From an uncultured Lachnospiraceae bacterium (GTDB lineage: Bacteria > Bacillota > Clostridia > Lachnospirales > Lachnospiraceae), in NCBI GenBank assembly GCA_900317585.1, contig ONHG01000002.1:50090-114089 (forward strand): a stretch of 64,000 nucleotides of DNA, written 5' to 3'. Both the position numbers and the translations under genes were made by a program. Within the stretch, counting starts at the first letter, position 1; each line of letters begins with the position of its first letter. Of the stretch, positions 1-64,000 are shown in pieces. Under the pieces are notes generated by a model. The model did no database searches. It was not told where the DNA came from and was given only the letters and a program-made list of their open reading frames with translations.

Positions 1-2
1 AG

Positions 3-248
3 TTTATCAATCTGTCCGGCAACTGCGGTATGGCAACAGCCGGAAGCGGAGATGTGCTAAGCGGTATCGTGGGAGGTCTTCTGGTACAGTGGCATGACAC
101 GAAAAAGGCCGCGGTGTACGGTGCATTTATTCATGGACTTGCCGGTGATATGGCATTTGACAATACCGGCTCTTATGGTATGATAGCAAGTGATATTATT
201 GATGGATTAGATGAAGTTTGGATTAAGGTGGAAAAAAATGGCAATTAA
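3..248 (+). CDS. nnrD: NAD(P)H-hydrate dehydratase, C-terminal part (gene starts before the window)
   Basis: Only the last 81 codons are present; the reading frame is open from base 3 and the start lies upstream of the window. The visible segment holds the GMATAGSGDVLSG signature of the ADP/ATP-dependent NAD(P)HX dehydratase (YjeF C-terminal, ribokinase-like) family, which repairs hydrated NADH and NADPH. In this family the domain may stand alone (NnrD) or be fused behind an epimerase domain (Nnr); the window cannot tell which. The stop codon overlaps the start of alr by 11 bases, so the two genes are probably co-transcribed and translationally coupled, an arrangement common in Firmicutes. 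Confidence 0.85.
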   Translation, partial: FINLSGNCGMATAGSGDVLSGIVGGLLVQWHDTKKAAVYGAFIHGLAGDMAFDNTGSYGMIASDIIDGLDEVWIKVEKNGN

Positions 249-1368
249 CAGAATCAGAGCAGATATAGATCTAGATGCAATTTTATATAATATGGAGTCG
301 ATGCACAATAAGCTAAAGCCGGGGACAATGATGGCAGCAGTCGTAAAGGCTGATGGTTACGGCCACGGTGCTGAGGCTGTTTCAGAGGTATTGGAGCCGC
401 TTCCGTATCTGTGGGGATATGCCGTTGCTACAAGCAACGAGGCAATGCAGCTTATCGCAGCAGGCAGAAAAAAGCCGATACTTATTTTAGGACTCAGCTT
501 CCCGGAGCAGTTTGAGGAGATAGTGGACAACGATGTGCGCCCGGCGGTATGTACATATGAGACAGCTAAGGAGCTATCGCGTATCGCTGTCGCTAAGAAT
601 AAAACCTGTAAGATACATATCAAGATAGATACCGGTATGTGCCGTATAGGCTTTCAGGTGACCGAGAAAAGTGCAGATATTATTGCACAGATTGCTAAGC
701 TGCCGAATATTATGATAGAGGGAATATTCACTCACTTTGCAAGGGCAGATGAGCTGTCAAAGGAGCCTGCCTTTGAGCAGTTTGAGCTTTTTAAGAGAAT
801 GATAGCTCTTGTTGAGGCAAGAGGAGTCGAGATCCCGATTAAGCACTGCTCAAACAGTGCGGGAATAGTAGAAATCCCTGAGTGCAATATGGATATGGTC
901 AGAGCCGGCATCACACTTTATGGTCTGTGGCCGTCAGAGGAGGTAGACAAGAGTAAAATCTCCCTAAAGCCTGTCATGTCACTGCACAGCAGGGTTGCTT
1001 ATGTAAAGGAACTTGAGCCGGGCAGGCACATAAGCTACGGCGGCACATTTACGGTAGAGCATCATATGAGGATAGCAACTGTCCCGGTAGGATATGGTGA
1101 TGGATATTCAAGAGGGCTTTCAAACAAGGGCTGGGTTCTCATAAAAGGAAAAAAGGCGCCTATATGCGGAAGGGTCTGTATGGATCAGTTTATGGTTGAT
1201 GTGACAGACATACCCGATGTGAAAATAGGTGATGCAGTTACTCTGCTCGGTAAAGACGGGGATGAGACAATCACTATGGAGCAGTTAGGTGAGCTTTCAG
1301 GCAGATTCAACTATGAGTTTGCATGTCTTATCACACCGCGTGTTCCAAGAATCTACCACAAAAACTAA
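238..1368 (+). CDS. alr: alanine racemase
   Basis: PLP enzyme interconverting L- and D-alanine for peptidoglycan synthesis, 376 residues, normal family length. The PLP lysine is K37 in VVKADGYGHG and the second catalytic base is Y267 in HISYGGTF; the C-terminal beta domain contains CGRVCMDQFMVDV. The ATG at 238 is preferred over an upstream in-frame codon at 211 because the family starts just before the INRIRADID segment and AAGGTGG lies 6 to 12 bases upstream. It overlaps the end of the NAD(P)HX dehydratase gene and is followed 78 bases later by a MazF-type gene, which recalls the alr-mazEF order of Bacillus and Clostridia. Confidence 0.96.
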   Translation: MAINRIRADIDLDAILYNMESMHNKLKPGTMMAAVVKADGYGHGAEAVSEVLEPLPYLWGYAVATSNEAMQLIAAGRKKPILILGLSFPEQFEEIVDNDVRPAVCTYETAKELSRIAVAKNKTCKIHIKIDTGMCRIGFQVTEKSADIIAQIAKLPNIMIEGIFTHFARADELSKEPAFEQFELFKRMIALVEARGVEIPIKHCSNSAGIVEIPECNMDMVRAGITLYGLWPSEEVDKSKISLKPVMSLHSRVAYVKELEPGRHISYGGTFTVEHHMRIATVPVGYGDGYSRGLSNKGWVLIKGKKAPICGRVCMDQFMVDVTDIPDVKIGDAVTLLGKDGDETITMEQLGELSGRFNYEFACLITPRVPRIYHKN

Positions 1369-1385
1369 AAAAGTGTAACTTTTAA

Positions 1386-1442
1386 GAATACACTCGAAAA
1401 ATCTGGAGATACTTTTTGTATACCATAATATGGAGTGTATTC
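1386..1442. promoter_or_regulatory. 10-base inverted repeat flanking the presumed mazF promoter
   Basis: GAATACACTC at 1386-1395 is matched by its exact inverse complement at 1433-1442, 37 bases apart. A CATAAT-like -10 element lies between the arms around 1424-1430 and the right arm overlaps the ribosome site of mazF. The spacing (centre to centre 47 bases) suits an operator bound on two faces or a leader stem. That it controls mazF is inference. Confidence 0.4.
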
Positions 1443-1446
1443 GTGT

Positions 1447-1794
1447 ATGATTATTCAAAGAGGAGATATTTATTACGCTGATTTAAGGCCTGTTGTAGGC
1501 TCAGAGCAGGGCGGGATAAGACCTGTCCTTATAATACAAAATGATGTCGGAAACAGACACAGCCCGACAGTAATCTGTGCAGCCATAACCTCGCAGATGC
1601 ATAAAGCAAAGCTGCCTACCCACGTGGAGCTTGCCAGCAAGGAGTATGCGCTTGCGAAGGATTCGGTTGTACTTTTAGAGCAGCTTCGCACAATCGACAA
1701 AAAAAGACTTAAGGATAAGGTGTGCCATCTTGATGAGGACACACTGCTTAAAATAGACAGGGCGCTTGAAATCAGCTTAGAACTTATTACATAG
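1447..1794 (+). CDS. type II toxin-antitoxin system PemK/MazF family toxin
   Basis: A 115-residue PemK/MazF-fold endoribonuclease; this family cuts mRNA at short sequences. Motifs seen are the N-terminal [11 protein letters not shown] strand, [13 protein letters not shown] with the conserved RP pair, and the central ICAAITSQ strand. The ATG at 1447 has GGAG (1432-1435) 11 bases upstream; a GTG at 1435 would overlap that site. The usual MazE/NdoAI antitoxin gene expected between alr and the toxin is missing: the 78-base gap cannot encode one and the next gene downstream is a CBS protein. It may be an orphan, be controlled by a distant antitoxin, or be regulated through the inverted repeat upstream. 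Confidence 0.9.
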
Positions 1795-1809
1795 GATAAT
1801 AAAAATATT

Positions 1810-2721
1810 ATGTTATATGCAATTATAATTTTATCAATACTTGTAGTGATACTTCTTTCGTGTATTGGAGTATTGCTCTACGGAATGAAAAACAACAAAA
1901 AGACTCTCGATGGAATACTTGGGAATGATGATGTCACAGAGGAAGAAATTATTTCCATGGTCAGGGAGGGACACGAGCAGGGCACAATCCTTGCGTCTGA
2001 GGCAGAACTGATACACAATGTGTTTGAGTTTGATGATAAGGAAGTAAAGGATATCATGACTCACCGCAAGAATATCGTAAGCCTCGACGGTAATATGTCC
2101 TTTATCGATGCCATCGAATTTATCATAGATACAGGCAAATCACGCTTTCCGGTCTATGAAAACGATGTTGACAGTATCATCGGAGTCTTACATATCAAGG
2201 ATGCTTTTACGTTTTTTGAAAAAAATGAGGTTTACCGCAGCAGTATCAAGGACATAGACGGGCTTATCAGGCCGGTGGACTTCATACCCGAGACGGTAAA
2301 TATCAATGATCTGTTCAAGAAGATGCAGTCTAAAAAGAGTCATCTTGCGATGGTAGTGGATGAGTATGGACAGATATCGGGACTTATCGCGATGGAGGAT
2401 ATACTTGAGGAGCTTGTCGGAAACATAGAGGATGAGCACGATGAGGAAGAAAACTATATCAGAAAGAATGATGACGAGACATTTATCATGGACGGCATGA
2501 CTGAGTTTTCCGATGTGAAGGAGGCGCTGGCACTGCCTGTTGATGATGATGCCTACGAGACGCTTAACGGTTTTATCATATCGCTTTCGGATAAGATTCC
2601 GGAGGAAGGGGATAAGACTGTTATTAGCGCGTATGGCTATAAATTTTCTGTCATGAGCGTGGAGGATAAGGTTATTAAGCAGGTAATGATTAAGAAACTT
2701 GCGCCGGAAGAGAAAAAATGA
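1810..2721 (+). CDS. CBS-domain membrane protein of the CorC/HlyC family
   Basis: 303 residues. Residues 3-25 form one hydrophobic segment; the middle holds a paired CBS module with the family hallmark [16 protein letters not shown] and later [24 protein letters not shown]; the last 80 residues fit the CorC/HlyC transporter-associated domain. Full-length family members (about 430 residues) carry a DUF21 membrane domain with three or four helices, here reduced to one segment, so this is the short form. Proposed roles are Mg2+/Co2+ efflux or membrane stress; the substrate cannot be read from sequence. It follows mazF by 15 bases and precedes the YebC gene by 49. Confidence 0.88.
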
Positions 2722-2770
2722 TATTATAAGGTATGGATTATTTTTAAAAGTAGAAAAGAGGATACAAATT

Positions 2771-3499
2771 ATGTCAGGACATTCTAAATTTGCGAATATC
2801 AAGCATAAGAAAGAGAAAAATGATGCTGCAAAGGGCAAAATCTTTACAATGATCGGTAGAGAACTCGCAGTTGCAGTTAAAGAGGGAGGACCGGATCCGG
2901 CCAATAACTTCAAGCTTGCACAGGTAGTTGCCAAGGCAAAGGCCAACAACATGCCAAACGATACAATCGAAAGAGGTATCAAAAAGGCAGCAGGAGACGG
3001 CAACAGTGTAAACTATGAGACAGCTACATATGAGGGCTATGGACCATCAGGCACGGCTATTATCGTAAAGTGTCTTACAGACAATAAGAACCGTACAGCG
3101 GCCAATGTCCGTAATGCTTTCACAAAGGGACATGGAAGCATCGGTACACAGGGTTGTGTATCTTACATGTTTGACGAGAAGGGTCAGATCATCATTGACA
3201 AGGAAGAGTGCGATATGGATGCAGATGATCTTATGATGCAGGCACTCGATGCAGGCGCTGAGGATTTCGCCGATGAGGAGGACAGCTACGAGATTACAAC
3301 TGCACCTGCTGATTTTGATGCAGTCAGGGCTGCTCTTGAGGAGGCTGGCATCACAATGGCTTCAGCAGAGGTCACAATGATTCCACAGACATATGTCACA
3401 CTGACAGATGAAGCTGATATCACGAATATCGGCCGTATCTTAGACCTTCTTGACGATGATGACGACGTCCAGGAAGTATACCACAATTGGGAAGAGTAA
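2771..3499 (+). CDS. YebC/PmpR family DNA-binding regulator
   Basis: 242 residues with the family opening [19 protein letters not shown] and the internal [22 protein letters not shown] near the C-terminus. YebC/TACO1 proteins are reported both as transcription regulators and as helpers of translation at difficult proline-rich stretches; which applies here cannot be told. The ATG at 2771 is chosen since the family begins at MSGHSK and AGAGG lies 10 bases upstream; an upstream in-frame start at 2699 would run into the CBS gene. The glgA gene starts 40 bases later, possibly in the same transcript. Confidence 0.93.
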
Positions 3500-3539
3500 A
3501 CTAAATATTATATATCACGGGTTTTAGCGGGAGGAGAAT

Positions 3540-4994
3540 ATGAAGAAGATTCTATTTGTAGCTTCAGAGTGTGTACCATTTATAAAAACAGGAGGTCTCG
3601 CAGATGTGTGCGGTGCACTTCCTAAAGAGTTTGACAAGAACTATTGGGATGTAAGGGTTGTAATACCTGATTATAGCTGTATACCGGAGCAGTATCGCAA
3701 TAATTTTGAGTATGTTACCCATTTTTACATGAGCTCAGGTCCATACGTGCAGGACAAGTATGTCGGCGTGCTCAAATATGAGCAGGACGGCATTACATAT
3801 TACTTTATTGACAATCAGGAGTTCTTTACAGGATTTTCTCCATATACTTCTGACACAAAGTTTGAGATTGAGAAGTATACATTCTTTGACAAGGCTGTAC
3901 TCTCTATGCTCCCGCTTATTGATTTTAAGCCGGATATTATACACTGTCATGACTGGCAGACAGGCTTTCTGCCTGTATACTTAAAGAATGAGTTTGCCGC
4001 AAATCCATTCTTCTGGGGTATCAAGACTATCATAACTATCCACAATCTTAAGTTCCAGGGTATCTGGGACAAGGAGTGGGTACAGGGTGTTTCAGGTTTT
4101 ACAGACAATCTGTTCACACCTGATAAGCTTGAGTTCAAGAAGGATGCAAATATGCTTAAGGGTGGTCTTGTATATGCTGACTACATTACCACTGTCAGTG
4201 ATACATATGCAAACGAGATTCAGACAGAGTACTATGGTGAGGGATTGAACGGACTCTTAAGTGCCAGACATTTTGACATGCAGGGTATCGTAAACGGTAT
4301 TGATTACAATGCCTATGACCCACAGACTGATGGCAGAATCTATTGCAATTACAATGCTTCCGATTTCAGAAAGAAGAAGTTCAACAACAAGACAAAGCTT
4401 CAGCAGGATCTTGGCCTTGCGGTTGACAAGAAGAAGTATATGATAGGTCTCATTTCAAGACTTACAGACCAGAAGGGACTTGACCTCATCAATCATGTGA
4501 TTGAGGGTATCGTGGATGATTTCACACAGCTTGTTGTTATCGGTACAGGAGATCCTCAGTATGAGAATATGTTCAGACACTATGCATGGAAATATCCTGA
4601 CAGGGTTTCAGCAAATATCTGTTACTCCGATGATCTGGCTCACAAGCTCTATGCGGCTGCTGATGCATTCTTGATGCCATCCAGATTTGAGCCTTGCGGT
4701 CTGACACAGCTTATCTCATTCCGCTATGGTACAGTTCCGATTGTTCGTGAGACAGGAGGTCTCAAGGATACGGTTAAGCCTTATAATGAGTATGAGAATT
4801 CAGGAGATGGCTTCTCATTCTCAAACTACAATGCCGATGAGATGCTTGCAGTGATCAATTATTCTAAGCACATATTCTTCGATAAGAAGCGTGAATGGAA
4901 TCAGATTGTGGACAGGGGCATGGCCAATGATTTCTCTTGGAATGCTTCCAAGTTCAAATATGAGGGATTATACAATTACCTTATTGGTGAATAA
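3540..4994 (+). CDS. glgA: glycogen synthase (ADP-glucose starch synthase type)
   Basis: 484 residues, GT5 family GT-B fold enzyme that moves glucose from ADP-glucose onto alpha-1,4-glucan. The N-terminal KTGGLADVCGALP (K17) is the ADP-glucose binding loop; the middle has TIHNLKFQGIW; the C-terminal Rossmann half has LISRLTDQKGLDLI and the EPCGLTQL active-site loop. GGGAGGAG sits right upstream of the ATG. No other glg genes are adjacent, so it stands alone, closed by the hairpin at 5041-5071. The short overlapping frame that runs past its stop is a shadow. Confidence 0.96.
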   Translation: MKKILFVASECVPFIKTGGLADVCGALPKEFDKNYWDVRVVIPDYSCIPEQYRNNFEYVTHFYMSSGPYVQDKYVGVLKYEQDGITYYFIDNQEFFTGFSPYTSDTKFEIEKYTFFDKAVLSMLPLIDFKPDIIHCHDWQTGFLPVYLKNEFAANPFFWGIKTIITIHNLKFQGIWDKEWVQGVSGFTDNLFTPDKLEFKKDANMLKGGLVYADYITTVSDTYANEIQTEYYGEGLNGLLSARHFDMQGIVNGIDYNAYDPQTDGRIYCNYNASDFRKKKFNNKTKLQQDLGLAVDKKKYMIGLISRLTDQKGLDLINHVIEGIVDDFTQLVVIGTGDPQYENMFRHYAWKYPDRVSANICYSDDLAHKLYAAADAFLMPSRFEPCGLTQLISFRYGTVPIVRETGGLKDTVKPYNEYENSGDGFSFSNYNADEMLAVINYSKHIFFDKKREWNQIVDRGMANDFSWNASKFKYEGLYNYLIGE

Positions 4995-5040
4995 ATATTT
5001 TGAAGTAATCAGTTTGTATGCGAAAGGACTCGCAAACAAA

Positions 5041-5071
5041 ATGCCCCGCCGTTTGTGGCGGGGTATTTTTG
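5041..5071 (+). terminator. Rho-independent terminator after glgA
   Basis: CCCCGCC (5044-5050) pairs with GGCGGGG (5057-5063) over a six-base loop, followed by TATTTTT. It separates glgA from the ftsK transcript. Confidence 0.85.
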
Positions 5072-5189
5072 TAATTATTCAGTTACCTATTTTTAATATA
5101 AAATCGAAAAATAACTATAGAAAAATTACACAGAATCGAAGAAATATGTTATTATATACTCTGTAAATCAAAATTCGGAGGTTAGTTAC

Positions 5190-8021
5190 ATGGCAACGAG
5201 GAAGAAATCCTCAGCAAAAAGACAGACGAAAAAGGAGAGAATGGCTCAGATAGAGAGGCAGCAGGCCTTTAAAAAGGAAATATTTCTATGGATAGTAGTA
5301 GCTGTTTCAATCCTTTTATTTATAAGCAATTTTGGGATAGGTGGTCATCTGGGGAACGCTGTAAGCGGTTTCCTTTTTGGCATGTTTGGAATGGTGGCAT
5401 ATATTTTTCCGCCTGTGCTTTTAGTAGGCAGCTTTTTTGCTGTTTCCAATAAGGGCAATTCATATGCTATCATGAAGCTTGTTATGACCATAATTCTCAT
5501 ATGGTTTATATGCGTATTTATGTATCTGGCAGTGTATGGTGACTTTGCGGTTTCACCGGTGCAGTCATATATTGATAGTGTGGCAAGGCATTCGGGTGGT
5601 GGCTTTATAGGTGCTCTCATAGGCTATATTTTGGTTCCAGCGGTAGGTATTATAGGAGCATATGTGGTGACAATAGTTGTGATGATTATCTGCCTTGTAC
5701 TCATTACCGGTAAATCATTTATGAAGGGCATGAGAAACGGCGGCCGCAAGGTATATGAGTCAGCGCGTGAGAATAATGAGAGATATCAGGAGTATCGCGA
5801 GTATAAGTCAAGAGAGCGCCAGACGAAAGCTGCTTTGGCTTCGGATGATACAGAGAGTGACTTAAAGGATACTGCAAAAGGTGGCAGAAAGAGTAAGCGT
5901 GCCGGCCGCAGGATGGATAATAAGATAACAGGAGTGTCACTTGATACAAAAATTGATGTCAGTGAAAACGCGTTAGATTCAAGCGTGACTGATGGTGATA
6001 CAGCATATGCCGGGATATTTGGACAGGGGGCTTCCACTACAGATGCACTTGGTGAGATAACTATAGAGAATTATCCGAGTTCACCGGCCATAAAGGAGAA
6101 AAAGACGACAAGCCTTACTTCGGGAAATGCAGGGGAGATGGTGCAGGAACCGGATTTTGGTGTGGCATCGGAGTCGGTACCTGTTTTTGGTGGAGGGGCC
6201 GGCAGCGACAATGCAGATGAGCTTGGAAGAAAGACCCTGCAGCAGATTAATGGCATGAAACCGGACGGCTCGGGTGCAACAGCTGCAAGCCATGTGTCGC
6301 AGATACCTATATCAGGCTGTGTGGAGCCTGATATATCTGATGATTTTGGCATACAAAAAGATAATGAGCTGCAATCAAAATTATCAGCTCCGGCTGCAGA
6401 TGTGGTAATGACAAAACCACCTGCAGCAGAGTCGAGTAAGAAAAATGTCAAATCAGACAAGGATGAGCTTGCCAAAGAGGTTGAAAAAGTCAGCGAGCAG
6501 ATAGCGATAAATGACGCAGAAAATGCAATCCAGCAGAAGCCGTATATATTTCCGGTTGTTGATCTGCTTAAGGCTCCTGACAGGGGAAAAACCGGTGATT
6601 CGCAGGCTCATCTGCGTGAGACGGCGGCAAAGCTTGAACAGACTCTTAATGTGTTTGGGGTGAATGCGAAGGTGAATAATATAAGCTGCGGTCCTGCTGT
6701 TACAAGGTTTGAAATCACACCGGAGCTTGGGGTGAAGGTATCAAAGATTGTGAATCTGGCAGATGATATAAAGCTTAATCTGGCAGCCGCGGATATACGA
6801 ATCGAGGCTCCTATTCCGGGAAAAGCCGCTGTGGGCATCGAAGTGCCAAACAGCCAGAGTGTTGCTGTTTCCTTCAGGGAGCTTGTGGAGTCTGAAGAAT
6901 TTAAAAATTCCAAATCAAAGATTACCTTTGCAGTGGGAAAAGATATTGCAGGCAAGGTTAAGGTTACGGATATCGCAAAAATGCCACATCTTTTAATTGC
7001 AGGTGCTACCGGCTCAGGTAAGTCAGTTTGTATCAATACAATTATCATGAGTATACTATACAAGGCAAAGCCGGATGAGGTAAAGCTGATTATGATTGAC
7101 CCGAAGGTGGTTGAGCTTAGTGTATACAATGGCATACCTCATCTGATGATTCCGGTTGTTACAGATCCTAAAAAAGCTGCAGGAGCATTAAACTGGGCGG
7201 TTTCAGAGATGACCGACCGATACGAGAAGTTTGCAAACAGCGGTGTCAGGGAAATAAACGGTTACAATGCCATGATTGATGCAATGGATGGCAAGGATAC
7301 AGAAAAACCGCCAAAGATGCCACAGATTGTCATTATAGTGGACGAGCTTGCAGATCTTATGATGGTTGCATCAAAGGATGTAGAGGAGGCAATATGCAGG
7401 CTGGCACAGCTTGCGAGAGCAGCCGGTATACATCTGATTATAGCTACACAGAGGCCTTCTGTTAATGTTATTACAGGTCTCATCAAGGCGAATATGCCAA
7501 GCCGTATCGCATTTGCGGTTACAAGCGGTGTTGACAGTCGTACCATACTTGATATGAATGGTGCGGAAAAGCTCCTTGGAAAGGGAGATATGTTATTTGA
7601 CCCACAGGGTGTTCCGAAGCCCCTTCGAGTACAGGGCGCATTCGTTTCAGATAAAGAAGTTTCCGATATTGTGAAATTTATTATTGAAAATAATGAGAAT
7701 GCACAGTACAGTAATGATGTAGCACAAAAGATGGAGAGCCTGTCGAATGATACGACAAATACAACTGTTACCATTTCAGATGTTGAAAACACGGATGATG
7801 GCAGGGATTCTTACTTTGCAGAGGCTGCGTCAATCATCACAGACAAGGAGAGAGCTTCAATAGGAATGCTTCAAAGATACCTTAAGATTGGCTTCAACAG
7901 AGCAGCCCGCATTATGGATCAGCTAGAGGAAGCCGGTGTAGTGGGACCGGAGGAGGGCACAAAGCCCCGCAAGGTTCTGGTGACTAAAGAGGAATTAGAT
8001 ACTATATTAGAGAATAATTAA
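5190..8021 (+). CDS. ftsK: FtsK/SpoIIIE family DNA translocase
   Basis: 943 residues. A basic N-terminus precedes about four membrane segments (residues 30-180), then a long low-complexity linker rich in Ser, Ala and Asp (about 200-440), then the motor: Walker A GATGSGKS near residue 605, Walker [14 protein letters not shown] near 713, and [17 protein letters not shown]. The last 75 residues match the gamma winged helix ([28 protein letters not shown] split around conserved RAARIMD) that reads KOPS/SRS-type DNA signals. It pumps DNA through the septum in division and, in spore formers, into the forespore. RBS GGAGG lies 9 bases upstream. fhs follows after 19 bases. Confidence 0.95.
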
Positions 8022-8040
8022 CACAAAGGAGCAGAGAAAA

Positions 8041-9711
8041 ATGAAAACAGATATTCAAATCGCACAGGAAGCTACAATGCTTCCAATCAAGGATGTAGCA
8101 GCATCTATAGGGATTAAAGAGGATGACTTAGAGCTTTATGGAAAGTATAAGGCAAAGATTTCTGATGAGCTCATCAATCGCACAAAGAAAAATCCTGACG
8201 GAAAGCTCATACTTGTTACAGCTATAAACCCGACTCCTGCAGGAGAGGGAAAGACAACCACAAGCGTCGGTCTTGGAGAGGCATTTGGACGCCTTGGGAA
8301 GAAAGCACTTATCGCACTTCGTGAGCCGTCACTTGGACCTTGCTTTGGTATCAAGGGAGGAGCAGCCGGTGGCGGATATGCACAGGTTGTCCCAATGGAG
8401 GATTTAAATCTTCATTTTACAGGAGATTTTCATGCAATTACATCTGCGAACAATCTGCTTGCAGCACTTCTTGACAATCATATTCAGCAGGGCAACGAGC
8501 TTGGCATCGACCCGCGCCAGATTGTATGGAAGAGATGTATGGATATGAATGACCGTGTCCTGAGAAATATTGTTGTTGGTCTTGGAAGCAAGATGGACGG
8601 AATGGTCAGAGAGGATCATTTTGTCATCACTGTAGCATCTGAGATTATGGCTATACTCTGCCTGGCTGATGATATGGCAGATTTAAAGAAGCGCCTTGGC
8701 AGAATTATCGTGGCATACACCTTTGACGGAAAGCCTGTCACAGCCGATGATCTTCAGGCTACAGGCTCTATGGCTGCTCTCTTAAAGGATGCCTTAAAGC
8801 CGAACCTTATCCAGACACTTGAGCATACACCGGCGATAGTTCACGGTGGACCTTTTGCCAATATAGCACACGGATGTAACAGTGTCCGTGCTACAAAGAC
8901 AGCATTAAAGCTTGCAGACTATGTTATTACTGAGGCAGGCTTTGGTGCAGACCTTGGCGCAGAGAAGTTCTTTGATATCAAGTGCCGTATGGCAGGACTT
9001 AAGCCGGATGCAGTTGTACTTGTTGCAACAATCAGAGCATTAAAATATAATGGCGGCGTGCCGAAGGATGAGCTTTCATCAGAGAATCTTGATGCACTTA
9101 AGGCTGGAATCGTAAATCTTGAGAAGCATATTGAGAATCTTCACAAGTTTGGTGTGCCTGTAGTTGTCACATTAAATTCATTTGTCACAGACACCAAGGC
9201 TGAGACTGATTTTGTAGAGCAGTTCTGTAAGGAAAGAGGCTGTGAATTTGCACTCTCAGAGGTATGGGAGAAGGGTGGCGAAGGCGGAATTGATCTTGCC
9301 AACAAGGTACTTGAAACAATCGAGCACAAGGAAAGCAATTTTAAGGTGCTTTATGATGACAGTCTTTCACTTAAGGAAAAGATTGAAACTGTTGCAAAAG
9401 AAATATATGGAGCAGATGGTGTTACATATTCTCCGGCAGCAGAGAGAGAGCTTAAGAGAATTACAGACCTTGGAATGGGAGATTTTCCTGTATGTATGGC
9501 AAAGACACAGTATTCGCTTTCTGACGATGCAAAGAAGCTTGGCAGACCGAGTGGCTTTAAAATCAACGTACGTGAGGTTTATGCGTCAGCAGGTGCAGGC
9601 TTTGTGGTAGCAGTAAACGGTTCTATTATGACTATGCCGGGACTTTCAAAGAAGCCGGCTGCATACGGCATTGATGTGGATGACAATGGTGTGATCACAG
9701 GATTATTCTAG
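8041..9711 (+). CDS. fhs: formate--tetrahydrofolate ligase
   Basis: 556 residues, the standard size. ATP-dependent condensation of formate with tetrahydrofolate, giving 10-formyl-THF for purine and fMet synthesis or the methyl branch of acetogenesis. The P-loop [10 protein letters not shown] lies at residues 65-74, followed by [22 protein letters not shown] (read as two adjacent motifs) and [22 protein letters not shown] stands 8 bases before the ATG. It is followed directly by folD (8-base gap), so the pair supplies and interconverts C1-folates. No CO dehydrogenase/acetyl-CoA synthase genes are in the window, so an anabolic role is most likely. Confidence 0.97.
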
Positions 9712-9719
9712 GAGGAAAT

Positions 9720-10562
9720 ATGGCGGCTAATCTAATAGACGGAAAATTAATTTCAACGCAGATTAAGGATGAGCTTAAGGAAGAAGTGGCAGAGCTTAAG
9801 AAAAAGGGTATCGAGGGGTGCCTTGCGGTGATTCAGGTCGGAAATGACCCTGCATCATCAGTGTATGTGCGCAACAAGAAAAAGGCATGTGAGTATGTCG
9901 GAATCAAATCGCTCTCGTATGAACTTGCAGAGGAGACTACGGAGGATGAGATATTAAAACTTATCGAAAAGCTCAATGCTGATGCTTCTGTAAATGGTAT
10001 TCTCTGTCAGCTTCCACTGCCAAAGCATATCGATGAGGACAAGGTTATTGATGCTATCGACCCGAAGAAGGATATTGACGGATTCAGTCCACAGAGTGTT
10101 GGTGCGATGGTTATAGGAAAACCGGGCTTTTTACCATGTACTCCGGCCGGTATCATTCAGCTTTTAAAGAGAAGCAATATAGATATTGATGGGAAAAGCT
10201 GTGTTGTGGTCGGTAGAAGCAATATAGTTGGCAAGCCGATGTCACTTCTCATGCTGAGGGAGAATGCAACAGTTACGGTATGCCATTCACATACAAAGGA
10301 TTTAAAAGAGGTGTGCAAAAATGCAGATATCCTCATTGTGGCAATAGGAAAGCCTAAGTTTATAGATGCCTCATATGTGAAGGACGGTGCTGTTGTCATT
10401 GACGTAGGAATCCACAGAAATGCTGAAAATAAGCTGTGTGGTGATGTGGATTTTGATTCTGTTATGCCTAAAGCGTCACATATCACACCTGTACCTGGCG
10501 GTGTAGGACCTATGACAATTGCAATGCTCATGAGCAATTGTGTCGAGGCTATGAAGAGATAA
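9720..10562 (+). CDS. folD: methylenetetrahydrofolate dehydrogenase / methenyltetrahydrofolate cyclohydrolase
   Basis: 280 residues, bifunctional cytosolic enzyme converting 5,10-methylene-THF to 10-formyl-THF via methenyl-THF. Seen: YVRNKKKACEYVGI with the catalytic Lys near residue 56, QLPLPKHID, DIDGFSPQSVG, and the dinucleotide-binding VVGRSNIVGKPMSLLML followed by ATVTVCHSHT. The C-terminus ends in TPVPGGVGPMTIAML as usual. It begins 8 bases after fhs, with GGAGGAAAT between stop and start, so the two are one operon. Confidence 0.97.
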   Translation: MAANLIDGKLISTQIKDELKEEVAELKKKGIEGCLAVIQVGNDPASSVYVRNKKKACEYVGIKSLSYELAEETTEDEILKLIEKLNADASVNGILCQLPLPKHIDEDKVIDAIDPKKDIDGFSPQSVGAMVIGKPGFLPCTPAGIIQLLKRSNIDIDGKSCVVVGRSNIVGKPMSLLMLRENATVTVCHSHTKDLKEVCKNADILIVAIGKPKFIDASYVKDGAVVIDVGIHRNAENKLCGDVDFDSVMPKASHITPVPGGVGPMTIAMLMSNCVEAMKR

Positions 10563-10600
10563 TGCTACATTTTTAGACAGTATGTAAGAGGATTAGATGT

Positions 10601-11899
10601 ATGAGATGTGCCAATTGTGGTAATGAATTGAAGGAGGGCAGTCTGTACTGCGAGGCCTGTGGGCATCCGGTGCAGATAGTGCCTGATTACAACGAATTTG
10701 ATGATTATCTTGATAATCTGGTTGGAAACGATGACAGGTCAACTGATGAACAAAAGACTGTAGGGTCTGTATCCGATAAGACAATCAGGTTTGACCAAGC
10801 AGCGAGAGAGCAGTTCTATAATACCAGTCAGCCGACTGGACAGAACCGGGATAGAACATCAAAGTCTGAAATGCAGCAGGTAAAACAGACGCAGGAGAGA
10901 CAGTCTCAGGGGAGACAGATGTCTGAGAAGCCACAGTCAGACAGACAGAGAGAAAAGAGTGCGCAAAAGAAGAGAATGATTATTATCTCGGTGGTATGTG
11001 TCATTTCTATTGTTATACTGGTTGTCATTGTGACTAATAATGTACGCAAATCTCATGAAAGTTCATTTGATTATCAGGTGAAGCAGGCAGAAGAGGCTTA
11101 TGAGTCGGGAGATACAAATTCGGCTGTATCATATTATGAGAAGGCCTTATCAATTGATTCTGATAATACTGATGTCATGTACAAGCTGGCTGATATATAT
11201 ATGGGAAAGAAGGATTATGATGCTGCACTTATACTGTATCAGGAGATTATAAATGTTGATTCGAAAAGCGAGGAGGCATACAAAAAGCTTATTTCAATCT
11301 ATGAGTCAAAAAAAGACTATGATGCGATAGTTGCATTGCGAGATGGTGCTAAGGATAAAGATATACTTAAGTTATTTAAGGATTATGTGGTTTCAGAGCC
11401 TGAATTTAGTAAAAGCAGCGGTAAATATGGAGAAACCTTCGAGCTTTCAATAAGTGCGGATAAAAATGCGAAAATATACTATTCGTATGATTCGGATAAT
11501 CCATTGAGCCGTGGTGAGATATATCGTAATCCGATAAGTCTTGACAGGGAGGGCGCTTATGAGATAACTGCTGTTGCAGTTGATGAAAGAGGCATAAAAA
11601 GTGAAATTGCATCTGCCAGGTATGAAATCGAGTTTGAGGCTCCGAAAGCACCGGAGGTGGATCCTGATGGAGGAACATTTGGCGCTCAGACTGATATCAC
11701 AATCACAGTTCCTGAAAATTGTAAGGTGTATTATACATGGGATTCGTCAGACCCTACTGCAGCATCGACAGAATATACAGCTCCTATCCCTATTCCGGAG
11801 GGCAATAATGTGTTGTCTGTTATAGCGATAGATCAAAGAACCAAAAAGACGAGTGACATATACAGATCAAGATTTGAATTTTATATGGATGGACAATAA
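10601..11899 (+). CDS. zinc-ribbon, TPR and chitobiase-type repeat membrane protein
   Basis: 432 residues, specific function unknown. Residues 1-28 form a zinc ribbon (CANCGNELKEGSLYCEACG). Residues about 30-125 are polar, Gln/Arg/Ser-rich. One membrane segment lies near 127-149 (IISVVCVISIVILVVIV). Then come two or three TPR units (YESGDTNSAVSYYEKALSID; YMGKKDYDAALILYQEIINV) and two repeats resembling the chitobiase/beta-hexosaminidase C-terminal Ig-like domain, each with an IYYSYDSDNP or VYYTWDSSDP core. Topology suggests ribbon inside, TPR and Ig-like domains outside. It follows folD by 38 bases and converges on a beta-propeller protein gene. Confidence 0.8.
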   Translation: MRCANCGNELKEGSLYCEACGHPVQIVPDYNEFDDYLDNLVGNDDRSTDEQKTVGSVSDKTIRFDQAAREQFYNTSQPTGQNRDRTSKSEMQQVKQTQERQSQGRQMSEKPQSDRQREKSAQKKRMIIISVVCVISIVILVVIVTNNVRKSHESSFDYQVKQAEEAYESGDTNSAVSYYEKALSIDSDNTDVMYKLADIYMGKKDYDAALILYQEIINVDSKSEEAYKKLISIYESKKDYDAIVALRDGAKDKDILKLFKDYVVSEPEFSKSSGKYGETFELSISADKNAKIYYSYDSDNPLSRGEIYRNPISLDREGAYEITAVAVDERGIKSEIASARYEIEFEAPKAPEVDPDGGTFGAQTDITITVPENCKVYYTWDSSDPTAASTEYTAPIPIPEGNNVLSVIAIDQRTKKTSDIYRSRFEFYMDGQ

Positions 11900-11902
11900 A
11901 AA

Positions 11903-11934
11903 AACGCCTGGCAAAGCTGTCAGGCGTTTTTTAA
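11903..11934. terminator. bidirectional terminator between convergent genes
   Basis: ACGCCTG (11904-11910) pairs with CAGGCGT (11921-11927) with A-run before and T-run after, so it can end transcription from both sides. Confidence 0.85.
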
Positions 11935-12927
11935 TTAGTTGAATGGCTTTATATCACCGGGGTTTGAGATTGACGTGTAATATACTTTGTTTGAAGAAAA
12001 ATCTGTAAAATATACGTATTGGGATGTCACATTTATACTGCTGTATTCACCCTTGGCCAATTCCTTAAAGCCGGTTCCATCATCCTTTACCATGCAAAGA
12101 GCAGCGTCATCGCCACCTCTCTGATAGAATATTTTGCTGCCGTAAACATTGAAATGTTCTATGTTTCCTTCGGTAAGGACAACAGGATTCGGATTGTTTA
12201 CGTTGACATGGACAATTGCGTTATTTTGGTCTACATCCATATAGAAAATATTATTTTCGTCCATCACAACAGGCTTATAGCAGTTACAGTCATAAAAGAG
12301 AGACTGTGTCTGTGATGCGGTGTCATATCTGAAAAGCTGACCATTATCGGGATTATTGTAGTAAAAATACTGTCCGGAAGCATTGCAGGTGAAAAGATAG
12401 TGGTTATACACCTGTTTTTTTTCTGTTCCGTCAATTTTTACCCTGTATAGTGTTGTGGCTGTCTTTGTATCATAGTGCAGATAATAAATATAATTGCCTA
12501 TGAGGGAGGCATATATGCATGGCTCTTTGTCAAGAATAAAAGCCTTGCCACCTGTTCTTTTGATACGGCATAAGCTGTTTTTGTCATATGCAAAGAACAT
12601 TGTACTGGTTATGTTATTTGTATTGTTTCGTACATAATATATGAAGTTTTTGTCAGCATTTATGTACATTACAGAGTCGTTGCAAAGCTTATGTACATTG
12701 CTGCCATCAACATTCATGGCATATAATCGGCCGTTATCATTTGGATTTGAGAAAAAAATTTCACCGTTGCTTTCACAGAAAAGACCGGCATTGTACAGAT
12801 TGCCGGAGAGATTTCCGTTTACATAGGTTGAATTAAATTTAACTTTTGTGTTTAAATAATGGTATGCAACAAAGCCTGCTATGCATATAACAAAAAGCAG
12901 AATGAGCAGCTTAATATATTTTTTCAT
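11935..12927 (-). CDS. DUF5050-like beta-propeller protein with N-terminal membrane anchor
   Basis: 330 residues on the minus strand. Residues 5-24 are an uncleaved-looking signal anchor (LLILLFVICIAGFVAYHY). The rest consists of repeated units of about 40 residues with the pattern NGRLYAMNVDGSN, SLCRIKRTGGKA, TLYRVKIDGTEK and FIYYVRNN, as in DUF5050 / low-density-receptor-type propeller proteins of Clostridia. An extracytoplasmic sensor or scaffold role is likely, but the ligand is unknown. GCGGAGG stands upstream of its ATG. It converges with the zinc-ribbon/TPR gene and shares its terminator. Confidence 0.75.
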   Translation of the reverse strand: MKKYIKLLILLFVICIAGFVAYHYLNTKVKFNSTYVNGNLSGNLYNAGLFCESNGEIFFSNPNDNGRLYAMNVDGSNVHKLCNDSVMYINADKNFIYYVRNNTNNITSTMFFAYDKNSLCRIKRTGGKAFILDKEPCIYASLIGNYIYYLHYDTKTATTLYRVKIDGTEKKQVYNHYLFTCNASGQYFYYNNPDNGQLFRYDTASQTQSLFYDCNCYKPVVMDENNIFYMDVDQNNAIVHVNVNNPNPVVLTEGNIEHFNVYGSKIFYQRGGDDAALCMVKDDGTGFKELAKGEYSSINVTSQYVYFTDFSSNKVYYTSISNPGDIKPFN

Positions 12928-13056
12928 GGAAATTCCTCCGCTTTGGATAGTTACAGTTTTAACTAAATTATATCTGTATATGATAAATCTTTCAAGGATT
13001 ACTTGCCTTTCTGTGAATTTTGTAATAGAATTTTACTATATCTTTTTTAGGAGACA

Positions 13057-14190
13057 ATGATGGAAGATTTAATGAAATTAAGAGAGTCTATCGATGAGAT
13101 AGACAATGAAATAGTCAGATTATATAAGGAAAGAATGGAAATTTCAAAGCATGTTGCCGAGTATAAGATAACTACCGGCAAAAAGGTCTTTGACAAGACA
13201 AGAGAAGATGAAAAACTTGAAAAATTATCAGCTCTTGCAGATGATGATTTTTTAAGACATGGTATAGTTGAGCTTTTTGAGCAGATTATGTCAACCAGTC
13301 GCAAGAAGCAATATCAGCTTATGACAGAGTACGGCATAGTGGAAAAGGAGGACTTTACAGAGGTAGACAGCCTGGATTTTTCCAATGCAAGGATTGTGTT
13401 TCAGGGAGTTGAGGGTGCATACTCGCAGCTTGCCATGAAGACCTACTTTGGCGAGAACTGCAATGGCTACAATGTGGATACATGGAAAGATGCTATGGAG
13501 GATATCAAGTGTGGAAAGGCTGATTATGCTGTGCTTCCTATAGAAAATTCCTCAGCCGGTATTGTATCGGAAAACTATGATTTGCTCGTTGAGTACGATA
13601 ATTACATAGTTGGGGAGCAGATTATCCGTATCGACCACAGCCTGATGGGACTTCCCGGGGCAAAGATTTCTGATATCAGGACAGTGTATTCGCATCCACA
13701 GGCGCTTATGCAGTGCTCGGATTTTTTTGATGAGCACAAGGATATCAATCAGGTAGCTGTCAGGAATACAGCTTTTTCGGCAAAGAAGGTAAAGGATGAC
13801 GGAGATATCACACAGGCCGGCATAGCGAGCCATATCTCAGCTGATATATATGGACTTCAGGTACTTGAGAGCTGCATACAGAACAATAAAAACAATGCGA
13901 CAAGGTTTATAATTGTGTCAGCTAAAAAGGTGTGCCGCAGGGATTCAGACAGGATAAGCATCTGCTTTGAGACTCCTCACAAGAGTGGTGCACTGTATCA
14001 TATGCTGGCACACTTTATATACAATGGAATCAATATGTTAAATATCCAGTCTCGTCCGATACCCGATAAGGCATGGGAGTACAGATTTTTTGTCGATTTC
14101 GAGGGACGTTTTACGGATACGGCTGTCCAGAATGCGCTAAGAGGCATAAGAGAAGAGGCAATTGCCCTTAAGATTCTTGGTACCTATTAA
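13057..14190 (+). CDS. pheA: bifunctional chorismate mutase / prephenate dehydratase (P-protein)
   Basis: 377 residues, makes phenylpyruvate for phenylalanine synthesis. Residues 1-90 form the AroQ chorismate mutase helices (LRESIDEIDNEIVRLYKERM). Then the dehydratase domain with VFQGVEGAYSQLAM, PIENSSAG, TVYSHPQALMQC and the catalytic NNATRFIIV, and a C-terminal ACT domain with HKSGALYHML and NMLNIQSRPI, which in the family binds Phe for feedback. AGGAG is 3 bases from the first ATG and 6 from a second ATG at 13060; the latter may be the true start. No attenuator or T-box is evident upstream. Confidence 0.95.
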   Translation: MMEDLMKLRESIDEIDNEIVRLYKERMEISKHVAEYKITTGKKVFDKTREDEKLEKLSALADDDFLRHGIVELFEQIMSTSRKKQYQLMTEYGIVEKEDFTEVDSLDFSNARIVFQGVEGAYSQLAMKTYFGENCNGYNVDTWKDAMEDIKCGKADYAVLPIENSSAGIVSENYDLLVEYDNYIVGEQIIRIDHSLMGLPGAKISDIRTVYSHPQALMQCSDFFDEHKDINQVAVRNTAFSAKKVKDDGDITQAGIASHISADIYGLQVLESCIQNNKNNATRFIIVSAKKVCRRDSDRISICFETPHKSGALYHMLAHFIYNGINMLNIQSRPIPDKAWEYRFFVDFEGRFTDTAVQNALRGIREEAIALKILGTY

Positions 14191-14248
14191 TATTAAATGA
14201 TAGAAATTCTGATAATCGGATAAAATGATAGGAATTCAGATAAAAGAG

Positions 14249-14277
14249 TTGACAACCGGAATTGTCTGTGATATATT
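14249..14277 (+). promoter_or_regulatory. sigma-A type promoter of the infC operon
   Basis: Consensus TTGACA at 14249-14254, a 17-base spacer and TATATT at 14272-14277. It sits about 145 bases upstream of infC and drives the leader transcript. Confidence 0.8.
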
Positions 14278-14283
14278 CTAGTA

Positions 14284-14409
14284 GTTGTATGAAAACAAAG
14301 TAGAGTATCCACTCTCACCTAAGCGCAATTGCGCGACTTAGCGTTAATATTTTCAAACATTTGTGTTGAAGATTGTATAGTGGATAGTCTGCCTATCCAC
14401 TATTTTTTT
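14284..14409 (+). ncRNA. L20-type leader with attenuator ahead of infC-rpmI-rplT
   Basis: The leader from the promoter to the T-run folds in alternatives. The terminator is the 11-base stem ATAGTGGATAG (14377-14387) with CTATCCACTAT (14393-14403) followed by seven T. An early segment with TATCCACTC near 14306-14314 could pair with the GTGGATAG arm and act as antiterminator, and a GCGCAATTGCGC palindrome lies between. The layout fits the Firmicute L20 leader, where excess ribosomal protein L20 favours termination. Assignment to that family is by architecture only. Confidence 0.7.
14377..14409 (+). terminator. attenuator hairpin of the infC leader
   Basis: Perfect 11-base stem, loop TCTGC, then TTTTTTT; it ends only 2 bases before the infC ribosome site, so it must be conditional. 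Confidence 0.85.
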
Positions 14410-14425
14410 ATGGAGGTACAAGACC

Positions 14426-14932
14426 ATTAGCGAATTAATGATTAATGAACAGATCAGAGACAGAGAAGTTCGACTGATTGGGGCAGATGGAGAACAGTTA
14501 GGAATTGTTTCTTCAAGAGAAGCTCAAAAGATTGCAGACGAAGCAGGACTTGATTTAGTAAAGATAGCACCAAATGCAAAGCCACCTGTATGTAAGGTGA
14601 TTGATTATGGTAAGTATCGTTATGAGCAGGCCCGCAAGGAAAAGGATGCAAAGAAAAAGCAGAAGACCGTTGAATTGAAAGAGATTCGTCTCTCACCTAA
14701 CATTGAGGCTAACGACTTGAATACCAAGATGAATGCTGCAAAGAAATTCCTTGCAAAAGGAAACAAGGTAAAGATCACACTCAGATTCAGGGGACGTGAG
14801 ATGGCTCATATGAATGCAAGCAAACATATCCTTGATGATATAGCTGAGAATCTTTCAGATGTAGCGGTAGTGGAGAAAGCACCAAAGGTTGAAGGAAGAA
14901 GCATCGGTATGGTGCTGGCAGAAAAGAGATAA
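14426..14932 (+). CDS. infC: translation initiation factor IF-3, AUU start
   Basis: IF-3 keeps ribosomal subunits apart and checks start codons. Motifs: INEQIRDREVRLIGADGEQLG in the N-domain (read in two parts), APNAKPPVCKVIDYGKYRYE, basic linker, and VKITLRFRGREMAH in the C-domain. I place the start at ATT 14426: GGAGGT (14412-14417) is 8 bases upstream, whereas the first in-frame ATG at 14438 is 20 bases away. A rare AUU start is the classic infC autoregulation device, since IF-3 itself rejects such codons. Product 168 residues. First gene of the operon with L35 and L20. Confidence 0.93.
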   Translation: MSELMINEQIRDREVRLIGADGEQLGIVSSREAQKIADEAGLDLVKIAPNAKPPVCKVIDYGKYRYEQARKEKDAKKKQKTVELKEIRLSPNIEANDLNTKMNAAKKFLAKGNKVKITLRFRGREMAHMNASKHILDDIAENLSDVAVVEKAPKVEGRSIGMVLAEKR

Positions 14933-14953
14933 CAATTTAAGGAGGAACACACA

Positions 14954-15151
14954 ATGCCAAAAATGAAAACAAGCAGAGCAGCTGCAAAACGTTTCAAAGT
15001 TACAGGAACAGGAAAGTTAAAAAGAAATAAAGCCTACAAGAGACATATCTTAACTAAGAAAACAACAAAGACAAAGAGAAATCTCAGAAAAGCAACAATG
15101 ACAGATGAGACAAATGTTAAGAATATGAAGAAGATTTTACCATACATGTAA
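14954..15151 (+). CDS. rpmI: 50S ribosomal protein L35
   Basis: 65 residues, basic, begins [20 protein letters not shown] and contains [14 protein letters not shown], all typical of bL35. AAGGAGG precedes the ATG by 8 bases. Middle gene of the infC operon, so its level follows the upstream leader. Confidence 0.98.
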
Positions 15152-15182
15152 TCGGTAGTATTAGTTAAGGAGGAATCAACAA

Positions 15183-15539
15183 ATGGCAAGAGTTAAAGGC
15201 GGTTTAGGCGCTAAGAAAAGACATAACAGAACATTAAAGTTAGCAAAGGGTTACAGAGGCGCTAGATCTAAGCAGTATAGAGTAGCAAAGCAGTCAGTTA
15301 TGAGAGCACTTACAAGCTCATACGCTGGACGTAAAGAGAGAAAGAGACAGTTCCGTCAGTTATGGATTGCCCGTATCAACGCAGCAGCTCGTCTCAACGG
15401 ACTTTCATACAGCCAGTTCATGCACGGCTTAAAGTTAGCAAACGTTGACCTTAACCGTAAGGTATTAGCTGATATGGCTGTTACAGATGCAGCAGGATTT
15501 GCTAAATTAGTAGATGTTGCTAAATCTAAGCTTGCTTAG
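15183..15539 (+). CDS. rplT: 50S ribosomal protein L20
   Basis: 118 residues; [26 protein letters not shown] and the [11 protein letters not shown] segment identify bL20, needed for early 50S assembly. In Firmicutes and others it represses its own operon by binding the leader mRNA, consistent with the structured leader at 14284-14409. AAGGAGG precedes the start. The operon ends at the hairpin after 15560. Confidence 0.98.
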
Positions 15540-15562
15540 TTTTAGCATAAAGTGATATATGA

Positions 15563-15602
15563 AAAAAGCTACCGGGCTTCACATGAAGTTCGGTAGCTTT
15601 TT
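15563..15602. terminator. bidirectional terminator between rplT and the AraC-type gene
   Basis: AAGCTACCG (15566-15574) pairs with CGGTAGCTT (15591-15599), flanked by A-run and T-run, serving both convergent genes. Confidence 0.85.
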
Positions 15603-15604
15603 CG

Positions 15605-16444
15605 TCATTCTTGAGCATTTTTATATTTACTGCGATATTCCTTCGGTGAAAGCCCTTTTATTTTGTGAAAGGTTTTTGAAAAATATAGGCTGTTATCAAA
15701 CCCTATAGAGCCTGCAATTGCCGTGATGGACAATGAGGAGTGGTTAAGCAGATAGCATGCCTGCTTGATTCTGAAATCGGTCAGATACTCCTTTGGCGAT
15801 ACACCGAGGATGCTCTGGAAGGAACGGAACAGATGGCTTCGGCTTAAACCTATATATGATGCGATATCCTCAACAGTGATAGGGTATGAATAGTTGGCGG
15901 AGATGTATTCTATGCCCTTTTGCACATAGGAATTTGCACTGTTTTGCGGTGGTTTTGATGTGGCGGCGCTGACAAAGAGGGCGAGGGTGGTGTAGAGTCG
16001 CCCGGTCATTTCCAGCGCGTTTTCAAATTCTGTGCCTCTGGCGTCGTATATATGCATGAGCTGTCTTTTGATTTCGTTTCCGTTTGATACATTGTGTATG
16101 TATGGATGCGCTTTTGTGAAATCAGTGGCTCTTAAAATGGTTGCGGCATCGCTGCCGGTAAAGCCTACCCAGGTATATTCCCAAGGGTCTTCTGCATCAG
16201 CCTGATAAATCACTTCGGTATTTGGGTATACGAGAAATACATCGCCTGGGGTTAATGTGTGCACCTTGCCATTTACAGTGTAGCGGCCTTTACCGCTTAT
16301 GATATAGTGAATCAGATAATGATCCCTGATACCCGGACCCCACTGATACAGGCTGTCGCAGCTCTGGAAGCCTACATTATATACGGACAGAGATACAAGC
16401 TCTTTTTCTTTTACGATATAGGAATTTTTGTATTTATTGTTCAT
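15605..16444 (-). CDS. AraC family transcriptional regulator
   Basis: 279 residues. Residues 1-140 are a cupin-like sugar-binding domain ([27 protein letters not shown]); residues about 175-275 are the double helix-turn-helix with [20 protein letters not shown] and [17 protein letters not shown] followed by the GLSPKEYR tail. It is transcribed away from galE with 110 bases between the starts, so it may control galE or a distant sugar operon; the effector cannot be named. It converges with the infC operon. Confidence 0.92.
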
Positions 16445-16554
16445 ATTGCCTACCTTTACAACATTTTTACATATTTCTTCTACATTTTATTCTATACAAA
16501 AATGAGCAAATGCGCTACAATAAATTTGACAAAAATGAAAAGGAGATATTTATT

Positions 16555-17571
16555 ATGGCAATTTTAGTTACTGGTGGAGCCGGATATATCGGAAGCCACA
16601 CTTGCGTGGAGCTTCTTGATGCAGGCTACGATGTGGTAGTATTGGATAATCTTTCAAATTCATCTGAGAAGTCACTTGACAGAGTTAAGGCTCTTACAGG
16701 CAAAGAAGTAAAGTTCTATAAGGGAGATATCCTTGACAGAGACATACTGAATAAGATTTTTAAAGAAGAAAAGATAGATAGCTGTATTCACTTTGCAGGA
16801 CTCAAGGCAGTAGGAGAGTCTGTGGCAAAGCCTTGGGAGTACTATAACAATAATATCGCCGGAACACTTACACTTGTTGATGTGATGAGACAGAATGGCT
16901 GCAAGAGCATCATTTTCTCTTCATCAGCTACAGTATACGGAGATCCTGCACAGATTCCTATCACAGAGGAGTGCCCAAAGGGACAGTGTACAAACCCATA
17001 TGGTTGGACAAAGTCCATGCTTGAGCAGATACTTATGGATATCTACAAGGCAGATAATGAGTGGAATGTCATCCTGCTTCGTTACTTCAACCCAATCGGA
17101 GCTCATAAGAGCGGTACAATGGGTGAGAATCCAAACGGTATTCCAAACAACCTCATGCCTTACATCACACAGGTGGCAGTAGGCAAGCTTAAGGAGCTTG
17201 GAGTATTCGGAGATGACTATGATACTCCTGACGGAACAGGTGTGAGAGATTACATACATGTTGTTGACCTTGCGGTTGGACATGTCAAGGCTTTAAAGAA
17301 AATTGAGGAGAACGCAGGCCTTTGCATCTACAATCTTGGAACAGGACACGGCTACAGCGTGCTTGATATTGTAAAGAATTTCGAGGCTGCAACAGGTGTT
17401 AAGATTCCTTATACAATCAAGCCTAGAAGACCTGGCGATATCGCTACATGCTACTGTGACCCATCAAAGGCCAAGAGAGAGCTCGGCTGGGAAGCACAGT
17501 ATGGTATCAAGGAGATGTGTGCCGACTCATGGAGATGGCAGAAGAACAATCCTAACGGATACGATGACTAA
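16555..17571 (+). CDS. galE: UDP-glucose 4-epimerase
   Basis: 338 residues, extended SDR enzyme of the Leloir pathway interconverting UDP-galactose and UDP-glucose. NAD-binding [10 protein letters not shown] near residue 7, the catalytic SSSATVYG Ser/Thr and Y-x3-K motif [12 protein letters not shown], then [12 protein letters not shown]. The ATG at 16555 follows AAAAGGAGAT by 7 bases; an upstream in-frame start at 16510 adds residues not found in the family. No galK or galT is near, so it may serve wall polysaccharide supply. Divergent from the AraC gene. Confidence 0.96.
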
Positions 17572-17615
17572 TTATAACTGATTTTTAAGCCGGATTTATA
17601 CTTGAATTATTTATG

Positions 17616-17660
17616 CCTTGGAGCATTCTGTAGTAAACAGAATACGCTCCAAGGTATTTT
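17616..17660 (+). terminator. terminator after galE
   Basis: CCTTGGAGC plus ATTCTGT (17616-17631) pairs with ACAGAAT and GCTCCAAGG (17637-17654) with a two-base bulge, followed by TATTTTA. Confidence 0.8.
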
Positions 17661-17700
17661 ACTTTAAGGCAGAAATGTTTATTATAGCGTGGATAGACAT

Positions 17701-17952
17701 CGGACGCACCCGCAGCACCGAAATGCACCTTGCATGCGCTAACGCTACGCTGTCAAGATACTGTACGAATTATGCTTTTTAGGCTCACTTTGCTTGACGA
17801 AACCGTCGAAACGCGCCGTCCGTGGCGCGGTTCTCCTTGACTTGCCTTCCATGGCAAGTCATTTCTGTGTTTCATGGGCATAATTCTACAGTATCTAAAC
17901 AGCCTCGCTAGTCGCTTATGCAAGGTGCATTTCGGTGCGGCGGGTGCGTCCG
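17701..17952. repeat. 252-base imperfect palindromic element
   Basis: The outer arms, 17701-17735 and 17918-17952, are 35 bases each and inverse complements with one mismatch. Inner arms at about 17756-17775 and 17878-17897 also pair with one extra base, and the centre holds small hairpins (GCGCC/GGCGC; GACTTGCC/GGCAAGTC). GC is clearly above the flanks. It lies between the galE terminator and the tRNA terminator and has no convincing gene; an open 70-codon minus frame across it lacks a ribosome site and I treat it as spurious. It looks like a MITE-like or structured interspersed repeat. The 17572-18033 stretch holds nothing else beyond terminators. Confidence 0.7.
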
Positions 17953-17962
17953 GCGTCAACAA

Positions 17963-17991
17963 CAATAAAAAAACATCGCATAAATGCGATG
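17963..17991 (-). terminator. terminator of the tRNA-Glu transcript
   Basis: On the minus strand CATCGCA (17985-17991 side) pairs with TGCGATG (17974-17980 side) around a four-base loop, followed by a run of seven T. Confidence 0.8.
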
Positions 17992-18033
17992 CTTTCGGGT
18001 TGGGCTGTATTTAATTGAATAAATATCAGTGAG

Positions 18034-18105
18034 CAGTCCGTACGGGAATCGAACCCGTGTTTCCGCCGTGAGAGGGCGGCGTCTTAACCGCTTGACCAAC
18101 GAACC
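18034..18105 (-). tRNA. tRNA-Glu (CTC anticodon)
   Basis: On the minus strand a 72-base cloverleaf: acceptor GGTTCGT with ACGGACT (two G-U pairs), D-arm with GGTCAAGCGGTTAAGAC, anticodon stem CCGCC/GGCGG around loop CTCTCAC giving anticodon CTC for GAG codons, and T-arm ACGGG-TTCGATT-CCCGT. CCA is not encoded. It is flanked downstream by its own terminator. Confidence 0.93.
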
Positions 18106-18159
18106 GTGTATTATACTATCATGGAGTTTCAAAAAAAGCAAGTACTTTTTTAAAAAAAC

Positions 18160-18188
18160 TTGATTTTTTTTTCTGATAGTGCTATCAT
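18160..18188 (+). promoter_or_regulatory. promoter of the rimP-nusA-infB operon
   Basis: TTGATT (18160-18165), 17-base spacer and TATCAT (18183-18188). The start of rimP is about 130 bases further on. Confidence 0.55.
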
Positions 18189-18212
18189 ACCTATGATAAC
18201 AACGTTGACTAG

Positions 18213-18290
18213 ATTGAGAGAGGGCAAAAGTCCTCTCTCAATTCACGTTTATAAACATCAGGCAGCTATTCAGAGCAATTGTGAATAGTT
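18213..18290 (+). other. structured 5' leader of rimP with two hairpins
   Basis: Hairpin one is a perfect 11-base stem ATTGAGAGAGG (18213-18223) with its complement at 18232-18242 and no T-run, so not a plain terminator. Hairpin two joins AGCTATTCA (18264-18272) to TGAATAGTT (18282-18290) with one G-U pair. They could act in processing, stability or NusA feedback; no family was recognised. Confidence 0.45.
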
Positions 18291-18321
18291 ACAGCCATAT
18301 AATCAAAAGAGAGGTGATAAA

Positions 18322-18789
18322 ATGTCAAAGGCAAGTGTATATGAGGCAAAGACAGAGAGCTTTATAAAACCAATTCTTGACAGCATGAATTTTGAGCTTG
18401 TTGATGTCGAGTATGTTAAGGAAGGCGGCATGAACTACCTGAGAGCATATATTGATAAGGAGGGGGGCATAACCGTTGATGACTGTGAAGTGGTTGCAAG
18501 GCAGATGAATGAGATTCTCGACAGAGAGGACTATATTCCAGATTCGTACACTTTCGAGGTCAGCTCGCCGGGGCTTGGAAGACCTCTCAAGAAGGAAAAG
18601 GACTATGTGCGCAATATGAATAAGGAAATAGAGATTCGCACATACAGGGCTATCAACAAATCAAAGGAATTTTATGGTCTGCTTAAAGCCTATGATAAGG
18701 ATACAGTGACAATAACCGATGAAGACGGAAATGAGACTACATTCAATAAGAGTGATATCGCACTTATACGTCAGGCATTGGATTTTTAA
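18322..18789 (+). CDS. rimP: ribosome maturation factor RimP
   Basis: 155 residues, needed for 30S maturation. Motifs: FELVDVEYVKEGGMNYLRAYID, DCEVVARQMNEILD, and the family signature YTFEVSSPGLGRPLK, followed by an Sm-like C-terminal domain. AGAGAGGTG lies 7 bases before the ATG. It opens the conserved nusA-infB operon. Confidence 0.96.
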   Translation: MSKASVYEAKTESFIKPILDSMNFELVDVEYVKEGGMNYLRAYIDKEGGITVDDCEVVARQMNEILDREDYIPDSYTFEVSSPGLGRPLKKEKDYVRNMNKEIEIRTYRAINKSKEFYGLLKAYDKDTVTITDEDGNETTFNKSDIALIRQALDF

Positions 18790-18826
18790 TTAAAGCGCAC
18801 GATAACACAAATAGGAGGAAAAAATA

Positions 18827-20122
18827 ATGAGCAATGAGTTATTAGAAGCGTTAAATATATTAGAGCAGGAGAAAAATATTAGTAAAGAAACTTTACTTGA
18901 GGCAATTGAGAACTCTCTTGTGACTGCCTGCAAGAACCATTTTGGTAAATCAGACAATGTAAAGGTAGAAATCGATCCTGAGACATGTGCTTTCTCATGC
19001 TACCAGGAGAAGACAGTTGTGGATGCAGTTGAGGATCCGGTGGAGGAGATTTCATTAGCAGATGCCCACAAGGTAAACGGCAACTATCAGCTTGGGGATA
19101 TCGTGAGAGTTGAGGTGAAGTCAAAGGAATTCGGACGTATCGCTACACAGAACGCAAAGAATGTTATCCTTCAGAAAATCCGTGAGGAGGAGAGAAAGGT
19201 AATATTTGACGAGTACAACAGCAAGGAAAAGGATGTTGTGACAGGTGTTGTTCAAAGATACATCGGAAAGAATGTCAGCATCAATTTAGGCAAGGCAGAT
19301 GCACTTCTGACTGAGAGTGAGCAGATAAAGGGCGAGGTATTCAAGCCTACAGAGCGTATCAAGGTATATATCCTTGAGGTTAAGTCCACATCAAAGGGAC
19401 CAAAGATTCTTGTTTCAAGAACACATCCTGAGCTTGTGAAGAGACTTTTCGAGTCAGAGGTTACAGAGGTTAAAGAGGGCATAGTTGAGATAAAGGCTAT
19501 ATCCCGTGAGGCCGGAAGCAGAACAAAGATTGCCGTATGGTCAAATGATCCAAATGTAGACCCTGTAGGAGCATGTGTAGGTATGAATGGTGCCAGAGTC
19601 AATGCTATCGTAAATGAGCTCCGCGGTGAGAAAATCGATATCATCACATGGGATGAGAATCCTGCAATACTTATCCAGAATGCACTTAGCCCTGCAAAGG
19701 TTATCTCGGTTATAGCAGATGCAGATGAGAAATCAGCAAAGGTTGTTGTTCCGGATTATCAGCTTTCACTTGCAATCGGTAAGGAAGGACAGAATGCAAG
19801 ACTTGCAGCAAGACTTACAGGCTTCAAGATTGATATCAAGAGCGAGACACAGGCCAGAGAGTCAGGAGATTTCATGGATTATGAGAATGACTATGAAGAG
19901 GATGACTATGAAGAGGATGATTATGATGACGATTATGATTATTCAGATGATGAGCTTGCTGAGAACGAGAGATTAGCTGATACAGAACAGGCAGAGGCTT
20001 TTGATACAGGGGCTGACGAGAACGAAGCAGCAGGTACAGAAAATGATGCGCCAGCTTTAGAAGCAGATGCTTCTGATATTGATGAGACAGATGATGCGGC
20101 AGATAGTGGTGATGAGCAGTAA
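18827..20122 (+). CDS. nusA: transcription termination/antitermination protein NusA
   Basis: 431 residues. N-terminal RNA polymerase binding domain, S1 domain (GVVQRYIGKNVSINLGKAD), and two KH domains with DPVGACVGMNGARVNAIVNEL and LAIGKEGQNARLAARLTG. From about residue 345 comes an 80-residue acidic tail of Asp, Glu and Tyr repeats, which replaces the AR repeats of E. coli NusA and is a Clostridia-type extension. GGAGG stands 9 bases upstream. The stop codon overlaps the rnpM start by one base. Confidence 0.96.
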   Translation: MSNELLEALNILEQEKNISKETLLEAIENSLVTACKNHFGKSDNVKVEIDPETCAFSCYQEKTVVDAVEDPVEEISLADAHKVNGNYQLGDIVRVEVKSKEFGRIATQNAKNVILQKIREEERKVIFDEYNSKEKDVVTGVVQRYIGKNVSINLGKADALLTESEQIKGEVFKPTERIKVYILEVKSTSKGPKILVSRTHPELVKRLFESEVTEVKEGIVEIKAISREAGSRTKIAVWSNDPNVDPVGACVGMNGARVNAIVNELRGEKIDIITWDENPAILIQNALSPAKVISVIADADEKSAKVVVPDYQLSLAIGKEGQNARLAARLTGFKIDIKSETQARESGDFMDYENDYEEDDYEEDDYDDDYDYSDDELAENERLADTEQAEAFDTGADENEAAGTENDAPALEADASDIDETDDAADSGDEQ

Positions 20123-20394
20123 TGGCAAATAAAAAGATTCCAATGCGCAAATGCGTAGGGTGTCAGGAGATGAAGGAAAAGAAGTCACTTATCCGCGTGG
20201 TAAAGACTGCGGAGGGAGACATCATTCTTGATGACACAGGCAAGAAAAACGGCAGGGGTGCTTATATATGCAAGAGCATTGAGTGCTTTAAAAAGGCTAA
20301 AAAGACAAAGGCACTTGAGCGTTCCCTTGGTGTTAGTGTATCAGAACAGGTATATGAGGAGCTTGAAAAGGAGATGAACCAAATTGACAGATAG
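20122..20394 (+). CDS. rnpM: YlxR/RnpM family RNA-binding protein
   Basis: 90 residues. Contains PMRKCVGCQEMKEKKSLIRVV and KNGRGAYICKSIECFKKA, the YlxR fold. Known members bind nucleic acid, and a role as an RNase P modulator (RnpM) has been proposed in Bacillus. The ATG overlaps the TAA of nusA (TAATG), and its last 11 bases overlap the next gene, so the set is translationally coupled. Confidence 0.93.
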   Translation: MANKKIPMRKCVGCQEMKEKKSLIRVVKTAEGDIILDDTGKKNGRGAYICKSIECFKKAKKTKALERSLGVSVSEQVYEELEKEMNQIDR

Positions 20395-20698
20395 AGTACT
20401 TTCTATGCTGGGATTAGCAGCAAAGTCAGGCAATGTGGTTAGCGGAGAGTTTTCTACAGAGAAAGCTGTAAAGACGGGAAAGGCATTTTTAGTGATAGTT
20501 GCAGATGATTCATCGGACAACACAAAGAAGCATTTTTCGGATATGACTGCTTTCTATGAGGTTCCGATTTATTTTTATAGTGACAAGGTGGGGTTAGGGA
20601 ATGCGATAGGCAAAGAGTTTCGCGCTTCCCTTGCAGTTACGGATGAAAACCTTGCAAATGCAGTGATAAAAAAGCTGCAGTCGAATAAAACTGAATAG
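20384..20698 (+). CDS. L7Ae-like ribosomal protein family (YlxQ)
   Basis: 104 residues, begins TTG, with [29 protein letters not shown] (read as two motifs) and the [17 protein letters not shown] strand, as in the YlxQ branch of the L7Ae/L30e kink-turn binding fold. Position between rnpM and infB is conserved in Firmicutes. Start overlaps rnpM by 11 bases; AAAAGGAG at about 20368-20375 is 8 bases upstream. Confidence 0.9.
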
Positions 20699-20715
20699 TG
20701 GAGGAAAATAGATAT

Positions 20716-23448
20716 ATGGCAAAAATGAGAGTTCATGAACTTGCAAAAGAATTAAATATAAAGTCACAGGACGTCATAGATACATTAAACGGCACACAGT
20801 TTGCTGTCAAGAATGTGCAGAGCGGTCTTGAGGACGAGGCACAGAAAATTGTGCGAAAGAAGTACACAAAGGCAGAAGAAAAGAAAGAGACAGATAAGAA
20901 GGAAGAGCCTAAAAAGGATGATGCAAAGGCGGCAGACAGACCAAAGAAGAAGGCCAGCATCACTACTGTTTTCAATGCTCAGTATAGCAAACAGGGCAGG
21001 AAAACAAATGGCGGAAACGGCAATGGAAAGGGTACAAATGGTGGTTCAGAGCGCAGAAATGGCAATGGCAGACGCGATAATCAGTCATCACGTCCAGAGC
21101 AGCACAGCATTATTAAGCCAAGACCGGTCGGAGAGAGAGCTATGCGCCCTATAAGTGAGCGTACAGCAGATCCGTATGCCGATATGAAGCCTGCCAATTC
21201 ACGTCCGGCACGTCCGGCTGACGCAGACAGAAGAGGCGACAGACGTCAGGATAATGTTGACAGAATCAACAACAGAAATACTGACAGAAATACCGACAGA
21301 AGCAGAAATACGGACAGAAACAGCGATAGAAGACCAAACAATCGCGACAATAACCTCGATAACAACAGAGATAATAACAGAGGTTTCAGAAATGACTCCA
21401 GACGTCCTGCTGAGGGTGGCAGAAGCTTTGACAGAAATAACGATAGAACAGGCGGCAGAGGTGATGACAGAAACCGTTTCAGAAAAGAAACAGTTACGGT
21501 TGCAGCTCCTGATGATGTAAGAGGCAAGGAGAGCAGAGACAGAGGCAACGACAGAAAGAATAAGCACAATCACAATCAGAGTCAGAAGCAGGATAAGCTC
21601 GGAAAGAAGCAGGAGAATTACATCAATCTCGAGAAGCACGGCGGCAAGAAAAAGCCACAGCAGCCTAAGGCACAGCCAAAAGAGGATGAGAACGAGATTA
21701 AGACAATTTCTCTTCCGGAGAAGATTACAATCAGAGATTTAGCTGACAAGATGAAGGTTCAGCCTTCTGCCATAGTAAAGAAGCTTTTCATGAAGGGCGA
21801 GATGGTAACAGTTAACTCTGAAGTTGATTTTGCAGCCGCAGAGGAGATTGCGTTAGAGTTTAATTTCATCTGTGAGGAAGAGGAGAAGGTCGATGTGATT
21901 GCAGAGCTTCTCAAGGAGGATGAAGAGGATGAGAGCAAGATGGTTCCTCGTCCACCTGTAGTCTGTGTAATGGGTCACGTAGATCATGGTAAGACATCAC
22001 TGCTTGATGCCATCAGACAGACACGTGTTACAGACCGTGAGGCAGGTGGTATCACACAGCACATTGGTGCATCTGTTGTATCAATTAATGACCAGAACAT
22101 CACATTCCTTGATACACCGGGACATGAGGCATTTACAGCAATGCGTATGCGTGGTGCAAACTCTACTGATATCGCAATCCTTGTTGTTGCCGCAGATGAT
22201 GGTGTAATGCCACAGACTGTTGAGGCTATCAACCATGCAAAGGCAGCCGGTGTAGAGATTATCGTTGCTGTCAACAAGATAGATAAGCCAAGTGCCAATA
22301 TCGACAAGGTTAAGCAGGAGCTTTCAGAGTATGAGCTTATCCCGGAGGATTGGGGTGGAAGCACAATATTCTGTCCTGTATCTGCACATACTAAGGAGGG
22401 TATCGACAATCTCCTTGAGATGATTCTTCTCACAGCAGAGGTGCTTGAGCTCAAGGCTAATCCGGACAGAAATGCAAGAGGTCTCGTAATAGAGGCACAG
22501 CTTGACAAGGGCCGTGGTGCGGTTGCCACAGTGCTTGTACAAAAAGGAACACTCCATGTCGGAGATCCTATCGCATGCGGAAGCAGCTATGGTAAGGTAA
22601 GAGCCATGATTGATGACAAGGGCCGCAGAGTAAAGGAGGCTAAGCCTTCTACGCCTGTAGAGATACTTGGACTTAACAGTGTGCCATCAGCAGGTGAGAC
22701 ATTTGTGGCATGTGATTCAGAGAAGGAGGCAAAGGCATTCTCTGACACATATATTTCAGAGGAAAAGAATAAGCTTATTGAGGATACAAAGGCAAAGATG
22801 TCACTTGATGATCTGTTCTCACAGATTCAGTCCGGCAATATGAAGGAGCTTGATATCATCGTAAAGGCAGATGTACAGGGTTCAGTTGAAGCTGTTAAGC
22901 AGAGTCTTGTCAAGCTTTCAAATGAGGAGGTTGTGGTCAAGGTCATCCATGGCGGCGTTGGAGCCATCAACGAGTCAGATGTTATCCTTGCATCAGCATC
23001 AAATGCAATCATCATTGGCTTTAACGTCAGACCGGATCCTGTTGCCAAGACTACAGCAGACCGTGAAGGCGTAGATATCAGACTTTACAAGGTCATCTAC
23101 AATGCAATCGAGGATGTATCTGCTGCCATGAAGGGTATGCTTGATCCTGTATTTGAGGAGAAGGTTATCGGACATGCGGAAATCAGACAGATTTTCAAGG
23201 CTTCAGGCGTTGGAAACATTGCAGGTTCATATGTGCTTGACGGATTTATGGAGAGAGGCTGCCGTGTCAGAATTAGCAGAGAGGGTGAGCAGATATTCGA
23301 GGGAGACCTTGCTTCACTCAAGAGATTCAAGGATGATGTCAAGGAAGTCAAGACAGGCTACGAGTGTGGTCTTGTATTTGACGGATTTAATGATATTCAG
23401 GAATTAGATATTGTAGAAGCCTACAAGATGGTAGAGGTTCCAAGATAA
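20716..23448 (+). CDS. infB: translation initiation factor IF-2
   Basis: 910 residues, GTPase that places fMet-tRNA on the 30S subunit. N-terminal IF2_N helix ([21 protein letters not shown]), then a 250-residue Arg/Asn/Asp/Gly-rich linker (about 90-345), a second IF2_N, and the G domain with [12 protein letters not shown] near residue 420, DTPGHEAF, and NKIDKPSAN. The C-terminal domains follow to [10 protein letters not shown]. The ATG at 20716 gives the family start; GGAGGAAAA lies 8 bases upstream; a GTG at 20698 overlaps the previous stop and is less likely. Confidence 0.96.
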
Positions 23449-23474
23449 TCATATATTTGTTATCATGAATTAAT

Positions 23475-23494
23475 GTAACTATTCGGATAGTTAC
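23475..23494. repeat. GTAACTAT-TCGG-ATAGTTAC hairpin upstream of rbfA
   Basis: Eight-base perfect arms around TCGG. Related half sites occur at 12945-12954 and 18282-18292, each in a gene-start region. No T-run follows, so it is not a normal terminator; role unknown. Confidence 0.5.
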
Positions 23495-23523
23495 GGTTTA
23501 ATATAAAAAGAAAGCGGGATTAT

Positions 23524-23889
23524 ATGAGAAAGAACAGCATAAAAAATATTCGTATCAACGAAGAGGTGATGCGTGAACTGTCAAATATCATACGCGGTGA
23601 GATAAAGGATCCGCGTATCAATCCCATGACAAGTGTTGTTGCTGTCGAGGTGGCACCTGATTTAAAGACAGCAAAGGCTTATATCAGTGTGCTTGGTGAC
23701 AAGAAATCACAGGCTGATACACTTGCAGGACTTAAGTCAGCGGAGGGATATATACGCAGAACTCTCGCAAAGAACATCAATTTAAGAAATACACCTGCCA
23801 TTACATTTATCATAGACCAGTCTATAGAGTATGGTGTTGAGATGTCTAAAAAGATTGATGAAGTAACAAAAAATCTCAAAGAGGATTAA
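23524..23889 (+). CDS. rbfA: 30S ribosome-binding factor RbfA
   Basis: 121 residues, KH-fold assembly factor for the 16S 5' helix. Motifs: RINEEVMRELSNIIRGEIKDPR, VEVAPDLKTAKAYISVLG and the C-terminal ITFIIDQSIEYGVEMSKKID. It follows infB by 75 bases that hold a hairpin and AAGCGGG. nrnA follows at once. Confidence 0.95.
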   Translation: MRKNSIKNIRINEEVMRELSNIIRGEIKDPRINPMTSVVAVEVAPDLKTAKAYISVLGDKKSQADTLAGLKSAEGYIRRTLAKNINLRNTPAITFIIDQSIEYGVEMSKKIDEVTKNLKED

Positions 23890-23904
23890 TAAAGAGGATT
23901 GATT

Positions 23905-24852
23905 ATGACAGAGATTGATTCTATTTTAAAGGATGCACAGTCAGTTGTTGTTTCCGGTCATGTGAGACCGGACGGTGACTGTGTCGGTTCAACACTTGCG
24001 GTATACAACTACATAAAGGATTATTATCCTGATATAAAGGCAAGGCTTTATTTAGAGCCAAGCCCGAACATCTTTAAGTTTATGCAAAGAGCAGATGAGA
24101 TTGACAGCAGCTATGCAGATGATACCGTATATGATCTGTTCATAGCATGTGATTGTAGTGACATAGGCAGACTGGGAAGTGCAGCTAAGTATTTTGAGTC
24201 TGCAAGAAGGACACTTTGCATAGATCATCACGTCACTAACGGAGCTTTTGCAGACGCAAATTACATCTTTCCGGATGCGAGCTCAACCTGTGAGCTTGTG
24301 TTTGAACTTCTGCCGAAGGAGCGCATCACAATACAGATAGCAGAGTGTATTTACACAGGCATGGTGCATGATACAGGTGTGTTCCAGTATTCATGCACTT
24401 CAAAAAAGACTATGGATATAGCAGGCTCCCTTATGGAGATGGGTATTGATTATTCAAGAATAATCGATGATACATTTTATACAAAGACATTTGCCCAGAA
24501 CAAGATTATGGGGCAGGCACTTTTGAATGCTGCTTTGTATCTGAATGGTGATGTTATATTGTCTGCAGTATCGCGAGCTGAGATGGAGAAGTACGATGTG
24601 CTTCCAAAGCATCTCGACGGTATTGTAAACCAGCTTCGTGTGACAAAGGATATAAAGGTTGCTGTATTTCTCTACGAAAATGAGGATGGCACCTACAAGG
24701 GCAGTCTGCGCGTAAACGGTGATTATGATGTGGCAAAGGTTGCGTCGGTATTTGGCGGTGGAGGACATGTAAAGGCCGCTGGATTTACGATTGACGGACC
24801 GCTTGAGGTGGCAACAGAGCGCATACTTACGGCAATTAAGGACAATATTTAG
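23905..24852 (+). CDS. nrnA: bifunctional oligoribonuclease/PAP phosphatase (DHH family)
   Basis: 315 residues. DHH motifs in order: SGHVRPDGDCVGSTLA, FIACDCSDIGRLG, TLCIDHHVTNGAFAD and GMVHDTGVFQYS; the DHHA1 tail ends in FGGGGHVKAAGFTIDG. NrnA degrades very short RNAs and the sulfur-assimilation by-product pAp. AAAGAGG stands 7 bases before the ATG at 23905; a TTG at 23899 is also in frame but weaker. Lies between rbfA and truB as in many Firmicutes. Confidence 0.93.
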   Translation: MTEIDSILKDAQSVVVSGHVRPDGDCVGSTLAVYNYIKDYYPDIKARLYLEPSPNIFKFMQRADEIDSSYADDTVYDLFIACDCSDIGRLGSAAKYFESARRTLCIDHHVTNGAFADANYIFPDASSTCELVFELLPKERITIQIAECIYTGMVHDTGVFQYSCTSKKTMDIAGSLMEMGIDYSRIIDDTFYTKTFAQNKIMGQALLNAALYLNGDVILSAVSRAEMEKYDVLPKHLDGIVNQLRVTKDIKVAVFLYENEDGTYKGSLRVNGDYDVAKVASVFGGGGHVKAAGFTIDGPLEVATERILTAIKDNI

Positions 24853-24870
24853 GGAGAGATTCTTGGGCAG

Positions 24871-25770
24871 ATGGTTAACGGAATAATCAATGTATACAAG
24901 GAAAAGGGCTATACAAGCTTTGACGTTGTGGCAAAGCTTAGAGGCATATTCCACCAGAAAAAGATTGGTCATACAGGTACACTTGATCCGGATGCACAGG
25001 GTGTTCTTCCTGTATGCCTTGGGAAGGCAACCAGAGTGTGTGACCTTTTGACCGACAAGGACAAGGTCTATAAAACTGTGCTGCTTTTGGGACAGGAGAC
25101 AGATACACAGGATATTACAGGGCAGGTCTTAAATCAGGCTAAGGTCAATGTGACTGAGCAGGCGGTGTATGATGTAATATCACAGTTTGTTGGCAGGCAA
25201 AAGCAGGTGCCGCCTATGTACTCGGCTTTAAAGGTCAATGGGAAAAAGCTCTATGAGCTTGCAAGAGAGGGCAAGGTAATAGAGAGAAAAGCCAGGGATA
25301 TTGAGGTGTTTGGCATCAATGTTGAAAGCATTGATTTGCCGGAGGTTACGATGACGGTGCACTGTTCAAAGGGCACATATATCAGGACACTGTGCAATGA
25401 CATCGGAGAGAGACTGGGCTGCCATGGCTGCATGAAGTCACTGCTTAGAGTAAGGGTGGCAGGCTTTGATTTAGAGCATGCACTTACACTTTCGCAGATT
25501 CAGTCGAAGGTGGATGAAGGCAGCTTTGATATGGTACTGCCTGTTGATGGAGTGTTTGAAAATCTGCCGGCAGTGCATACTGTGGCAGAGGCTGATAAGC
25601 TTGTCAGAAATGGAAATAAGCTTCCGGCAGTACTTACGGATTATTTAAAACACGGTGCTGACTCTGATATAAGATACAGAGTATACAATCATGAGGGCAT
25701 ATTTGTCGGTGTGTATTCGTATCTTGATGAGACAGGTGAATTTAAGCCGGTAAAGATTTTTATGGAATAG
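24871..25770 (+). CDS. truB: tRNA pseudouridine(55) synthase TruB
   Basis: 299 residues. Catalytic Asp is D39 in KIGHTGTLDPDAQGVLPV; next VPPMYSALKVNGKKLYELAR and CSKGTYIRTLCNDIGERL. It makes pseudouridine 55 in the T loop of tRNAs. The gene begins 18 bases after nrnA with AGGGAGAG in between, and ribF follows 17 bases later. Confidence 0.96.
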   Translation: MVNGIINVYKEKGYTSFDVVAKLRGIFHQKKIGHTGTLDPDAQGVLPVCLGKATRVCDLLTDKDKVYKTVLLLGQETDTQDITGQVLNQAKVNVTEQAVYDVISQFVGRQKQVPPMYSALKVNGKKLYELAREGKVIERKARDIEVFGINVESIDLPEVTMTVHCSKGTYIRTLCNDIGERLGCHGCMKSLLRVRVAGFDLEHALTLSQIQSKVDEGSFDMVLPVDGVFENLPAVHTVAEADKLVRNGNKLPAVLTDYLKHGADSDIRYRVYNHEGIFVGVYSYLDETGEFKPVKIFME

Positions 25771-25787
25771 AATAGTATACAGATATT

Positions 25788-26717
25788 ATGGAATATATAA
25801 GCAAAACTCTGGATTTTCATGTCGAGGAGCCTTCTGTCATCTCGTTTGGAAAGTTTGACGGGCTTCACAGAGGACATGAATTTCTGATGGAAAAGCAAAT
25901 TGAACAGAGCAATCTGCATGGCTACAAGCGAATCATATTTACGTTTGACATTCCTCCCAAATCGGAGGTGCTTGGCGTTGAGTCAAAGGTTATAATCACA
26001 AACGATGAAAAAGAGTATGTGTTTGAAAAATCAGGTATTGACTATCTGATAGAGTGTCCGTTTGTGCCACAGGTGATGACAATGGAGGCGGATGCGTTTG
26101 TCAGATGGATAGTTAAAAGTCTTAATGTCAAGTGTATCATTGTCGGAGATGATTTCCGTTTCGGGCACAACAGGGCAGGTGACCACAGGCTGCTTTCTGC
26201 GATGGCAGGAGAGCTTGGATACGAGCTTATTGTGGTGGACAAAATAAAGGATGGAGACAGGGATATAAGCAGTACGTATATCCGTGAGGAGATTGCGGCT
26301 GGACATATTAAAAAGGCGAATGAACTGCTGGGTTATCCATTTTTTATAAAAGGAAGGGTAGTGCATGGCAGAGCGTTAGGCAGGACTATTGGTATTCCGA
26401 CAGTCAATCTTTCAGTGCCGCACGATAAGCTGCTTCCGCCAAAGGGAGTGTATATGTCGAGGGTTCTTGTCAGGGACAACTGGTACCTTGGTGTGACCAA
26501 TATAGGCTGTAAGCCTACTATAGAGGGAAAAAATCCAATTGGTGCAGAGACATATATCATAGATTTTGGGCAGGATGTTTATGGGCAGGATATTATGGTA
26601 GAGCTTCATAAGTTTGTAAGACCTGAGATGAAGTTTGATTCAATAGAAGCGTTAAAGAGCCAGATGAGCGCAGATATCAATTTTACAATCAATTATGCAG
26701 GCAGTCACACATTTTAG
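25788..26717 (+). CDS. ribF: bifunctional riboflavin kinase / FAD synthetase
   Basis: 309 residues making FMN and FAD from riboflavin. N-terminal nucleotidyltransferase with SFGKFDGLHRGHEFL, VGDDFRFGHNRAGD and ISSTYIREEIAAG; C-terminal kinase with GRVVHGRALGRTIGIPTVNL and KGVYMSRVLV. It ends the rbfA-nrnA-truB-ribF run; the stop codon is within the loop of a terminator. Its products supply the many flavoproteins in this window, including the Rnf complex. Confidence 0.95.
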   Translation: MEYISKTLDFHVEEPSVISFGKFDGLHRGHEFLMEKQIEQSNLHGYKRIIFTFDIPPKSEVLGVESKVIITNDEKEYVFEKSGIDYLIECPFVPQVMTMEADAFVRWIVKSLNVKCIIVGDDFRFGHNRAGDHRLLSAMAGELGYELIVVDKIKDGDRDISSTYIREEIAAGHIKKANELLGYPFFIKGRVVHGRALGRTIGIPTVNLSVPHDKLLPPKGVYMSRVLVRDNWYLGVTNIGCKPTIEGKNPIGAETYIIDFGQDVYGQDIMVELHKFVRPEMKFDSIEALKSQMSADINFTINYAGSHTF

Positions 26718-26731
26718 TGTGACTGTTTTTT
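26702..26731 (+). terminator. terminator overlapping the ribF stop
   Basis: AGTCACAC (26703-26710) pairs with GTGTGACT (26717-26724), followed by GTTTTTT; the ribF TAG is at the edge of the loop. Confidence 0.85.
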
Positions 26732-26859
26732 GCTAAATAGCCCAAAATAACGAAAAAATGACAGATATTACAGAATTATTACAAAGAAATATTGACATTT
26801 TAACAATTTATGATATACTCGTAATCGTGGGATTATAGATAGCATGAATCGGAGGCTAT

Positions 26860-28059
26860 ATGAAAAACAAGTTAAAATTAGGACAGGCAGCAGGCGTTGT
26901 AGCGTTTGCTATTATTATAGGAGCGGTATCTATGAGCTCAAGCAGCACGGTGGATGCCAGGACAACAACGGCAGAGGCAAATAAAAACAGATCAGTGAAT
27001 GCGGGGGTTGCACTTAATCTGACAGAGGCGGCAGATGCCACAGAGCTTCTCACAGCAGGGGTTACATCGGCTCTTACTTATTATGGAGCTGACGTATCGG
27101 TAGCGCAAAACGACAGCAATGTTGTTACTGCATCTGCTCAGGGTGCACAGGTTGGCGATACTGCACAGGAGACAGAACAGGCAAATGAGGCACCCCAGAC
27201 ACCGACAGTCGCACAGACCTGTGGTTACACTAATCTTGGTATGTCAGTTATCAGCAGCGGAAACTTAAATATCAGACAGGAGGCTTCGACAGACAGTGAA
27301 GTGGTAGGTATCCTTACCAATCACAATGCCTGTGAGCTTCTTGAGGATGCCGGAGACTGGTATAAGGTTACATCAGGCAAAGTGACAGGATATGTAAGCA
27401 AGCAGTATCTTGTGACAGGAGATGAGGCAGAGTCTATTGCAGAACAGGAGATTAAAACTGTTGCCACTGTAAATACTGAAACACTGAATGTACGTGCAGA
27501 GAAGTCAACAGAGGCTGCGGTGCTTTCACAGGTTGGAAATTCAGAGGCATTCACAGTCAATTCTGTTGCTGACGGCTGGGTTGAGATAAGTGTGGATGAT
27601 TCTGTCGGATATATATCACAGGATTATGTGACACTGGCACAGGCACTTCCTACTGCAAAGACAATTGAGCAGGTGAAGTATGGTGACGGTGTATCAGATG
27701 TAAGGGCATCGGTTGTATCATATGCATTACAGTTTGTCGGAAACAGATATGTGTGGGGAGGTACAAGCCTTGAGAATGGTGTTGACTGCTCAGGTTTTAC
27801 AATGAGAATACTTGGAAAGTATGGAGTTTCGTTACCACATTCATCAAAAGCACAGCCTTCATATGGCACAAAAATCAGCGCATCTGATGCAAAGCCGGGA
27901 GATTTATTCTTCTACGGAAGTGGAAGCAGCATCTCACATGTTGCAATTTATATCGGAAACGGACAGATTGTCCATGCCAGCAACAAGCGAGACGGAATCA
28001 AGGTTTCAAATGCATTTTACAGAAGTCCGATTTGTGTTGCAAGATATTTGCCGGATTAA
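26860..28059 (+). CDS. secreted SH3 / NlpC-P60 cell-wall endopeptidase
   Basis: 399 residues. Signal peptide or anchor at residues 1-33 (AAGVVAFAIIIGAVSM). Two bacterial SH3 domains (around 130-190 with SSGNLNIRQEASTDSEVVG, and 205-265 with TLNVRAEKSTEAAVLSQVG), then an NlpC/P60 domain with catalytic C310 in NGVDCSGFT, H360 in SHVAIYIGNG and H372 in IVHASN. Members cut gamma-D-Glu-diamino acid bonds in peptidoglycan. It has its own promoter region and no operon partners. GGAGG lies 6 to 7 bases upstream of the ATG. Confidence 0.93.
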   Translation: MKNKLKLGQAAGVVAFAIIIGAVSMSSSSTVDARTTTAEANKNRSVNAGVALNLTEAADATELLTAGVTSALTYYGADVSVAQNDSNVVTASAQGAQVGDTAQETEQANEAPQTPTVAQTCGYTNLGMSVISSGNLNIRQEASTDSEVVGILTNHNACELLEDAGDWYKVTSGKVTGYVSKQYLVTGDEAESIAEQEIKTVATVNTETLNVRAEKSTEAAVLSQVGNSEAFTVNSVADGWVEISVDDSVGYISQDYVTLAQALPTAKTIEQVKYGDGVSDVRASVVSYALQFVGNRYVWGGTSLENGVDCSGFTMRILGKYGVSLPHSSKAQPSYGTKISASDAKPGDLFFYGSGSSISHVAIYIGNGQIVHASNKRDGIKVSNAFYRSPICVARYLPD

Positions 28060-28070
28060 TAAAAAAGTTG

Positions 28071-28099
28071 TTTACAACAAATGCTTACTATGCTATACT
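28071..28099 (+). promoter_or_regulatory. promoter of rpsO and its leader
   Basis: TTTACA (28071-28076), a 17-base spacer and TATACT (28094-28099). About 95 bases of leader follow with TTCGG/CCGA pairing near 28122-28152, possibly an S15 autoregulatory structure; no family could be assigned. Confidence 0.65.
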
Positions 28100-28201
28100 A
28101 CATAGGTATGGTTTTGCCCATGTTCGGTAGTTGGATACTCCGACCTATTGCTGAGCATCATACATGTATCAGGGCGCATTATAATATAAGGAGGATCAAC
28201 A

Positions 28202-28468
28202 ATGATCGCAAAGGAAAAGAAACAGGCTATTATCGCAGAGTACGGTAGAACACCAAATGACACAGGTTCACCAGAGGTTCAGATTGCAATTCTTTCAGCA
28301 AGAATCGCAGAGTTAACTGAGCATTTCAAGCAGAACCCAAAGGATCATCACTCAAGAAGAGGAATGTTAAAGATGATCGGTCAGAGACGTAGATTACTTG
28401 CATACCTTAAGGAGATTGATATCGAGAGATATCGTTCACTTATCGAGCGTTTAGGACTCAGAAAATAG
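28202..28468 (+). CDS. rpsO: 30S ribosomal protein S15
   Basis: 88 residues. [41 protein letters not shown] and [22 protein letters not shown] are diagnostic of uS15, an early 16S binder. AAGGAGG is 7 bases upstream. It has its own promoter and terminator, with pnp following as is common. Confidence 0.98.
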
Positions 28469-28478
28469 TATTTTCTTT

Positions 28479-28520
28479 AGAGCGGAGTAATTATTATTCC
28501 GCTCTATTATTGTTTTTATT
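28479..28520 (+). terminator. terminator between rpsO and pnp
   Basis: AGAGCGGA (28479-28486) pairs with TCCGCTCT (28498-28505), then a T-rich tract. It may be partial, allowing read-through into pnp. Confidence 0.7.
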
Positions 28521-28641
28521 ATTGTTTTTTGAAAAGCAGAAGTAAGCCGAGACCACTAAAGAGTGCATGAGCGTACATGTATTGTTTAGTAGTTTCGGAA
28601 GAGGAATACACTTCTGCAAAAGAATTTTAAGGAGAATTAAT

Positions 28642-30732
28642 ATGTACAAAAGTTATTCAATGGAACTTGCCGGCAGGACTCTTACTGTAGATATCGGAAG
28701 AGTAGCAGCTCAGGCTAATGGAGCTGTTTTTATCAAATATGGTGATACAACAGTCCTTTCAACAGCTACAGCATCTGACAAGCCACGTGACGGTGTGGAT
28801 TTCTTCCCACTCAGCGTTGAGTTCGAGGAGAAGATGTACTCTGTAGGAAAAATTCCGGGCGGATTTAACAAGCGTGAGGGAAAAGCATCAGAGAACGCCA
28901 TCCTTACAGATCGTGTAATTGATCGTCCTATGAGACCTCTTTTCCCAAAGGATTACAGAAATGATGTTACATTAAACAACCTTGTCATGTCAGTGGATCC
29001 TGAGTGCCGTCCTGAGATAGTTGCAATGATCGGTACAGCTCTTGCTGTTCATATATCAGATATTCCGTTTGACGGACCATGTGCAATGACACAGATGGGA
29101 CTTGTTGATGGAGAGTTTATCGTAAACCCTTCACAGAAGCAGTGGGATGAGGGCGATTTACAGCTCACGGTTGCTTCTACAAAGGAAAAGGTCATCATGA
29201 TTGAAGCAGGAGCCAATGAGATTCCTGAGGATCAGATGATTGAGGCAATCTACAAGTGCCACGATATCAACCAGACAGTTATCGCATTCATGGATCAGAT
29301 CCGTGATGAGATTGGCAAGCCAAAGCATGAGTATGAGAGCTGTGCTATTCCTGAGCAGATGTTCGAGGATATCAAGAAAATTGTTACTCCTGAGCAGATG
29401 GAGGAGGCAGTATTCACAGATGAGAAGCAGAAGCGTGAGGAAAATATAAGAGCTATCACAGAGCAGTTAGAGGAAGCCTTCGCTGACAATGAGGAGTACC
29501 TTGCGGTACTTGGTGAGGCTATTTACCAGTATCAGAAGAAGACAGTCAGAAAGATGATTTTAAAGGATCACAAGCGTCCTGACGGCCGTGCAATCAACCA
29601 GATCAGACCACTCGCAGCAGAGGTTGATTTGATTCCTAGAGTTCACGGCTCTGCAATGTTTACCCGTGGACAGACACAGATTTGTGATGTTGTAACACTT
29701 GCTCCTTTATCAGAGATTCAGAAAATCGACGGACTTGATGCAAATATCACAACAAAGAGATATATGCATCACTATAACTTCCCTGCATACTCTGTAGGAG
29801 AGACAAAGGTATCACGTGGACCGGGACGTCGTGAGATTGGACACGGAGCACTTGCTGAGAAGGCACTTGTTCCTGTACTTCCAAGCATTGAGGAGTTCCC
29901 ATATACTATCCGTGCCGTATCTGAGACATTTGAGTCAAACGGCTCTACATCAATGGCTTCAACATGTGCATCATGTATGTCACTTATGGCTGCAGGTGTT
30001 CCAATCAAGGCTATGGTTGCCGGAATCTCATGCGGACTTGTAACGGGCGATACAGATGATGATTTCCTTGTACTTACAGATATCCAGGGTCTTGAGGATT
30101 TCTTCGGAGATATGGATTTCAAGGTAACAGGTACACATAAGGGTATCACAGCTATCCAGATGGATATCAAGATTCACGGACTTACAAGGCCTATCGTTGA
30201 GGAGGCAATTGCGAGAACACGTGAGGCACGTCTCTACATCATGGATGAGGTCATGAGCAAGGCAATCGCTGAGCCTAGAAAAGAAGTCAATGAGTGGGCT
30301 CCAAAGATTGAGCAGATTACAATTGATCCATCAAAGATTGGTGATGTTGTCGGACAGAAGGGTAAGACAATCAACGAGATTATCGACAGAACCGGTGTCA
30401 AGATCGATATCACAGATGATGGCGCTGTTTCAGTTTGCGGAACAGATAAAGAGATGATTGCAAAGGCAATCGAAATGATTAAGATTATCACAACTGATTT
30501 TGAGCAGGGACAGATCCTTGAGGGAACAGTTGTAAGCATCAAGGAGTTCGGTGCTTTCATCGAATTTGCTCCTGGCAAAGAGGGAATGGTTCACATTTCT
30601 AAGATTGCAAAAGAGAGAATCAACAGAGTAGAGGATGTACTAACACTTGGAGACAAGGTAAAGGTTGTTTGCCTTGGCAAGGACAAGATGGGAAGAATCA
30701 GCTTCTCTATGAAGGATGTAAAAGAGGATTAA
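28642..30732 (+). CDS. pnp: polyribonucleotide nucleotidyltransferase (PNPase)
   Basis: 696 residues, 3'-5' phosphorolytic RNA exonuclease. Two RNase PH domains (FIKYGDTTVLSTATAS; second with QTQICDVVTLAPL and SNGSTSMASTCASCM), a helical spacer, then KH (IGDVVGQKGKTINEIIDRTG) and S1 (EGTVVSIKEFGAFIEFAPG). The ATG at 28642 follows AAGGAGA by 7 bases and matches the family start; an in-frame start at 28567 would overlap the terminator region. Monocistronic with its own hairpin after the stop. Confidence 0.97.
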   Translation: MYKSYSMELAGRTLTVDIGRVAAQANGAVFIKYGDTTVLSTATASDKPRDGVDFFPLSVEFEEKMYSVGKIPGGFNKREGKASENAILTDRVIDRPMRPLFPKDYRNDVTLNNLVMSVDPECRPEIVAMIGTALAVHISDIPFDGPCAMTQMGLVDGEFIVNPSQKQWDEGDLQLTVASTKEKVIMIEAGANEIPEDQMIEAIYKCHDINQTVIAFMDQIRDEIGKPKHEYESCAIPEQMFEDIKKIVTPEQMEEAVFTDEKQKREENIRAITEQLEEAFADNEEYLAVLGEAIYQYQKKTVRKMILKDHKRPDGRAINQIRPLAAEVDLIPRVHGSAMFTRGQTQICDVVTLAPLSEIQKIDGLDANITTKRYMHHYNFPAYSVGETKVSRGPGRREIGHGALAEKALVPVLPSIEEFPYTIRAVSETFESNGSTSMASTCASCMSLMAAGVPIKAMVAGISCGLVTGDTDDDFLVLTDIQGLEDFFGDMDFKVTGTHKGITAIQMDIKIHGLTRPIVEEAIARTREARLYIMDEVMSKAIAEPRKEVNEWAPKIEQITIDPSKIGDVVGQKGKTINEIIDRTGVKIDITDDGAVSVCGTDKEMIAKAIEMIKIITTDFEQGQILEGTVVSIKEFGAFIEFAPGKEGMVHISKIAKERINRVEDVLTLGDKVKVVCLGKDKMGRISFSMKDVKED

Positions 30733-30767
30733 TTAATATACGTTAAAGTATAACAATAATACCCAAT

Positions 30768-30797
30768 AAAGGGCTGCACGCAGGTGCAGTCCTTTTA
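30768..30797 (+). terminator. terminator after pnp
   Basis: AAAGGGCTGCA (30768-30778) pairs with TGCAGTCCTTT (30785-30795) with one G-U pair, then TTAT. Confidence 0.75.
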
Positions 30798-30839
30798 TAA
30801 TAGTAAGGTGATATGATGTAAGGCGAAACAGGTGCATCT

Positions 30840-31757
30840 GTGGAATGTAATCATACTATGAGCGAAGCTGTGTCATATTGTGAAAACAAATCATATATTA
30901 AATTAAAAAATAAAATAATAATGAAAAATGCGAAATATAGTATAAATGCAAATCTGGTATATAAAAATGGTTATAGTGGTAAAAATGTCAATATAGCAGT
31001 GCTTGATACTGGGGTGTTTAGACATAAACAGCTTTATGGGTGCATAAAGCATTTTATGGATCTTGTGGGTGGTAAGGAGACATGTTATGACGATAATGGG
31101 CATGGTACGCATGTGTGCGGTATATTATCGGCTGCAGATATAGGTATGGCTCCGGGGGCAGGACTTTACGTGTTTAAGGTGCTTGACTATCTTGGCATGG
31201 GGCAGACATCGGATTCGATTCGTGCACTTAAGTATATAAAAGAAAACTGCGTCAGACTTAATATAAAAATACTCAACTTCTCTGTAGGATATCTGCCATA
31301 TTCTGATGCAGCAGAGCGCGTTAAGATATTGAAGCTGATAGATGAATTGTGGGATATGGGAGTGGTAGTTGTTGCGGCAGCGGGTAATTATGGACCTGCA
31401 CCTTTTTCAGTAACTGTGCCGGGAATTTCAAGAAAGATAATTACAGTCGGAAGCTTCGATGATATAAGAAGCGGCAAAGGTCCGACCGATTGCTGTATTG
31501 TAAAGCCTGAGATTCTGGCTCCCGGGCATGATATCATAAGCCTTGGAACGAGGGATGGCACATATGTAAGAAAGACAGGTACTTCAATGGCTACACCGAT
31601 TGTATCAGGTGCAATAGCACTTCTGCTGGAAAAAAATCCAAATATGAGACCAGAGGAGGTTAAGCTTGCCCTGTATAATACATGTGACAGGGTAGGAGAC
31701 AGCCGCAAAGGCTCGTGGGGGATTATAAATGTTGATAAATTGCTTGGAATAATATAA
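30840..31757 (+). CDS. S8 family subtilisin-like serine peptidase, no signal peptide
   Basis: 305 residues with the complete triad: D56 in IAVLDTGV, H88 in NGHGTHVCGI and S249 in GTSMATP, plus the oxyanion Asn in VAAAGNYGP. There is no signal peptide, no membrane segment and only about 35 residues before the catalytic domain, so it resembles intracellular subtilisins (ISP) rather than secreted ones; a short N-terminal segment may act as an inhibitory propeptide, by analogy. Start is GTG at 30840 with CAGGTG upstream; ATG 30858 is an alternative. The codon mix is more AT-rich than the neighbours. It is not in an obvious operon. Confidence 0.9.
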   Translation: MECNHTMSEAVSYCENKSYIKLKNKIIMKNAKYSINANLVYKNGYSGKNVNIAVLDTGVFRHKQLYGCIKHFMDLVGGKETCYDDNGHGTHVCGILSAADIGMAPGAGLYVFKVLDYLGMGQTSDSIRALKYIKENCVRLNIKILNFSVGYLPYSDAAERVKILKLIDELWDMGVVVVAAAGNYGPAPFSVTVPGISRKIITVGSFDDIRSGKGPTDCCIVKPEILAPGHDIISLGTRDGTYVRKTGTSMATPIVSGAIALLLEKNPNMRPEEVKLALYNTCDRVGDSRKGSWGIINVDKLLGII

Positions 31758-31831
31758 TATGTATTAGAGATTTATTATAGAAAATATAGGAATATCTTGT
31801 TTAAAGATTGTAATTTCATGGTAGGGCATAG

Positions 31832-33367
31832 ATGAGAAAAATATTACAAAAACTGCTTTCAAAGCTATTTATCGTTTCGACAATAATAATCATACAGATG
31901 ATATGGTGGTTCTTTTTATTTTATACGGCATCTGTTGCCAACAGGGTGTTTCAGAATCTACTGTATGTGGCAGCCATATTGCTTTCGCTTTATATTGTCA
32001 ACAGGCGGATGAAAATGTATATAAAAATGTCATGGATATTTTTGATACTGAGTGTTCCAATCGTTGGTATTCCGTGCTATTTCTTTTTCGGAAGACCGGA
32101 GCTTACGTCAAAGACACAGAAAAGAATGGCAAGAATTGTGGAAGCATATGCGACGCTTCGGCCTGAGAACGAGCTGCTAAATGAGACACTCAGACAGACA
32201 GATATGGATGCATACAGACAAAGCAGGCTTATCACTCAAAATCAGAAATATCCACTGTATGCGGAGGACTGCACAGAGTACTTTAAATCAGGTGAGGAGG
32301 CTTTTGGAAGCATTTTAAAAGATTTAAGGTCGGCTGAAAAGTTTATCTTTATGGAGTATTTCATAATCGGAAGTGGAGTTATGCTTGATCAGATACTTGA
32401 TATACTCAAAGAAAAGGTAAAGCATGGAGTTGTTGTAAGAATCATATATGATGATTTTGGCAGCATAAATGCCATTCCGCCACACTTTATAAAAGAGATG
32501 GAGAGCATCGGAATACAGACCAGACGATTCAATCCATATAAGCCCATGCTTTCAGTAATTATGAATGACAGGGACCATAGGAAGATACTGGTAGTAGACG
32601 GACGTGTGGCGCATACCGGTGGATACAATATAGCAGATGAGTATATCAACAAAAAAATCAGGTTTGGATACTGGAAGGATGCCGGTATCCGTGTGGAGGG
32701 AGAGTGTGTAAACAGTTTCACGACGATGTTCCTTGAGATGTGGAATTATATCAATAAGGACAATGCAGTACATGATGAATATCTGAATCCACACAATACC
32801 TTCAGTCAGTCAGAGGAAAGCGGTTTTGTCCAGCCGTTTTGCGATTCTCCACTTGAGCATGATGATGTAGGAGAGAATCTTTATGTGAGTATCATCTCAA
32901 GAGCTAAAAAATATGTTTATATTTTTACACCGTATCTGATACTTGGTACGGAGCTGTCGCATGCTATGATATCGGCAGCCAGATCAGGTGTTGATGTGCG
33001 TATTGTTGTACCTGAGATTCCCGATAAAAAGCTGATTTATCTGCAGACAAAGGCTAATTTCAGGCCTCTTATCGAGGCAGGGGTGAGAATATATCTTTAC
33101 ACACCCGGCTTTATACACTCTAAGTGTATAGTGGCAGATGATGATACTGCGATAGTTGGCACGTGTAATCTGGATTTCAGGAGCATGTACTGGAATTTTG
33201 AGGATTTTGTATACATGTATAGGACTCATTGCATCGGAAAAATAAAAGAGGATGCGATAGAGACGTTTGCGGTTTCTGAGGAGATAGATGAGGAAAGTAC
33301 GGCTGATATTTCACTTGCCGGCAGGCTGATGCAGAGCATACTGCAGCTGTTTGCACCGCTTCTGTAA
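31832..33367 (+). CDS. cls: cardiolipin synthase
   Basis: 511 residues, phospholipase D superfamily. Two N-terminal membrane helices (about 11-32 and 38-85), then two HKD catalytic motifs, MNDRDHRKILVVDGRVAHTGG and PGFIHSKCIVADDDTAIVGT followed by NLDFRS. It joins two phosphatidylglycerol molecules into cardiolipin at the membrane. AT-rich leader after the peptidase gene; no terminator seen between them, so a shared transcript is possible. Confidence 0.95.
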   Translation: MRKILQKLLSKLFIVSTIIIIQMIWWFFLFYTASVANRVFQNLLYVAAILLSLYIVNRRMKMYIKMSWIFLILSVPIVGIPCYFFFGRPELTSKTQKRMARIVEAYATLRPENELLNETLRQTDMDAYRQSRLITQNQKYPLYAEDCTEYFKSGEEAFGSILKDLRSAEKFIFMEYFIIGSGVMLDQILDILKEKVKHGVVVRIIYDDFGSINAIPPHFIKEMESIGIQTRRFNPYKPMLSVIMNDRDHRKILVVDGRVAHTGGYNIADEYINKKIRFGYWKDAGIRVEGECVNSFTTMFLEMWNYINKDNAVHDEYLNPHNTFSQSEESGFVQPFCDSPLEHDDVGENLYVSIISRAKKYVYIFTPYLILGTELSHAMISAARSGVDVRIVVPEIPDKKLIYLQTKANFRPLIEAGVRIYLYTPGFIHSKCIVADDDTAIVGTCNLDFRSMYWNFEDFVYMYRTHCIGKIKEDAIETFAVSEEIDEESTADISLAGRLMQSILQLFAPLL

Positions 33368-33477
33368 GCTTAAATTATTGTAAACGACTTTTGAACAGTG
33401 ATATTTTTACGGGGTTAAAATCACTTGAAAAAAGAAGTATAAATTGTTACAATAGCCTAATATGGAGATTACGATAG

Positions 33478-34227
33478 ATGGATATAACTTTTAAACTGCA
33501 GGTATTTGAGGGACCCCTTGACCTGTTATTGTATTTGATAGAAAAGAATAAAGTAAATATTTATGATATCCCGATTGTCGAGATTACAGCGCAGTACATG
33601 GAGTATGTGGATCAGATGAAAAAGGATAACCTGGACACGCTCAGCGAGTTTCTCGTGATGGCAGCTACACTCCTCGACATAAAGTCAAAGATGCTTCTTC
33701 CAAGAAAAGAGGAGGAAGAGGAGGAGCAGGAAGATCCTAGAGCAGAGCTTGTGCAGCAACTGCTTGAGTACAAGATGTACAAGTGCATGGCTGATGAGCT
33801 TAAGGACCGCCAGCTGGATGCCGGTAAGGTGTGGTATAAGAAAAAGGACATACCTGATGAGGTTTTGGCATATGAGGAGCCTGTTAATCTTGAGGAGCTT
33901 GTCGGAGATATCCGTCTTTCTGATTTAAACAGAATCTTTCAAAGTATAATGAAGAGACAGGAAGAAAAGATAGATAAGGTCCGCTCGAAGTTTGGAAAGA
34001 TTGAAAAGGAGGAGGTCTCCTTAGAGGAAAAGATGGATTATCTGACAGATTATGCTGCTTCACATAAGCACTTCAGCTTCAGAGGGATGCTTACTGCATC
34101 ATCAAGCAAGGTAGAGGTTATAGTCACATTTCTTGCCATACTTGAGCTTATGAAAACAGGCAAATTAACTATCGTTCAGGAGCATATTTTTGATGATATC
34201 CGGATTGAGTCAAGGATTGCTGCATAA
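33478..34227 (+). CDS. scpA: segregation and condensation protein A
   Basis: 249 residues, the kleisin partner of SMC. N-terminal FKLQVFEGPLDLLLYLIEKNK is the kleisin hallmark, with an acidic central stretch (KEEEEEEQEDPRAE) and a C-terminal winged helix ending TFLAILELMKTGKLTIVQ. It acts with SMC and ScpB in chromosome segregation. GGAGAT lies 9 bases upstream. scpB follows after 17 bases. Confidence 0.96.
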   Translation: MDITFKLQVFEGPLDLLLYLIEKNKVNIYDIPIVEITAQYMEYVDQMKKDNLDTLSEFLVMAATLLDIKSKMLLPRKEEEEEEQEDPRAELVQQLLEYKMYKCMADELKDRQLDAGKVWYKKKDIPDEVLAYEEPVNLEELVGDIRLSDLNRIFQSIMKRQEEKIDKVRSKFGKIEKEEVSLEEKMDYLTDYAASHKHFSFRGMLTASSSKVEVIVTFLAILELMKTGKLTIVQEHIFDDIRIESRIAA

Positions 34228-34244
34228 AGAGGGTTTGAGGATAT

Positions 34245-34808
34245 ATGAATTATAAAGCTGCAATAGAGGCTATTTTATTTACCATGGGAGAGTCCGTGGA
34301 GCTTGGAAGGATAGCTGATGCAATACAATTAAGTGAAAATGAAACAAAAAAGCTGATTGAGGAGCTTAAGAAGGAGTATGCAGGCTCTGCAAATATAGGT
34401 ATGAATATCATAGAGCTCGATGGAGCCTATCAGATGTGTACAAAGCCACAGATGTATGAGTATCTCATCCGCATTGCGAAGCAGCCTAAGAAGAGGGTGC
34501 TCACGGATGTGCTTTTGGAGACTCTTTCAATCATAGCGTACAAGCAGCCTGTCACAAAGGCTGAAATAGAAAAAATCAGAGGCGTGTCAAGCGAGCATGC
34601 CGTAAGCAAGCTCGTCGAGTACAATCTGGTGCAGGAGCTTGGAAGACTTGATGCTCCGGGAAGGCCGCTTTTGTTTGGTACCACAGAGGAATTTCTAAGA
34701 AGCTTCGGCGTTCAGTCTATTGACGAGCTGCCGGTGCTAAGTCCTGTGCAGGTGGAGGAGTTTAAGCAGGAGGCAGAGGAGGAGATGCATGTGAAGCTTG
34801 ATGTGTAG
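34245..34808 (+). CDS. scpB: segregation and condensation protein B
   Basis: 187 residues with two winged helices: NYKAAIEAILFTMGESVEL at the N-terminus and LETLSIIAYKQPVTKAEIEKIRGV in the middle, then GRPLLFGTTEEFLRSFGV. Dimer that binds ScpA in the SMC complex. Co-transcribed with scpA and probably with the D,D-carboxypeptidase gene downstream, a common Clostridia order. Confidence 0.95.
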   Translation: MNYKAAIEAILFTMGESVELGRIADAIQLSENETKKLIEELKKEYAGSANIGMNIIELDGAYQMCTKPQMYEYLIRIAKQPKKRVLTDVLLETLSIIAYKQPVTKAEIEKIRGVSSEHAVSKLVEYNLVQELGRLDAPGRPLLFGTTEEFLRSFGVQSIDELPVLSPVQVEEFKQEAEEEMHVKLDV

Positions 34809-34889
34809 TGCTTGTGCATTGCGTAACCTGCCATTTCATATAATAAGGACATGCTAATAATCATATATATTACCGATGGAGGTAATTAT

Positions 34890-36071
34890 ATGATTATTTT
34901 TTGGAAAAAATATATGTCGAAAAAAGCTTTAACAGTGTTCATTTGCGTGTTAATTTGTACGCTCGGCGGTTTGCCTGATTTTGAGATAACAGAAAAGCAA
35001 AAAGTGCCAGGCTTGGAAAAGAAAAGTGTGTTTATGGCAGCGGAAATGGGCAGTGAAATGGCGGCCGAAAATACTGTTGCTAAGAATACTGACAAAGTCG
35101 TAAATGAGCCCGGGCTTCATGCTGTTTCGGCAGCATTATATGATGCTGATGACGAGACGTTTATATATGGTAAAAACATGAGAGATAGCATGGCAAATGC
35201 AAGCACCACAAAGCTTCTTACGTGCATTGTGGCTCTTGAGAAAGCCGATATAAATGATATGGTCACAGTTTCACAAAATGCCGCATTACAGCCGGAGGTT
35301 AAGCTTGGATTGGTGCCGGGGAAAAGCTACAGGATGAAGGATTTACTTTATGGCATGATGCTAGAGTCGTTCAACGACTGTGCCTATGCGATTGCAGAGC
35401 ATGTGGGTGGCTCGACGGAGGGCTTTGCGAAGCTTATGAATGAAAAAGCGAATGAGATAGGGTGTCTTGGCACGTATTTTATCACACCAAATGGGCTGGA
35501 TGCTGAGAATGATGTGAGCTTTCACCACTCCACGGCGGGAGATTTGTGTGTTATAATGTCTTATTGTGCGTGGAAATCACCAAAATCAGCACAGTTTCTT
35601 GAGATAACACAGACTATGCAGTACACATTTGAGACAGAGGAAGGTCAGATGGTTTTTAGCAATCACAACAGGCTACTTACGGAAACAGACTACTGCATAT
35701 CGGGAAAGACCGGCTTTACAACAAAGGCAGGATACTGCTATGTGGCAGCAGTCGAAAAGGATGGAAGGAAAATGTGCCTTTCTCTTTTGGGCTGCGGGTG
35801 GCCAAACAATAAAAACTATAAGTGGGCTGATGCAAAAGCACTGGTGGCGTATGCAGCTTCAAGGCCAGAAACAGATTCTGATAGTAATGAAACTTCTGTT
35901 TCTGCAACAATACAACAGACCAGTGATAGACAGACAACTGATAAGCAGGCAGCAAAAAAAGAGAATGGAAACAAAATTAACTTAAAATATATAGAAAACA
36001 ACAAGAAGAATAAGAAAATTTACAAGAATTTTCTCAAGAATTTTACAATTAATATAGGAAATTTTTTCTAA
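34890..36071 (+). CDS. D-alanyl-D-alanine carboxypeptidase (peptidase S11)
   Basis: 393 residues. N-terminal signal segment (KKALTVFICVLICTLGGL), then the low-molecular-weight PBP catalytic motifs STTK (nucleophile Ser, in NASTTKLLTCIVAL), SFN in ESFNDCAYAIAEH, and KTG in ISGKTGFTTKAGYC. It trims D-Ala from muropeptides. The usual C-terminal PBP5 domain is missing; instead there is a Ser/Gln linker and a Lys/Asn-rich basic tail of about 35 residues, which could bind wall polymers or membrane. Start at 34890 has GGAGGT 6 bases upstream; an in-frame start at 34851 lacks one. Confidence 0.92.
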   Translation: MIIFWKKYMSKKALTVFICVLICTLGGLPDFEITEKQKVPGLEKKSVFMAAEMGSEMAAENTVAKNTDKVVNEPGLHAVSAALYDADDETFIYGKNMRDSMANASTTKLLTCIVALEKADINDMVTVSQNAALQPEVKLGLVPGKSYRMKDLLYGMMLESFNDCAYAIAEHVGGSTEGFAKLMNEKANEIGCLGTYFITPNGLDAENDVSFHHSTAGDLCVIMSYCAWKSPKSAQFLEITQTMQYTFETEEGQMVFSNHNRLLTETDYCISGKTGFTTKAGYCYVAAVEKDGRKMCLSLLGCGWPNNKNYKWADAKALVAYAASRPETDSDSNETSVSATIQQTSDRQTTDKQAAKKENGNKINLKYIENNKKNKKIYKNFLKNFTINIGNFF

Positions 36072-36104
36072 ACAAAAATTAAGGTTAAAAATTTAACAAA
36101 TTAG

Positions 36105-36133
36105 TTGAAAAAAATTGGGAAATAGTCTATTAT
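36105..36133 (+). promoter_or_regulatory. promoter of the carboxyltransferase / Na+ pump cluster
   Basis: TTGAAA (36105-36110), 17-base spacer and TATTAT (36128-36133), 45 bases before the first gene's ATG. Confidence 0.75.
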
Positions 36134-36178
36134 CATACTAGCGAAAAATTTTATTTTTTTATAGATGGAGGATATAAA

Positions 36179-37615
36179 ATGAGTAGTAACAATCAAAGCT
36201 TGGCAATGCAGCGTATTGCTAAGTTAGTCGACGAGAACAGTTTCATGGAAATTGGTTCTCTTGTGACAGCTCGCAGTACAGATTTCAACCTTACTGCAGC
36301 AAAAGCTCCTTCAGATGGTGTTATTATCGGACACGGTCTGATTGATGGAAATCTTGTATTTATCTACAGTCAGGATGCAACAGTTCTTAACGGAACAATC
36401 GGCGAGATGCATGCAAAGAAAATTGCTTCTGTATATGATATGGCCATGAAAATGGGCGCACCTGTTATCGGATTTATCGATTGCGGTGGTATCAGACTTC
36501 AGGAGTCAGTTGATGCTTTAGACGGATTTGGTCTTATCTACGCCAAGGAAGTTGCAGCAAGTGGCGTTATTCCACAGATTTGTGGTGTATTCGGTAACTG
36601 CGGTGGCGGACTATCTGTAGTACCGGCTCTTTGTGATTTCGCTTATATCGAAGAGTCTAAGGGCAGAATGTTTGTTAATACTCCTGATGCAATAGAGGGT
36701 AACCGCGTTGAGAAATGCGATACAGCAGCAGCTTCATTCCAGAGTGAGAACAATGGATGCGTAGATGGAATCGGTTCAGAGGATGATATTATCGCTGATA
36801 TCAGAGCTCTTGTCAGCATGCTTCCGCTCAACAACGAGGGAGATGTATACACAGACTCATGTGAGGATGATCTCAACAGAGCATGTAACAGCATGGCTGA
36901 TATGAAGGCTGATCCAAGATTCCTCTTATCAGAGCTTTCTGATGATCATGTATTCTTTGAGACAAAGAAAGACTTTGCCAAGAATATGGTGACAGGCTTT
37001 GTTAAATTAAACGGCATGACAGTCGGTGCAGTTGCAAACTGCAGCACAGTATATGATGCTGAGGGCAAGAAGGCAGAGGAGTTTGCACTCTCTCTTACTG
37101 CAAAGGGCTGTAACAAGGCAGCTGAGTTTGTATCATTCTGTGATGCTTTCTCAATTCCTGTACTTACACTTACAAATGTAAACGGATTCAAGAACTGTAT
37201 GTGCTCTGAGAAGAAGCTTGCAAAGGCTCTTGCCAGAATGACATACGCATTCTCAAGTGCAACATGTCCAAAGGTTAACTTGATTACAGGCGAGGCTTAC
37301 GGAAGCGCATATGTTGCAATGAACTCTAAGTCAATCGGAGCTGATATGGTTTATGCATACCCTGATGCAAAGATTGGTATGATGGATTCAAAGATTGCAG
37401 CTGAGATTATGTATCCGGGCGCTGATGCAAAGGAAATCGATGAGAAGGCAGCTGATTACGAGAAGCTTCAGTCTTCTGTTTCATCAGCAGCAGCCAGAGG
37501 ATATGTAGACCTCATCATTGATCCGGCTGACACAAGAAAATATCTTGTAGGTGCTTTTGAGATGCTTTACACCAAATATGTAGATGCACCAGAGAAGAAA
37601 CACGGAACTAAATAA
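36179..37615 (+). CDS. CoA-ester type carboxyltransferase subunit (MmdA/12S-like)
   Basis: 478 residues, ClpP/crotonase-type carboxyltransferase of biotin enzymes. MQRIAKLVDENSFMEIG matches the N-terminal helix of MmdA/PccB/12S proteins. Oxyanion and CoA regions are GGIRLQESVDAL and NCGGGLSVVPAL in the first half and CPKVNLITGEAYGSAYVAM in the second. Sequence is well diverged from classic methylmalonyl-CoA decarboxylase (about 510 residues), so the acyl-CoA substrate is uncertain. It heads a five-gene cluster with gamma, biotin carrier, beta and a second, keto-acid carboxyltransferase. GGAGG precedes the ATG. Confidence 0.88.
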   Translation: MSSNNQSLAMQRIAKLVDENSFMEIGSLVTARSTDFNLTAAKAPSDGVIIGHGLIDGNLVFIYSQDATVLNGTIGEMHAKKIASVYDMAMKMGAPVIGFIDCGGIRLQESVDALDGFGLIYAKEVAASGVIPQICGVFGNCGGGLSVVPALCDFAYIEESKGRMFVNTPDAIEGNRVEKCDTAAASFQSENNGCVDGIGSEDDIIADIRALVSMLPLNNEGDVYTDSCEDDLNRACNSMADMKADPRFLLSELSDDHVFFETKKDFAKNMVTGFVKLNGMTVGAVANCSTVYDAEGKKAEEFALSLTAKGCNKAAEFVSFCDAFSIPVLTLTNVNGFKNCMCSEKKLAKALARMTYAFSSATCPKVNLITGEAYGSAYVAMNSKSIGADMVYAYPDAKIGMMDSKIAAEIMYPGADAKEIDEKAADYEKLQSSVSSAAARGYVDLIIDPADTRKYLVGAFEMLYTKYVDAPEKKHGTK

Positions 37616-37634
37616 TAGAAAGGCGCATTTTGTT

Positions 37635-38459
37635 ATGAAGAAAAAAATAACATATATCCTTAGCCTTCTTATGATTGTATGTATGCTTGGAGCATGTGGC
37701 TCTGACAATGCCGAAAAGACATACGGCGGATACACAACAGACGAGCTTCATACTGAGGCAACAGACAGCCTTAGCAATATTCAGAGCTACATTGCACTCG
37801 TAGATAGTTGTGGCGGTTATGACAGCTATGAGAAGAGTGTCAAGGAATTTGAGGAGAAGACAGGCATGACAGAGGGTGAGGTTGTTTACAGCACACTCGG
37901 ACAGTCGGGAGCAAGCGTTTCAATGAAAAATATCGACGTTGAGCTTGATGCCGTTTCATCATGGCTTGATCTGGTTGACGAATACGGAGACGTAAAGGAT
38001 GCAACTAATGGCAAGGATTTTACAGTAACTAAGTCAGGTGGTACACTCACTACCGACATGACACTTACATTTGGCAAGCAGGATGTAACATACGAATTAG
38101 TATATGATTCGGTTACCATGGAGGTAACAGGTATCTCACTTACTCCTGTTCAGACAATGGGACAGAAGCTTGCTAAGGCAGGACAGAACACAGCAATTTC
38201 AATGAGTATTGTATTCTGTGTACTTATTCTTATCTCTCTTATCATTTACTGCTTCAAGTTTATTGCTCTTATCGGCAATAAGCCAAAGAAGGCAGAAGCT
38301 AAGAGCGAGCCTGAAAAGAAAGAGGCTGTTGTTGCAGCAACACCTGCTACAGACCTTACAGATGATACAGAGCTTGTAGCTGTTATCTCAGCAGCTATAG
38401 CAGCAAGCGAGGGTACTACAACAGAGGGCTTTGTAGTCCGTTCAATCAATAGAAGATAA
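37635..38459 (+). CDS. OadG/MmdD-like gamma subunit with N-terminal lipoprotein domain
   Basis: 274 residues. Residues 1-20 form a lipoprotein signal with lipobox LGAC (MLGACGSDN). Residues 25-190 are an extracytoplasmic domain of unknown fold, then one membrane helix (IVFCVLILISLIIYCFKFIALI, about 195-217), and a Lys/Glu/Ala-rich linker ending with TELVAVISAAIAASEGT and FVVRSINRR, which is the typical tail of OadG-family gamma subunits. Gamma subunits hold the soluble carboxyltransferase to the membrane beta pump. Classic OadG is about 80-130 residues, so the exported domain is an addition. Start at 37635 (RBS GAAAGG). Confidence 0.8.
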   Translation: MKKKITYILSLLMIVCMLGACGSDNAEKTYGGYTTDELHTEATDSLSNIQSYIALVDSCGGYDSYEKSVKEFEEKTGMTEGEVVYSTLGQSGASVSMKNIDVELDAVSSWLDLVDEYGDVKDATNGKDFTVTKSGGTLTTDMTLTFGKQDVTYELVYDSVTMEVTGISLTPVQTMGQKLAKAGQNTAISMSIVFCVLILISLIIYCFKFIALIGNKPKKAEAKSEPEKKEAVVAATPATDLTDDTELVAVISAAIAASEGTTTEGFVVRSINRR

Positions 38460-38477
38460 TTTAGGAGGATATTTGAG

Positions 38478-38840
38478 ATGAAAAACTATACAATTACCGT
38501 TAACGGAAATGTTTACGATGTTACAGTAGAAGAGACAGGAAGCACACCTAGCACAGCCAGCACACCTAGAAGAGCTGCAGCACCTGCTGCCGCTGCACCA
38601 AAGGCTGCTGCACCTGCAGGAGCAGGAAGCATCAAGGTTGAGGCCGGAGCTGCCGGAAAGGTATTTAAGCTCGAGGCTAAGGTTGGCGATGCAGTAAAGA
38701 AGGGTGATACACTTCTTATTCTTGAGATCATGAAGATGGAGACACCTGTTGTTGCACCACAGGATGGAACAGTAGCAAGCATTGATGTTGCTGTTGGTGA
38801 TTCAGTAGAGTCAGGTGCATTACTTGCAACATTAAACTAA
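38478..38840 (+). CDS. biotin carrier protein of the decarboxylase pump
   Basis: 120 residues. N-terminal YTITVNGNVYDVTVEETG, a flexible Ala/Pro linker (about 40-52), then the biotinyl domain with attachment lysine K86 in ILEIMKMETPV. It carries CO2 from the carboxyltransferase to the beta subunit. GGAGG is 8 to 12 bases upstream. Gene order gamma-biotin-beta matches mmdDCB. Confidence 0.94.
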   Translation: MKNYTITVNGNVYDVTVEETGSTPSTASTPRRAAAPAAAAPKAAAPAGAGSIKVEAGAAGKVFKLEAKVGDAVKKGDTLLILEIMKMETPVVAPQDGTVASIDVAVGDSVESGALLATLN

Positions 38841-38859
38841 TTCCAGGAGGTAAACTAAT

Positions 38860-40008
38860 TTGAGTTACGTAGGTGAAACACTTTCAAACCTCCTACATCA
38901 GACTGCCTTTTTTAATCTGTCAGTCGGAAACTATGTTATGATTGCCGTAGCATGTGTATTCCTGTTTTTGGCTATTAAAAAAGGATTTGAGCCTTTACTT
39001 TTAGTACCTATTGCTTTTGGTATGCTCCTTGTTAATATCTATCCTGATATTATTGTAAGTCCAGAGCACTCAAGCAATGGAGTAGGTGGTTTACTTTATT
39101 ATTTCTATACACTTGATGAGTGGTCAATTCTTCCTTCACTGATTTTCCTCGGTGTCGGAGCTATGACAGACTTTGGTCCGCTTATCGCAAACCCTATCAG
39201 CTTCTTACTCGGAGCTGCAGCACAGTTTGGTATTTTCGGAGCTTATTTCCTTGCAATCCTTCTCGGATTCAATGACAAGGCAGCAGCAGCCGTATCTATC
39301 ATCGGTGGAGCTGACGGACCTACATCTATTTTCCTTGCCGGAAAATTAGGTCAGACAGGTCTGATGGGACCTATCGCCGTGGCAGCATACTCGTACATGG
39401 CATTAGTACCTATCATCCAGCCGCCAATTATGAAATTATTTACTACAAAGAAAGAGCGTGCAATCAAGATGCAGAACCTTCGTCCTGTAAGCAAGCTTGA
39501 GAGAATTCTCTTCCCTGTAGTAGTTACTATCGTTGTTTGTACACTGCTTCCAACTACAGCACCACTCGTTGGTATGCTCATGCTTGGAAACCTTTTCCGT
39601 GAGTCTGGTGTAGTACGTCAGCTTCAGGAGACAGCAAGCAACGCCCTTATGTACATTGTAGTTATCTTACTTGGTACATCAGTAGGTGCTTCTACAAGCG
39701 CAGAGTCATTCCTTAATATGAGCACAATCAAGATCGTTATCCTTGGTCTTATTGCATTCATGGTGGGAACTACTGCCGGAGTACTTTTTGGAAAGCTTTT
39801 ATGCTTCTTTACAAAAGGCAAGATCAATCCACTTATCGGTTCAGCCGGTGTATCCGCTGTTCCTATGGCTGCCCGTGTATCTCAGAAGGTCGGTGCAGAA
39901 GAGGATCCAACAAACTTCCTTCTTATGCATGCTATGGGACCTAACGTAGCCGGTGTTATTGGAACTGCCGTAGCGGCCGGATGCTTCATGGCTATATTCG
40001 GTATTTAG
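38860..40008 (+). CDS. Na+-translocating decarboxylase beta subunit
   Basis: 382 residues, about ten or eleven membrane helices, OadB/MmdB/GcdB family, which decarboxylates carboxybiotin and exports Na+. Diagnostic: GVGAMTDFGPLIANP, SIIGGADGPTSIFLAG with the ion-site Asp, PPIMKLFTTKKERAI, and SAGVSAVPMAARVSQ, ending MHAMGPNVAGVIGTAVAAG. Start is TTG at 38860 with AGGAGGT 8 bases upstream; the first internal ATG would remove the first helix. Follows the biotin carrier after 19 bases. Confidence 0.93.
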   Translation: MSYVGETLSNLLHQTAFFNLSVGNYVMIAVACVFLFLAIKKGFEPLLLVPIAFGMLLVNIYPDIIVSPEHSSNGVGGLLYYFYTLDEWSILPSLIFLGVGAMTDFGPLIANPISFLLGAAAQFGIFGAYFLAILLGFNDKAAAAVSIIGGADGPTSIFLAGKLGQTGLMGPIAVAAYSYMALVPIIQPPIMKLFTTKKERAIKMQNLRPVSKLERILFPVVVTIVVCTLLPTTAPLVGMLMLGNLFRESGVVRQLQETASNALMYIVVILLGTSVGASTSAESFLNMSTIKIVILGLIAFMVGTTAGVLFGKLLCFFTKGKINPLIGSAGVSAVPMAARVSQKVGAEEDPTNFLLMHAMGPNVAGVIGTAVAAGCFMAIFGI

Positions 40009-40030
40009 ATTTAATTAAGGAGGATTAATC

Positions 40031-41449
40031 ATGTCAGAAGTGGTAAAGAAACCATTAAAAATAACAGAAACTGTTCTTCGTGATGCACATCAGTCACTGA
40101 TTGCAACCAGAATGACAACAGAGCAGATGCTTCCAATCGTTGACAAAATGGACAAGGTTGGATACAACGCAGTAGAGTGCTGGGGTGGTGCAACATTTGA
40201 TGCCTGCCTTAGATTCTTAAAGGAAGATCCATGGGATCGTCTCAGAAAATTAAGAGACGGCTTCAAAAATACAAAGCTCCAGATGCTTTTCCGTGGACAG
40301 AATATCTTAGGATATCGTCCATATGCAGATGATGTTGTTGAGTATTTCGTACAGAAGTCAATCGCAAACGGAATCGATATCATCCGTATTTTCGACTGCT
40401 TAAATGATATCAGAAACTTACAGACAGCAGTTACAGCATGTAACAAGGAAAAGGGACACGCCCAGGTAGCTCTTTCATACACACTTGGAGATGCTTACAC
40501 ACTTGATTATTGGATGGATATGGCAAAGAGAGTTGAGGACATGGGTGCTGACTCACTTTGTATCAAGGATATGGCCGGTCTTTTAGTTCCTGCAAAGGCT
40601 ACAGAGCTTGTTCAGGCTTTAAAGGATTCTACAAGCCTTCCTGTCGAGCTTCATACACACTACACATCAGGTGTTGCTTCAATGACATACATGAAGGCTG
40701 TTGAGGCCGGAGTTGATATCATTGACACAGCTATGTCTCCATTCGCTCTTGGAACAAGCCAGCCTGCAACAGAGGTTATGGTTGAGGCATTCAAGGGCAC
40801 AGAGTTTGATACAGGTCTTGATCTTAATCTCTTAAGTGAGATTGCTGATTACTTCAGACCAATGAGAGAGGAAGCTTTAGCTTCAGGTCTCATGAACCCA
40901 AAGGTACTCGGAGTAAATATCAATACTCTCCGTTATCAGGTTCCTGGAGGAATGCTTTCAAACCTCATCTCACAGCTCAAGGAGCAGGGCAAAGAGGACA
41001 AGTACGAGGAGGTTCTCGCAGAGGTACCTCGTGTGCGTAAAGACCTCGGTGAGCCACCACTTGTAACTCCTTCTTCACAGATCGTTGGTACACAGGCTGT
41101 ATTTAACGTACTCATGGGCGAGAGATACAAGGTTGCTACTAAGGAGACTAAGGATATCCTTCTTGGTAAGTATGGTCAGACAGTTAAGCCTTTCAACCCG
41201 GAGGTTGTTGATAAGGTTCTTGGTGATGATAAGAAGAATGCCATCACATGTCGTCCGGCAGATCTTCTTGAGCCAGAGCTTGACAAGATTGAGGCTGAGA
41301 TGAAGCAGTGGAAACAGCAGGATGAGGATGTTCTTTCTTATGCTCTTTTCCCACAGGTTGCTACTGATTTCTTCAAGTACAGACAGGCACAGCAGACAGG
41401 TGTTGATGCAAAGGCCGCTGATACTGAGAATAAGGCTTATCCTGTATAG
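40031..41449 (+). CDS. oxaloacetate decarboxylase alpha / pyruvate carboxylase B-type carboxyltransferase
   Basis: 472 residues, TIM-barrel carboxyltransferase of the OadA/PycB/transcarboxylase 5S family acting on oxaloacetate/pyruvate. Motifs: ITETVLRDAHQSLIATRM with the metal Asp, ECWGGATFDACLRFL, SLCIKDMAGLLVP containing the carbamylated/metal-site Lys, and the second metal site LHTHYTSG. It ends near residue 472 with a short linker and has no C-terminal biotinyl domain, so it must use the separate carrier. GGAGG upstream. Last gene of the cluster, followed by a terminator. Confidence 0.94.
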   Translation: MSEVVKKPLKITETVLRDAHQSLIATRMTTEQMLPIVDKMDKVGYNAVECWGGATFDACLRFLKEDPWDRLRKLRDGFKNTKLQMLFRGQNILGYRPYADDVVEYFVQKSIANGIDIIRIFDCLNDIRNLQTAVTACNKEKGHAQVALSYTLGDAYTLDYWMDMAKRVEDMGADSLCIKDMAGLLVPAKATELVQALKDSTSLPVELHTHYTSGVASMTYMKAVEAGVDIIDTAMSPFALGTSQPATEVMVEAFKGTEFDTGLDLNLLSEIADYFRPMREEALASGLMNPKVLGVNINTLRYQVPGGMLSNLISQLKEQGKEDKYEEVLAEVPRVRKDLGEPPLVTPSSQIVGTQAVFNVLMGERYKVATKETKDILLGKYGQTVKPFNPEVVDKVLGDDKKNAITCRPADLLEPELDKIEAEMKQWKQQDEDVLSYALFPQVATDFFKYRQAQQTGVDAKAADTENKAYPV

Positions 41450-41483
41450 TATTTAAAAATATAATTCATGCTTTTGAATTTTA

Positions 41484-41514
41484 AACAGGTCCGGCTTTGC
41501 CGGGCCTGTTTTTT
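41484..41514 (+). terminator. terminator of the carboxyltransferase cluster
   Basis: AACAGGTCCGGC (41484-41495) pairs with GCCGGGCCTGTT (41499-41510) with one G-U pair, then TTTT. Confidence 0.85.
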
Positions 41515-41688
41515 GTATTGTGTGGATAGGGGGACTTAAGAGGCTGTTCTGTAACAAATATAAAAAATATAAATTCGCTCTTTCATATAGTGAGAAAAAG
41601 TGATAATATTTTAAAGTATGAAAAAATCGCTGCAGGTTACACAAATGTGTGAAGCACAGCCATAAACGGGAAAGCTCAGGAGTATAAG

Positions 41689-42618
41689 ATGTCAAATACT
41701 AACGACTTACTTAACAGGATAAATGCTAAATACAGTACGATGAGCAAGGGGCACAAGCTGCTTGCTACATACATAACTGATAATTATGATAAGGCTGTCT
41801 TTCTGACAGCTGCTAAGATGGGCGAGACAGTAGGAATTTCTGAGTCTACGGTTGTCAGGTTCGCTACATCGCTCGGATATAAGGGATATCCCGATTTTCA
41901 GAAGGCACTTGAGGAGCTTGTAAGGAACAAGCTCAATTCGGTTCAGCGAATGGAGGTCACATATGGGCGTATCAGCCAGTCACAGATTCTTGAGACTGTG
42001 CTGCAGTCTGATTGTGACAAGATTAAGACCACTCTGGAAAAAATTGATGCGGATGTATTTGACCTGGCGGTAGATACTATTTTACAGTCAAGGAAAATTT
42101 ATATTGTCGGAATCAGAAGCTGTGCACCTCTTGCAAGCTTTCTTGCATTTTATATGAATCTGATGTTTGATGATGTATGTCTGCTTACGACAAACAGCTC
42201 AAGTGAGCTTTTTGAGCAGATGGTGCGTATTGGCAGGGAGGATGTGATTATAGGTATCAGCTTTCCACGTTACTCTATGCGTACACTTAAGGCACTGGAA
42301 TTTGCCAACAACAGGAGTGCTAAGGTAATTACGGTTACTGACAGTGTTCATTCACCGATGAATCTGTATTCATCATGCAATCTGATTGCCGACAGTGATA
42401 TGGCTTCTATAGTTGATTCGCTTGTGGCACCGCTTTCTGTCATCAATGCCCTGATTGTGGCTCTTTGCATGAAAAAGCAGAATATTGTCGCAAAGACACT
42501 GACAGAGCTTGAGGATATATGGAATGAGTATCAGGTGTATGAGAATGATGAGATTGATTACATTGATGATTCTATAAAGGTACATTACGCAAAGCTGGGG
42601 GATTCACAGGATGAGTAA
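41689..42618 (+). CDS. MurR/RpiR family transcriptional regulator
   Basis: 309 residues. N-terminal RpiR helix-turn-helix with KLLATYITDNYDKAVFLTAAKMG and VGISESTVVRFATSLGYKGYPDFQ (read as adjacent motifs); C-terminal SIS sugar-phosphate domain with IYIVGIRSCAPLASFLAFYM and ISFPRYSMRTLKALEFA. It likely responds to a phosphosugar such as an amino-sugar phosphate, but no target is adjacent. The next gene overlaps its end by 8 bases, so both are one transcript. The 240 bases upstream hold only AT-rich promoter-like sequence. Confidence 0.9.
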   Translation: MSNTNDLLNRINAKYSTMSKGHKLLATYITDNYDKAVFLTAAKMGETVGISESTVVRFATSLGYKGYPDFQKALEELVRNKLNSVQRMEVTYGRISQSQILETVLQSDCDKIKTTLEKIDADVFDLAVDTILQSRKIYIVGIRSCAPLASFLAFYMNLMFDDVCLLTTNSSSELFEQMVRIGREDVIIGISFPRYSMRTLKALEFANNRSAKVITVTDSVHSPMNLYSSCNLIADSDMASIVDSLVAPLSVINALIVALCMKKQNIVAKTLTELEDIWNEYQVYENDEIDYIDDSIKVHYAKLGDSQDE

Positions 42619-43894
42619 GAATATTATTGTGGTAGGAGGCGGAGCTGCCGGAATGCTTGCGGCATATTTTGCTGCAGACGCAGGAAATAAGGTTACTCTT
42701 CTTGAAAAAAATGAAAAGCTTGGAAAGAAAATATATATAACCGGAAAAGGCAGATGCAACCTGACCAATGCGTGCGATGTCGAGGAGCTTTTTTTAAATG
42801 TAAAGAGCAACAGCAAGTTTTTGTACAGCGCTTTTTATGGCTTTGACAACAGTCAGGTGATAGCTTTTTTTGAGAAGCATGGCATGCCCGTAAAGGTGGA
42901 GCGTGGCAATCGTGTATTTCCGGTATCTGATAAGTCGTCGGATGTGATTTTTGCTTTACAGAGAGCTTTGAAGGAAAAGAAAGTGGAGGTATTGCTTCAT
43001 ACGGAGGTATCGAAGCTGTGCTATGAGAAAATCACTGATACAAAGGCAGATGAAGAAGCTGCTGATAAAAAAACTGAATTAAAAATAACAGGTGTCATAT
43101 TAAAGGATGGCACCACAATGGCTGCTGATGCAGTTATTGTGGCCACAGGAGGACTTTCATATCCGTCTACAGGCTCTACAGGTGACGGCTACAAAATGGC
43201 AGAAAGCGCAGGTCATACTGTGACAGAGTGCACACCTTCACTCGTTCCTTTTAATGTAAAGGAAGAGTGGGTAAAGAGTCTTCAGGGACTTTCGCTTAAA
43301 AATACGGCTATTTCCATATATAGTGGCAAAAAGAAGCTGTATGAGGATTTTGGAGAGATGCTTTTTACGCATTTCGGGGTCAGCGGCCCTATGATTTTGT
43401 CTGCGAGTGCATCAATTAAGCAAAGCCTTATTAAGCAGCCTCTTGACATGTATATTGATTTGAAGCCGGCTCTCACACAGGAGGCTTTGGACAAGAGGAT
43501 TCTCAGGGAGTTTGAGGAGGCAAAAAACAAGCAGTTTAAGAATTCGATAAACAAGCTTTTGCCTGCAAAAATGATTCCGGTGATAATAGAGCTTTCAGGT
43601 ATCGACCCTGATAAGAAGGTCAATGAGATATCAAAAGAGGAAAGAAACAGACTTCTTATGCTTTTTAAGAAGCTGCCTGTTACTCTTAATGGCCCAAGAG
43701 GATATAATGAAGCCATTATCACAAAGGGCGGAATAAAGGTGAAGGAAATCAATCCATCCACTATGGAGTCGAAGCTTGTGAATGGCCTTTACTTTGCTGG
43801 CGAGGTGCTGGATCTGGATGCATATACGGGAGGTTTCAATCTGCAGATAGCATGGTCCACAGGATATCTGGCAGGAACAAGTGCAGCGGTTTGA
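42611..43894 (+). CDS. HI0933/YhiN-like flavoprotein (BaiN/RdsA-type NAD(P)/FAD oxidoreductase)
   Basis: 427 residues. Rossmann motif IIVVGGGAAGMLAAYFAAD, then LLEKNEKLGKKIYITGKGRCNLTN, the family signature, VIVATGGLSYPSTGSTGDGY, FTHFGVSGPMIL and the C-terminal GEVLDLDAYTGGFNLQIAWSTG. The family binds FAD; some gut members (BaiN) act on bile acid intermediates, but most are uncharacterised and I do not infer that here. Overlaps the RpiR gene by 8 bases. cmk follows after 114 bases. Confidence 0.9.
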   Translation: MSKNIIVVGGGAAGMLAAYFAADAGNKVTLLEKNEKLGKKIYITGKGRCNLTNACDVEELFLNVKSNSKFLYSAFYGFDNSQVIAFFEKHGMPVKVERGNRVFPVSDKSSDVIFALQRALKEKKVEVLLHTEVSKLCYEKITDTKADEEAADKKTELKITGVILKDGTTMAADAVIVATGGLSYPSTGSTGDGYKMAESAGHTVTECTPSLVPFNVKEEWVKSLQGLSLKNTAISIYSGKKKLYEDFGEMLFTHFGVSGPMILSASASIKQSLIKQPLDMYIDLKPALTQEALDKRILREFEEAKNKQFKNSINKLLPAKMIPVIIELSGIDPDKKVNEISKEERNRLLMLFKKLPVTLNGPRGYNEAIITKGGIKVKEINPSTMESKLVNGLYFAGEVLDLDAYTGGFNLQIAWSTGYLAGTSAAV

Positions 43895-44008
43895 TGATTT
43901 GGAAAACTATTTTGAGACACTTATAATAACAGTTATTTATGTGCATAGTGAATTGAGCAGCTGGGATTTTAATAAAAATGATGAACAATAATATTTTAAG
44001 GAGAAATT

Positions 44009-44671
44009 ATGAGATACAATATAGCAATTGACGGACCGGCAGGAGCCGGAAAAAGCACTATAGCAAAGAGACTTGCAAAGGAACTTGGCGCAATTTATGT
44101 CGATACAGGTGCCATGTACCGTGCCATGGCATACTATTTTATCCAAAAGGGTGTGGACAAGGATGAAATTGACACCATCACGAAGCTATGTAAGGATGTT
44201 GAGGTTTCAATCAGCTATGAAAACGGTGAACAGCAGGTTATCTTAAATGGTGAGAATATCACAGGCTTTATAAGACAGGAGACTGTCGGCAATATGGCAT
44301 CAGCTACCAGCGTCTATCCTGTAGTAAGAGAAAAGCTTGTTGAGCTTCAAAGACAGCTCGCGGCCAGAGAGAATGTGGTGATGGACGGAAGAGATATAGG
44401 AACTGTTGTGCTTCCTGATGCCAATGTCAAGATATTCTTAACAGCAAGCTCTAAAGTACGTGCAAAGAGACGCTTCGATGAGCTTACCGCAAAGGGTGAG
44501 AAATGCGATATTGATGCAATCGAGAAGGATATTATAGAGAGAGACCACAGGGATATGACAAGAGAGACATCACCTTTGAAGCAGGCGGATGATGCTGTGC
44601 TGCTTGATTCGTCTGATATGACAATCGATGAGGTGGTAGATAGAATGAAACAGCTTGTGAAAGAGGCATAG
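44009..44671 (+). CDS. cmk: cytidylate kinase
   Basis: 220 residues, phosphorylates CMP/dCMP. P-loop DGPAGAGKSTIAKRLA, VDTGAMYRAMAYY, ENVVMDGRDIGTVVLPDA and the LID segment with RDHRDMTRETSPLKQADDAV. Order cmk-ispH-rpsA is typical of Clostridia. AAGGAG stands 8 bases upstream of the ATG. Confidence 0.96.
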   Translation: MRYNIAIDGPAGAGKSTIAKRLAKELGAIYVDTGAMYRAMAYYFIQKGVDKDEIDTITKLCKDVEVSISYENGEQQVILNGENITGFIRQETVGNMASATSVYPVVREKLVELQRQLAARENVVMDGRDIGTVVLPDANVKIFLTASSKVRAKRRFDELTAKGEKCDIDAIEKDIIERDHRDMTRETSPLKQADDAVLLDSSDMTIDEVVDRMKQLVKEA

Positions 44672-44674
44672 CGT

Positions 44675-45535
44675 ATGGGAGAGCTTACTATCGCAAAGAG
44701 CGCCGGCTTTTGTTTTGGAGTGACGAGAGCCGTAAATATGGTCTATGAGGCAATTGAAAAGGAAAATGTGCCTATATACACCTATGGCCCGATTATTCAC
44801 AATGATGAGGTCGTAAAGGATATGGAAAAAAATGGCGTAACCGTCATAAACGATCTCGATGAGCTTTCTTCTCATGAAAAGGGTGTGATGATTATCCGTT
44901 CGCATGGTATAAGCAAGGCAGAGTATGACAAGATAAAGGATTGTGGCTTTGAGGTGCTTAACGCAACCTGTCCTTTTGTATCAAAAATTCACAGATATGT
45001 GGAGGATTACAGCTCAAAGGGCTATGATATTATAATTGTCGGCAGTCCAAAGCACCCTGAGGTGTGTGGAATAAAGGGTTGGGCAGACGAAAAATGCCAT
45101 GTAACCATAATAAATTCGCCTGAGGATGCCGAAAAATACACGAAAAATAGTACAAAAAAACTATGCATAGTGTCACAAACGACATTTAACTACAATAAAT
45201 TTCAAGATATAGTTGAAATTATTGCAAAAAAAGGTTATGATATAACTGTTTTAAATACAATCTGTAATGCTACAGAGGTCAGACAGACCGAAGCAAGAAA
45301 GGTAGCACAGTGCTCAGATGTCATGATTGTCATAGGCGACAGGCACAGCTCCAATACACAGAAGCTATTTGAAATATGTAAAAACGAATGCAAAAATACT
45401 TACTATATACAGACAAGTGACGAAATGGATTATACACAAATCAGGTCCAACAATAACGTAGGTATTACAGCAGGGGCTTCAACCCCAAATAATATCATTG
45501 AGGAGGTTTCAAAGAATGTCAGAAATGAGCTTTGA
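44675..45535 (+). CDS. ispH: 4-hydroxy-3-methylbut-2-enyl diphosphate reductase
   Basis: 286 residues, last enzyme of the MEP isoprenoid route, with a Fe-S cluster. The three ligand cysteines lie in KSAGFCFGVTRAV, LNATCPFVSKIH and LNTICNATEVRQ; substrate motifs are IIHNDEVV, RSHGISK and TAGASTPNNIIEEV. It starts 3 bases after cmk and its last 20 bases overlap the start of rpsA. In several Clostridia these two genes are fused; here they are separate overlapping frames. Confidence 0.96.
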   Translation: MGELTIAKSAGFCFGVTRAVNMVYEAIEKENVPIYTYGPIIHNDEVVKDMEKNGVTVINDLDELSSHEKGVMIIRSHGISKAEYDKIKDCGFEVLNATCPFVSKIHRYVEDYSSKGYDIIIVGSPKHPEVCGIKGWADEKCHVTIINSPEDAEKYTKNSTKKLCIVSQTTFNYNKFQDIVEIIAKKGYDITVLNTICNATEVRQTEARKVAQCSDVMIVIGDRHSSNTQKLFEICKNECKNTYYIQTSDEMDYTQIRSNNNVGITAGASTPNNIIEEVSKNVRNEL

Positions 45536-46631
45536 ACAAATGCTGGAAGAATCTTTTAAAACTATAAGAAATGGAGAAGTGGTAGAAGGTACCGTTATTG
45601 ATGTTAAGCCTGACGAGATTTTCTTAAATATTGGATACAAATCAGACGGAATTATTACTAGAAACGAGTACACAAATGAGCCTAACGTAGATCTTACTAC
45701 TGTTGTAAAGGTTGGCGACAAGATGGAAGCCAAGGTAGTTAAGCTTAACGATGGCGATGGCCAGGTTATCCTTTCTTACAAGCGCCTTCAGGCAGAGAAG
45801 GGCAGCAAGCGTCTTGAGGAGGCTTTTGAGAACCAGGAAGTATTAAAGGCAAAAGTTACACAGGTATTAGCCGGTGGTGTATGTGTCAGTGTTGATGAGA
45901 CAAGAGTATTCATCCCTGCAAGCCTTGTATCAGATACTTATGAGAAGGATCTCAACAAGTTCAAGGATCAGGAGATTGAGTTTATCATCACAGAGTTCGA
46001 TCCAAGAAAGAGACGTATTATCGGAAACAGAAAGGTATTACTCGTTGAGCAGAAGGCTAAACAGCAGGAAGAGCTTCTTTCAAATCTTCATGTTGGCGAT
46101 GTAATCGAAGGAACAGTTAAGAACGTTACAGATTTCGGTGCATTCATCGATCTTGGCGGAGTAGACGGATTACTTCATATCTCAGAGATGTCTTGGGGCA
46201 GAGTAGAGAACCCTAAGAAGGTATTCACAGTCGGACAGACTGTAAGAGTATTTGTTAAGAACATCAATGGTTCTAAGATTGCTCTTTCAATGAAGTTTGA
46301 TGACGAGAATCCATGGAATGGTGCAACAGAGAAATTTGCTCCTGGCAATATCGTAAAGGGTAAAGTAGCCAGAATGACAGATTTTGGTGCATTCATCGAG
46401 CTTGCTCCTGGTGTTGACGCACTTCTTCATGTTTCACAGATTTCAAAGGATCATGTTGAGAAGCCATCAGATGTTCTCAAGATTGGTCAGGAGGTTGAGG
46501 CTAAGGTTGTTGAGTTCAATGAGGACGATAAGAAAATCAGCTTAAGCATGAAGGCTCTCCTTGATTCAGAGGATGATGGAGCAGATGTTGCAGATGTAAA
46601 TATCGACGAGGTTGCTTCTGATAACGAGTAG
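45516..46631 (+). CDS. rpsA: 30S ribosomal protein S1 (four S1 domains)
   Basis: 371 residues with four S1 domains: VEGTVIDVKPDEIFLNIGYKSDG, LKAKVTQVLAGGVCVSVDETRVF, IEGTVKNVTDFGAFIDLGGVDGL and VKGKVARMTDFGAFIELAPGVDA are their first strands (each read in parts). Shorter than E. coli S1 (six domains), normal for Firmicutes. Start at ATG 45516 with GAGGAGG 8 bases upstream, inside the end of ispH; ATG 45525 is possible. It ends in an acidic tail. Terminator at 46644. Confidence 0.94.
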   Translation: MSEMSFEQMLEESFKTIRNGEVVEGTVIDVKPDEIFLNIGYKSDGIITRNEYTNEPNVDLTTVVKVGDKMEAKVVKLNDGDGQVILSYKRLQAEKGSKRLEEAFENQEVLKAKVTQVLAGGVCVSVDETRVFIPASLVSDTYEKDLNKFKDQEIEFIITEFDPRKRRIIGNRKVLLVEQKAKQQEELLSNLHVGDVIEGTVKNVTDFGAFIDLGGVDGLLHISEMSWGRVENPKKVFTVGQTVRVFVKNINGSKIALSMKFDDENPWNGATEKFAPGNIVKGKVARMTDFGAFIELAPGVDALLHVSQISKDHVEKPSDVLKIGQEVEAKVVEFNEDDKKISLSMKALLDSEDDGADVADVNIDEVASDNE

Positions 46632-46643
46632 TTTTTGATTTTA

Positions 46644-46682
46644 AAGCTGTCATATATTTAATTATATGGCAGCTTATTTTTA
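46644..46682 (+). terminator. terminator after rpsA
   Basis: AAGCTGTCATATA (46644-46656) pairs with TATATGGCAGCTT (46663-46675) with one G-U pair, then ATTTTTAT. Confidence 0.85.
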
Positions 46683-46760
46683 TAGGCATAAATGAGGCAG
46701 CTATGATTTATGGTTTCAGGATTTCTCATGGAATAAAAATTAAACCGGAGGTTTGCAAGG

Positions 46761-47537
46761 ATGTTTGATAATTATGAGTGGTTTAAAAAAGAGGTATATA
46801 AGCTTACACAGATAGATCTTAACTATTATAAAGAAAAGCAGATGCGAAGAAGGATAGACACGCTGGCTCATAAGAATGGTGCTGATTCTTATGAGGCTTA
46901 TGTGAAATTAATTTCTACCGATAAGGTGAAATTTAAGCAGTTTGTCAATTTTATTACAATAAATGTATCAGAGTTTTACAGGAATCCTGACCAGTGGAGA
47001 TTTATGGACCAGAAGGTAATACCTGAAATATTAAAGCGTAATAAAGGTCAGATAAAGATATGGAGTGCGGCATGTTCGACCGGAGATGAGCCGTATTCGT
47101 TAGCAATGGCATTTTCAAAGCATGTACCGCTTTCAAACATTCGTATTCTTGCTACAGATATTGACGACCAGGTTATTTCGAGCGCAAAGACAGGCTTATA
47201 TAGTGCTAAGTCAGTGGAAAATGTACCGTCTGACCTCAAACGAAAGTATTTTACACAGGTGGGGGATTCCTATAAGATTGCAGATGAGATTAAGAGATGC
47301 GTCACATTTAAAGAACACAATCTGCTGAAGGATGTTTATCCAAAGGATTACGATTTGATTCTGTGCAGAAATGTGGTAATTTATTTTACTGATGAGGCAA
47401 AGGATATGATATACAAAAACTTCTATAATTCACTCAAGCCACAGGGTATATTGTTTATCGGAAGCACTGAACAGATAACAACATACCGGGAGCTTGGCTT
47501 TGAGAGACTCAGCAGTTTTTATTTCCAGAAACCCTGA
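46761..47537 (+). CDS. cheR: CheR family protein-glutamate O-methyltransferase
   Basis: 258 residues. N-terminal helical CheR_N domain, then a SAM-binding domain with FITINVSEFYRNPDQWRFM, IWSAACSTGDEPYSLAMAF, ILATDIDDQVISSAK and DLILCRNVVIYFTDEAK. It methylates chemoreceptor glutamates. It stands alone here, away from any che or fla operon, so it may serve a receptor encoded elsewhere. GGAGG precedes the ATG. Convergent with the exonuclease gene only 3 bases after its stop, without a clear terminator. Confidence 0.94.
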   Translation: MFDNYEWFKKEVYKLTQIDLNYYKEKQMRRRIDTLAHKNGADSYEAYVKLISTDKVKFKQFVNFITINVSEFYRNPDQWRFMDQKVIPEILKRNKGQIKIWSAACSTGDEPYSLAMAFSKHVPLSNIRILATDIDDQVISSAKTGLYSAKSVENVPSDLKRKYFTQVGDSYKIADEIKRCVTFKEHNLLKDVYPKDYDLILCRNVVIYFTDEAKDMIYKNFYNSLKPQGILFIGSTEQITTYRELGFERLSSFYFQKP

Positions 47538-47540
47538 GTA

Positions 47541-48638
47541 TTAGAATTTGAACAGGTGGTCTATTATGTGTTTCACATATGATATGACCATCTGTTTTGA
47601 ATTTATAAAATCATCTGTGAGAAGAAAGAAGCTGTATTTATCTTTTATTTCATGTCTGAATTCCGGCTGCATAAAGGTAGTATATTGCATGATAAAACGG
47701 CCATGCTTGCGTACATAGCAGTTTGCCGCTTTACATTTTTCACGATAGGCATTGTCAACATATGTGGCTACACTTTTATGGATTGCCATGTCTTCGTGAG
47801 GAAGATAGTAGTAATTTTTATAATCATTGTAAAAATGGCGCAGCTCTCCTTCAAAAATTTTAATACGTATAGAGCTGCTTTTGGTCCCGAGCATCAGATA
47901 ATTATCGTTGTCATGTATGGAGACTGCTTTTGGCACAGGGTATTTATTTATAAAGCTTATAATAAGCTCATTCATTTTTCTTCCATCATATGCAGTATAA
48001 GGCTTTACAGCAATATCGGCTATGTCAGGGATGTTTTTTAAGACCTGCTTGTAGGAAAGAATTGCAAGCAGCTTTGTTATGCCAAGTACATCCTCATAAT
48101 TATGTATTTGTAGAAGCTTAAGCAGACTGTCGTCTTTTTCGGCGAGATATTCATAATAGATGTTGATAAGCTCACCGCCTGAATATTTATCCTCACGTTC
48201 GATGCCTAAAAAATGCTCGATACTTTTCTGCTTGTAGTTTTCCAGGTTTAAAAGAGGCTTTAATGGTGTTAATTCTTTGAAAATATCGATAAGTTTCACA
48301 GATGAAAAAGGATCGTTTTGTTTATATTTTTTATATTTACTGCGCAAAAAGGGCATGTCAAAGCCGACTCCGTTAAAGGAAATTAGAGTATCACAGCTTT
48401 TGAGTTCGCTGGCGAAGGCTGCGATAATATCTGCTTCGTCATCAGGCACTTCGGCAAAATACTGGTCTATTACAATGCGGTTTTTGATGCGCCTTGCACA
48501 GCCTATCATGTAGACAATTGCCTTCACTGGTGAAAAGCCTGTTGTCTCAATATCAAAGAACATAGTGTTTTCTTTAAATATGCTGTCTGAAAAATTATCG
48601 GTTTTTATGTAAATTTCTTCGTTGTGAAATATTTTCAT
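47541..48638 (-). CDS. YprB-like ribonuclease H-fold (DEDD) exonuclease
   Basis: 365 residues on the minus strand. DEDD-family motifs: MFFDIETTGFSP (D, E), ISFNGVGFDMPFL and QIHNYEDVLGI. This is the YprB_RNaseH-like / PF13482-type exonuclease seen in Firmicutes, with a C-terminal region of about 150 residues of unknown role. Substrate (RNA or DNA ends) unknown. It is divergent from the rnf operon. Confidence 0.85.
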   Translation of the reverse strand: MKIFHNEEIYIKTDNFSDSIFKENTMFFDIETTGFSPVKAIVYMIGCARRIKNRIVIDQYFAEVPDDEADIIAAFASELKSCDTLISFNGVGFDMPFLRSKYKKYKQNDPFSSVKLIDIFKELTPLKPLLNLENYKQKSIEHFLGIEREDKYSGGELINIYYEYLAEKDDSLLKLLQIHNYEDVLGITKLLAILSYKQVLKNIPDIADIAVKPYTAYDGRKMNELIISFINKYPVPKAVSIHDNDNYLMLGTKSSSIRIKIFEGELRHFYNDYKNYYYLPHEDMAIHKSVATYVDNAYREKCKAANCYVRKHGRFIMQYTTFMQPEFRHEIKDKYSFFLLTDDFINSKQMVISYVKHIIDHLFKF

Positions 48639-48714
48639 TTTTCGATTCCTGCCTTGAATATCATTTGTATAAACATTATAACATAAAGTATTAAAAAAAG
48701 TACATAATATACTA

Positions 48715-48742
48715 TTTAACTAAAAATCATAAGTGGTATAAT
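48715..48742 (+). promoter_or_regulatory. promoter of the rnf operon
   Basis: TTTAAC (48715-48720), 16-base spacer, TATAAT (48737-48742), 62 bases before rnfC. Confidence 0.6.
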
Positions 48743-48804
48743 AGGAATAGTAATGTGCAATAGCATTTCCACGTTATTAATCTAAAAGAAAGAGGGGCAC
48801 AAAA

Positions 48805-50136
48805 ATGGGTCATAAAACGTTTATTGGCGGTGTTCATCCATATGATGGCAAAGAGCTGTCTAAGGATTCACCAATTAAAGAAGTTTTGCCCAAGGGCGAC
48901 ATGGTATATCCGGTTTCGCAGCATATCGGCGCACCGGCTAAGCCTGTTGTTGCCGTAGGTGACACTGTGTTGAAGGGACAGATGATAGCAGAGGCCGGTG
49001 GCTTTGTTTCATCACCTATCTATTCATCAGTGTCAGGAAAAGTTAAGGCTATTGAGAAGCGACGTGTGGCGGTCGGCGATATGGTTGACAGTATTGTTAT
49101 CGAAAATGATGGCATGTTTACTGAGACAACATATAAGAGAGTCGAGGATGTCACTGCGCTTTCAAAGGAAGAAATCATCGAGAAGGTCAAGAATGCGGGA
49201 GTTGTCGGCATGGGCGGTGCCGGTTTCCCTACACATGTAAAGCTTTCTCCAAAGGAGCCGGACAAGATTGAGTATATTATCGCAAACTGCGCAGAGTGTG
49301 AGCCTTACCTCACATCTGACTACAGACGTATGCTTGAGAATCCTGAGGAATTAATTGGCGGCATGAAGATCATACTTCAGCTTTTTGACAATGCAAAGGG
49401 TATCCTTGGTATAGAGGATAATAAGCCTGACTGTATCGAAAAGCTAACAGAGCTCACAAAGGATGAGCCACGTATTGAGGTCTGTCCGCTTATGACAAAG
49501 TACCCACAGGGTGGTGAGAGACAACTCATCTATGCTACAACCGGCAGAGCCATAAATTCTAAGATGCTCCCTGCTGATGCAGGCTGTATCGTTGATAATG
49601 TAGAGACAATTATTGCTGTATACAATGCTGTAAAGAATGGACAGCCTGTCTTGAAGCGTATTTCAACAGTTACAGGTGATGCGGTGAAGAATCCTTCCAA
49701 TATATTATACAGCATCGGTACCTCATATCAGGAACTGGTTGATGCTGCAGGTGGCTTTAAGAGCCAGCCGGAGAAGATTATATCAGGCGGTCCTATGATG
49801 GGCTTTGCCATGTTTAGTCTTGATATCCCTACTACAAAGACATCTTCATCAATACTGTGCTTCACACATGATGAGGTGGCTGCATTTGAGCCACAGGCCT
49901 GCATTAACTGCGGTCGTTGCGTGGAGGCATGTCCTGAGCAGCTCATTCCAAGCCGTCTTGCGAAGTTTGGTTTACATGGACAGATGGATGAGTTTGAGAA
50001 GTGGCACGGACTTGAGTGTATTGAGTGTGGAAGCTGTTCATTTGTATGTCCGTCAAGGAGACAGGTGGCTCAGCCTATTAAGACAATGAAGAAGCTTGTT
50101 CTCGCTGAAAAGAGAAAACAGACCAGCAAAAAATAA
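48805..50136 (+). CDS. rnfC: Rnf electron transport complex subunit C
   Basis: 443 residues, peripheral NADH-side subunit of the ferredoxin:NAD+ oxidoreductase. N-terminal GGVHPYDGKELS, NADH/FMN-binding GVVGMGGAGFPTHVKL and IANCAECEPYLTSDYR, SLBB region, and two 4Fe-4S motifs, CINCGRCVEACPEQLIP and CIECGSCSFVCPSRRQV. First gene of rnfCDGEAB. The complex couples reduced ferredoxin oxidation by NAD+ to export of Na+ or H+. GAGGGGC upstream of the ATG. Confidence 0.96.
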   Translation: MGHKTFIGGVHPYDGKELSKDSPIKEVLPKGDMVYPVSQHIGAPAKPVVAVGDTVLKGQMIAEAGGFVSSPIYSSVSGKVKAIEKRRVAVGDMVDSIVIENDGMFTETTYKRVEDVTALSKEEIIEKVKNAGVVGMGGAGFPTHVKLSPKEPDKIEYIIANCAECEPYLTSDYRRMLENPEELIGGMKIILQLFDNAKGILGIEDNKPDCIEKLTELTKDEPRIEVCPLMTKYPQGGERQLIYATTGRAINSKMLPADAGCIVDNVETIIAVYNAVKNGQPVLKRISTVTGDAVKNPSNILYSIGTSYQELVDAAGGFKSQPEKIISGGPMMGFAMFSLDIPTTKTSSSILCFTHDEVAAFEPQACINCGRCVEACPEQLIPSRLAKFGLHGQMDEFEKWHGLECIECGSCSFVCPSRRQVAQPIKTMKKLVLAEKRKQTSKK

Positions 50137-50154
50137 AGAAAGAGGTGGATTAAA

Positions 50155-51117
50155 GTGAGTGATTTATATCATGTTTCATCATCACCACATGTACGTGCCA
50201 AGGATTCCACTGACAGAATAATGCTTTATGTCATTATAGCATTACTTCCTGCAAGTCTCTTTGGTATTTACAATTTTGGATTTAGAGCACTTTTTATCAT
50301 TCTGCTTACCATCGCATCGTGTGTGGCATCAGAATGGGTGTTTGACTACATAGTTAAGAAAAAGAGCACAATTACCGACCTTAGTGCGGTTGTTACAGGA
50401 CTGCTTTTAGCACTAAACCTTCCGGTTTCACTTCCATGGTGGGAGGCTGTACTCGGTGGAGTATTTGCAATCATCATTGTCAAGTGTATGTTCGGAGGAC
50501 TCGGACAGAACTTTATGAACCCGGCACTTGGTGGAAGATGCTTCCTTCTCATCGCATTTGCGGCTGATATGACTAATTTCAATGTCACAAGAAACGGTGT
50601 GGATGTATACTCAGGAGCAACACCACTTGCGCTCATCAAAAATGAGGGGCTTTCAAGTGTCAATGTAAGGGATATGCTTATAGGAAATACTGCAGGAACT
50701 ATTGGTGAGACATCAGTTATAGCTATTTTAATAGGTGCTATCATCATGATTTTACTTGGAGTCATTGATTTAAAGATTCCTGCATCTTACATTATTACAT
50801 TTGCTGTTTTCATGTTCCTTTTCGGAGCACAGCAGTTTGATATCAACTATGTTGTTGCAGAGCTCTGTGGTGGAGGACTGATGCTCGGTGCATTTTTCAT
50901 GGCAACCGATTATGTCACAAGCCCGATTACACCGATGGGCAAGATAATATTCGGTATCTGCTGTGGTATATTGACAGGAGTATTCCGTTGCTTCGGTGCC
51001 AATGCAGAGGGAGTTTCCTTTGCTATCATCTTAAGCAACTGCCTTGTTCCTATTATTGAGAAGGTTTCTATCCCAAGAGCCTTTGGTATGGTAAAGGAGG
51101 CAAAGAAGAATGAATAA
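50155..51117 (+). CDS. rnfD: Rnf electron transport complex subunit D
   Basis: 320 residues, integral membrane with about nine helices. The covalent FMN site is the Thr of YSGATPLALI; other motifs are GGLGQNFMNPALGGRCFLLIAF (read in parts) and ATDYVTSPITPMGK. GTG start at 50155 with AAAGAGGTGG upstream. Overlaps rnfG by 8 bases. Confidence 0.95.
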   Translation: MSDLYHVSSSPHVRAKDSTDRIMLYVIIALLPASLFGIYNFGFRALFIILLTIASCVASEWVFDYIVKKKSTITDLSAVVTGLLLALNLPVSLPWWEAVLGGVFAIIIVKCMFGGLGQNFMNPALGGRCFLLIAFAADMTNFNVTRNGVDVYSGATPLALIKNEGLSSVNVRDMLIGNTAGTIGETSVIAILIGAIIMILLGVIDLKIPASYIITFAVFMFLFGAQQFDINYVVAELCGGGLMLGAFFMATDYVTSPITPMGKIIFGICCGILTGVFRCFGANAEGVSFAIILSNCLVPIIEKVSIPRAFGMVKEAKKNE

Positions 51118-51718
51118 ACGTATTGTACATGACGCTTTGATTTTAACTGCCTTTACTCTGGTGCTTGGTTTTATTCTTGCCCTGGTTCAGGGAATCACGG
51201 CAGAGCCTATCGACAAGGCCAATAAAGCAGCAGCACAGAAAGCATATCAGGCAGTATTTTCGGATGCAAAATCATTTGAGAAATATGATTATGATGCTGA
51301 TGAAGCTGATAAGCTTGTATCTGATGCGGGCTACAAGGATACAATCGATGATATTGAGACTGCCCTTGATTCAAACAAAGAGACATTAGGCTATGTCATC
51401 ACAGTTACAGCCAAGGATGGAAGCCAGGGAAGTATCACATTCTCTGTAGGTATCAAGAATGATGGCACTGTAAACGGTTACTCAATCACAAGCATCAGTG
51501 AGACTCCGGGACTTGGAATGAAGGCCGAGGAGGCTGATTTCTACAAGCAGTTTGAGAACAAGAAAGTAGACAAGTTCGACGTTGTAAAGACCACACCTTC
51601 AAAGGATGATGAGATTGAGGCCATCACAGGCTCAACCATCACATCAAAGGCTATGGCCAACGGCTGCAACGCAGCTATTACTTACTTCCAGAATAAATTA
51701 CAGGGAGGTGCCAACTAA
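51110..51718 (+). CDS. rnfG: Rnf electron transport complex subunit G
   Basis: 202 residues. One N-terminal membrane helix (LILTAFTLVLGFILALVQG) and an extracytoplasmic FMN-binding domain; covalent FMN is expected on the Thr in EAITGSTITSKAM, and ISETPGLGMKAEE is the conserved loop. Flavin attachment needs ApbE, encoded just beyond the operon. Coupled to rnfD by an 8-base overlap and to rnfE by ATG/TAATG overlap. Confidence 0.95.
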   Translation: MNKRIVHDALILTAFTLVLGFILALVQGITAEPIDKANKAAAQKAYQAVFSDAKSFEKYDYDADEADKLVSDAGYKDTIDDIETALDSNKETLGYVITVTAKDGSQGSITFSVGIKNDGTVNGYSITSISETPGLGMKAEEADFYKQFENKKVDKFDVVKTTPSKDDEIEAITGSTITSKAMANGCNAAITYFQNKLQGGAN

Positions 51719-52446
51719 TGAACAAATATGTAGAGCGTTTATATAATGGTATCATTAAGGAAAATCCTACCTTTGTACTTATGCTTGGTATGTGTCCTAC
51801 ACTGGCTGTTACATCCAGTGCGGTAAACGGACTTGGAATGGGACTTTCCACCACGGTGGTACTTATATGTTCAAACCTTTTGATTTCACTTTTCAGAAAA
51901 GTGATTCCTAACGGAGTGCGTATGCCGGCGTATATCGTCATAGTTGCATCTCTTGTTACAGTAGTACAGTTTTTAATGCAGGCTTATCTGCCTGGCCTTT
52001 CAGCAGCACTTGGTGTATACATCCCACTTATCGTGGTTAACTGTATCATCCTTGGACGTGCCGAGAGCTATGCTTCAAAGAATCCGCCTGTAGAGTCTAT
52101 CTTTGATGGAATGGGAATGGGACTTGGATTTACCATGGGTCTTACAATAATCGGACTTATCCGTGAAATCTTAGGTGCAGGAACATTCTTCAATATCAAG
52201 ATTTTCGGTGATTGGTTTACACCAATCACAATCTTTATCATGGCACCGGGAGCCTTCCTCGTACTTGGCTTCCTCGTTGCAGGCATGAATATCATCCGTA
52301 AAAAGATGGAAGCAAAGGGTACACCTCTTGCTGAGCCGGCAGGCTGCCTTTCAGGAGATTGTGCACATTGTGGAGCATCATGTCCATCAGCAAAAGCAGC
52401 ACAGGCCGCTGTTGCGCCTAACACTACAGAAGGAGGGGATAAATAA
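51718..52446 (+). CDS. rnfE: Rnf electron transport complex subunit E, Cys-rich tail
   Basis: 242 residues, six membrane helices; motifs NPTFVLMLGMCPTLAVTSSAVNGLG (in parts) and VVNCIILGRAESYASKN. RnfE and RnfA together hold a Fe-S cluster within the membrane in known structures. After the last helix comes a soluble tail with CLSGDCAHCGASC, four cysteines in 13 residues, then Ala-rich end. Starts on the TAATG of rnfG and ends on the rnfA start. Confidence 0.94.
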   Translation: MNKYVERLYNGIIKENPTFVLMLGMCPTLAVTSSAVNGLGMGLSTTVVLICSNLLISLFRKVIPNGVRMPAYIVIVASLVTVVQFLMQAYLPGLSAALGVYIPLIVVNCIILGRAESYASKNPPVESIFDGMGMGLGFTMGLTIIGLIREILGAGTFFNIKIFGDWFTPITIFIMAPGAFLVLGFLVAGMNIIRKKMEAKGTPLAEPAGCLSGDCAHCGASCPSAKAAQAAVAPNTTEGGDK

Positions 52447-53036
52447 TGGGTACATTAGGTCATTTACTGCTCATTGCAGTAGCATACGCAATAGTTAACA
52501 ATGTAGTACTTAGCCAGTTCCTTGGTATCTGTCCTTTCCTCGGCGTATCAAAGAACACAAAAACTGCTGCAGGAATGGGTGGTGCGGTAATTTTCGTTAT
52601 CACAATCGCCACATTTGTTACACAGCTTATTTACAATTTTATACTGTATCCGCTTAATTTGTCATATTTACAGACTATCGTGTTCATTCTTGTAATTGCA
52701 GCACTTGTTCAGTTTGTAGAGATGTTTTTAAAGAAACAGATGCCTCCTCTTTACAAGGCACTCGGTGTGTATCTGCCTCTTATCACAACAAACTGTGCCG
52801 TACTCGGTGTAGCACTTAACAGTGTAACAAAGGGCTACAATATATTAGAGAGTGTTGTTTACGGCTTTGCCACAGCCTTTGGTTTCTTTATCGCTATTGT
52901 GCTTATGGCTGGTGTACGTGAGAAGATTGAGTATAATGATATTCCAAAGCCTTTCCAGGGAACAGCCATCGTGCTTCTTACAGCATGTCTTATGGCTATC
53001 GCCTTTATGGGATTCTCAGGAATGGTTTCTGTATAG
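52446..53036 (+). CDS. rnfA: Rnf electron transport complex subunit A
   Basis: 196 residues, six membrane helices, paralogue of RnfE. Motifs NNVVLSQFLGICPFLGVSKN and PLITTNCAVLGVALN carry the cysteines of the intramembrane Fe-S centre. Start overlaps the rnfE stop by one base. Confidence 0.95.
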   Translation: MGTLGHLLLIAVAYAIVNNVVLSQFLGICPFLGVSKNTKTAAGMGGAVIFVITIATFVTQLIYNFILYPLNLSYLQTIVFILVIAALVQFVEMFLKKQMPPLYKALGVYLPLITTNCAVLGVALNSVTKGYNILESVVYGFATAFGFFIAIVLMAGVREKIEYNDIPKPFQGTAIVLLTACLMAIAFMGFSGMVSV

Positions 53037-53054
53037 GATTGGAGGAAAAGTGAT

Positions 53055-53846
53055 ATGAATGTTACTGCGATTATTATTGCAGCTTTAGTTGTTGGAGCTG
53101 TCGGTATAATTCTTGGATTTTTCCTCGGTGTTTCAGGAGAAAAATTCAAAGTAGAGGTTGACCCGAGAGAGGAAGCAATACTTGAGGTGCTTCCGGGCAA
53201 CAACTGTGGTGGCTGTGGATATGCCGGATGCTCCGGACTTGCTGCCGCCATCGCAAAGGGAGATGCACCGGTAGGACAGTGTCCTGTTGGTGGAGACCCT
53301 GTTGCGGCAAAGGTCAGCGAGATTATGGGTGTAAAGGTTGAGGCCGGAGTAAAGAAGGTTGCATTTGTTAAGTGCGCCGGCACCTGTGATAAAGCAAATA
53401 CAGACTATGACTACACAGGAGTAGAGGATTGTGTTGCCATGTCATTTGTTCCGGGCGGCGGACCTAAGTCATGTAATTATGGCTGTCTCGGCTATGGAAG
53501 CTGTGTGAAGGCATGTCCTTTTGATTCAATCCATGTGGTTGACGGGGTTGCATGCGTTAATCCGCTTACATGCAAGGCCTGCGGCAAGTGCGTAGAGGCT
53601 TGTCCAAAGCACCTCATCGAGCTTATTCCATATGACACAAAGCACGTTGTAAAGTGCAGCTCAAAGGACAAGGGCAAGGATGTCATGAAGGCATGCTCGG
53701 TTGGATGTATCGGCTGTCACCTGTGTGAGAAGAACTGTCCGTCAGATGCTGTCCATGTAGTAGACAATGTAGCTTATATTGATCAGGAAAAATGTACAGG
53801 CTGCGGAATCTGCGCAGAGAAGTGTCCAAAGAAGATTATTTTGTAA
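53055..53846 (+). CDS. rnfB: Rnf electron transport complex subunit B
   Basis: 263 residues. N-terminal helix (IIIAALVVGAVGIILGFFLG), the Fe-S domain NNCGGCGYAGCSGLA, and then four further ferredoxin-type cysteine sets: GYGSCVKACPFDS, CKACGKCVEACP, CIGCHLCEKNCP and CTGCGICAEKCP. It takes electrons from ferredoxin. Last gene of the operon; ends at a strong terminator shared with apbE. Confidence 0.96.
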   Translation: MNVTAIIIAALVVGAVGIILGFFLGVSGEKFKVEVDPREEAILEVLPGNNCGGCGYAGCSGLAAAIAKGDAPVGQCPVGGDPVAAKVSEIMGVKVEAGVKKVAFVKCAGTCDKANTDYDYTGVEDCVAMSFVPGGGPKSCNYGCLGYGSCVKACPFDSIHVVDGVACVNPLTCKACGKCVEACPKHLIELIPYDTKHVVKCSSKDKGKDVMKACSVGCIGCHLCEKNCPSDAVHVVDNVAYIDQEKCTGCGICAEKCPKKIIL

Positions 53847-53851
53847 TGAAT

Positions 53852-53893
53852 AAAAGCTGTCACATATCATTATGATATGTGGCAGCTTTTTTA
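53852..53893. terminator. bidirectional terminator between rnfB and apbE
   Basis: An 18-base stem (53852-53869 with 53873-53890, one or two mismatched or G-U pairs) with A-run and T-run on either side. Confidence 0.9.
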
Positions 53894-53904
53894 TAAGCTT
53901 GCAG

Positions 53905-54954
53905 CTATTCTTTGCTTACGTTATACTCATCTGATGTCGTGATAATACTATAATCATCTGTCACAAATATTGCCTCAACACCGGAAAGGGAATTGATAAG
54001 CTCCTTTGCTTTATCAATGCCAAGAGCAAAGCATGTGGTGCTTAAGGCATCTCCGTCGCAGGAGGAGTCGCTTATGATGGTGACAGAGTACAGATTGTTT
54101 TTGACGGGATAGCCGGTTGTTGTGTCAAGTATATGGTGATATAGCTTGCCGTCTACTCTGTAGTACCGCTCGTAGATGCCGGAGGTGACGATGGATTTGT
54201 CCTTGATTTTGACAGTGCATATGGGCTCACCGCTCTCGTCAAAAGGCTTCTGGATGCCAACAGTATAATCACTTCCGTCTGATTTTTCCTCGATTGTGAG
54301 GACGTTGCCACCCAGGTTTATGATGCCTGAGGTGATTTTTTTGGACTGTAAATAAGCCTTCATCTTATCGGCGATAAAGCCCTTTGCGATTCCGCCAAGG
54401 TCAAGCTTTGCTTTTGAATCGGTTAGCATCACAGCGTTTCCGTTAATCTGTATATTGCGATAATTTACATGTGACAGCTCGCTTTGTATCTGCGCATCAG
54501 ACGGAACGACTGATGCATCCACCTCATTATCTTTAGAGTCGGTATTTTCAGCTATTTCGGAAAAATTCCACAAATCAGACAGCTTTCCTATAGTGATATC
54601 AAACCTGCCGTCACTTGTGTCACCGTATTCGATGCCTTTTTTGATGAGCTCAAGCGTATCATCGCTTACTGTGACATATTCTTTGCCGGCAGCGTCATTT
54701 ATTTTGCTCACCTCTGAGTAACTAACTGTGTTTGACAGCATATCCTCATATTTCTTTGCCATATCAAAGCAGTCGTCTATGTATTTCTCGTCGGTAGTGC
54801 CATAAAGCGTAATCTGTATTATCGTGTCAAAGTAGAAGCCCTGTTTGGAAACCTTCTGCTGAGCCTCAGGCTTTAATTCACATGCAGACAGACTTCCTGT
54901 TATTGTGGCAAGCGCCAAAAGGACAGGGACAAGGTGTTTTAGTTTATTTTTCAT
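53905..54954 (-). CDS. apbE: FAD:protein FMN transferase (ApbE), lipoprotein
   Basis: 349 residues on the minus strand. Lipobox LSAC after a signal peptide; ApbE motifs: FYFDTIIQITLYGT, SDGRFDITIGKLSDLWNF, LDLGGIAKGFIADKM, GIINLGGNVL and the metal-site segment SDSSCDGDALSTTCFALG. It transfers FMN from FAD to Thr of flavinylation sites, here very likely those in RnfG and RnfD, whose genes converge with it. RBS lies upstream of its start in the minus direction. Confidence 0.94.
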   Translation of the reverse strand: MKNKLKHLVPVLLALATITGSLSACELKPEAQQKVSKQGFYFDTIIQITLYGTTDEKYIDDCFDMAKKYEDMLSNTVSYSEVSKINDAAGKEYVTVSDDTLELIKKGIEYGDTSDGRFDITIGKLSDLWNFSEIAENTDSKDNEVDASVVPSDAQIQSELSHVNYRNIQINGNAVMLTDSKAKLDLGGIAKGFIADKMKAYLQSKKITSGIINLGGNVLTIEEKSDGSDYTVGIQKPFDESGEPICTVKIKDKSIVTSGIYERYYRVDGKLYHHILDTTTGYPVKNNLYSVTIISDSSCDGDALSTTCFALGIDKAKELINSLSGVEAIFVTDDYSIITTSDEYNVSKE

Positions 54955-55118
54955 AGTGCATCCTTTATTAATTTCCTGGTTGTAAATTATTTATAGTTAA
55001 GCTTAAATAGTAAAAGCATAAATATAACTTTGCGTCCGGACTTTATGTAATTTTAAGCCGAAAGCAACAGAAATATAATAACACAGAATAAAAAAATGAG
55101 ACAGTAGTAAAAATGATT

Positions 55119-55147
55119 TTGTATTTTGCATGAATATATGGTAAAGT
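55119..55147 (+). promoter_or_regulatory. probable promoter of the proB-proA operon
   Basis: TTGTAT (55119-55124), 17-base spacer, TAAAGT (55142-55147), about 65 bases before proB. Confidence 0.45.
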
Positions 55148-55210
55148 AGTAAATGTATGCGTAATGTAATTATGTATGCATTTAGACTTACAATAGGAAA
55201 GATGATAGAA

Positions 55211-56071
55211 ATGAGTTTTTTAGACAATTATAAAAGAGTGGTAATAAAGATAGGTTCATCGACGCTGACACATGCAGAGACGGGAAGCCTCAATTTTTCA
55301 AAGATGGAGCGTCTGGTGCGCTCGATATGTGATTACAGAAACAGCGGTATGGATGTGTGCCTCGTAAGCTCCGGCGCTATCGCGGTTGGACGTGATGTGA
55401 TAGGCATAAAGGAGCGCCCGAGCGACATTTCAATAAAGCAGGCATGCGCCGCAGTGGGACAGGGCAGGCTTATGATGACATATCAGAAGCTTTTTTCTGA
55501 GTATAATCAGAATTCCGGACAGGTGCTCATGACAAAGAATACCATAGTCAATCCTGTTTCCAGACGCAATGTTATGAATACATTTGAGGAGCTTTTTGCT
55601 CTCAACGTGGTGCCTATTGTCAATGAAAATGATACGGTAAGCACATACGAGATGCAGTTTGGTGACAATGATACGCTGTCTGCTATTGTTACATCAATCA
55701 CGAAGGCTGATCTGCTCATATTGCTTTCTGATATAGACGGACTGTATTCCGACGATCCTCATGACAATCCGGATGCAAAGCTTATCAGAGAGGTTGATAC
55801 GCTTGACAGGAAAATACTTGGCATGGCAAAGTCATCAACCGGCAGCGATGTCGGAACCGGTGGCATGGCGACAAAGCTTACAGCGGCAAAGATTGCCACA
55901 TATTCCGGTGCCGATATGATTATCGCAAACGGCGGCAATATGGGGATTTTATATGACATTATGAATGACAGATATACAGGAACACTTTTCCACAGGGCAA
56001 AGGATGCAGAGTTTGTGCTTGCGGATTATATACAAAGAGAGATGGCACCTACATCTACAGGCGGCCAGTAA
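55211..56071 (+). CDS. proB: glutamate 5-kinase
   Basis: 286 residues, amino-acid kinase fold, first step of proline synthesis. YKRVVIKIGSSTLTH is the nucleotide loop, then LVSSGAIAVGRDV, FGDNDTLSAIVTSITKADLLILLSDIDGLY (in parts) and GTGGMATKLTAAKIA. The C-terminal PUA domain of E. coli ProB is absent. ATG 55211 matches the family start; in-frame ATG 55202 lies only 3 bases from AGGA and remains possible. proA is three genes downstream. Confidence 0.93.
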   Translation: MSFLDNYKRVVIKIGSSTLTHAETGSLNFSKMERLVRSICDYRNSGMDVCLVSSGAIAVGRDVIGIKERPSDISIKQACAAVGQGRLMMTYQKLFSEYNQNSGQVLMTKNTIVNPVSRRNVMNTFEELFALNVVPIVNENDTVSTYEMQFGDNDTLSAIVTSITKADLLILLSDIDGLYSDDPHDNPDAKLIREVDTLDRKILGMAKSSTGSDVGTGGMATKLTAAKIATYSGADMIIANGGNMGILYDIMNDRYTGTLFHRAKDAEFVLADYIQREMAPTSTGGQ

Positions 56072-56102
56072 TCAGCTATAAATTTGAAATCAGGAGAGTG
56101 CT

Positions 56103-56327
56103 ATGACACAGGAAAAAATACAGCGAATCAATGAGCTCTACAGGAAGTCACAGGCAGAGGGACTTTCTGAGGCAGAGAAAAAGGAGCAGGATCTTTTGCG
56201 CAAGGAGTATATAGCAAACGTGAAGAAGAATTTAAGAAACCAGCTCAACAATATCGATATGGTAAACGATGACGGTTCGGTTGAGAACCTCGGCGAGAAA
56301 TATGGAAACAAAAAAAGAAATTCGTAG
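56103..56327 (+). CDS. DUF896 family protein (YnzC-like)
   Basis: 74 residues. Two-helix DUF896 pattern: KIQRINELYRKSQAEGLSEAEKKEQ and LRKEYIANVKKNLRNQLNNI (read in parts). Small Firmicute cytosolic proteins; Bacillus YneA/SosA-locus paralogue YnzC is of unknown function. CAGGAGAG upstream. Its last 26 bases overlap the cyclo-ligase gene. Confidence 0.9.
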   Translation: MTQEKIQRINELYRKSQAEGLSEAEKKEQDLLRKEYIANVKKNLRNQLNNIDMVNDDGSVENLGEKYGNKKRNS

Positions 56328-56877
56328 CAGGCTAAAAAAGCAAAGGAGCCTTCTGGGTGCTGATGAGTGCCACAGTATGAGCCATGAAATTTATAAAAGG
56401 CTCATAGCTTTAGAGCTCGACAGGGAATATGACAACATACTTTTGTATTCAGCTATCAGAAATGAAGTGAATACTGATGAGTATTTTACCTATTTAATAA
56501 ACAAAGCAAAAAGGATATATTATCCGAGGGTTTCGGGCGATAAAATGTCATTTTACAGGGTAAGAAGCCTTGATGAGCTTAATTGTGGTTCATTTAATAT
56601 TAAAGAGCCTGATATGACGAAGGAGTATACGCAGGCGGATGGCAGGGCGCTTATGATAGTGCCGGGGCTTGCATTTTCGGATACCGGTTACAGAATCGGT
56701 TACGGAAAGGGCTTTTATGACAGATATTTATCGTCTTTCACAAAAAGAGATACTGTCATGGCAGTTGGAGTGGGCTACGATTTCCAGTTACTTAGCAGCA
56801 TGACGTTTGAAGATGAATATGACGTACCCTTAGATGGGGTGATAACAGATAAGAGAGAGGTGTTTATTGATGACTGA
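56302..56877 (+). CDS. 5-formyltetrahydrofolate cyclo-ligase
   Basis: 191 residues. [18 protein letters not shown] is the usual opening; ATP-site [15 protein letters not shown] and [26 protein letters not shown] (in parts) are the family signature. It salvages 5-formyl-THF to methenyl-THF, linking to fhs and folD elsewhere in the window. The ATG at 56302 lies inside the DUF896 gene; an earlier in-frame start at 56269 adds unrelated residues. Overlaps proA by 8 bases. Confidence 0.93.
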
Positions 56878-58126
56878 TTTAGAAAAAATTTGTGCGGATG
56901 CATACGAGGCCAGAGTAAAGATAGGAACACTGGATACGGATATCAAGAATAAGGTATTAAACGATGCAGCGGACAATCTGCTTAAGGCAGAAAAAGAAAT
57001 TCTTGAGGCAAACAAAAGGGATGTGGCCACAGCAGAGGAAAATATGAAGGCAAAGAGCATGATTGACAGGCTCTCGCTTGACCATGACAGGCTCCTTGGC
57101 ATGGCTGACGGACTCAGACAGATAGCAAAGCTTGCAGACCCTATAGGGGAAGTAATGTCTATGGCAAAGCGTCCTAATGGCCTTATTATCGGAAAAAGAA
57201 GAGTTGCAATCGGTGTTGTGGGAATCATTTTTGAGGCTCGCCCAAATGTCACATCAGATGCCTTTGGTCTGTGCTTTAAGACAGGCAACTGTGTCATATT
57301 GAAGGGTGGAAGTGATGCGATAAATACCAATATCGCAATAGTTAAGACACTAAAAAAGGCTTTAACGGACAATTTGGTTTCTGATGCTGCACTTGCACTT
57401 ATTGAGTCAACAGACAGAGAGACAACAAATGCATTTATGAAGATGGATCAGTATGTGGATGTGCTCATACCAAGAGGCGGTGCAGGACTTATCCAAAATG
57501 TGGTCAAAAATGCCACAATCCCTGTCATCCAGACCGGTACAGGCAACTGCCATGTATATGTGGACAAGGATGCAGACTTTGACATGGCTGTTAATATTAT
57601 TAACAATGCAAAGACACAAAGAATCAGTGTCTGCAATGCATGTGAGTCAATTGTAGTACACAGTGCCATAGCAGAGGAGTTTCTGCCAAAGCTGTACGAT
57701 AAGCTAAGAGAGCATCATGTACAGCTGCACTGTGATGGAAGAGCACAGGCAATTCTTGCAGGAAGAGACGATGTGACAGAGGCAGCTTCCGATGACTGGG
57801 GTATGGAGTATCTTGATTACATCATGTCGGTAAAGATTGTTGACAGTATTGATGAGGCAATCGAGCATATCAACAGATACAACACATCACATTCAGAGGC
57901 AATCGTCACAAATGATTATGACAACGCACAGAAGTTCTTAAATGAGATAGATGCCGCATGCGTTTATGTAAATGCCTCAACCAGATTTTCTGATGGAAAT
58001 GAATTCGGTTTTGGAGCTGAGATAGGAATCAGTACACAGAAGCTTCACGCAAGGGGACCTATGGGGCTTGAAGCACTGACAAGCTATAAGTATATTATTT
58101 ACGGCAGTGGTCAGATCAGGGAATAG
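56870..58126 (+). CDS. proA: glutamate-5-semialdehyde dehydrogenase
   Basis: 418 residues, aldehyde dehydrogenase fold reducing glutamyl phosphate for proline synthesis. Motifs: [22 protein letters not shown] (in parts), [21 protein letters not shown], the catalytic Cys in [12 protein letters not shown], and [24 protein letters not shown] 56870 with AGAGAGG 10 bases upstream; a TTG one codon earlier is in frame. Overlaps the cyclo-ligase gene by 8 bases. miaB begins 47 bases later. Confidence 0.96.
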
Positions 58127-58173
58127 TCAGCTAAAGTATAACAGATTTAATTTGAGAGGAAACATAATATAAC

Positions 58174-58323
58174 ATGAGCTACGATATAGATATAACAAAG
58201 ACACCACCGGCACATGAGCCTGAGAGGCAGTATTACTACATGGCAAAGGCAAAGGATTTTGTTGAAAAGAAATCTAAAGAAATCGGCCGTCCTATGACTT
58301 ATTTCGTCAAGACCTTCGGGTGA
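58174..58323 (+). pseudogene. miaB: 5' fragment of miaB, cut by the integrative element
   Basis: Only 49 codons: the frame opens with MSYDIDITKTPPAHEPERQY, typical of the clostridial tRNA-2-methylthio-N6-dimethylallyladenosine synthase N-terminus, and reaches MTYFVKTFG, directly before the first Fe-S cysteine of FGCQMN, where a TGA formed by the junction ends it. The rest of the gene (radical SAM and TRAM domains) is not in the window and should lie beyond the far end of the element. proBA-miaB order with mutS/mutL beyond is usual in the family. Unless the other end restores a start, the host lacks MiaB activity. Confidence 0.85.
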
Positions 58324-58374
58324 ATCTAAAGAAATCGGCCGTCCTATGACTTATTTCGTCAAGACCTTCGGGTG
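58271..58374 (+). repeat. perfect 52-base tandem duplication at the element junction
   Basis: Bases 58271-58322 are repeated exactly at 58323-58374. The unit is miaB coding sequence ending in TTCGGGTG. The second copy reads on in frame as FGCTMNSKNK and then stops, so the real left attachment site (attL) probably lies at the end of copy two, near GGGTGCACGATGAAC. Confidence 0.9.
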
Positions 58375-58459
58375 CACGATGAACTCTAAAAACAAGATGC
58401 CTAAAACCTTGTAAAATCAACCTTTCTTGTTAATCTAATCTTACTCATACACACGTAAA

Positions 58460-58489
58460 GAGAGCAGGCTGCCTCCTCAGCCTGCTCTC
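58460..58489 (-). terminator. hairpin at the 3' end of the serine recombinase gene
   Basis: Perfect 12-base stem, 58460-58471 with 58478-58489, loop of six, overlapping the recombinase stop; only TTTAC follows on the minus strand, so termination may be weak. Confidence 0.6.
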
Positions 58490-60167
58490 ACTCTCTGTAA
58501 AGGAACTCGTGAACGAGTCCGTTCTTAAACTCTATCGAAGCCACACGTCCGTCCAACAGAACAATCCTCTCAATCACACTGTTCACGAAATCTTTAAGCA
58601 CCTTTGCATCTACAGCACAGGCGAGCTCCCGGTAGTTGATGTGCTCACCTGATGCAATCTGATGAGCAATTAAAAATCCGGATGCAGTGGAGATGAAAGA
58701 CATATCATCGTATTTTGTATCCGCAGTGTCGGCTTCAAGAGCTGACAGCTCATTCTCTATGTCGCTGAGCGTGCCCTCAAGCTCCCTCTTAGACATCAGA
58801 TATTCTTTTTCACTCATTGCATCATCTTCAAATAAAAACAGCTTCTTGAGCCTCTCAAGCGCTCTGATGGTCTTATCTCTTTTTGCTGTGAGTGCATCAG
58901 AATCACCGGAGCGGATGACAGTATAAGGTGCAGCAGTGTACCGCTTAGGCTTGAAACCACGCACGATAGTGTCAAAGGTGACATCCAGTCCAGTATCTGC
59001 GATGCCTGCCACCTGCTCGAACTCCGGGCCGGTGAGAAGTATCTGCTCCAGATCAGAGACAGAGTGCAGCAGTTTCTTTGACTTGGAAGCCTTGACCAGA
59101 TTTGAGACATAGTTGAAGATGAAAGGTCCGAGCATCACATCAGAGATGCCCTTTGCCTTGCAGTGAATCTTTTTGTTGTGAGCTCCACACCGGTACTTGG
59201 TCGGCAAAAAGCCATCGGCTCTCGGAGTGTCCGAGTCAGAGTGGTAGAATGCTCCACACAGACCGCACACGATAAGACCGCCAAACACATGAGTCCTCTT
59301 GCTGACTATCTTACGGCCGTCCTTGCCAATTCCACGAGCGTTAGCATCCATCTGATGAGTCACCCTCTCGTAGAGTTCTCTGTCGATAAGAGGTGGAAAT
59401 ACATCCTTCACATAGATCACCTCAGACGGATCATTCTTCTTGCCTCTGGCAGATTTCCTGTAATTATAGCGATAATCACCGACATTCATAGGATTCCTGA
59501 GGAAATCAGCCACGGTCTTGCTGGTCCACTCACCGCCACGCTTGGTCGGGATGTCGTGAGCATTACAGTAATCACGCACCACACAGGTAGAGTGGCACTC
59601 ATCATAGAGCCTGTACATCATCCGGGCATATTCTGCCTCAGTATCAGAATGCACCGGGCATTGCTTCTTTGCATCCCAGTCCCAGCCATACGGCACTCTG
59701 GCACCGTTCCACTTGCCTTCAAGCGCGCGGTTCATCATTATGTCATGCACACGCTCACCTGTAAGCTTGCGCTCCAGCTCAGCAAACACCAGGATAATCT
59801 TGAGCACGGCCTCACCGATAGCGCTTGAGGTGTCGAACTGCTCATTTAAAGAAATGAAAGCCACCTTGTGCTCCTTAAAATCATTGTACATGATAGAGAA
59901 GTCCACGAGATTACGCGAAATACGGTCAATCTTGTACACCACGACATGGGATATCATGCCGGATTTGACCTTCTCAATCATCCTCTGATACTCCGGACGC
60001 TGGGTGTTCTTGCCGGAGCGTCCTGCATCCTTGAATACTTCAAAATTTTCAGTTTTAAGAAAATGCTTCACATAGTTGGAGCATTCCTGAATCTGAAAAG
60101 GGATAGAGTCTCTGTCAGCCTGTTTCCCTGTGGAAACCCTGACATAGATAGCGACAGTTTTAGACAT
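58488..60167 (-). CDS. large serine recombinase (site-specific integrase)
   Basis: 559 residues on the minus strand. N-terminal resolvase domain with nucleophile S12 in VAIYVRVSTGKQ, SRNLVDFSIMY and the E helix; then the recombinase domain (RNPMNVGDYRYNY), a zinc ribbon with four cysteines (CGLCGAFYHSDSD and later YRCGAHNKKIHC), and a coiled coil of about 410-500. The type integrates by attP x attB crossover with a two-base core. It lies 113 bases from the junction and reads toward it, as in many phage and ICE ends. A long opposite frame within it is a shadow. Confidence 0.95.
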   Translation of the reverse strand: MSKTVAIYVRVSTGKQADRDSIPFQIQECSNYVKHFLKTENFEVFKDAGRSGKNTQRPEYQRMIEKVKSGMISHVVVYKIDRISRNLVDFSIMYNDFKEHKVAFISLNEQFDTSSAIGEAVLKIILVFAELERKLTGERVHDIMMNRALEGKWNGARVPYGWDWDAKKQCPVHSDTEAEYARMMYRLYDECHSTCVVRDYCNAHDIPTKRGGEWTSKTVADFLRNPMNVGDYRYNYRKSARGKKNDPSEVIYVKDVFPPLIDRELYERVTHQMDANARGIGKDGRKIVSKRTHVFGGLIVCGLCGAFYHSDSDTPRADGFLPTKYRCGAHNKKIHCKAKGISDVMLGPFIFNYVSNLVKASKSKKLLHSVSDLEQILLTGPEFEQVAGIADTGLDVTFDTIVRGFKPKRYTAAPYTVIRSGDSDALTAKRDKTIRALERLKKLFLFEDDAMSEKEYLMSKRELEGTLSDIENELSALEADTADTKYDDMSFISTASGFLIAHQIASGEHINYRELACAVDAKVLKDFVNSVIERIVLLDGRVASIEFKNGLVHEFLYRE

Positions 60168-60199
60168 ATAAAAAGCCCCTTTCTAAAAAAGAGGGCGTA

Positions 60200-60301
60200 T
60201 GATATAATAAGACTTGTTCAGGGAGTTATTATATTGGCCCTCGGGTTGATAGGTAACATCTATATAATCGCTCTGCAGTTGGTAGCTGCAGGGCGGTTTT
60301 T
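60200..60301 (+). ncRNA. candidate small RNA with extended -10 promoter and terminator
   Basis: TG-A-TATAAT (60200-60208) is an extended -10 element with a weak TTTCTA -35 box 17 bases before. About 60 bases later CGCTCTGCAG (60269-60278) pairs with CTGCAGGGCG (60286-60295) and TTTTT follows. This predicts an RNA of about 85-90 bases in the gap between the recombinase and the repressor genes, both on the opposite strand. No coding frame with a ribosome site was seen. Function unknown; it may be a control RNA of the element. Confidence 0.45.
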
Positions 60302-60304
60302 AAT

Positions 60305-60318
60305 TTGCGCCGGCGCAA
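60305..60318. promoter_or_regulatory. 14-base perfect GC palindrome
   Basis: TTGCGCCGGCGCAA stands out in AT-rich sequence, between the candidate small RNA and the end of the repressor gene; a possible protein-binding site. Confidence 0.35.
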
Positions 60319-60360
60319 TTCACAGCTTAAATTCTATGATATTTTCTTCAATGGAGTACC

Positions 60361-60759
60361 TTATGCCTCTTTCAGTACGTCCCCTTTTGCAACATAGCCC
60401 AGTTCAATAAGTTCATCGGCACGCTCCAGGAGCCGTTGCTTGCCCTTGTCGTTCATATGCCGGTATTTAGCAAGCAACTCACTTTCATCTGCTTTAATAA
60501 GAGATGTAGGCTCTGGCTTAATTGATACTTCTTGGTCACCATCAATGACGTCAAGTAATGAATCTAATGACATATTCATTGCAGAGGCAATACATTTCAT
60601 CTTTTCTATAGATGGAACTATAGGTTTTTTAGTCTTAGGGTGTTCATTTTTCTCCAACATCGAAATATATCCATTACTTATTCCGGATAATCGAGAAAAA
60701 TCTCGGAGAGAAAGCTCATGTTCTGTTCGATATTTTTTTACAAGCTCACCGAGAGTCAT
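60361..60759 (-). CDS. XRE family helix-turn-helix repressor
   Basis: 132 residues on the minus strand. Residues 1-65 are a Cro/CI-type HTH (LGELVKKYRTEHELSLRDFSRLSGISNGYISMLEKNEHP, read in parts); residues 85-132 form a helical tail (DKGKQRLLERADELIELG) used in related repressors for dimerisation. No LexA-type peptidase domain is present, so a RecA-cleavage switch is not expected from this protein. It is divergent from the small XRE gene across a region full of TTTAACATATT repeats, which makes a lysis-lysogeny type switch likely. Confidence 0.9.
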   Translation of the reverse strand: MTLGELVKKYRTEHELSLRDFSRLSGISNGYISMLEKNEHPKTKKPIVPSIEKMKCIASAMNMSLDSLLDVIDGDQEVSIKPEPTSLIKADESELLAKYRHMNDKGKQRLLERADELIELGYVAKGDVLKEA

Positions 60760-60786
60760 ATTTAATCGCTCCTTCCTTGTGTATTG

Positions 60787-60924
60787 TTTAACATATTATA
60801 CACATGTTTAATAAATAAATCAATATAAAACTTTAACATATTGAACAATGCTAAATTATACATGTTTAACATATTAAAATAATTTTTGTTAAACATATTG
60901 ACATGTGATGTTTAACATGTTAAG
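60787..60924. promoter_or_regulatory. operator region: five copies of TTTAACAT(A/G)TT between divergent regulators
   Basis: Copies of a TTTAACATATT-type word begin at 60787, 60832, 60865, 60889 (TTAAACATATT variant) and 60911; the last is a perfect palindrome TTAACATGTTAA (60912-60923). A related site, CGCTTAA-TATG-TTAAGCG, is at 61156-61173. Spacing is irregular (24 to 45 bases). They very likely bind one or both XRE proteins. Confidence 0.7.
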
Positions 60925-60926
60925 CT
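60898..60926 (+). promoter_or_regulatory. promoter of the rightward regulator and small-gene operon
   Basis: Consensus TTGACA (60898-60903), 17-base spacer, TAAGCT (60921-60926). Two operator copies cover it, which fits repression. Confidence 0.55.
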
Positions 60927-60961
60927 ACAGAAAACAGAGAAACAGAAAGGAGATAAAAACC

Positions 60962-61153
60962 ATGGGCTATAAAATTAAGGAAATCCGTGAAGAAATTGGA
61001 ATGACACAGGCTGAATTATCAACAAAGTCCGGTGTCTCACGTACCATTATTAATGGATTAGAAACAGGAAGGACCACAACTACGACAACAGATACCCTTA
61101 AAAAGATTGCAGCAGCCTTAGATAAAAAGGTAAGTGAAATTTTTTTTAGCTAA
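60962..61153 (+). CDS. small XRE family regulator
   Basis: 63 residues, a Cro-sized HTH: YKIKEIREEIGMTQAELSTK, SGVSRTIINGLETGR and DTLKKIAAALDKKVSEIFF. The ATG at 60962 follows AAAGGAG by 8 bases; an upstream in-frame ATG at 60905 overlaps the operator palindrome and lacks a ribosome site. First gene of the rightward set; a palindromic site lies just after its stop. Confidence 0.88.
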   Translation: MGYKIKEIREEIGMTQAELSTKSGVSRTIINGLETGRTTTTTTDTLKKIAAALDKKVSEIFFS

Positions 61154-61155
61154 AA

Positions 61156-61173
61156 CGCTTAATATGTTAAGCG
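61156..61173. promoter_or_regulatory. palindromic operator-like site after the small XRE gene
   Basis: CGCTTAA at 61156-61162 and TTAAGCG at 61167-61173 are exact inverse complements around TATG, resembling the TTAACAT words upstream. Confidence 0.5.
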
Positions 61174-61191
61174 ATAAGAAAGGAAAGGACC

Positions 61192-61425
61192 ATGACAAAG
61201 GAAGAATCACTCAGACTTGAGAAAATCCTCAAGAAAATAGATAAAGCAGATGAGACAAACTGCAAGAAAGAGGAAGAATACAACAGCTTATTTACTAACA
61301 CGAGAGAGGACTGGAACGAGGAGAAGTATAAAAAGCTCAAGAGAGAAAAAGCCCTCACAGAGGCAGCATACATTGCGAGTCTTGTCAAGCTCAAGGCAGA
61401 AGTGAAGTGCATGCTGAATCAATAA
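61192..61425 (+). CDS. small coiled-coil protein, function unknown
   Basis: 77 residues, highly charged and predicted helical throughout: SLRLEKILKKIDKADETN, EEKYKKLKREKALTEAAYI, LVKLKAEVKCML. No domain recognised. It opens with GAAAGGAAAGGACCATG; the same AAAGGACCA leader recurs before two other genes of the element. A similar AAYIV...LQAEIAKLKAS pattern is found in the small frame at 62230-62391, so the two may be distant relatives. Stop is followed by the large inverted repeat. Confidence 0.65.
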   Translation: MTKEESLRLEKILKKIDKADETNCKKEEEYNSLFTNTREDWNEEKYKKLKREKALTEAAYIASLVKLKAEVKCMLNQ

Positions 61426-61434
61426 AAAATATAT

Positions 61435-61528
61435 CCGGGCTTACCGGAGCACCGCAAAACTACCCATACGGCAAATCCTCTTGTAAGCCATAATAAATCC
61501 ATTTCGCGCGGTGCTCCGGCAAGCCCGG
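61435..61528. repeat. 21-base inverted repeat with 52-base loop (origin-like hairpin)
   Basis: Arms 61435-61455 and 61508-61528 are inverse complements at 20 of 21 positions, GC-rich, in an AT-rich setting with no gene between. A long stem with a large loop upstream of a Rep gene is typical of rolling-circle origins or single-strand packaging signals. Which one is inference. Confidence 0.7.
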
Positions 61529-61547
61529 GGAAAGGAAGAACATAGAA

Positions 61548-61766
61548 ATGAAAGATTTCAAAGAAATATCACGAGCAGAACATATTTCAATATTACAACA
61601 GTCCTGTAAATATGTTCCGTCAGTGTCTAGACGGTCTTCAAAGTCCGGGGAAATCAAAGAATTGTTAGACATATTACACACCTCCTCTGCTATAGATTAT
61701 CAGCCCTGCCAGACTGACAAGAACATTATAGCAGAGGAGCAGGAGAAAGGAGATATTTATGAATAA
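61548..61766 (+). CDS. hypothetical small protein
   Basis: 72 residues, no known domain. Mixed polar, contains two cysteines (QQSCKYVP, YQPCQTD) and a Ser-rich middle (SVSRRSSKSGE). GGAAAGGAAG stands 8 to 16 bases before the ATG. Overlaps the next small gene by 8 bases, which supports both being translated. Confidence 0.55.
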   Translation: MKDFKEISRAEHISILQQSCKYVPSVSRRSSKSGEIKELLDILHTSSAIDYQPCQTDKNIIAEEQEKGDIYE

Positions 61767-61899
61767 TTTGAAAGAAGCGCTAAAAAAGCTAGGGATTGAA
61801 ACAGCAGAACAGTTAAATGAAGCCATAAAGAAAGAAAAACCGCTGGATATCGGCATTATGACATCGGAACCGGCGAAAGAAAAGAAGGCTGCATCATGA
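61759..61899 (+). CDS. hypothetical 46-residue protein
   Basis: 46 residues: MNNLKEALKKLGIETAEQLN, then AIKKEKPLDIGIM and a Lys/Ala tail. Helical and charged; no domain recognised. AAAGGAGAT lies 5 to 7 bases upstream of the ATG, and the start overlaps the previous gene's end. Confidence 0.55.
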   Translation: MNNLKEALKKLGIETAEQLNEAIKKEKPLDIGIMTSEPAKEKKAAS

Positions 61900-61912
61900 T
61901 GCAAAAAAATAA

Positions 61913-61940
61913 CCGGTCAGGGAATCAGTTCCCTGGCCGG
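61913..61940 (-). terminator. hairpin followed by T-run on the minus strand
   Basis: CCGGTCAGGG (61913-61922) pairs with CCCTGGCCGG (61931-61940), one G-U pair. The T-run is on the minus strand (61902-61912), where no gene is seen, so it could shield the regulators from leftward transcription or be part of a replication signal. Confidence 0.45.
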
Positions 61941-62012
61941 CAACAAAAAAAAGAAAAGACCAAATATATTATAGCACATAACGACTGAAAAACAAAAGGA
62001 AAGGACCAAAAT

Positions 62013-62339
62013 ATGAGAAAAGGTGAAATGTTACAGATAACAGGAATAAGTTTCTTTCTCCTGTGGGGCATGGGAATAGACAGCCCGGCACTGCAGGGAC
62101 AGAGGATAGTCATGGCAGGGATGCTTATATCAGCAATCGTAGCTGTCATAGGATGCTGGCTCAGATGGATTGAGAAAGGACAGGAAGAGAGCATCAGGAG
62201 AACACACGAGATAAGGAGAATCGGAAAAATTGCTGCAGAAGATTCAAAGAGTACAATCCGGGCTGAAAAGACAAAGCGCAGCCGCGTACATAGTAGAGAC
62301 TGCCGCGAAGAAAAGGCGGGCGCGAGAAGAGTCGTTTGA
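62013..62339 (+). CDS. small membrane protein, function unknown
   Basis: 108 residues. Two hydrophobic stretches, residues 8-22 (ITGISFFLLWGMGI) and 31-50 (VMAGMLISAIVAVIGCWL), then a charged, basic tail (RAEKTKRSRVHSRDCREE). GGAAAGGACCAAAATATG leader. Its size and position before Rep could suit a minor coat or membrane protein in a filamentous phage, but nothing proves that. The tail overlaps another small frame at 62230-62391. Confidence 0.55.
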   Translation: MRKGEMLQITGISFFLLWGMGIDSPALQGQRIVMAGMLISAIVAVIGCWLRWIEKGQEESIRRTHEIRRIGKIAAEDSKSTIRAEKTKRSRVHSRDCREEKAGARRVV

Positions 62340-62391
62340 CTCGATCCTGCAGGCAGAAATAGCAAAGCTCAAGGCCTCGAACAGAGGCTGA
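62230..62391 (+). CDS. possible overlapping small protein, TTG start
   Basis: 53 codons from TTG 62230 to TGA 62389, in another frame over the end of the membrane protein gene. AAGGAG (62213-62218) is 11 bases upstream. The C-terminal EESFDSILQAEIAKLKASNRG (in parts) looks helical and protein-like, more so than the overlapping Arg-rich tail, so it may instead be the true C-terminus of the membrane protein after a frameshift. Confidence 0.35.
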   Translation: MLQKIQRVQSGLKRQSAAAYIVETAAKKRRAREESFDSILQAEIAKLKASNRG

Positions 62392-62428
62392 TTTAAAACA
62401 TTCTAAAGTATTAAAGTTAGGAAATACT

Positions 62429-63286
62429 ATGGCATACATCCAGGACACTTATTACCTGGGGGACTACATAGCAACTGAGATAAAGTTCATAGGCAGGAAT
62501 GGAGCCAAGGGTGAGAGGAGAGCCAAGAAGATAAAAGCCACTCCCGAGCAGATGGCAAGGCAGAATCAGTGGACGAGGGAAAAGAAAGAGAAATACCTGA
62601 TACTTGCTAACTTCCGTACAGGTGATGTATGGGTGACTCTCAAGTACCCAAGAGGGACAAGACCGGATGCTGAGAGAATCAAAAGGGACTGGAAAGTATT
62701 CACAACGGAAATGAGAAATCTATACAAGAAGCTGGGCATTCCGTTTAAGTGGGTGAACCGCATGGAGATAGGCAGGTTCGGAGGCCCACATATACATTTC
62801 CTCTGCAATCGCGTGGACAACATCGACACACTCATAAAGGATATATGGCACAAGACCATTGCTGATCTGATTGTCCCGGGCAAAAATTACGTGAATATTG
62901 CTCCATATGATTCAGACGGAGCAAAGGAAGTGGCAGAGTATCTGACAGCCAAGCCAGACAAGAAGGGCATAGAGGGACAGCTCAATCTCTTCGGAGAGGA
63001 AGAACAGAAGGTGTTCTGCAAGGTGAGCAGTTCAAGGAACCTGGTGAGACCGGAGCCTAAGCGCAAAAAGTACGCACACTGGACCATGGCAAGGTTCTTC
63101 AAGGATGGCATCAAGCCGGACAAGGGCTACTACGTGATGCCGGACACCGTGAAGGTGGGCGTCAACAAGTGCACAGACTATTCATACCTCTACTACATGC
63201 AGCGGACTATCTCAGACGGCAAATCCCCCGGGAACCGCATAAAGCCCCAATGGGAGGCAGATTATACACATTATGAAAAAAGTTAA
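62429..63286 (+). CDS. HUH-type rolling-circle replication protein (Rep)
   Basis: 285 residues. Motif I DVWVTLKYPRG near 66-76, motif II GGPHIHFL with the HUH pair H121 and H123, and motif III VAEYLTAK with a single catalytic Tyr Y171 and K175. This order fits single-tyrosine Rep proteins of filamentous phages and rolling-circle plasmids (the G2P/ORF2-like rolling-circle replication-associated group). It should nick one strand at an origin and start replication of the excised circle. No helicase domain. AGGAAA is 6 bases upstream; its end overlaps the next gene by 14 bases. Confidence 0.8.
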   Translation: MAYIQDTYYLGDYIATEIKFIGRNGAKGERRAKKIKATPEQMARQNQWTREKKEKYLILANFRTGDVWVTLKYPRGTRPDAERIKRDWKVFTTEMRNLYKKLGIPFKWVNRMEIGRFGGPHIHFLCNRVDNIDTLIKDIWHKTIADLIVPGKNYVNIAPYDSDGAKEVAEYLTAKPDKKGIEGQLNLFGEEEQKVFCKVSSSRNLVRPEPKRKKYAHWTMARFFKDGIKPDKGYYVMPDTVKVGVNKCTDYSYLYYMQRTISDGKSPGNRIKPQWEADYTHYEKS

Positions 63287-63563
63287 CGTATACATCTATT
63301 CAGGTATCAGAACAATTAAAAAAACAGACGGAGCAGCAGGTTATGTTCTGTCATATATGACCAAAAAAGACATCGAAGCCACATTGAGCAACATAGTCTA
63401 TCTTGAGGATGTGACGCGTCACGAGGCAGAGCTTGAAGTCCTCAACCAGGCACTTTCAAGGCTCAACACAAAAGACATTGAGATAGACATATACACCGAC
63501 TCAAGTTACCTTACATCAGCGCTGGACCTTGACTGGATACACAAGTGGCAGCAGTCAGGCTGA
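63273..63563 (+). CDS. RNase HI-like protein, frame interrupted by UGA at codon 97
   Basis: 96 residues to the first stop. The RNase H fold shows the second and third acidic positions, E51/E53 in VTRHEAELEVL and D76 in IDIYTDSSYL; the first Asp strand is altered (VYIYSG). The segment DWIHKWQQSG runs into TGA at 63561-63563 and then continues in the same frame as KNSKGEPVKHADKWQ. RNase HI has GW(K/R) at that spot, so the TGA replaces a Trp codon TGG. The extended frame ends at 63714-63716, overlapping the next ATG by ATGA, showing that the gene was once 147 codons. Start lies inside the Rep gene, 14 bases before its end. Confidence 0.75.
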   Translation: MKKVNVYIYSGIRTIKKTDGAAGYVLSYMTKKDIEATLSNIVYLEDVTRHEAELEVLNQALSRLNTKDIEIDIYTDSSYLTSALDLDWIHKWQQSG

Positions 63564-63716
63564 AAAAATTCAAAGGGCGAGCCGGTAAAGCATGCCGACA
63601 AATGGCAGAAAACGTTGATTTTACTCAATGGGACACGATTTTACATATACACGAACCAACACCATGAATACAGCAACTGGCTCAAAAGCCAGTGTGAAAA
63701 GAAAGGACCAAAATGA
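63564..63716 (+). pseudogene. C-terminal remainder of the RNase HI-like gene
   Basis: In-frame continuation after the UGA: 50 codons, with PVKHADKWQKTLILLNGTRF matching the RNase HI stretch that follows the conserved Trp, then NWLKSQCEKKGPK and TGA. It has no start or ribosome site of its own, so it is made only by read-through or if UGA is read as Trp. Confidence 0.7.
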
Positions 63717-63928
63717 AACCACTATCAAGTTTATTTTACGAAGCGTACGAGCCACGCCAGAAGCGTTACAAGCTTTCAATGAGGCTCAATGAAAGCGAAA
63801 ACGAACACACCATAAGAATCACCCAGAACGGTCGGGAGATAATCAAAGTCACAGAGGAAAGCCGTGAGCAGGCTTTTAACGTGGCAACCAAGGAACTTGT
63901 TAGGAGATTCCCGGTAAAGCGCAGATAA
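63713..63928 (+). CDS. hypothetical small protein
   Basis: 71 residues, basic, with a beta-rich centre (RYKLSMRLNESENEHTIR, ITQNGREIIKVTEES) and helical end (QAFNVATKELVRRFPVKRR). No domain recognised; may be a small nucleic-acid-binding protein by charge. GAAAGGACCAAAATG leader, and its start overlaps the TGA of the RNase HI-like frame. Confidence 0.6.
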   Translation: MKPLSSLFYEAYEPRQKRYKLSMRLNESENEHTIRITQNGREIIKVTEESREQAFNVATKELVRRFPVKRR

Positions 63929-63931
63929 CTA

Positions 63932-64000
63932 ATGAGCGTGTATACAGAAAGAGAGGCAGCAGTTGAAGAACAGAACAATCAGCGGAGAAAAGCCAATTGA
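63932..64000 (+). CDS. possible 22-residue peptide at the window edge
   Basis: A complete 22-codon frame, MSVYTEREAAVEEQNNQRRK followed by two residues and TGA at 63998-64000. No clear ribosome site in the 3 bases after the previous stop, but AAGCGCAG lies upstream. Weak candidate. Confidence 0.25.
   Translation: MSVYTEREAAVEEQNNQRRKAN

Follow-up and report, generated by a model that had tools for sequence, protein, structure and literature searches.

Why should the 5' end of miaB carry an exact tandem copy of 52 of its own bases at the very edge of an integrated element? The stretch of DNA analyzed here (the window; 64,000 nucleotides) comprises bases 50090-114089 of contig C25 in a draft genome of 2,574,089 bases, 52 contigs, and 86.63% completeness. 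A repeat search of the window returns two 52-nt copies, 100% identical and with a spacing of 52 (58271-58322 and 58323-58374, forward strand), confirming the sequence-only reading, which had described an exact 52-base tandem copy of miaB sequence, cut where the codon for the first Fe-S cysteine begins. Sequence and gene order suggest that the host is a Lachnospiraceae near Agathobacter/Eubacterium rectale, presumably from the gut. An exact 52-mer repeat is not a product of chance. Exact two-copy tandem repeats with periods of 14 to 599, sought in 103 stretches covering 1.76 of the genome's 2.57 Mb (1.75 Mb non-N), number 24 with the miaB pair included, so tandem duplication as such is not unique in this genome; 11 have a period of at least 30, and the pair at the miaB junction is the sole case of period 52. 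The feature that chance does not account for is the place of the repeat, whose copy boundary falls exactly at the crossover point.

The host flank to the left holds proA (glutamate-5-semialdehyde dehydrogenase; 56867-58126, forward strand), a 419-amino-acid (aa) open reading frame whose product scores above cut-off with both NF001221 (598.2 bits) and TIGR00407 (497 bits). Next to it lies the displaced 5' end of native miaB (58174-58323, forward strand), which starts at 58174 and encodes 49 residues before a TGA at 58321-58323 that spans the copy boundary and is met because of the 52-bp repeat. Reading on from copy two gives TGC ACG ATG AAC, the in-frame continuation into C T M N that had been proposed, and this frame stops at 58412-58414 in phage DNA. 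In this assembly, then, the repeat is genuine, and it forms the left boundary (attL) of a prophage within miaB.

The earlier description of the locus as the left junction of an integrative element with an adjoining serine recombinase is borne out by a 559-aa protein encoded on the reverse strand at 58488-60167, in which the resolvase (PF00239, 124.6 bits), recombinase (PF07508, 74.1 bits), and zinc ribbon (PF13408, 27.6 bits) domains all exceed their cut-offs, the combination expected of a large serine integrase of phage type. Where the integrase gene ends, a 12-bp inverted repeat (58460-58489, unstranded) may serve as its terminator; a terminator scan did not pick it up. Deeper in the element are genes for an HTH repressor-like protein (60361-60759, reverse strand) and an HTH Cro/C1-like protein (60905-61153, forward strand), both above cut-off for PF01381, followed by one for a replication-associated protein (REP_ORF2-G2P; 62429-63286, forward strand; PF23343, above cut-off).

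The last base of the window is the end of C25 and lies inside the element, and the right junction is on contig C49. Exact 99-bp overlaps connect the end of C25 to the start of C42 and the end of C42 to the end of C49 (48 of 52 contigs compared, the four masked ones excluded). Since C42 is joined by overlaps of the same kind to C47 and C36, it is common to two related prophages. The path C25-C42-C49 is therefore best treated as probable; it is supported by the remainder of miaB, which the sequence-only reading had suggested looking for at the far end and which is indeed found on C49 together with the right junction. Along this path the prophage would measure about 35 kb (~34.6 kb; 5.6, 11.3, and 17.9 kb minus overlaps). 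The eight C49 proteins scanned against PHROGs match a terminase, portal, scaffold, major head, tape measure, tail, holin, and endolysin, and one of the two C42 proteins scanned matches a replication initiator. Terminase, portal, head, tape measure, and lysis genes together identify the element, by gene content, as a tailed-phage prophage, in our judgment of the siphovirus type.

Both copies of the 52-bp sequence end in the same 8-base crossover core, TTCGGGTG, at 58315-58322 in copy one and at 58367-58374 in copy two, the latter forming a complete attL with the phage arm that follows (58375-58396, forward strand). This core is common to the left end, the right end, and the empty site of the closest relative (G015, described below); 3' of it, host DNA reads TTCGGGTG followed by TCAG, and phage DNA reads TTCGGGTG followed by CACG. 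The phage arms CTTGTTTTTA (right end, on C49) and TAAAAACAAG (left end, 58387-58396) form a perfect 10-bp inverted repeat that is symmetric about the T and G of a TG dinucleotide, and because both arms are so placed, the crossover is put at this TG, which opens the codon for what we take to be the first Fe-S cluster ligand of MiaB. Serine integrases cut with a 2-base stagger. A role of the central dinucleotide at the crossover is described for these enzymes in PMC3783163. The attP deduced from the two ends, together with the hybrid attL and attR, fits a large serine integrase, and the 104 bp form the left junction of a tailed-phage prophage whose integrase would act at the TG with which the first Fe-S cysteine codon begins. 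Within the inner phage arm, window positions 58375-58384 read CACGATGAAC here and TCAGATGAAC in an occupied relative (L159), and the outer arm is identical in the two.

Two relatives show what the site looks like elsewhere. G015, whose genome is a single contig and which came out closest in a search of 60 genomes of the genus, is 96.7% identical over the flank at 57002-58322 (1,321 bp), and its site is empty, with one copy of the 52-bp sequence and a MiaB of 479 aa; it is not the empty-site relative with a preexisting duplication that the sequence-only reading had named as fatal to its case. IMG/VR 2698536600 (L010/L159) encodes an integrase 95% identical to ours and has the same insertion in miaB with a single copy at its left junction. 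The proA flank upstream of miaB is homologous in both. The single copies in G015 and L159 indicate that the duplication is neither ancestral in the host nor required by the phage, and as far as these two relatives show, it lies outside the integration system.

Other relatives of the integrase are sparse. At E ≤ 1e-50, matches occur in 2 of 145 genomes, one being the source genome itself and the other encoding a protein that is 37% identical, with no MiaB match adjoining it; a further contig search gave one match (27% identical). A degenerate MiaB 5'-peptide pattern was found in IMG/VR in L158 and L159 only. L158 (2799112800) was considered as another instance of the right junction, but it matches C49 at 100% identity over 12,678 bp and is taken to represent the same genome. 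L160 (3300048015), a second pattern match, does not resemble the element and is unrelated.

At the right junction, the order on C49 after the endolysin gene is a promoter-like site, a ribosome-binding site (RBS; GAGAGG), an ATG with 51 miaB-like codons, and the native remainder of miaB (NCBIfam TIGR01574, 511.5 bits). The promoter-like site (TTGCAA-18-TATACT, preceded by TG) matches at 9 of 12 positions, and one such site is present against a mean of 1.6 in shuffled sequence, so it is no better than shuffling yields. Phage-borne and native MiaB starts share 35 of 46 aligned residues; at the codon level, 16 are identical, 19 synonymous, and 11 changed in amino acid. The differences fall on the first codon position 9 times, on the second 3 times, and on the third 25 times, a bias indicating that the phage-borne 5' piece has been maintained as a protein-coding sequence. 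An element-borne start whose 51 codons adjoin native miaB is a feature of gene-restoring 5'-end integration. The in-frame fusion also expected of such integration is absent from this assembly, in which TTCGGGT stands twice in tandem and, for that reason, the phage-borne start is out of frame with the miaB remainder. The core occurs twice at both junctions, the first copy at the right one lacking its last base. The 1.75 Mb examined contain 143 exact 7-bp tandem pairs, or about 1 per 12 kb, so one situated exactly at the crossover is unlikely to have arisen by chance.

The origin of the phage-borne start was sought in several collections. No close donor was recovered from the 60 genus genomes (4 matching, our own included) or from 299 family genomes (9 matching, our own included), where the match with the best E-value in another genome is 70% identical over 131 bases and, among matches longer than 30 bases, identity reaches at most 81% (over 58 bases). 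The peptide matches 5 of 50,697 phage records, each of which encodes a nearly full-length MiaB and is therefore taken as host DNA; no record among the 50,697 has an isolated miaB 5' end. The MiaB model also matches one more protein of this genome, which is RimO and not a second MiaB. An element-borne mimic of miaB had been put forward as the source of copy two. Such a mimic exists, but it is at the other end of the element and only ~73 to 75% identical, and the idea is rejected because copy two does not differ at any base from copy one, which is host sequence.

Integration separates the body of miaB from its native promoter and its 49 initial codons, and the phage-borne promoter-like site, RBS, and 51 codons may then take over as the start of the gene; the usual purpose of such a start is presumably to keep MiaB working in the lysogen. 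The sequence-only reading had instead proposed a genetic switch, with MiaB off when the prophage is inserted and on when it is excised. The native 5' end is indeed severed from the remainder, and the fusion at the right end is out of frame in this assembly, as a switch would have it. Nevertheless, the insertion replaces the 5' end of miaB, with a promoter-like site and a third-position bias in the replacement, and the switch is therefore not supported; with the 52-bp repeat in place, moreover, excision would leave a stop at codon 50, and the authors of published parallels expect the target gene to remain functional. We regard a switch as very improbable. If neither anomaly is present in the cell, the phage-borne start would keep MiaB working in the lysogen, whereas if both are, MiaB is lost when the prophage is integrated, and excision via copy two would leave a stop at the copy boundary. 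An off/on switch of the kind proposed results in neither case.

The contig shared between the two prophages gives access to the second one, which offers a comparison within the same assembly. Reached via C42 and lying outside the window, it encodes a 518-aa serine integrase (C47:10636-12192; L098) and splits a host gene between C47 (9715-10650) and C36, where the stretch concerned is 18233-18248 (L087); the protein encoded by the target has only a weak Pfam match, below cut-off. No short tandem pair occurs at its right junction. Its left junction has one 6-bp tandem pair, which is considered part of the site because the opposite arm carries the matching, mirrored sequence. The 16-bp right attP arm of this second prophage, CGCAAATGCAATTTGG, also occurs in the miaB prophage (L002:1778-1793, on C49), just after the endolysin gene and before the phage-borne miaB start, where it looks like an attachment site left over from a swap of the integrase/att module.

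Because anomalies are present at both crossover points of the miaB prophage, a shared cause connected with recombination there is likely, suggesting either assembly trouble in a sample of mixed integrated and excised forms or faulty strand exchange. Both a slip and an assembly fault had been among the options first listed, and both remain among the explanations. On our joint reading, a serine-integrase prophage has its attL at the TG of miaB and brings a replacement 5' end, and the duplication is accidental, most likely a fault of assembly or consensus; we hold this reading to be probable, as is the narrower view of the 52-bp repeat as an accidental or assembly scar. Coexistence of integrated and excised forms in the sample could have caused an assembly or consensus fault at the junction that produced the 52-bp copy, with the 7-bp tandem copy at the right junction as its counterpart. 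A junction query matched two places only in this genome, with no contig carrying attB or attP, so that coexisting excised forms are an assumption. An assembly origin is favored by the position of the anomalies exactly where the attB, attP, attL, and attR sequences part, by the draft state of the genome, by the loss of frame in a conserved gene, and by the absence of the duplication from relatives. Against it, blunt joining at the right junction predicts 8 bp where 7 are observed, a repeat of period 52 occurs nowhere else in the 1.76 Mb, attB and attP contigs are missing, and the junctions of the related second prophage lack a duplication of this kind. Against the gene-restoring part of the reading stand the out-of-frame start in this assembly and a promoter-like site no better than those in shuffled sequence. 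An overlap of 52 bp that assembly merely left unmerged is ruled out, since contig ends share 99 bp, not 52, in 16 of the 20 pairs listed. A run of 45 N in contig C48 may show scaffolding or masking and was counted for neither side.

Were the 52-bp copy real, it would record a one-off faulty excision or strand exchange, in which one end, cut at the crossover, was ligated to a site lying 52 bp upstream of the other end, and the circle with this piece of host miaB reintegrated; alternatively, a cut left arm could have been end-joined to the sister chromosome. Copy one ends directly after the TG crossover dinucleotide, and the start of copy two bears no relation to it, a pattern expected if one of the joined ends was legitimate and the other illegitimate; both copies have the same local variants relative to G015 and L159. 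The second anomaly at the other junction and the clean junctions of the related prophage are also in its favor. However, the duplication is missing from the occupied relative (IMG/VR 2698536600), the 7-bp anomaly at the right end is unexplained by the same single event, inspection of the upstream break revealed no microhomology, and if both anomalies were real, MiaB would be lost when the prophage is integrated. Faulty exchange is thus a possible but less probable source, and we favor an assembly origin at somewhat better odds. It is unlikely that both duplications are real products of misjoined integrase cuts, which would make this a locked lysogen with normal MiaB in neither state; if true, the junctions would be a fossil of a failed serine-integrase strand exchange repaired by the host.

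Ordinary replication slippage would have placed a tandem duplication at attL by coincidence. The 11 pairs with periods of at least 30, the 52-bp pair among them, show that such duplications arise in this genome, and of the five other pairs checked, one (on contig C10) is a simple duplication of 36 bp that G015 lacks; the exact coincidence of copy boundary and crossover and the separate duplication at the other junction make slippage improbable here. The five come from the 23 other tandem pairs and were compared with G015. In those on C16 (L117:19684-19745, 31 bp) and C6 (L058:1399-1432, 17 bp), the block homologous to G015 has its limit at a copy edge or within 2 bases of one: either it stops within 2 bases of where copy one begins, or its first base is that of copy two. 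On C51 the block starts within copy two, and the pair on C14 belongs to a repeat family and is uninformative. This control speaks slightly in favor of junction faults. When a draft genome shows a tandem duplication at the edge of a prophage, the reads should be checked before any biological reading.

In the literature searched, whose scope left out most subscription journals, no description of a prophage in miaB was found. The best match of the integrase to a named phage is to that of Faecalibacterium phage FP_Brigit (37.8% identity over 99%), and an unnamed fecal phage record reaches 38.4%. The dusA-specific islands have a tyrosine-type integrase, the host of Burkholderia phage JC1 is distant from that of the miaB prophage, and SXT/R391 integrative and conjugative elements (ICEs) supply a new 5' end and promoter that keep PrfC working. 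By analogy, the insertion in miaB is of the known kind that replaces the 5' end of its target, as exemplified by the dusA islands and by JC1 in rimO. Like the miaB prophage, JC1 uses a serine recombinase, enters the 5' end of a gene of the methylthiotransferase family, and provides a new gene start from phage DNA, and its authors predict that the target gene stays functional (PMC9144972). The target of JC1 is rimO rather than miaB, and JC1 keeps the frame and alters only 6 of the first 10 residues, whereas here 51 codons, a promoter-like site, and an RBS are phage borne. In the dusA islands and prophages, as here, the 5' end of a tRNA modification gene is replaced by element-borne sequence, in that case with putative -35 and -10 elements, and the authors suggest that dusA function is kept (PMC4482086); the integrase family and the gene differ from those of the miaB prophage. 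The SXT/R391 ICEs likewise insert close to the 5' end of prfC, a conserved gene of translation, but are conjugative elements with a tyrosine integrase (PMC2654960, PMC2791158). The locus provides a candidate integrase together with the sequences of its attP and attB, and miaB joins dusA, rimO, and prfC among the translation and tRNA modification genes whose 5' ends receive elements that bring a replacement start.
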